A stretch of DNA of 22,579 bases from a virus, in IMG/VR virus record IMGVR_UViG_3300025887_000150, positions 1 to 22,579 of that record; one strand, given 5' to 3'. Shown here one piece after another: positions 1-22,579 of the stretch (within the stretch, counting starts at the first letter, position 1; each line of letters begins with the position of its first letter). The position numbers and the translations under genes were made by a program. The notes below the pieces were generated by a model that was not told where the DNA came from, did no database searches, and worked only from the letters and a program-made list of their open reading frames with translations.

Positions 1-1
1 A

Positions 2-43
2 GATCCAGCTGCGTTAACTTGGGACGACTTAGCTGATGACTAA
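2..43 (+). CDS. C-terminal end of upstream gene (possibly terminase large subunit)
   Basis: The frame starting at base 2 reads DPAALTWDDLADD and then TAA at 41-43; the other two forward frames close within 12 codons and look unlike protein. It overlaps the next ATG (36) by 8 bases, as usual in tight phage operons. A gene directly upstream of a small ORF and the portal gene is most often the large terminase subunit. That assignment rests on gene order only, because 13 residues carry no diagnostic motif. Confidence 0.35.
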   Translation, partial: DPAALTWDDLADD

Positions 44-260
44 CAAGGTAGACTATAGTATACACACTGATTACGATCACAGAGAAACAACCATTCAGTT
101 GTTCACTGACTTAGAACTATCTGACCAAGCTGTACACCGGATAGCAGACTCAGAAGTATGGCGTGTGTATCAAACAGCACTAAAATATGTGAAACAACAC
201 GCATTTATGGAAGAAAAAGTCAATTCTACCAGCTGGCCACCCATAAAGCTGTTAAAATAA
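36..260 (+). CDS. Hypothetical 74-aa protein between terminase end and portal
   Basis: I do not recognise this protein. It is 74 residues, hydrophilic, mixed charge, with no membrane segment, signal peptide or cysteines. The middle (roughly residues 25-58) looks helical, and the end is short and proline-containing (SWPPIKLLK). The ATG lies inside the last codons of the upstream gene (overlap 36-43) and no strong Shine-Dalgarno is visible, so translation probably depends on coupling to the upstream gene. Small ORFs at the terminase/portal junction sometimes encode head-tail joining or portal-associated proteins, but nothing here supports a specific role. Confidence 0.6.
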   Translation: MTNKVDYSIHTDYDHRETTIQLFTDLELSDQAVHRIADSEVWRVYQTALKYVKQHAFMEEKVNSTSWPPIKLLK

Positions 261-261
261 A

Positions 262-290
262 TTCATATTGATAAATATACTTGTTATAAC
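262..290 (+). promoter_or_regulatory. Weak sigma70-like promoter candidate upstream of portal
   Basis: TTCATA (262-267) is followed after exactly 17 bases by TATAAC (285-290), matching 4/6 and 5/6 of the sigma70 consensus. It lies in the 56-base gap before the portal gene. The region is very AT-rich, so a chance match is quite possible. GTTATAAC (283-290) is also a perfect 8-base palindrome. Confidence 0.25.
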
Positions 291-316
291 ATGATCACTA
301 TAGTATAGGAATATAT

Positions 317-2026
317 ATGGCCGCACCTTTCAATTATTACGACTACATCACTGGTTCTCATGAACTATATCAACGATACGCAGATGATTGGCGACTGGCG
401 GTTCGTAGCTTCTGGGGCGGGGTAGAATATCGTAATGGAAGATACTTACGTTCTTATGCAATTGATCAAAGCACTCCCAGTGACACTATTAAAACATATG
501 ATGAACAAGACGGTATCACCACCGGTTCATACATCACAGAAGTAAGACGAGCAAACAGTTCTCAAGAAGCTAACACAGGCAGCAGTGGCTATACAGGATC
601 TTTCTATGAAGAGAAAATAAACAACGTTCCTGTATTACCATACACTAGACTGTATGTTAACGAATACAATGCAATATTGTTTAGAAGTCCTCCTGTGCGA
701 CACTTACCTGACGACGCTGACATTAAATCATTCATTCAGAATGTAGATGGTGAAGGTAACAGCTTAAACGAATTCATGAGTCAAGTAGACACATACAGTA
801 CTGTATACGGAGTTGTGTGGGTTAGTTGTTTAAAGCTAGGCAATGCACTCTATCCTAAATGGAGAATGCACTCACCGCTTGATGTACTTAATTGGAAGTA
901 CAGCTATGACGCTAACGGCGAATTAGAACTAGAAAGTATCTTAATCAGAACCAGCAGTGAACCTACTGTACAAATACTACAGCATATAACAAAACACACC
1001 ATTGAAACAATATTCATGCCTTTAACTGAAGAAGATATTGATGTACCAGAAGGTGCAGTATATATTGACTCAGCTGAAGATGATGATAACCTAGGATTTT
1101 ACAGAACAATTCAAGAGAACCCTCTTGGATACCCTCCTGTAAGTCCCATATATCAAAGCACCAAGATCTATAACGGAATAGGTCATACACCGATGTTTGA
1201 TATTGCACAAATACAACGCTCCATTTATGGGGACTACGGGGAGATATACAGCAGCATCTCATATGGCGCACACCCGGTAACAATTGTAGATGAAACAACG
1301 TTAACCCAAAATGATTTCAACGTTGGTGCAGAGCCTGGTTCTGTAATAAATGTACAGAACAGCCTTAATGGGCAGCCTAACTATGTTTTTGAATTTAGAG
1401 CACCACCTCTGGACAGCATCAAAGAGTTGCGCGAGCTTATAGATCAAAAGATTAGTAAGATGAATGAGATAGCGATGATACGCTCAGAAGAACTTATCAA
1501 AGCAAGTCGAAGCGGTGTACAATTAGAAATGTATGACAGCAAGTTAGAAGCAATGATCAGAAAGAAAGCAGTGAGTCTGGAAAATGCAGAAGCCAACAAG
1601 TTATGGCCTATGTGGATGGACTGGCAAGGACTAAGCATGCCAGAAGACTTAACAATTAGTTACAACAGATTGTATAACCAAAAAGGCTTAGAAAACGAAT
1701 TAGCAGAGCTGGACAAGTTACTACTCACTTACGAAAGATTTGAGAGTGTATTTGGTTCAGACAGCAGTGAAGAAGAATCAATGGAATTTGCCACACCAGG
1801 GGAAGCAGAAGCAATGGCTAGAAGCTTAGGTGGATCAGGTTCCCACAGCTATGTAGAAGAAGATGGCATAACTATATACATGCCATACAACTCACACAGC
1901 GAATACGAATTACGAGTAGGAATGGCTATGTCAGAAGATGCTGACTTTGGTCCATCACTTAAAGAAAAGATTAAAGAACGTTTAACACAATTAGTTGAAG
2001 GTTCATACACAAACAATAGTCTTTGA
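317..2026 (+). CDS. Portal protein
   Basis: This is probably the portal, the dodecameric ring at one capsid vertex through which the terminase packages DNA and to which the connector and tail attach. At 569 residues it lies in the usual portal range. Residues about 150-200 (MSQVDTYSTVYGVVWV, then PKWRMHSPLDVLNWKY) resemble the conserved portal region where a helical segment precedes the beta-rich wing. Residues about 375-440 hold a long helix rich in E/K/R that fits the stem and crown (QKISKMNEIAMIRSEELIKA). The C-terminal part has an acidic serine-rich segment (SDSSEEESMEF). The ATG at 317 has AGGA (307-310) upstream. Scaffold and capsid genes follow directly, the canonical head order. I see no fused Mu F-like head morphogenesis domain or protease domain. 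Confidence 0.82.
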   Translation: MAAPFNYYDYITGSHELYQRYADDWRLAVRSFWGGVEYRNGRYLRSYAIDQSTPSDTIKTYDEQDGITTGSYITEVRRANSSQEANTGSSGYTGSFYEEKINNVPVLPYTRLYVNEYNAILFRSPPVRHLPDDADIKSFIQNVDGEGNSLNEFMSQVDTYSTVYGVVWVSCLKLGNALYPKWRMHSPLDVLNWKYSYDANGELELESILIRTSSEPTVQILQHITKHTIETIFMPLTEEDIDVPEGAVYIDSAEDDDNLGFYRTIQENPLGYPPVSPIYQSTKIYNGIGHTPMFDIAQIQRSIYGDYGEIYSSISYGAHPVTIVDETTLTQNDFNVGAEPGSVINVQNSLNGQPNYVFEFRAPPLDSIKELRELIDQKISKMNEIAMIRSEELIKASRSGVQLEMYDSKLEAMIRKKAVSLENAEANKLWPMWMDWQGLSMPEDLTISYNRLYNQKGLENELAELDKLLLTYERFESVFGSDSSEEESMEFATPGEAEAMARSLGGSGSHSYVEEDGITIYMPYNSHSEYELRVGMAMSEDADFGPSLKEKIKERLTQLVEGSYTNNSL

Positions 2027-2106
2027 TTAGACAGTTGTATAATAGGGAGTACCAATTAGGTGCTTAGAACATTTACGCTCACTCAAGCGATAACTAGGAG
2101 AATATA

Positions 2107-2979
2107 ATGGAAGCAGATTCCAATAACACAGTTGAACATACTGATCAAAATGTTTCGGTAACAGATTCCGCAACGGACGTAGACAATTCATTGGAAACGG
2201 TTAAATCTGAGAAAAAAGCAACACCCAGTGTTGAAGTTAGAGATGGTAAGATATTCATTGATGGCAATCGTGTTTACTCACGAGATGACGTTAACAGAAT
2301 AGGTGCTAATGCTAGAAAAGAAGTTGAGTCTAAGTTAATACAAGACTTAAACGTTGATAGCATTGACAGTGTAAGAGGTGTTGTTAAAGCTCTTCAAGAA
2401 AGTACGCCAAGCGAAGAAGGTACTAGTCTAAATGTTAATTCATTACGAGACGCAGTACGCAAGCGTGAAGCCACAGTTGAAGAACTAACGCAACAAGTTA
2501 ATACACTCAAAACCGACTTACTATTACGGGACCATATGGGCCAACTTAATAGTGCTATGCCAAGTAATTGGTCAGACACTCAGAAGTCAGCAGTAATCAA
2601 ATTGATGAAAGCAGACAATATGTTAGCAGTGGAAGGTAACACATTTGCGATTAGAAACGGAAACGAATATCTAACCACAGATGGTGAAACACCTGACTAT
2701 GCTAGTGCTGTAGAACTAGTAGGTAGGAACTTAGGGCTTAACTTCGGTAAGAAAGGTGTTGATATGCCACTAGGTGAAATTAGTAACAGTGTTGAAAGTA
2801 GAAGTGCTGCAAAGCCAGTAGACAACAACAAAGTTAAGAATGAACCAGCATACAGAGAAGCGTATTTAGATTTACGCTTAAATCGTAAGGGTGGAGTTAG
2901 TACTAGTGATATCACAGATAATATGATAAAAGCTAGAGCTAGTGAAATCCAAAAAAGTAAGTCTAGGAATTACAATTAA
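2107..2979 (+). CDS. Capsid scaffolding protein
   Basis: This is a likely internal scaffold that co-assembles with the major capsid protein and leaves before DNA packaging. It has the usual scaffold composition: 290 residues, strongly hydrophilic, an acidic Asp/Ser/Thr-rich N-terminus (residues 1-40), a charged coiled-coil stretch around residues 108-145 (SLRDAVRKREATVEELTQQV) and a basic C-terminal tail ending KSKSRNYN. The tail is typical of the segment that binds the capsid shell. AGGAG (2096-2100) lies 6 bases before the ATG. It sits between portal and major capsid genes, the standard scaffold position. No serine-protease motif is evident, so it is probably not a prohead protease-scaffold fusion. 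The family was not recognised by direct sequence, only by composition and context. Confidence 0.65.
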   Translation: MEADSNNTVEHTDQNVSVTDSATDVDNSLETVKSEKKATPSVEVRDGKIFIDGNRVYSRDDVNRIGANARKEVESKLIQDLNVDSIDSVRGVVKALQESTPSEEGTSLNVNSLRDAVRKREATVEELTQQVNTLKTDLLLRDHMGQLNSAMPSNWSDTQKSAVIKLMKADNMLAVEGNTFAIRNGNEYLTTDGETPDYASAVELVGRNLGLNFGKKGVDMPLGEISNSVESRSAAKPVDNNKVKNEPAYREAYLDLRLNRKGGVSTSDITDNMIKARASEIQKSKSRNYN

Positions 2980-3019
2980 TTCCAGATTAAATTAAATTGT
3001 CAAATAATAGGAGACAACT

Positions 3020-3925
3020 ATGACAACTTCAACAAACGTTGCACAGTTATACACCGACTTAGTCGCAGATCTAGTACCATTCTTTATGAACGCTACCCTG
3101 CTTCCTAACTCAGCATTAATTCGCAACAGCATTAACATGGTCGGTGAGACCGGTGGAACCGTAAGATTCCCAGTAACAAACGCATACACAAACGCAGTAA
3201 ACGTGTCAGAAGGCGGGCCAATTGGATCAGCATCTAACTTAGTTCCTACAGCAGTAAGCATTGCACTACAAAAGCGTGGTGTTGGTTCAGACGTAACTCT
3301 TGAAGCGTTAAGTGACGGCGGATACGACTTAGTATATCGTTCAACACTACAAAGAATTGGTGGCGGTTTAGCACAAGCAACTGACATCGCTGGTTTATTA
3401 GTAGCAGCTACAGCCTTTACAGGTGAAGTTGGTACAGCATCAGCAGCTGACACTTCAACTAACAACATCATCTTCTCACCTGACGCATTAGGTTATGCAG
3501 TCAAAGACGAAGGTCCAATGGTAGAAACATGGTACGACGTGAACACTCAGACTCACCAGTTCAGAGGTTCAATCAGAGACGGCTATGCAGCTATTAAACC
3601 CTCATTCGGTGTTAAAATGACTGGCTTGAACACAGTTGGTACCGAAGTTGCAACAATTGGTTTTGATATCTCAAGTGTTGCACTGGCTACATCATTACTA
3701 CGTCAAGCAAATGCTACCACAATGGATAACGGTATGTACATTGCATGCGTTGACGCAGCAGCAGAATATGCTATTAATGCACAAGTTGCATTAGCTGGTG
3801 GTAATGCAGCAATCGGTTCACTTAGTGATATCGGTAACAAAGCGTTTTACGACGGATTAGTAGGTCAAGCAGTAGGCTGTGCGTTCTTTAGAACTAACAA
3901 CTTACCAACAGCTGACTTAACTTAA
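3020..3925 (+). CDS. Major capsid protein
   Basis: This is probably the major head protein, forming the icosahedral shell, most likely with an HK97-type fold. It has 301 residues. The N-terminal segment NVAQLYTDLVADLVPFFMNA is followed by ETGGTVRFPVTNAYTNAVNV, typical of the N-arm and E-loop strands of capsid proteins of this class. The middle has a helix-rich segment (DLVYRSTLQRIGGGLAQATD, about residues 110-130) resembling the spine helix. Alanine and glycine are abundant and there are no membrane segments. AGGAG (3009-3013) is well placed before the ATG. There is no obvious N-terminal delta domain or protease, which fits a separate scaffold protein upstream. The gene uses frequent GCA/GTA/ACA codons, as do its neighbours. 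Confidence 0.82.
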   Translation: MTTSTNVAQLYTDLVADLVPFFMNATLLPNSALIRNSINMVGETGGTVRFPVTNAYTNAVNVSEGGPIGSASNLVPTAVSIALQKRGVGSDVTLEALSDGGYDLVYRSTLQRIGGGLAQATDIAGLLVAATAFTGEVGTASAADTSTNNIIFSPDALGYAVKDEGPMVETWYDVNTQTHQFRGSIRDGYAAIKPSFGVKMTGLNTVGTEVATIGFDISSVALATSLLRQANATTMDNGMYIACVDAAAEYAINAQVALAGGNAAIGSLSDIGNKAFYDGLVGQAVGCAFFRTNNLPTADLT

Positions 3926-3940
3926 TATTAGGATAATACT

Positions 3941-4501
3941 ATGGCATTTGTAACGGACGGCAGCGGAAATGTAACATCATACGCAGAATACACTGACGTG
4001 TTGCAAAAGGATCAACGGTTATTAGAAGCAAACGTCATTAAAGTCCCGGCAGAGTCGGGCTTTATTGATGTAACTGACTTCATTGAAGACATGCTTACTA
4101 AAGCAACCAATCGTATTAACATTAAAATAAAAGCAAGTTCTTGGTGGGCTGGCTATTTGAATTACACAGGACAGAGCGTGAGCAATCCCGCACTAATGCC
4201 TGACTTTAATCCAAATAATATAGCAGCTAAACAACAAGAATTTACTGATATGGCAGTGTTTTACTGTTTGTATTACTACTTACTACCACTTATTGCAGAC
4301 TTCTCAACAGAAGAATCAGCAGAGCTTAGTAAGATAGAGTATTATGAAAACAAGTTCCAAGGTTTGTTTAACGAACTTATAGCACTTGCGGATTTCTACG
4401 ATGCAGACGGCGATGGTGTAATTGAAGATTCTGAAAAAGTCTGGACGGCCCAGACTGTGAGACGTAGCAGACGTAGAAGCACAGTGGTGAGAGTTAACTA
4501 A
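3941..4501 (+). CDS. Head-tail connector/adaptor protein with EF-hand loop
   Basis: This is a 186-residue protein directly downstream of the capsid gene, where head completion (adaptor) proteins are encoded; that role is inferred from position. The middle is helical and aromatic (FYCLYYYLLPLIADFS). Residues 154-165 read DADGDGVIEDSE, a full match to the 12-residue EF-hand calcium loop (D at 1, 3 and 5, G at 6, I at 8, E at 12). The C-terminus is very basic (VRRSRRRSTVVRVN), suited to contact DNA or the acidic portal. The stop overlaps the next ATG by one base (TAATG, 4499-4503), so the two are probably translationally coupled. A neck or minor head protein is an alternative. Confidence 0.5.
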   Translation: MAFVTDGSGNVTSYAEYTDVLQKDQRLLEANVIKVPAESGFIDVTDFIEDMLTKATNRINIKIKASSWWAGYLNYTGQSVSNPALMPDFNPNNIAAKQQEFTDMAVFYCLYYYLLPLIADFSTEESAELSKIEYYENKFQGLFNELIALADFYDADGDGVIEDSEKVWTAQTVRRSRRRSTVVRVN

Positions 4502-4926
4502 TGTCGATTAGATCATTACTCTTAACACAACTGGCTAAGACTACAGCGAATGGTGGTGTTGCTTCAACGGATTATTCCTTAGAAGCAACTGAACTACCGT
4601 GGACTGCTAGTGGTGAGCCTTTATATGTGAAAAACATGCGAGTCGTTTATGTCAGCGAAGAAGATGAAGCCAAGGTACAATTGTACCGAACGCTGGATCA
4701 GGGTGCAGTCTATCAGACTGATACTGTGGTCCAAGCCTTCTTAACTGAAGATGCCAAAAATATTAAAGCAAATAACCCAACAGTTATAGAAAACATGCTC
4801 AATGCTAAAAACGTAATCAATGGTGCTAACGGATATAATGTCCAGCTAGCCGAAAGTGCTTATGAACAGGAAATTGATGGTGACACTATAACGTATACCT
4901 TTGAGTATACTTTTACAACCATATAG
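4501..4926 (+). CDS. Probable tail terminator / tail completion protein
   Basis: This 141-residue protein is encoded immediately before the major tail protein, the usual place for the gpU-like tail terminator that caps the tail tube and joins it to the head. It is predicted alpha/beta: an N-terminal helix (IRSLLLTQLAKTTANG), strands around residues 42-70 (LYVKNMRVVYVSEEDEAKVQ) and a C-terminal strand pair (ITYTFEYTFTTI) in the style of terminator proteins. The TAG stop at 4924 is embedded in TAGGAG, which serves as the Shine-Dalgarno of the next gene. I did not recognise a specific family, so the call is from order, size and strand pattern. Confidence 0.45.
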   Translation: MSIRSLLLTQLAKTTANGGVASTDYSLEATELPWTASGEPLYVKNMRVVYVSEEDEAKVQLYRTLDQGAVYQTDTVVQAFLTEDAKNIKANNPTVIENMLNAKNVINGANGYNVQLAESAYEQEIDGDTITYTFEYTFTTI

Positions 4927-4936
4927 GAGAAACACA

Positions 4937-5422
4937 ATGGCAGTAATAAATGTAACACCGGGGTCAGAAGCAATCCTAACATTAGCACCACTTGGTTCGC
5001 CAGCTGATGCAATACCCGGAGCAGCAAACGGAATGGTAATACCACTTATGCAAGATGTAACAATCTCAGCATCACCTGGTATTGTTAGATATTCAGTATT
5101 AGATAATTCAGCAAGCAAAGCATTCACAACAGTTAACGAGAATAGTATTTCTGGTAATATGTTGTTAGACGAACTCACGTTCTTCGGCGATGCAGCTATT
5201 GTAGCAAATCAAGTAGCCACTGACGGATTATTTAAAACATCAACAGACAAAACAGAGATATCATTTAGTGTATCTTTCCAAGGAAGCGACGCTGGATCAC
5301 ATTACGTGAGCGGTACTGGCTTCATTAGTGGTTTAAGCCCAACAGCATCCATGGATGCGGCTGTGTGGTTAACCCCAATGGAAATTGTTGTTAATGGTGA
5401 ATTAGCTACCACAACCGTTTAA
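4937..5422 (+). CDS. Major tail (tube) protein
   Basis: This probably forms the stacked rings of the tail tube. I chose the ATG at 4937 (MAVINVTPGS) because AGGAG (4925-4929) sits 7 bases upstream. The in-frame ATG at 4901 lies inside the previous gene and has no ribosome site. The protein has 161 residues, is beta-rich, has no cysteine, and carries a central segment of alternating polar and hydrophobic residues (TEISFSVSFQGSDAGSHYVS) typical of tube proteins. The order terminator, tube protein, hairpin, chaperones, tape measure matches siphoviruses. The strong hairpin just downstream fits a gene needing excess expression. The family was not identified by a signature motif. Confidence 0.65.
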   Translation: MAVINVTPGSEAILTLAPLGSPADAIPGAANGMVIPLMQDVTISASPGIVRYSVLDNSASKAFTTVNENSISGNMLLDELTFFGDAAIVANQVATDGLFKTSTDKTEISFSVSFQGSDAGSHYVSGTGFISGLSPTASMDAAVWLTPMEIVVNGELATTTV

Positions 5423-5439
5423 TTGATATGACCCATAGT

Positions 5440-5465
5440 ATATAACTCCCCCCGGGGAGTTGTAT
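5440..5465 (+). terminator. Strong hairpin after the major tail gene
   Basis: AACTCCCC-CC-GGGGAGTT (5444-5461) is a perfect 8-bp inverted repeat. It extends outward by four pairs (ATAT/GTAT, one G-U) to a 12-bp stem spanning 5440-5465. The tail after it (CTTTATAG) is only weakly U-rich. It may be a partial rho-independent terminator or a 3' stability hairpin that lowers expression of the downstream chaperone genes relative to the tail protein. Confidence 0.6.
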
Positions 5466-5485
5466 CTTTATAGAGGAATTAAACA

Positions 5486-5740
5486 ATGGAACATAGATTT
5501 CTACGAAATTACGATCAAGCAGGAACATGGACTAAGTCAACACGAATTATTCGTGTTAAAGGTGTAGAATTTGATCTAGATGAATACGCTGAGCTGCATG
5601 GTATTGAATTACCTGACAGACCTAGCAAGAAACCCAAAGATATACAGAAAGAGGTAAATACTAATGCAGATATGGGACGACAAGACGATTCCAGAGATAA
5701 TCAAATCGATGGAGATGGAAGTAGCGAAGGCTCAGAATGA
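5486..5740 (+). CDS. Small unknown protein with DLDEYA motif, paralogue of the 13501 product
   Basis: The function is unknown. It has 84 residues: an N-terminal part (1-45) and a hydrophilic, low-complexity tail (46-84, rich in K, D, S and G). The N-terminal part aligns with nearly the whole 50-aa protein encoded at 13501. Both have YD..G near the start, then TR, then G...D[LI]DEYA....I.LPD. The tail region overlaps out of frame with the gene at 5664, which may be why it is low-complexity. AGAGGA (5472-5477) lies 8 bases before the ATG. It sits between the tube protein and the tail chaperones, so a tail-assembly role is plausible but unproven. Confidence 0.7.
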   Translation: MEHRFLRNYDQAGTWTKSTRIIRVKGVEFDLDEYAELHGIELPDRPSKKPKDIQKEVNTNADMGRQDDSRDNQIDGDGSSEGSE

Positions 5741-5840
5741 ACTTCGTTGTGCTGAAAGAGATATTACTAAAGCACAAAGCAGGATAGCATTTACATTAAG
5801 TGCAATCCATAACCTAAACAACAGAGATATAAAGGAATAA
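5664..5840 (+). CDS. 58-aa helical protein overlapping the upstream gene
   Basis: This small ORF begins MQIWDDKTIPEIIKSMEMEV and ends NNRDIKE. It overlaps the last 77 bases of the 5486 gene in a different frame. AGAGGT (5650-5655) precedes the ATG by 8 bases, and the stop is 3 bases before the next gene, so the spacing fits a true gene. Residues 13-48 look like one amphipathic helix or short coiled coil (KSMEMEVAKAQNELRCAERD). I do not recognise a family. If not translated, 5741-5843 would be an unexplained 103-base gap in an otherwise gapless operon, which also argues for the gene. Confidence 0.65.
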   Translation: MQIWDDKTIPEIIKSMEMEVAKAQNELRCAERDITKAQSRIAFTLSAIHNLNNRDIKE

Positions 5841-5843
5841 GAT

Positions 5844-6140
5844 ATGAAGTTAACACAACTCGCAACCAAACCACAATTAGTTAAAATTGAGATTGATGAT
5901 CCAGAACTCGTAGAGAAGTATGGTGAAGTAGTCGAATTCTATGTACACGATAGAATAAACCTCGATCAATACACCAAGTTAGCTTCGATTAAAACAGAAG
6001 ACTTAGGCAGTATGATTGGGTTAATCAAAGAATTAGTATTAGACGAATCAGGTAAACCTGTGATGGATGAAGCGCATGTATTACCAACTGATTTGTTAAA
6101 TGCTTGTATGGTTAAAGTAGTTGACACGCTGGGAAAGTAA
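5844..6140 (+). CDS. Tail assembly chaperone, short form (lambda gpG-like)
   Basis: This 98-residue acidic protein is the zero-frame product of the chaperone cassette. In lambda-like phages gpG and the frameshifted gpGT bind the tape measure protein and recruit tube protein during tail assembly; neither stays in the virion. The call rests on the position between tube and tape measure genes, the acidic helical content (LDQYTKLASIKTEDLGSMIG) and, above all, the slippery heptamer at its 3' end opening into a second frame. AAGGA (5832-5836) is the ribosome site. The stop TAA (6138-6140) follows directly after the heptamer. Confidence 0.78.
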   Translation: MKLTQLATKPQLVKIEIDDPELVEKYGEVVEFYVHDRINLDQYTKLASIKTEDLGSMIGLIKELVLDESGKPVMDEAHVLPTDLLNACMVKVVDTLGK

Positions 6141-6388
6141 CAACCACTAGGTATCGCAAAGACGAACGTATCCTGGGGTTAATGTTGCTGGTAGATAGTA
6201 TGGCATCTAAGTATGGCATGCTACCAACAGACGTGTTGCGTAAAGCAACTACACAAGATGTACAAATACATTTCAATGTAGAAGCATATCGAGACGATGA
6301 AAGAACAAAAGCTTCAGGTGGAGCAGTAGACATAAGTAAACAATATACGCAAGAGGAATTGCAAGAGATATGGCAAAAATCACGGTAG
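5844..6388 (+). CDS. Tail assembly chaperone, frameshifted long form (lambda gpGT-like)
   Basis: This is a join of 5844-6137 in frame zero and 6137-6388 in the -1 frame, giving 98 + 83 = 181 residues with stop TAG at 6386-6388. The T-like part begins VTTTRYRKDERILGLMLLVD and continues through MLPTDVLRKATTQDVQIHFN to a polar C-terminus. It has no plausible start of its own with a ribosome site: the ATG at 6182 is internal and would drop the conserved run-in. That supports synthesis only as a fusion. The T domain of this family contacts the tube protein while the G part contacts the tape measure. Its 3' end overlaps the next gene (6370) by 19 bases. Confidence 0.75.
6131..6179 (+). promoter_or_regulatory. 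Programmed -1 frameshift site: GGGAAAG plus possible downstream stem-loop
   Basis: Bases 6131-6137 are G GGA AAG in the zero frame (codons CTG GGA AAG TAA), an exact X XXY YYZ heptamer and the same heptamer as lambda G/GT. After a -1 slip the frame reads GTA ACA ACC and is open to 6385. Five bases after the heptamer, ACC-a-CTAGGTA (6143-6153) can pair with TATCCTGGGGT (6169-6179). That gives about ten pairs with two single-base bulges and one G-U, with a further TCG/CGA pairing inside the loop. The heptamer is certain; the stem-loop is a hand fold. Confidence 0.8.
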
Positions 6389-6750
6389 AGCTAGATGACA
6401 AAGCATTTCAGCGCCAATTATCTGATATTGTAAAGTATACTGAAGAGCGCATGGTCAAGGAAATGGTCAAGGAGTATGGACGAAATACTCCCAAAGGCGG
6501 ACCTCCCCCTAGCGGTACACGTGGTGGCAACGCCAAGAAGAACACAAAAAGAAAAGGCAATAGTGTAGTAGGTGATTATCCTTACGCTGGTGTTTTAGAC
6601 GATGGGTTATTTCCTCGTAATCCCAAAGGCGGATATGATAAAACAACAGGCGGGTATAGCAAGCAAGCACCGAAAGGTATGGCTGAACCTACTATAGATC
6701 ATATTAAGAAATTGTTTAACAAGTATGTATACCAAATGTGGAAAAATTAG
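6370..6750 (+). CDS. Small basic tail/neck protein (HK97 gp10-like in style)
   Basis: This is a 126-residue basic protein. It has an N-terminal strand-helix (KITVELDDKAFQRQLSDIVK), a glycine/lysine-rich loop (residues about 41-63: PKGGPPPSGTRGGNAKKN) and a segment GDYPYAGVLDDGLFP followed by a C-terminal helix (MAEPTIDHIKKLFNKYVYQM). This plan, with YAxxL.DG and a final MxPTID helix, resembles the HK97 gp10 family of tail completion proteins, but I could not verify family membership. Such proteins are usually encoded between connector and tube protein, so the place between chaperones and tape measure is unusual. The stop abuts the next ATG with no gap (TAGATG), indicating coupling. Confidence 0.5.
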   Translation: MAKITVELDDKAFQRQLSDIVKYTEERMVKEMVKEYGRNTPKGGPPPSGTRGGNAKKNTKRKGNSVVGDYPYAGVLDDGLFPRNPKGGYDKTTGGYSKQAPKGMAEPTIDHIKKLFNKYVYQMWKN

Positions 6751-8664
6751 ATGGCTGACATTAAATCAAGATTAACGCTAGACAACAGTCAATTCCAAAA
6801 GTCAGCTAAAGCAAGTAAAACAGTAATAGCTGGCCTAGGTAAAGGACTTAGTGCTATAGGCAGTATGGGCAAAGTGGCCGCAGTAGGTATTACCGCTGCT
6901 GCCGGTGCACTAACAGCATTAGTTATAGTTAACGCAAAAGCAATTGACAGACTAGGCAAGGTTGCTAAAACAACAGGCTTTGCTGCGGACACATTACAAA
7001 AGTTCCAGTTCGCTGCTGAACAAAGTGGTGTTGGATCTGATAACGCTGCCCTCGCACTTAGGCGTTTCTCACGTCGATTAGGTGAAGCACAAAAAGGCAC
7101 TGGTGAATTATTACCAGCACTTAAAAAGCTAGGCATTTCAACCAGAGACAGTGCAGGCAACTTAAAGAGTGCTGAAAAAGTATTGTTTGAATTTGCTGAT
7201 GGTATTGGTGAAACAGAAAACGCATCAGAAGCGTTAGCATTAGCGTTTAAGGCATTCGACAGTGAAGGTGCTGAACTTGTAAATGTATTGCGTGATGGAT
7301 CCGCGGGACTTAATGAATTCTTTAATGAAGCAGAAAGACTTGGCTTTGTTTTAACACAAACAAGCATCAGTGGCGTAGAAAAGTTCAATGATGAAATGAA
7401 CAAGTTACAAACAACAATAAGTGGATTAAGCAGACAGTTCACAGCCGCACTTGCACCTATACTTGAAGATCTAACATCAAAATTCACTAACTTTATTGTG
7501 GAAACAATTGCTGCACAAGGCGGTATGGAAAATTTCGGAAAGTATTTAAAAGATCAATTCCTAGACGTTGTAAAAATGATTATTAAAGCCTTTGTTACAC
7601 TGTATAACACCATAGTGCAAATAGTAAATGGAATACAACAAGCATTAGCTATGATAGGTATAGGTGGTGAAATAGACAACATCACAGCCGCTATTGCTGA
7701 GATGAAAGAGATGTCGAACGAATCCGGCTGGTGGGCTCGATGGTCAGTTCAGACTGGTGCTGCTGCAAAGCTACTAGAAGAAAAAATGGGCGCGGCATAC
7801 TTTAACACTGATGCTAACATGGAGGAAGCAATTGGTCACTTGCAAGCCCGACTTGCTGAATTACAAGCCGGCGGTGCCACAGGCGGTAGCTTATTAAGTC
7901 CTATTAGTGCTGATCAGTTAATGTCAATGCTTAACTTTGTTGAAGGTTACAAAGAAGCAGTGCTAGAAGCAAACAAACAAGTAATGGAAGAAGTAGTTGT
8001 TACTGGTAAAAAGATAGCAGGCACATGGCTAGATACTGTTCTTGATGCATTGTTCCCAGTTGAACTAGTTGACAAGTTCTTTGAAACATACGATAATGAA
8101 GCCGCCACAACAGCAGAAAAAGTTAAAGCCGCATTCAAATTAGTAGGCGATGCTATAAACAAAGCATTACCTAACCTCAAAGAGAAATTCTCAAACAGCG
8201 GTATAGGAGACTTTGCTGGAACACTTGAAGATGGGTTTGTTAAAGCAGGACAAGTGCTTGAAGACTCATTAGCAAGTGCTATTGTATCAGGTAAATTAAG
8301 CTTCAGCAGCTTAGGTGATCACATTAAACAAGTACTTGCAAAAGCATTAGTACAGAAGCTAATCACAGGACCGTTACTAGCTATGATAGGCTTACCAGGT
8401 AGAGCAGCAGGTGGACCAGTAAGTGCTGGGCAACCATACGTGATCGGTGAAGAAGGTCCAGAGATATTTGTTCCTAAAGGATCAGGTACTATTATACCCA
8501 ATGATGCAGCAATGGGTGGCGGCGGAATGGGTGGAATGGGCGGCACACAAGTAACATACAATATAAATGCAATTGATTCTCAATCATTTGAGGCTCGCCT
8601 AGCACAAAATCCTGAGTACCTATACAACCTCACCCAAGTTGGTGCAAGGAGACAACCACGATGA
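6751..8664 (+). CDS. Tail tape measure protein
   Basis: This protein sets tail length and is ejected or threads the tube lumen. It has 637 residues, mostly helical. It starts MADIKSRLTLDNSQFQKSAK, the typical N-terminus of small tape measures (D.S.F.K). Hydrophobic stretches lie at about 36-60 (VAAVGITAAAGALTALVIV), 267-300 and 530-550. The C-terminus carries the frequent tape-measure signature GGPVSAGQPYVIGEEGPEIF then VPKGSGTIIPN (about 553-583), followed by a Gly/Met-rich stretch. At roughly 0.15 nm per residue the tail would be about 95 nm long; this is a rough family rule. Location after the chaperone cassette and before the tip genes is canonical. The 3' end overlaps the next gene by ATGA. 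Confidence 0.9.
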   Translation: MADIKSRLTLDNSQFQKSAKASKTVIAGLGKGLSAIGSMGKVAAVGITAAAGALTALVIVNAKAIDRLGKVAKTTGFAADTLQKFQFAAEQSGVGSDNAALALRRFSRRLGEAQKGTGELLPALKKLGISTRDSAGNLKSAEKVLFEFADGIGETENASEALALAFKAFDSEGAELVNVLRDGSAGLNEFFNEAERLGFVLTQTSISGVEKFNDEMNKLQTTISGLSRQFTAALAPILEDLTSKFTNFIVETIAAQGGMENFGKYLKDQFLDVVKMIIKAFVTLYNTIVQIVNGIQQALAMIGIGGEIDNITAAIAEMKEMSNESGWWARWSVQTGAAAKLLEEKMGAAYFNTDANMEEAIGHLQARLAELQAGGATGGSLLSPISADQLMSMLNFVEGYKEAVLEANKQVMEEVVVTGKKIAGTWLDTVLDALFPVELVDKFFETYDNEAATTAEKVKAAFKLVGDAINKALPNLKEKFSNSGIGDFAGTLEDGFVKAGQVLEDSLASAIVSGKLSFSSLGDHIKQVLAKALVQKLITGPLLAMIGLPGRAAGGPVSAGQPYVIGEEGPEIFVPKGSGTIIPNDAAMGGGGMGGMGGTQVTYNINAIDSQSFEARLAQNPEYLYNLTQVGARRQPR

Positions 8665-9320
8665 GCCTACAAACAATAGTAGACAATGCAACATTCGCTA
8701 CAATTAAACGCAAGAAGATTGCTGGACAAAGCATATCTAGATCAGGTAGACTACTTACATCCGAAGTTGTAAGTGCTGTACCGTATCAGTTCACAACTGG
8801 TATGCACAATGGCTTACGGTATTCGACTAGTAGAGGACTTACAGAAGATTTAAACACATTAGACGTTACTGAAGAAGCTGTGATAGACATAGGTACTACT
8901 AATACCAGCTTGGCTTACATCACAGCATATCAAGGTGATATTGATCTCGCAGAAATAGCTGACGCTACCGTAACTAGTGCATCAGCTAGTAGCTTAGTGT
9001 TAAATACTAGTCTAGTAGCAGGCAGTGGTTTTATGTTTAAGAAAGGCGATTATGTGCAACTAGGCAGTGGGTATAGATATCCTTATCAAGTAACAGCAGA
9101 CGTAGCATACAACAGTAGCAGTGTAACAGTACCACTAAGCAGACCATTTATTCCGCAGCAGGGTTATACAGTAGCCGGCAAAGGTATTGTGGTAGGTCCT
9201 GCGGTTACTTGGCGTGTTAAAATGATTAACAAACCAACTTATAGTGTTATGCCAGGAGATTTATTGCAATTCGACATGAACTTCGAATTCATTGAATTCA
9301 TTAGAAAAGAGGACACATAA
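8661..9320 (+). CDS. Distal tail / minor tail protein (first tail-tip gene)
   Basis: This 219-residue protein directly follows the tape measure, the place of lambda gpM or of Dit-type distal tail proteins. It is probably a beta-rich ring component at the end of the tube. Sequence features are strand-rich regions (FMFKKGDYVQLGSGYRYPYQ) with the SSSVTVPLSRPF pattern also met in tail hub beta-domains, and a C-terminus dense in aromatic and acidic residues (FDMNFEFIEFIRKEDT). No cysteines or enzymatic motifs are seen. It overlaps the tape measure stop (ATGA) and its own TAATG overlaps the next gene by one base, so the three are tightly coupled. The exact family was not recognised. Confidence 0.6.
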   Translation: MSLQTIVDNATFATIKRKKIAGQSISRSGRLLTSEVVSAVPYQFTTGMHNGLRYSTSRGLTEDLNTLDVTEEAVIDIGTTNTSLAYITAYQGDIDLAEIADATVTSASASSLVLNTSLVAGSGFMFKKGDYVQLGSGYRYPYQVTADVAYNSSSVTVPLSRPFIPQQGYTVAGKGIVVGPAVTWRVKMINKPTYSVMPGDLLQFDMNFEFIEFIRKEDT

Positions 9321-9952
9321 TGAGTACGCTTATACCTGAACTAAACAGTAGTAATATAAAGCATTGTTTGTTAATCGAATTGCAAATAGGTGATACTACA
9401 TATTATGTTTCAAACAGTTGGAAAGCAATAACATATAATGGTAATGTTTACAGTGAGCTTGGTGCATTTCTCAGCTTAGGTGAATTCCGCGAAGACATTA
9501 AAACAACCAACGGTGATTTAAGCATAACACTCACAGGTATCCCTGCAGGCAATGTGCGGTCTGTGTTGGAAAATCCAGTTAAAGGTGGAATTGTTAAAAT
9601 ATTCCGTGCATTCTTTGACGATAACTATGCAATAACTAATGTTTACCCTCGTTACAACGGAATAATCACCAACTACAGCATCAGTGAACAAGTCAGCTTA
9701 GCAGAAGGTGATATCACAAACAGTGTGGGTATAAGTGTTGCAAGTATTAACACTATACTAGAAAACAGAGTGACTGGACAGCGTACAGCACCTGGTGACA
9801 GAACACGGCTATATCCCGGTGATAGCACATTTGCTCGAGTGCCAATCATTAATAACACATCATTCGACTTTGGTAGAGAATACGCAGGCGGTGGCGGCTT
9901 TGGTAACGGACCCGGTAGCGGCATGAACTTCAACATCGGCAGCATAATGTAA
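9320..9952 (+). CDS. Tail hub / minor tail protein (gpL-position)
   Basis: This is a 210-residue protein of the tail tip. The N-terminus is strand-rich with TYYVSNSWKAITYNGNVYSE, a pattern common to siphovirus proteins encoded second after the tape measure. The segment TGQRTAPGDRTRLYPGDSTF followed by ARVP resembles the conserved PGD..F..VP motif of hub proteins that contact the central tip protein. The C-terminus (about residues 187-210) is a flexible Gly/Asn-rich tail. No cysteine cluster is seen, so it lacks the iron-sulphur site known for lambda gpL. Role is inferred from order and the PGD motif. Confidence 0.6.
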   Translation: MSTLIPELNSSNIKHCLLIELQIGDTTYYVSNSWKAITYNGNVYSELGAFLSLGEFREDIKTTNGDLSITLTGIPAGNVRSVLENPVKGGIVKIFRAFFDDNYAITNVYPRYNGIITNYSISEQVSLAEGDITNSVGISVASINTILENRVTGQRTAPGDRTRLYPGDSTFARVPIINNTSFDFGREYAGGGGFGNGPGSGMNFNIGSIM

Positions 9953-9976
9953 CACAACTAATACGGATTCAAAGAT

Positions 9977-10432
9977 ATGAAGATAAGACACTCAACATTA
10001 CACGATTTCGATAGAATAATGGAAATGATGATAGACTTCGCTAATAGTTCACCTTACGAAGCACACCATAACCCACAGTACGGGGACACATACGTTAGGC
10101 GTTTGTTGTGTCAGTTCATGATGAGTGGGTGTATACTACTAGCTGAGGTTGAAGGTAGGTCAGTGGGTATGCTTATAGGTGGTATTAGCCCTGATCCGTG
10201 GTTACCTGAAGTTAAGACACTACGAGAAATTGCGTGGTGGGTAGACCCAGAATACAGACAGACTAGTGCAGGATACAAGTTGTTACTAAAGTATATTGAA
10301 CTAGGTAAGAAATTACAAGAACAAAAGCTAATAGCTGGCTTCACATTAACAAACATGGAACAGTCACCTGACTTCAACTTAGAAAAACGCGGTTGGCGTC
10401 CAATAGAAAAGAATTACATTTACGAAGGATAA
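9977..10432 (+). CDS. GNAT-family N-acetyltransferase
   Basis: This 151-residue protein has a GNAT fold pattern. The first part is MKIRHSTLHDFDRIMEMMIDF (N-terminal strand and helix), the middle has a central beta pair (ILLAEVEGRSVGMLIGGI), and residues about 80-105 hold the acetyl-CoA motif A region WWVDPEYRQTSAGYKLLLKY. In motif A the usual Q/R-x-x-G-x-G/A loop reads RQTSAGY, a variant. The final part FNLEKRGWRPIEKNYIY matches the C-terminal GNAT strand (F...GW...). It transfers an acetyl group from acetyl-CoA to an amine of an unknown substrate. It is encoded between hub and tip genes and its ribosome site is weak (GGA at 9965-9967), suggesting low expression. Confidence 0.85.
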   Translation: MKIRHSTLHDFDRIMEMMIDFANSSPYEAHHNPQYGDTYVRRLLCQFMMSGCILLAEVEGRSVGMLIGGISPDPWLPEVKTLREIAWWVDPEYRQTSAGYKLLLKYIELGKKLQEQKLIAGFTLTNMEQSPDFNLEKRGWRPIEKNYIYEG

Positions 10433-10435
10433 GAT

Positions 10436-13075
10436 ATGGCAATATTTACAGCAATAGCAACAGCAATAGTTGGTGCACTTGGAATTAGTACCGCAGTAAT
10501 CTTTGGTACATTAACAGTTGCCGGACTAGCTACCAGTATTGTTGCCGCTGGTTTAATGATGGGTACTGCTAAAATACTAGGTGTATTTAAACCACCTAAT
10601 GTATCAGGCGGTAATGCAAGAGATCCAGGCGTTAAAGTACAAGTAGCACCAGGCACAGATAACAAAATACCTGTGTTTTATGGAACTAACTTAACAGGCG
10701 GTCTTATTGTTGATGCTGGTATCAGCAACCAAAATGACACAATGACATACGTTATTGTGCTGGGTGAGAAAACAGATACCGGTTCATATGCTGTAACTAA
10801 ACAATACCGAGGTGATCAGCAATTAGTATTTGGTACCGGCGCCAGCGCCCACATTGTACAATCAGTTATAGATGCTAACTCAACCGCAACTAATAAAGTT
10901 GCTGGTAAGATGAGATGCAGAATATACGCTGGTGGCACAGCCGCAGGCAATCAAATATTCCCTCTTACTAACCAAGTAGCAGCAACCACAATGCTATCAA
11001 CTATTACCGCTGCCACTAGCTATGCTGGACTGGTGTATGCAGTATTCCAAATTGATTATGATGCTGAAGAAGGACTCACAGGACTTGGGGCATACAGTGC
11101 AGAAATAACTAACACTCTCAGCGAGCCTGGTGCGGTATTAAGTGATTACTTGTTTAATGCACGTTATGGTGCTGGACTCACCGCTGATGAAGTTGATGTA
11201 GCTAGTATCGCTGAATTAACTGCTTATGCAACAGACCAAGTTGGGTACGTAGACGCATTGAACAACGCACAAACACACGATAGGTGGGCTATTAACGGGA
11301 TGATGGGCACATACAGCAGTGTATTTACTAACATTGACTTAATATGTCAAAGTTGTAGTGCATTCTTTACTTACAATCCCAAAGTAGGTAAATTTGAAGT
11401 AGTTCCTAACAGAGCAGCTACCACAGGGGAAAAGGCAGCCGCTTACATACTCACAGACGACAACATCACTGGTGCAATTGATGTAACATCAACTCAGCTG
11501 TATGCACAGTACAATGCTATTGAAGCAGAATATCCAGACGGTGCTCAACGAGATCAAACAGGCACAGTTAATGTTATTACACCACTACTTGAACGTAACA
11601 GTAACGAGCCAGATAACAAATTAACCACACGATATGCTATTGTTAATGACCCAGCTCGTGTTACAAACCTATCACAAATAGACTTACGCCAAAGCAGAAA
11701 GGACTTAGTTGTACAGCTAGATGCAGACTATGCAGCAATACAAAGTGAAGTAGGTGACATTGTTAAATTAACCAACGACACATACGGCTTTGTGGAAAAG
11801 TTATTCCGTGTTATGCGAGTTACTGAGAAAGAAGCACAAGATGGCATGTTATCAGTTAGCATGGTATTACTAGAATATGCTGATAGTGTTTACACGCACG
11901 AAGTAGTGAAAATGAACGCTCCGTTAAACCTATTAGGTATTCCAGGATGGTACACAGGCATATGGGGTAATGTTGATTACAGTAACATTGCTAATGTTGT
12001 AGGTAATGTTACTGTTGTAGATGACCCAATGAGTAATGTTGCAAACGTTATCACTGACCCAAATGTAGGTAATGTTATTGGTACTATACCAATCGGCAAT
12101 GTGACATATGGAACTGGTGGTAGTATTAACAATCCGAATGTTAACTTCCCAATAACTATACCAAGCATTCCTGACATACAACGCATCCTGGCTAACTTAA
12201 ATGTTATAGGCGGCCAAGTAGGAAATTATGTACCAGAGCCTGTAGAAATAAGACCTCCAGGAGGAAGAACATCATTTGTCCCTGGTGAAGTTGTAAATGT
12301 TACTTTACCGCAACCTGAAGTTAGACCATTAGATATTAACTTCCCAGTTGGACCACTTGCTGAAAGTTACCTTGGACAAATTGCTTTAGACTTTCAAAAC
12401 AATGCTGGTCAAGTAACAGCTAGATCTAACAGTGCTAACATCACAATGGCACCTAAAGGTGCAATTAATAGAGCAAGCATAGGTAGTGTGCAAGCAGGAT
12501 TAGGGTATGACTTCGACTTAGCAAATTTCTCTATAGCAAACAGTGATATAGTAAATGCTGAATTAGGCCAACCCGCTAGTCAGATAACACCTGCTGATAT
12601 TATTGACTTAGGTGGTATTGACTATGGTGAATTTAGTGCTGTTAACAGTATAGTACCATACGGTGGTATCATTGGAGGCACCACAGTTGCAATAGCATAT
12701 CAGCCTGTTAGACAAATAAATTACAAAGAATTTGATATAGATGCTGGAGGAAAATACACCCCAAATGCAAATGCAGCTATCATAGATATATGGAGTGGAA
12801 GCGGGATATACTCACAAGGTTTAACCACTCTAAGCACGATCACTGATAACTTTAAATACCCGGTATCTGAAGACAGAGGAAGTAGTGTTGCAGTAGCAGC
12901 AGGCTTACCCCCAGCAAGTGCAACTAAAGCGTATGTTCCTAGCACTATGTATTCAATAAATTTCGCTAACAGTAATTTAAGTAACACTGCCGCATCCAGA
13001 GGGTTTGATGTAACTAACTTAGACAAGCGTATTACTAAATCAGATATTTATATAGATATTGGAGGGTTTGGCTAA
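10436..13075 (+). CDS. Central tail tip / host specificity protein (lambda J-like)
   Basis: This large 879-residue protein probably forms the trimeric central tip that receives receptor signals and opens the tube. The first 45 residues are strongly hydrophobic (ALGISTAVIFGTLTVAGLAT), recalling the hydrophobic stretches of gpI-type assembly factors that are here joined to the tip protein. Residues about 240-480 form the J/gp27-like hub domains (DYLFNARYGAGLTADEVDV; MMGTYSSVFTNIDLICQSCS). Residues about 510-562 contain nine N-V dipeptides in spaced repeats, followed by a proline-rich linker (about 600-645). The rest is beta-rich C-terminal material. It is much shorter than lambda J (1132 aa). 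GAAGGAT (10424-10430) is the ribosome site. Confidence 0.75.
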   Translation: MAIFTAIATAIVGALGISTAVIFGTLTVAGLATSIVAAGLMMGTAKILGVFKPPNVSGGNARDPGVKVQVAPGTDNKIPVFYGTNLTGGLIVDAGISNQNDTMTYVIVLGEKTDTGSYAVTKQYRGDQQLVFGTGASAHIVQSVIDANSTATNKVAGKMRCRIYAGGTAAGNQIFPLTNQVAATTMLSTITAATSYAGLVYAVFQIDYDAEEGLTGLGAYSAEITNTLSEPGAVLSDYLFNARYGAGLTADEVDVASIAELTAYATDQVGYVDALNNAQTHDRWAINGMMGTYSSVFTNIDLICQSCSAFFTYNPKVGKFEVVPNRAATTGEKAAAYILTDDNITGAIDVTSTQLYAQYNAIEAEYPDGAQRDQTGTVNVITPLLERNSNEPDNKLTTRYAIVNDPARVTNLSQIDLRQSRKDLVVQLDADYAAIQSEVGDIVKLTNDTYGFVEKLFRVMRVTEKEAQDGMLSVSMVLLEYADSVYTHEVVKMNAPLNLLGIPGWYTGIWGNVDYSNIANVVGNVTVVDDPMSNVANVITDPNVGNVIGTIPIGNVTYGTGGSINNPNVNFPITIPSIPDIQRILANLNVIGGQVGNYVPEPVEIRPPGGRTSFVPGEVVNVTLPQPEVRPLDINFPVGPLAESYLGQIALDFQNNAGQVTARSNSANITMAPKGAINRASIGSVQAGLGYDFDLANFSIANSDIVNAELGQPASQITPADIIDLGGIDYGEFSAVNSIVPYGGIIGGTTVAIAYQPVRQINYKEFDIDAGGKYTPNANAAIIDIWSGSGIYSQGLTTLSTITDNFKYPVSEDRGSSVAVAAGLPPASATKAYVPSTMYSINFANSNLSNTAASRGFDVTNLDKRITKSDIYIDIGGFG

Positions 13076-13488
13076 TGAAAGAATATGTATTCTACAATAA
13101 TCAAAGTGGTGACATCTATCAGATTAAAAGGTTAACTGATGCTAAAGCACATCAATTGTGTGGGCTAAATGCTTCAATGCACATGAGTTGTATATTAGAA
13201 AGTGAAGTTAACGGAGCAGTGTTAAGTGCTAGAACACAAGAATTAGATTTAAGCACAACACCTATTAGTGTTAAAAAAGTTGTTATTAGGCATTCAAGTC
13301 TAAGCAACAATCTCAAAGAACAAAGAAATAGATTACTCACTGCTTGCGACTGGACAGTAGGCGTTGATTCACCACTCAGTGATGCTAAGAAAGCAGAGTG
13401 GCAAACATACAGGCAAGCTCTACGTGACTTTGAGTACAACAGTATTACACAAGATTATGGCATACCGTGGCCAGCACAACCTAGTTAA
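13075..13488 (+). CDS. Phage tail assembly chaperone-like protein (tail fibre assembly)
   Basis: This has 137 residues. The C-terminal half is the diagnostic part: RNRLLTACDWTVGVDSPLSD (about 84-103), then W..YRQALRDFEYNS and PWPAQPS at the end. The pattern (R..LL..SDWT...D..L......W..YRQALRD....WP..P) is that of the Phage_tail_APC / tail fibre assembly families, which help fibre or tip proteins fold or attach. The N-terminal half (about 1-75) is a variable domain with an exposed strand pattern and two cysteines. The ATG overlaps the stop of the J-like gene (TAATG), so the two are coupled. Whether it serves the tip or the fibre downstream is not clear. Confidence 0.7.
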   Translation: MKEYVFYNNQSGDIYQIKRLTDAKAHQLCGLNASMHMSCILESEVNGAVLSARTQELDLSTTPISVKKVVIRHSSLSNNLKEQRNRLLTACDWTVGVDSPLSDAKKAEWQTYRQALRDFEYNSITQDYGIPWPAQPS

Positions 13489-13500
13489 GGAGATATAGAT

Positions 13501-13653
13501 ATGAGATTAGATAGCATAATAATGAGAATGTATGATGGGGAAGGCAATTATATTGGTCCACCAACACGCAAATTCGTATTCAATGGTGAAGTTATAGACA
13601 TTGATGAGTATGCAGGGGAGTATAACATAGTATTACCGGACGCAGGAGAATAG
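13501..13653 (+). CDS. 50-aa small protein, paralogue of the 5486 product
   Basis: This short ORF starts MRLDSIIMRMYDGEGNYIGP and ends VLPDAGE. AAGGAGAT (13487-13494) stands 6-8 bases before the ATG, a near-ideal ribosome site overlapping the upstream stop. It matches residues 1-45 of the 5486 product: MYDGEG/NYDQAG, PTR/STR, then G...D[LI]DEYA....I.LPD, about ten identities in the last 24 aligned residues with no gaps there. The function is unknown. It is followed by a 108-base gap, so it ends the tip sub-operon. Its acidic charge and small size fit an accessory tail-assembly factor, but that is only inference. Confidence 0.75.
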   Translation: MRLDSIIMRMYDGEGNYIGPPTRKFVFNGEVIDIDEYAGEYNIVLPDAGE

Positions 13654-13761
13654 TATTCCTATAGGTTTATATCAAACATAAATTTAGCATTAGGCATAAA
13701 TAGTATTAAATTAAATTCGATAACGCCTTAGTGTTATGGTCTTATCCCACAGGAGTATAAC
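13654..13761 (+). promoter_or_regulatory. Noncoding gap before the fibre module: weak promoter and hairpin
   Basis: This 108-base AT-rich gap separates the tip sub-operon from the adsorption genes. TTAGCA then TTAAAT, 16 bases apart, is a 4/6 + 4/6 promoter-like match. ATAACGC-CTTA-GTGTTAT (13720-13737) is a 7-bp hairpin with one G-U. ACAGGAG (13748-13754) is the ribosome site of the next gene. A local promoter or processing hairpin is plausible, but neither element is strong. Confidence 0.3.
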
Positions 13762-14529
13762 ATGTCAGGTAGATTATTAGATTTCAAAAGTTATGTTGGC
13801 GGCGCAGACGCGGTAGTGGTTGAGGAAGTATTTCCGAATACCTCAAAAACATACACATACCAGTTCGGTACAGATACAACAACATGGACTTTCGGTGCAA
13901 CATATCAAACATTAGTTGCTGATGTAGTAACTTACGATAGAAACACTGGATTACCTAACTTTACAGAGACTAATATTACTGGTTTCTTTGGCAACCCTGG
14001 CGCAGTTATCCCTCTTAGCAACATTAATAATAACGGCTTAGACGGATCAGTAAATTTCACTATCCCTGCAGGCTTATACACCGGACCAATTATACCCAGT
14101 GCGAGAATAAATGTACCGATGACAGTTGTAACATTTACTTGGACTAACCCAAATGGCTCAATGCCAGATATTGTTGAATCGCACAGATGGTGCTTGATGC
14201 AACGCTGGGAAAGTAGTGTATCACCAGCAGACCCAATACTAGACCCTACTTATACTCCATTAGGCACAGGCGCATTATTAACATTCAGTGATAACAGTGC
14301 AACAGACACTAACAGAGTAGCAGGTTCGTACACTGTTACTGGATTAAGTAACAAAGAAGGTACAGGCGCAACGTTCAGTGTTGAAGTATCTGCTACTGGA
14401 GTTACAAGTGTTAATATTACCAGCAGAGGCGCTGGTTACAACGTAGGCGACACCGTAGAGTTGTTAGACGTTAACATGGGCAAAGGCGGCGGCGCAGATA
14501 TAACAATAACAGTATCAACTGTAGCTTAA
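13762..14529 (+). CDS. Phage structural protein with C-terminal beta domain
   Basis: This 255-residue beta-rich protein lies just before the giant fibre and is probably a virion protein at the base of the fibre. It has no membrane segment or signal peptide. Residues about 190-253 (GTGATFSVEVSATGVTSVNI, then GAGYNVGDTVELLD and GGGADITITV) form a small domain pattern, G.GA.F.V...G.V..V.I...G.GY.VGDT, which I recall as recurrent in phage structural proteins. The first 175 residues were not recognised. There are aromatic-rich strands (TYQFGTDTTTWTFGATYQTL) and one cysteine near residue 145. The next gene starts 10 bases after its stop. Confidence 0.6.
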   Translation: MSGRLLDFKSYVGGADAVVVEEVFPNTSKTYTYQFGTDTTTWTFGATYQTLVADVVTYDRNTGLPNFTETNITGFFGNPGAVIPLSNINNNGLDGSVNFTIPAGLYTGPIIPSARINVPMTVVTFTWTNPNGSMPDIVESHRWCLMQRWESSVSPADPILDPTYTPLGTGALLTFSDNSATDTNRVAGSYTVTGLSNKEGTGATFSVEVSATGVTSVNITSRGAGYNVGDTVELLDVNMGKGGGADITITVSTVA

Positions 14530-14539
14530 GGAGCACACT

Positions 14540-17500
14540 ATGGCAAATGTAATAGTTACAGTCCCAGTTAACAATATAACAGTTGACGCTACCAACAGTG
14601 TAGTAACAGTTGCGAATACCACATCAAACGTAATAGTTAGTGAAACACCTGTAATCAGTAATGCTAGTATTAGAACAGCAATCAGTGTTAGTAACGAAAG
14701 TGGCTTTGGTAACTTAGCATACGATACTACAGTAACCTCTAATGGTATCATTCAATACACTGGCGTAAGCACAGCAGACATTAGAGATCAAATAAGTCTG
14801 TCAGACGCTGGTGGTGACGGAAGTGCTTCTTATAACAGTGCTACTGGTGTAATCACTTATGTAGGGCCAAATGCGACTAATTATAGAGCAGCAATTAGTC
14901 TCACAGACGCTGGTGGTGACGGAAGTGCTTCTTATAACAGTGCTACTGGTGTAATCACTTACACAGGCGTAAGTGCCGCAGAAACAAGAGCACACTTTAG
15001 TGCAACAGCACCTATGCAGTACAGCAATGGTACAGGTGTTATCAGTATAGATAGTGATGCTGTGTTCAGTGGTAAAACCACAGACGACTTAGCCCAAGGT
15101 ACAGCAAACAAATACTTTACAACAAGTGGTGCAGTAGTAAACACTGATGCATTACCAGAAGGTACAACAAACAAATACTACACTGATGCTAGAAGCAGAA
15201 GTGCTATTAGCGGTGCTAATGGAATAACATATAATAGTGGTACTGGTGTAATCGAACTCACAGATGCTGATGTTATATCAGGTGTTACAGCTGGTCTAGG
15301 TTTAGACGGCGGCGGAACAACTGGTAATATTACTCTAAATGTAGATGTTGGCCCAGGTATTATAATCAATGGTTCAAATGAAGTAGCACTTGATACTACT
15401 AACTTAGTAACTTTAACCGGTGCACAAGATATAACGGGTCTTAAAACATTCGATGGTGGGTTAATAGTACAAGGTCCAAATTCTGGATCACCAGTTCCGT
15501 TTTACGGACTAGACGCAACATTCTTTTTGAATGGTACCGGTGGATCATTTACAAGTAATGTATCAAACCAATTTAACAACCATGATGTAAGCATTTACCG
15601 TGGTGATATAAATATGACCATGGAAGGTACTGGTCCAGGGGCAACCACCTACAAGACTAATACGCTTGACAGTTCGGGTATGCACTACTACGGTAATGTA
15701 GACTTATTACCGAGAAATACAACATCTAATACTTGGATTCAGTCTGACATGTCTCGTATACGAGAGACAAAAACAAATTACTTGTTTATAGGTGGTACCA
15801 GTGTTGTTGGCAGTAATGTATTGTACGGTGCCCCAACTAAAGCCGCATTAGTGCAAGCAAACAGTGCACTTACAGCTCAAGGATCTCCTAGATTTGATGT
15901 TTATTCTGCAAATGGTAATGAATGGGCAGAAGATAACAGAGATGCAATTACTAATGCAACATTAGTAGGACAAATAGTTGATACTTACAGTACTCAGAGC
16001 ATTGGCGGCGCCAAGATATTTACACAAGATTTAAGTATACAAGGTAATTTAGATGTTGCTGGAAATTTAAATTATGTAGAAGTGCAAGACTTGCTAGTCA
16101 GAGACAACACTATAACATTGAACTATGGTAACACTAGCGTAAACACTACTTCAGGCATTTATATTGATAGAACAGGTTACCCAGGCGGCGGCGCTGCTAA
16201 TGTAGGTCTTAGATGGCAAGAAAATTTAGATAGATGGGAACTCTCAGACGATGGTACTAACTATTTTGAGATTATAACAACCAATAACGTCCCCGCAGGC
16301 GGAGTTACAAGTGTTAATACCTTAACAGGTGATGTGGTATTAGACACAGATGACATCTTAGAAGGCACTAACAAGTATTATGCAGAAGCATTATTTGATG
16401 CAAGTCTAGCAACTAAGACAACAAATAACTTAGCTGAAGGCACTAACAACAAGTATTACTCTGATGTATTAAGCAGAAATGCATTAAGCACAACAACTAG
16501 TACAGCGGTGCAAGGTGGCGCACTTGCATACAATGCAAGCACAGGTGTATTTACATATTCCCCATCTACTAGTATCAGCTTATCCAGTCTAAGCGTTGTC
16601 ACTGAACCCGCTGTTGGCGGTGGTGAATTATCATATGATTTCACCGATGGTGAATTTCACTTTGCGCCCGCAGTTGTTCCAGTTGCAAGTGTAAACAGTC
16701 AAATAGGTGTTGTGGTATTAGACACAGATGACATCGCAGAAGGCACTAACTTATATTACACTGATGCTAGAAGCCAAGCGGCACTAAGTGTTACAACAGC
16801 AGCCGCAAGCGGTGATGGTTCATTAACATACAATAATACAACAGGTGTGTTTACATTTACACCAGCTGACGCAGGTCTTGGTGATTACGGTAATGTGCAA
16901 GTAGCAGACTTCCTCGCAAATGGATTTGGCTCAAACACAATTACCACATCAGGTGATATCACAACCACAGGTTTCTTTGAAGGTGACCTAAACGGTGCAG
17001 TAACAATCGATGTATACAACAACACAGGTGTTACACTAGCTAGAGGTGATGCAGTATACTTAACAGGTAGTAACAATGGAGATACTCCACATGTAGCACT
17101 TGCAGATTCAGATGACCCTGCAAAAATGCCAGCATTAGGTATTGTAAGAACAAACATAGCAGCAGCAAGTGTAGGACAAGTAGTTACATCAGGTGTAATC
17201 AATGACGCCATGCATGGTTATGCTTTAGGCGCTGATTTATACGTAGATACCACAGCAGGTGGATTAACAGCAACTATACCAACAGGCGAAAACAACTTAA
17301 TACAAAAGATTGGTAAAGTTGTAAGTGCTAACCACATCATGATGCAAGGCGCATTTAGAACAAATGCTACTCCTAACTTGAATCAAGGCAACATCTTTAT
17401 AGGTGATGCAACAAACGCCTCAATTACTTCAACGCTGAGCACCAGCATTGTTCCTGAAGGCACTAACGAATATTTCACAGATGCAAGAGCAGACGCTAGA

Positions 17501-20500
17501 GTAGACTTACAAACAGGTGTTAACTTAGATCTTTCTTTTAAGAGCACAACTGACTTAGCAGAAGGCACTAACTTATATTACACAGATGCTAGAAGCCAAG
17601 CTGCACTAAGCGTTACAACAGCTACTCCAAGTGGTGATGGCTCATTAGCATATGATAATGCAACAGGTGTGTTTACATTCACTCCAGTAGTACATACATC
17701 AGGCACCGAAATAGTAAACGGCACAAGTAATGTAACTATTGCAAATGCAGATGGTAACATTACTTTACAGGTAGGTAATTTTCCTGTCGCTCAAGCTAGT
17801 CTAAGCGGTGGACTTATTAAGCCAGCTAATGGGATTATACCTGGTATCGACTACACAATTGTATCAATTGGCACAACAGACTTTACATTAATTGGAGCCG
17901 CAAGTAACACAGTAGGCTTATTATTTACAGCAACAGCCGCAGGTGTTGGTTCAGGAACAGCTAGCGAGCCGATTCGTACTGATTTCATTGCAAATGGTAA
18001 TGTTCAAGCAAATTTCATGCAAATAGCAAGTGCTGATCGGCCTGTGTTTCTCGAACCCATTGGTCTAGATATTAGGCAAGCATCAGACGACAGTGCTAAT
18101 GTGTTTGCGTCGCCTAGAGTGAATCTTTACAAATTCGGTGGCGGCACTGATTTCGTTAACGGCCCATTAACCACAGTTGGTTTAAATAAATGGACAGGCA
18201 GTGTTGGAGCCAGTGCAAACAGAGGTAGGGTTTGGAATATAAACCCTAACTACGGTGGTGGTGTTTACAGCACTGCTAATGTACAAACAGCAACATCAGA
18301 TATTATTAGTTCAACAGGAAGCACAGAGAGCGTAGTAACAGGCGCAGGCTTTGGTGGTGACTACGGCGGAGGGCAATATCTATATGCAACAGCCGATGTA
18401 ACGCCGGGTATAATGTTGTTTAGAACAGCACAAATTGCAGTAGCACAAGATCTTGCACTTACTGACCCTTTCTTTTACGGTAACTTAACGCAACAAGCTA
18501 ACAGCACTGTGGCGTATATAGATGACACGTTCCACATCGGCAGAGAAGATGATAGTAACTTAAATTACAGCTTCCCTAAAACACCTGGCACCACAGACCA
18601 AATACTAAAATTAGATGCTAACTTAGATCTACAGTGGAGCACAGATGCTGGTGGTATTGCATTAACAGATTTAAGTGTTACAACAGCCGCAGCAAGTGGT
18701 GATGGTTCATTAGCATATGATGATACAACAGGTGTGTTTACATTCACACCAGCAGTGCCAGGTGGTGCTGCTAGTTATAGTGATGCTAATGTTATAACAC
18801 TGTTAGGCAATTATACAAATAATATTGTTTCAACTGCTAATATTACAACATCTGGCGTAGTAGAAACACAAACCAGTGCTCAACCAGCCCCATTAGCAGA
18901 AAACGGATTTATAGTAAAGCAAAGCTCAGGCTCAACTGGTGACAGTGCAAATGTTTTTAGTATACCTAGGATTACCACATACAAAGCAGGTGCAAACACT
19001 GATTGGGATACTGGCAATATAATAGCAGCTGAAGCAAACATAATGATTAGTTCATTTAATGCTGATAGTGCACAATATAGAAAATTAACATTTCCAGGTG
19101 GTAATGTGCAAGTCGATGGCGTCGCGAGCTTGCCAGCATCAGCAATAATAAGCAGTATAGCAACACCAGTTCGTTATGATCCGAGCTTTTATGGCGGCCT
19201 TTATACATCAAATGCAGATATAGCACCAACAACAATGAGCTTTAGAACAACACAATTAGATGTTGCTAATGCGTTGGTTAGTGAAAACGATGTCATATTC
19301 TACACAAACATGACCACCACGCCTAAGTCAACCGTGATGTTCATTGACAGCCAATTCCATGTTGGTACTGAAGAAGCCAACAGCAGTTACAGCTTCCCTA
19401 AGTTACCAGGCCTTGTAAATCAAGTATTACAATTAGATGCTAACTATGATCTACAATGGGTTGCTGCTGCAGGTGGTATTGGTAATGCATTAGTTAATGT
19501 AAACAGTATCACACCAGAAACAAATATTAAGGCCTTCACTGTAAAAGGCCCATTTGGTGCTAACAACATTGAAATAGATATGGCAAATGTTACTTCAGAT
19601 GGTTATGCTGTATTCCCTGGTAATCAATACACACCAAGTGGCCCTAGAGGTAGTTACACTGGCACTGGTGATTTAACATATTATGGTATCGAAGGTAGCA
19701 CCACATCCGGTTCACCTACAATCACAGTTACTGCTATCAGAGATGGTAGCACACTAGTAGCCGGTACGCTAGCAGACTTGAATACAGGTTATATAATATC
19801 TAATTACTTTGATCCTAGTGCGTATGTGCAGTCAATTGATACTGGCGCTGGCACAATCACAATGAGTAAAAATGCATTATCAACTAATACATTTGCTTAT
19901 GCACAAAATACAAAGTTAAGCCCTGCTGTGGTAGACCAGACCACAGGATTAGTTGTATATACACCATCGGTATTAGAAATAGATGGCAGCGGAAGTTATA
20001 CTACATTAAAATACACCAAGCCGTTAAACATCAAGTATGGTTATCCCGCAAGCGGTTTTGCAAACACTGACTTTAGCATTTATGCAGTAGGTAACAGTTC
20101 AGAGTATACATTCGATGATGACACTAGCTTTACAGTAGCACGAAGTAAAGTTAGTGCTACTAACAGTGCGTTGAACGCACCTTTAGGTATCACAATTGGT
20201 GAGAACACTGATTTAAGCCAAAATGCTGAAAATGACCTATTCCGATCATTTGGCATCACACAAATGTGGGATGGGTTAACAGGTGTGTCAGATGCTATTC
20301 AACCAGGCATCGTTGCTAAATCATATACACAAGGCACCTTCCAACAATATCCACCCAACTTAGGTTCAGGTGCAAGTAGATTATTCTTTAGTAGTGCACA
20401 CGGAACATCAAATGATGATCCATATACTACATATCCTAGAGCGGATCAAGAGCTAGGTAGACTAGCGTTTTGGGGAACCACAGGGCAAATTCTTAACCCA

Positions 20501-21154
20501 AGTTCATTCGATGTTCCAGCATACATGAGTGTAGCTGCTGCAAATGATTGGAGCAGCTACGCAGGTGGTGTAGCAGGTAATACCAATGTATACTTTGCAA
20601 GCACATCAGATGGTGTTGAATCAGATACTTACATCAGTTATAAGTCAGGCGAATTAGTTCTAGGTAGCGGTAGCAGCAAGTCAGTTACATTTGCACCTGC
20701 AGCACAAGTTGATGGTCAGACTCCTCAACTTGCTTATGAAGGCAGCTTCCCTACTTGGGCAAATGTAAATTATGCCAACGTAGGTAGTAGCACTGGTGCT
20801 AAATTTACTGTTACTAACGGTGGCGCTGTTAACGCTGCCACAGGTGATTTAGAGATTGGTATTAAGCGTAAAAACAACGGCGGTGGAGATTCCAATGTTG
20901 AGCGTGAATGGAAATTAAATTTAGCAAACGGAAGTCAAGACTTAGTAGTAAGTGCAGACGGTAACACCAATGTAACATTCACTGACACTGCAAGTATATT
21001 CTCAAACAGAGTTAGATTCCAGAACTTGGATACAACGGCTATAAACGCATTAACAGGAATGTCAGCAGGTGATACTGTTTACAATACCACAGAAGCAACA
21101 TTATGTTTCTACAATGGTAGTGCGTGGCACAAAGTTACAAGTACAGCATTGTAA
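14540..21154 (+). CDS. Giant tail fibre / receptor-binding adhesin (2204 aa)
   Basis: This is a very long beta-rich fibre built from repeats, probably trimeric and carrying host recognition. AAGGAG (14527-14532) precedes the ATG. Residues about 48-151 hold three copies of a roughly 34-residue unit (GGDGSASYNSATGVITY). Seven [L/I].EGT.NxYY-type motifs occur near residues 182, 204, 605, 630, 731, 971 and 1004. Five GDGSL.Y...TGVFTFTP-type units follow the later ones. Residues about 513-585 hold VQDLLVRDNTITLNYG, and 815-955 hold a TLARGDAVYLTGSNNGDTPH module. About 1168-1650 contain two diverged copies of a 200-residue unit. The C-terminus (DTVYNTTEATLCFYNGSAWH) is a short tip motif. No peptidase S74 chaperone domain is seen. 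There is a single cysteine in the final 30 residues. Confidence 0.85.
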   Translation: MANVIVTVPVNNITVDATNSVVTVANTTSNVIVSETPVISNASIRTAISVSNESGFGNLAYDTTVTSNGIIQYTGVSTADIRDQISLSDAGGDGSASYNSATGVITYVGPNATNYRAAISLTDAGGDGSASYNSATGVITYTGVSAAETRAHFSATAPMQYSNGTGVISIDSDAVFSGKTTDDLAQGTANKYFTTSGAVVNTDALPEGTTNKYYTDARSRSAISGANGITYNSGTGVIELTDADVISGVTAGLGLDGGGTTGNITLNVDVGPGIIINGSNEVALDTTNLVTLTGAQDITGLKTFDGGLIVQGPNSGSPVPFYGLDATFFLNGTGGSFTSNVSNQFNNHDVSIYRGDINMTMEGTGPGATTYKTNTLDSSGMHYYGNVDLLPRNTTSNTWIQSDMSRIRETKTNYLFIGGTSVVGSNVLYGAPTKAALVQANSALTAQGSPRFDVYSANGNEWAEDNRDAITNATLVGQIVDTYSTQSIGGAKIFTQDLSIQGNLDVAGNLNYVEVQDLLVRDNTITLNYGNTSVNTTSGIYIDRTGYPGGGAANVGLRWQENLDRWELSDDGTNYFEIITTNNVPAGGVTSVNTLTGDVVLDTDDILEGTNKYYAEALFDASLATKTTNNLAEGTNNKYYSDVLSRNALSTTTSTAVQGGALAYNASTGVFTYSPSTSISLSSLSVVTEPAVGGGELSYDFTDGEFHFAPAVVPVASVNSQIGVVVLDTDDIAEGTNLYYTDARSQAALSVTTAAASGDGSLTYNNTTGVFTFTPADAGLGDYGNVQVADFLANGFGSNTITTSGDITTTGFFEGDLNGAVTIDVYNNTGVTLARGDAVYLTGSNNGDTPHVALADSDDPAKMPALGIVRTNIAAASVGQVVTSGVINDAMHGYALGADLYVDTTAGGLTATIPTGENNLIQKIGKVVSANHIMMQGAFRTNATPNLNQGNIFIGDATNASITSTLSTSIVPEGTNEYFTDARADARVDLQTGVNLDLSFKSTTDLAEGTNLYYTDARSQAALSVTTATPSGDGSLAYDNATGVFTFTPVVHTSGTEIVNGTSNVTIANADGNITLQVGNFPVAQASLSGGLIKPANGIIPGIDYTIVSIGTTDFTLIGAASNTVGLLFTATAAGVGSGTASEPIRTDFIANGNVQANFMQIASADRPVFLEPIGLDIRQASDDSANVFASPRVNLYKFGGGTDFVNGPLTTVGLNKWTGSVGASANRGRVWNINPNYGGGVYSTANVQTATSDIISSTGSTESVVTGAGFGGDYGGGQYLYATADVTPGIMLFRTAQIAVAQDLALTDPFFYGNLTQQANSTVAYIDDTFHIGREDDSNLNYSFPKTPGTTDQILKLDANLDLQWSTDAGGIALTDLSVTTAAASGDGSLAYDDTTGVFTFTPAVPGGAASYSDANVITLLGNYTNNIVSTANITTSGVVETQTSAQPAPLAENGFIVKQSSGSTGDSANVFSIPRITTYKAGANTDWDTGNIIAAEANIMISSFNADSAQYRKLTFPGGNVQVDGVASLPASAIISSIATPVRYDPSFYGGLYTSNADIAPTTMSFRTTQLDVANALVSENDVIFYTNMTTTPKSTVMFIDSQFHVGTEEANSSYSFPKLPGLVNQVLQLDANYDLQWVAAAGGIGNALVNVNSITPETNIKAFTVKGPFGANNIEIDMANVTSDGYAVFPGNQYTPSGPRGSYTGTGDLTYYGIEGSTTSGSPTITVTAIRDGSTLVAGTLADLNTGYIISNYFDPSAYVQSIDTGAGTITMSKNALSTNTFAYAQNTKLSPAVVDQTTGLVVYTPSVLEIDGSGSYTTLKYTKPLNIKYGYPASGFANTDFSIYAVGNSSEYTFDDDTSFTVARSKVSATNSALNAPLGITIGENTDLSQNAENDLFRSFGITQMWDGLTGVSDAIQPGIVAKSYTQGTFQQYPPNLGSGASRLFFSSAHGTSNDDPYTTYPRADQELGRLAFWGTTGQILNPSSFDVPAYMSVAAANDWSSYAGGVAGNTNVYFASTSDGVESDTYISYKSGELVLGSGSSKSVTFAPAAQVDGQTPQLAYEGSFPTWANVNYANVGSSTGAKFTVTNGGAVNAATGDLEIGIKRKNNGGGDSNVEREWKLNLANGSQDLVVSADGNTNVTFTDTASIFSNRVRFQNLDTTAINALTGMSAGDTVYNTTEATLCFYNGSAWHKVTSTAL
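14802..14961 (+). repeat. Perfect 58-bp direct repeat, period 102 bp, in the fibre gene
   Basis: Bases 14802-14859 and 14904-14961 are identical over 58 bp and offset by 102 bp (34 codons). They encode DAGGDGSASYNSATGVITY in two adjacent copies. Identity at third codon positions shows a recent tandem duplication or gene conversion. An older third copy, only similar in protein, lies upstream (about 14682-14790). Confidence 0.95.
16739..17685 (+). repeat. Dispersed 125-bp near-identical repeat pair in the fibre gene
   Basis: 16739-16863 and 17561-17685 (offset 822 bp) run in register through EGTNLYYTDARSQAALSVTT and the following TGVFTFTP unit, with most differences at single bases. The second half appears again at about 18671-18755. 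The 12-mer GAAGGCACTAAC is present in five motif copies (16361, 16436, 16739, 17456, 17561). Confidence 0.85.
18045..19482 (+). repeat. Internal duplication of a ~200-residue fibre domain
   Basis: Two diverged copies lie in the same gene: about 18045-18658 and 18898-19482. Shared blocks in the same order are DSANVF..PR...YK.G..TD; [LM].FRT.Q[IL].VA; FY.N[LM]....STV.[YF]ID..FH[IV]G.E; and YSFPK.PG...Q[IV]L.LDAN.DLQW. The conserved C-terminal block is the clearest. The middle parts differ, so the copies may have different exposed loops. Confidence 0.85.
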
Positions 21155-21327
21155 TGGCTAGTAGCAGCATATACAAAGGCTCACCTTGTAAGACAAATTG
21201 TTCAGGACACAGAGCCGGTGCTAGATACGCTAGAGCCGGCGGAACAACACCGTCAAAAAGCTCTAGCTTTAACAATGGTATGAAGATTGCCCAAGGCACA
21301 TTTAAGCGACCTAAAAAGAGGAAATAA
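21154..21327 (+). CDS. 57-aa basic protein with CxxxCSGHRAG motif
   Basis: This small protein follows the fibre with a one-base TAATG overlap (21152-21156). I chose the ATG at 21154 because an in-frame ATG at 21124 would lie inside the fibre and the coupled overlap is typical. It has SIYKGSPCKTNCSGHRAG near the N-terminus (Cys 12 and 16), a Ser-rich middle, FNNGMKIA, and a very basic C-terminus (KRPKKRK). I recall the GSPC..NCSGHRAG...YAR..G...SFNNGMKIA pattern from other phage small proteins of unknown function. It may be a minor virion or nucleic-acid-binding protein, but only composition supports that. Confidence 0.7.
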   Translation: MASSSIYKGSPCKTNCSGHRAGARYARAGGTTPSKSSSFNNGMKIAQGTFKRPKKRK

Positions 21328-21329
21328 AC

Positions 21330-21383
21330 ATGGCTTACCACAGCAAACCCAAGAAGAAAAAGAAAAAAGGGACTAAAAAATAA
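21330..21383 (+). CDS. 17-aa lysine-rich micro-ORF
   Basis: This encodes MAYHSKPKKKKKKGTKK, with nine lysines in 17 residues. AGAGGA (21317-21322) sits 7 bases before the ATG, an ordinary phage spacing. The ORF lies 2 bases after the previous stop and ends one base before the next ATG, so it fills the gap exactly. That packing makes translation more likely than chance. Function is unknown. A highly cationic peptide could bind DNA, RNA or membrane, or the ORF could act only to couple translation to the next gene. Confidence 0.55.
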   Translation: MAYHSKPKKKKKKGTKK

Positions 21384-21384
21384 T

Positions 21385-21621
21385 ATGCCTAAACGTATCA
21401 CAACACACGAGCTCGCACAAGAACTTAATTCACTGAAATGCGATAATGCTGCACAGCATCGTGCAGTGGAAGAAAAGATCATACTACTACAACTTGAGGC
21501 CAGAGAAGCAAAGTTATATTTCGAATCCAAATTTGACAAGTTGGACAACAGAATATGGGCTATTGTGTTGCTAACCATAGGCTCAATGTTTGCAAGCATA
21601 TTAAGTATGCTAACAACCTGA
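21385..21621 (+). CDS. Coiled-coil single-membrane-span protein (XhlA-like), probable lysis accessory
   Basis: This 78-residue protein has a long charged helix (about 10-55, e.g. QHRAVEEKIILLQLEAREAK) and then one hydrophobic span at about 57-76 (RIWAIVLLTIGSMFASILSM). The KLDNRIW boundary before the span matches the plan of hemolysin XhlA-type proteins, coiled coil outside with a C-terminal anchor. Those are encoded beside holins. The neighbouring gene at 21715 is holin-like, supporting a lysis module. AAGGGA (21367-21372) may be the ribosome site. A spanin-type or antiholin role is possible; there is no lipobox. Confidence 0.6.
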   Translation: MPKRITTHELAQELNSLKCDNAAQHRAVEEKIILLQLEAREAKLYFESKFDKLDNRIWAIVLLTIGSMFASILSMLTT

Positions 21622-21642
21622 TATACCCCCTGTTAGACTTAA

Positions 21643-21664
21643 TGTAAGCGTCTTACAGCCGTTT
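21643..21664 (+). terminator. Small inverted repeat, weak terminator-like
   Basis: TGTAAG-CGT-CTTACA (21643-21657) is a perfect 6-bp inverted repeat with a 3-base loop, followed three bases later by GTTTT (21660-21664). The stem is short and AT-rich, so termination would be partial. It lies in the 93-base gap between the two membrane-protein genes, and an operator site is an alternative. Confidence 0.3.
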
Positions 21665-21714
21665 TAATTGGTTTCAGCTATCAACGGTGCGGTTACACAT
21701 AAAAGGAACATAAT

Positions 21715-22044
21715 ATGGTAGATAACACCACAAAAAACCATCATCCAGCAGACAGTAATGGTGATGGCAAAGTATCCAAGACTGAACAAACAATGTACTT
21801 AGAGTTCAAACGCAAAGAACTTGAAGATGCAGATGCAATGCGAGATGCACAACGCAAGATGGCATGGTTTGCATTAGTAGGTATGTTGCTGTATCCGTTT
21901 GCAGTTGTGATAGCATCGTTGGCAGGTTTAAGCGAAGCACAATCAACATTAGGCTCAATGGCACCCACATACTTTGTTGCAGTAGCAGGTATAGTAGCAG
22001 CATTCTTTGCTTCTCAATCATACAGCAATAATAAGGATAAATAA
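21715..22044 (+). CDS. Holin-like two-span membrane protein with N-terminal EF-hand loop
   Basis: This has 109 residues. Residues 13-24 are DSNGDGKVSKTE, a complete 12-residue EF-hand loop (D1, N3, D5, G6, V8, E12). A charged helix (30-48, EFKRKELEDADAMRDAQRK) leads into two hydrophobic spans at about 49-72 and 82-100, with a short linker. The tail is polar and basic. Two spans, small size and a coiled-coil membrane neighbour fit a class II holin, which would open the inner membrane for the endolysin. No lysin gene is in this window, so the lysis role is inferred. AAGGA (21701-21705) is the ribosome site. Calcium binding is predicted from the motif only. Confidence 0.6.
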   Translation: MVDNTTKNHHPADSNGDGKVSKTEQTMYLEFKRKELEDADAMRDAQRKMAWFALVGMLLYPFAVVIASLAGLSEAQSTLGSMAPTYFVAVAGIVAAFFASQSYSNNKDK

Positions 22045-22073
22045 GTCTAAACAACCAAACCAACCAAATCACC

Positions 22074-22100
22074 CAAAAAAGCGGTGTTTAACACCACTTT
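22074..22100 (+). terminator. Hairpin ending the late operon
   Basis: AAAG-c-GGTGT-TTA-ACACC-a-CTTT forms a 5-bp GC-rich core with a 3-base loop and, across a C/A mismatch, a 4-bp outer AT stem. The downstream tail on the + strand is modest (CTTTCTGCTT). On the - strand the same hairpin is followed by TTTTTT, so it may also stop opposite transcription. Confidence 0.55.
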
Positions 22101-22104
22101 CTGC

Positions 22105-22133
22105 TTGACTTTGCTAAATAAGTAGTATATAAT
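22105..22133 (+). promoter_or_regulatory. Near-consensus sigma70 promoter
   Basis: TTGACT (22105-22110, 5/6) is separated by exactly 17 bases from TATAAT (22128-22133, 6/6). Transcription would start near 22140, about 23 bases before the ATG at 22163. It is the best promoter in the window, lies directly after a terminator-like hairpin and drives a putative regulator. A host sigma70 polymerase would read it, so early or constitutive expression is likely. Confidence 0.85.
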
Positions 22134-22162
22134 GTATATACGCTAACAAAGGAGCAAACGAA

Positions 22163-22579
22163 ATGGCAAGACATAAAACAAGTAGATTCGAAGAAACATA
22201 CGGTGTGCACTGTGGTGAATTTGCAGCAGCAGAGGGTGTATCACCAGAAGCAATCAGAATGCGACTAAAGCACTTTGGCACACCGTTTAAGCGACGAGCT
22301 AAACCCACAACTTGCGAAATAATCACAGGACATTCAACAAGATACTTGTCAAAGGTTCTTGGTATCCACTTTAACTATGTGAGTAACTTACTAACAACCA
22401 AAGCAGGACAAAATAAATTATTTGTACATATGAGCAAGCCGGAACACGCAGCCGAATTATTGAGTGACAACGATCTTGGGACTTGGTTAATGCCACAGCA
22501 TCCTGATGCTGACACTTGGCGTTATAAAACCGCACAGGGGATTTACAATGACCCTAATAAGCCGGGAGATGGTATGGAT
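22163..22579 (+). CDS. Putative helix-turn-helix DNA-binding protein (3' end outside window)
   Basis: The ORF is open for 139 codons to the right edge, so the protein is incomplete. AAAGGAG (22148-22154) is an excellent ribosome site 8 bases before the ATG. Residues about 18-38 (GEFAAAEGVSPEAIRMRLKH) read as a helix-turn-helix with AEGVS in the turn, followed by basic FKRRAKP. Residues about 58-78 (STRYLSKVLGIHFNYVSNLL) give a second such pattern (LGIHFNYVSNLL). The rest (80-139) has no recognised domain. It stands alone behind its own promoter, which suits a regulator or an early gene rather than a structural protein. Family not recognised. Confidence 0.65.
   Translation, partial: MARHKTSRFEETYGVHCGEFAAAEGVSPEAIRMRLKHFGTPFKRRAKPTTCEIITGHSTRYLSKVLGIHFNYVSNLLTTKAGQNKLFVHMSKPEHAAELLSDNDLGTWLMPQHPDADTWRYKTAQGIYNDPNKPGDGMD

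Follow-up and report, generated by a model that had tools for sequence, protein, structure and literature searches.

Two small proteins of a marine siphophage, here called P1 and P2, are members of a real, undescribed, duplicated protein family that belongs to one phage clade. Both are encoded in the window, the 22,579-nt stretch of viral DNA analysed here, where their ORFs have the positions and lengths that the earlier note gave. P1 (84 aa, 5486–5740, + strand) and P2 (50 aa, 13501–13653, + strand) have in common a domain of ~45 residues. In P1, this domain covers residues ~1–45 (5486–5620) and is followed by a Lys-rich linker and an acidic disordered tail; P2 consists of the domain alone.

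What is the evidence that P1 and P2 are related? The proteins are short and form a single pair in the window, as might be expected of a chance resemblance. First, a Smith-Waterman alignment of P1 and P2 scores 60, whereas none of 20,000 joint shuffles exceeds 52 (Gumbel p ~6e-6). The earlier count of ten ungapped identities over the last 24 aligned positions (G; D.DEYA; I.LPD) is correct. The alignment had also been described as nearly full-length; the homology holds, but it is limited to P1 residues ~5–45, with the rest of P1 unmatched in P2. Second, relatives were fetched via neighboring genes (hub, tube, tape measure), and all ORFs of those contigs were searched with single sequences using phmmer. 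Positional orthologues of both proteins were recovered, and each protein also found the orthologues of the other, with E down to 1e-7 for P2 as the query against P1 orthologues, and down to 5e-4 for P1 as the query against P2 orthologues. In the window's own record, a P2 query matches P2 and P1 only. Third, hhalign comparison of one family with the other gives a probability of 99.2 and an E of 1e-19 over 44 columns with 36% identity, so the proposed kinship is upheld at the profile level. Given the shuffle p-value, the cross-matches over dozens of orthologues and the profile E-value, chance resemblance is rejected as scarcely credible.

The combined P1/P2 profile led to additional viral contigs, and both copies in the window match the profile of the 45-residue core. 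An iterated HMM collects 61 distinct P1-type and 17 distinct P2-type ORFs, with no other significant score. In a tree of the 45-residue domain, a single branch splits all P1 from all P2 (support 95/94; 96% of bootstrap trees), which fits one old duplication, with the caution that the tree has 46 columns and its root is unknown. The ratio dN/dS from Nei-Gojobori counts is ~0.30 for the P1 core and ~0.38 for P2, rough values with synonymous sites near saturation; hence both proteins look translated, and both look to be under purifying selection.

In this analysis, the family turned up in just one clade of small (~27–30 kb) marine siphophages, whose gene order is fixed. This order runs portal, scaffold, capsid, adaptor, the gene at 4501, tube, P1, ORF B, gpG, gpT, the gene at 6370 and tape measure, followed by a Dit-like gene, the gene at 9320, an acetyltransferase-like gene, hub, the APC chaperone, P2 where present, the gene at 13762 and fibre; several of these names are labels given by position. 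The placement of P1 after the tube gene and of P2 after the fibre-assembly chaperone gene, ~8 kb apart, was first noted in the window and is reproduced across the clade, with P1-P2 spacings of 7.9–8.5 kb. Among loci fetched via hub, tube and tape measure, some of which are near-duplicates, P1 lies between tube and gpG in 34/34 that have both of these genes, and P2 is present in 11/32 that have both hub and the gene at 13762. Counting copies per genome, records of about 27–30 kb have a single P1 and at most one P2. P1 is thus universal and P2 optional, and the two are not an obligate pair. The second P1 in a 47.9-kb record (L121/L122, the record of L038) was rejected as an additional copy; the entire structural module is present twice, and this P1 belongs to the second of the two modules, which lie ~27.7 kb apart with DNA 83–86% identical where aligned. 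These are probably two strains joined in assembly, and the record suggests a genome of ~28 kb.

The absence of P2 from about two thirds of loci, where a short clean gap of 43–121 nt is mostly found and some loci have a different, larger gene, could indicate that P2 is a non-essential relic of the duplication with no function of its own. This is very improbable, given that P2 has a dN/dS of ~0.38, is kept in divergent genomes, and is associated with a particular type of hub, as described below. A variable extra gene of 439–533 aa lies between APC/P2 and the gene at 13762 in five loci (L026, L028, L054, L069 and L090).

The family had been suspected to be undescribed, and it is absent from the Pfam, PHROGs, NCBIfam, PDB and BFVD libraries searched. 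Searches of PDB sequences, PHROGs, Pfam and NCBIfam with the family gave no consistent match, the best being at noise level, and P1 and P2 as single queries found almost no matches in phage or viral collections. No cultured phage has a significant match to either protein; the domain is lacking in P19250A, HTVC111P and DSL-LC06, the nearest cultured phages by hub or portal. A pattern scan of genome contigs for cellular relatives gave 39 matches, none of which was confirmed, and a literature search on the pair found nothing. HTVC111P, a Pelagibacter phage, and DSL-LC06 do encode a small protein (gp42 in HTVC111P) that resembles P1 by eye in having a short N-terminal domain and a charged tail and in being encoded next to the tube gene. 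Unlike P1, these proteins are encoded just before the tube gene, and they have no detectable homology to the P1/P2 profile.

Structure prediction of each protein alone points to a shared fold, as had been proposed. The AlphaFold2 model of P2 (mean pLDDT 91.3) has a helix at residues 3–8, strands at 24–27 and 30–33, and a second helix at 34–40. The AlphaFold model of P1 has the same helix/beta-hairpin/helix order in residues 4–38, with a disordered tail; the models were compared by element order, and confidence for the P1 core is moderate (69–82 by block). The P2 model has no match in the PDB or in viral predicted folds, including BFVD, at a Foldseek E of at most 0.001 or a VIA Z of at least 2, and no match from the fold searches gives a mechanism for P1/P2. 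The model bears on the possibility that P1 and P2 act outside tail assembly, for example in regulation or host takeover, and just happen to be located in the late operon. The hairpin and helix are reminiscent of how small DNA-binding domains begin, and a few noise-level Foldseek matches are to phage HNH/homing nucleases, all with E>1. Moreover, small optional genes of late operons are often unrelated cargo. However, the model has no second (recognition) helix, the family and structure matches are all at noise level, and cargo would not usually be universal at one fixed position, as P1 is. We therefore regard a role outside tail assembly as distinctly unlikely.

P1 is embedded in a conserved neighborhood. 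Upstream of it is the tail tube gene (4937–5422, + strand), a conserved anchor that has no PHROG match and was named as such in the earlier note. Between the tube stop and the P1 start lies a hairpin, AACTCCCC-CC-GGGGAGTT (5444–5461, + strand), that covaries across relatives: six of its eight pairs have two-sided compensatory changes. It has no clear T-run, and it may stabilize or partly terminate the tube transcript. Downstream, the P1 tail is overlapped by the start of ORF B, which encodes a 58-aa, coiled-coil-like protein (5664–5840, + strand); the overlap is 77 nt, stop included, with ORF B in the +1 frame. The overlap is seen in the examined P1 loci whose contig extends to ORF B, and in 58 distinct copies of ORF B, P1 ends 41–74 sense nt into it. 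ORF B is strongly conserved in the clade, with a single weak PHROG match (phrog_25444, E 0.0055), and has its own conserved ATG, a purine-rich stretch upstream, and a constant start motif, M(Q/K/E)IW. Synonymous variation in ORF B is 0.31 within the P1 overlap versus 0.28 outside, and is thus not depressed, so no strong separate selection is seen on the P1 tail. The conservation of the tail is largely explained by its overlap with the start region of ORF B, which weakens the case for the acidic tail as a conserved functional element. Judged from these comparisons, the first 45 residues probably make up the functional unit of P1.

Could P1 and ORF B be a frameshifted chaperone pair? The lambda tail assembly chaperones gpG/gpGT are, like P1, small late proteins encoded between the tube and tape-measure genes. 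A gpG/gpGT-like pair exists in this phage besides P1 and ORF B, directly downstream of them: a gpG-like tail assembly chaperone (5844–6140, + strand) has a lambda-type slip site, GGGAAAG (6131–6137), leading into a gpT-like frame (6125–6388). The slip site is conserved in nearly all loci, with GGGAAAA or GGGGAAG in a few relatives, and the gpT frame is −1 relative to gpG in 69/69. P1 differs from lambda gpG/gpGT in having no frameshift, and no homology to this phage's gpG/gpGT-like pair; no −1 slip site joins it to a second frame ahead of the tape measure. Since the slip site is downstream, at 5844/6125, and ORF B lies in the +1 frame relative to P1 and starts from an ATG of its own, the frameshifted pair is rejected.

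P2, where present, is always directly after the gene for a tail (fibre) assembly chaperone, Phage_tail_APC PF16778 (13075–13488, + strand; E 2.8e-14). Although it lies next to a tail fibre assembly protein of this kind, P2 is unlike PF16778 and Caudo_TAP, having no Pfam HMM match and being about one third the size. The presence of P2 tracks the type of the C-terminal region of the hub protein (12056–13075, + strand). All 17 distinct full hubs from loci with P2, including the window's, match the window's C-terminal 339 residues with at least 59 bits; among hubs from loci without P2, 3/21 reach at least 59 bits, and the other 18 reach at most 35. The ratio of between-group to within-group similarity for P2 presence is 0.19 for the hub C-terminus, versus 0.64–0.85 in other tail genes. 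A Fisher test of P2 against hub type, run with 3/20 (3/21 on recount), gives a p of 9e-8, which is overstated as the loci are interrelated. The association is not mere relatedness, because L014 and L028 have neither a P2-type hub C-terminus nor P2, although the hub N-terminus places them nearer to the window (67–68%) than L046/L048 (54–55%). Nevertheless, the hub C-terminus, APC and P2 genes are adjacent, and joint travel alone could explain the association. Distance-matrix (mirror-tree) tests added no support: they gave no sign that P1 coevolves specifically with tube or gpG, or P2 with the hub C-terminus or APC. Two further observations concern this region. The L072 hub (2036–5164) has an extra C-terminal stretch that is Hint/intein-like by eye, starting CFIAGS and ending VVHNK. 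The gene just before the hub in the tail operon (9977–10432) is acetyltransferase-like, GNAT being a label only, and HTVC111P and DSL-LC06 have an annotated acyl/acetyltransferase in the corresponding position.

The late transcription unit appears, from its sequence motifs, to extend from before the portal gene to P2. T4-late-promoter-like (G/C)ATAAATA motifs occur on the + strand of the window at 270, before portal; at 13695, before the gene at 13762; and at 22036, near the 3' end of the ORF at 21715, with another open frame beginning at ~22133. Across the clade, the motif clusters before portal and the gene at 13762, which together account for 51/80 distinct GATAAATA sites on the + strand. 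The motif at 13695 (CATAAATA, + strand) starts the unit after P2. Between it and the ribosome-binding site of the gene at 13762 is a 5'-leader hairpin, ATAACGCCTTAGTGTTAT (13720–13737, + strand), with the loop CCTTAG in the window; its sequence varies across loci, and by eye the hairpin persists. These T4-late-like motifs occur although the phages of the clade are siphophages, and a scan of 19 ORFs taken from the non-structural half of two relatives turned up no gp55-like sigma. On the evidence of the motifs, P1 and P2 would share a late transcript, with P2 as its final gene. The earlier description of the pair as standing at both ends of the tail operon needs amending for P1, which is not at the start of an operon; the unit appears to begin at the motif before portal (270).

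What do P1 and P2 do? The reading that we favor, at roughly even confidence, is that both are small accessory proteins of tail assembly, with a general role for P1 and one specialized for the tip for P2. It is based on position, conservation, and the association of P2 with one hub type; in particular, the position and universality of P1 argue for a general step in tail morphogenesis. Both proteins would be non-enzymatic. At the tube and gpG/gpGT chaperone stage, the core of P1 would bind a tail protein, whereas the flexible charged tail of P1 would be largely a by-product of the overlapping ORF B. P2 would be a specialized copy for the distal end, where, alongside the fibre chaperone encoded just before it, it would help one type of hub C-terminus or its fibre to fold, dock or be capped. 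Counting against this role at the tip, L012 has a P2-type hub C-terminus without P2, and L017/L020 have a distant version.

The main rival, ranked next and rather unlikely, is that P1 and P2 are minor virion components: P1 on or in the tube or at the head-tail joint, and P2 at the tip, as a small cap or connector, both binding related surfaces by means of the same fold. Both genes are within the structural late unit, the fold is compact and confidently predicted, and the tracking of hub C-terminal type by P2 would suit a structural partner no less than a chaperone client. However, no virion protein in PHROGs or the PDB is homologous to either of them, and P2 can be missing even where the hub C-terminus is related, as in L012. 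A further reading is that the domain is a reusable docking module serving two successive assembly stages, with P1 at the tube/tape-measure stage and the duplicated P2 recruited for a similar job at the tip, with one type of hub C-terminus; we consider this improbable.

To our knowledge, marine siphophage tail operons have many small conserved genes that are unnamed in any database. As a small conserved tail-operon protein, the P1/P2 family is ordinary; what is unusual is that it has been duplicated and redeployed at the opposite end of the tail genes. If P1 and P2 are assembly factors, tube assembly and tip assembly would both make use of one fold, and the hub-type association points to a concrete candidate partner.
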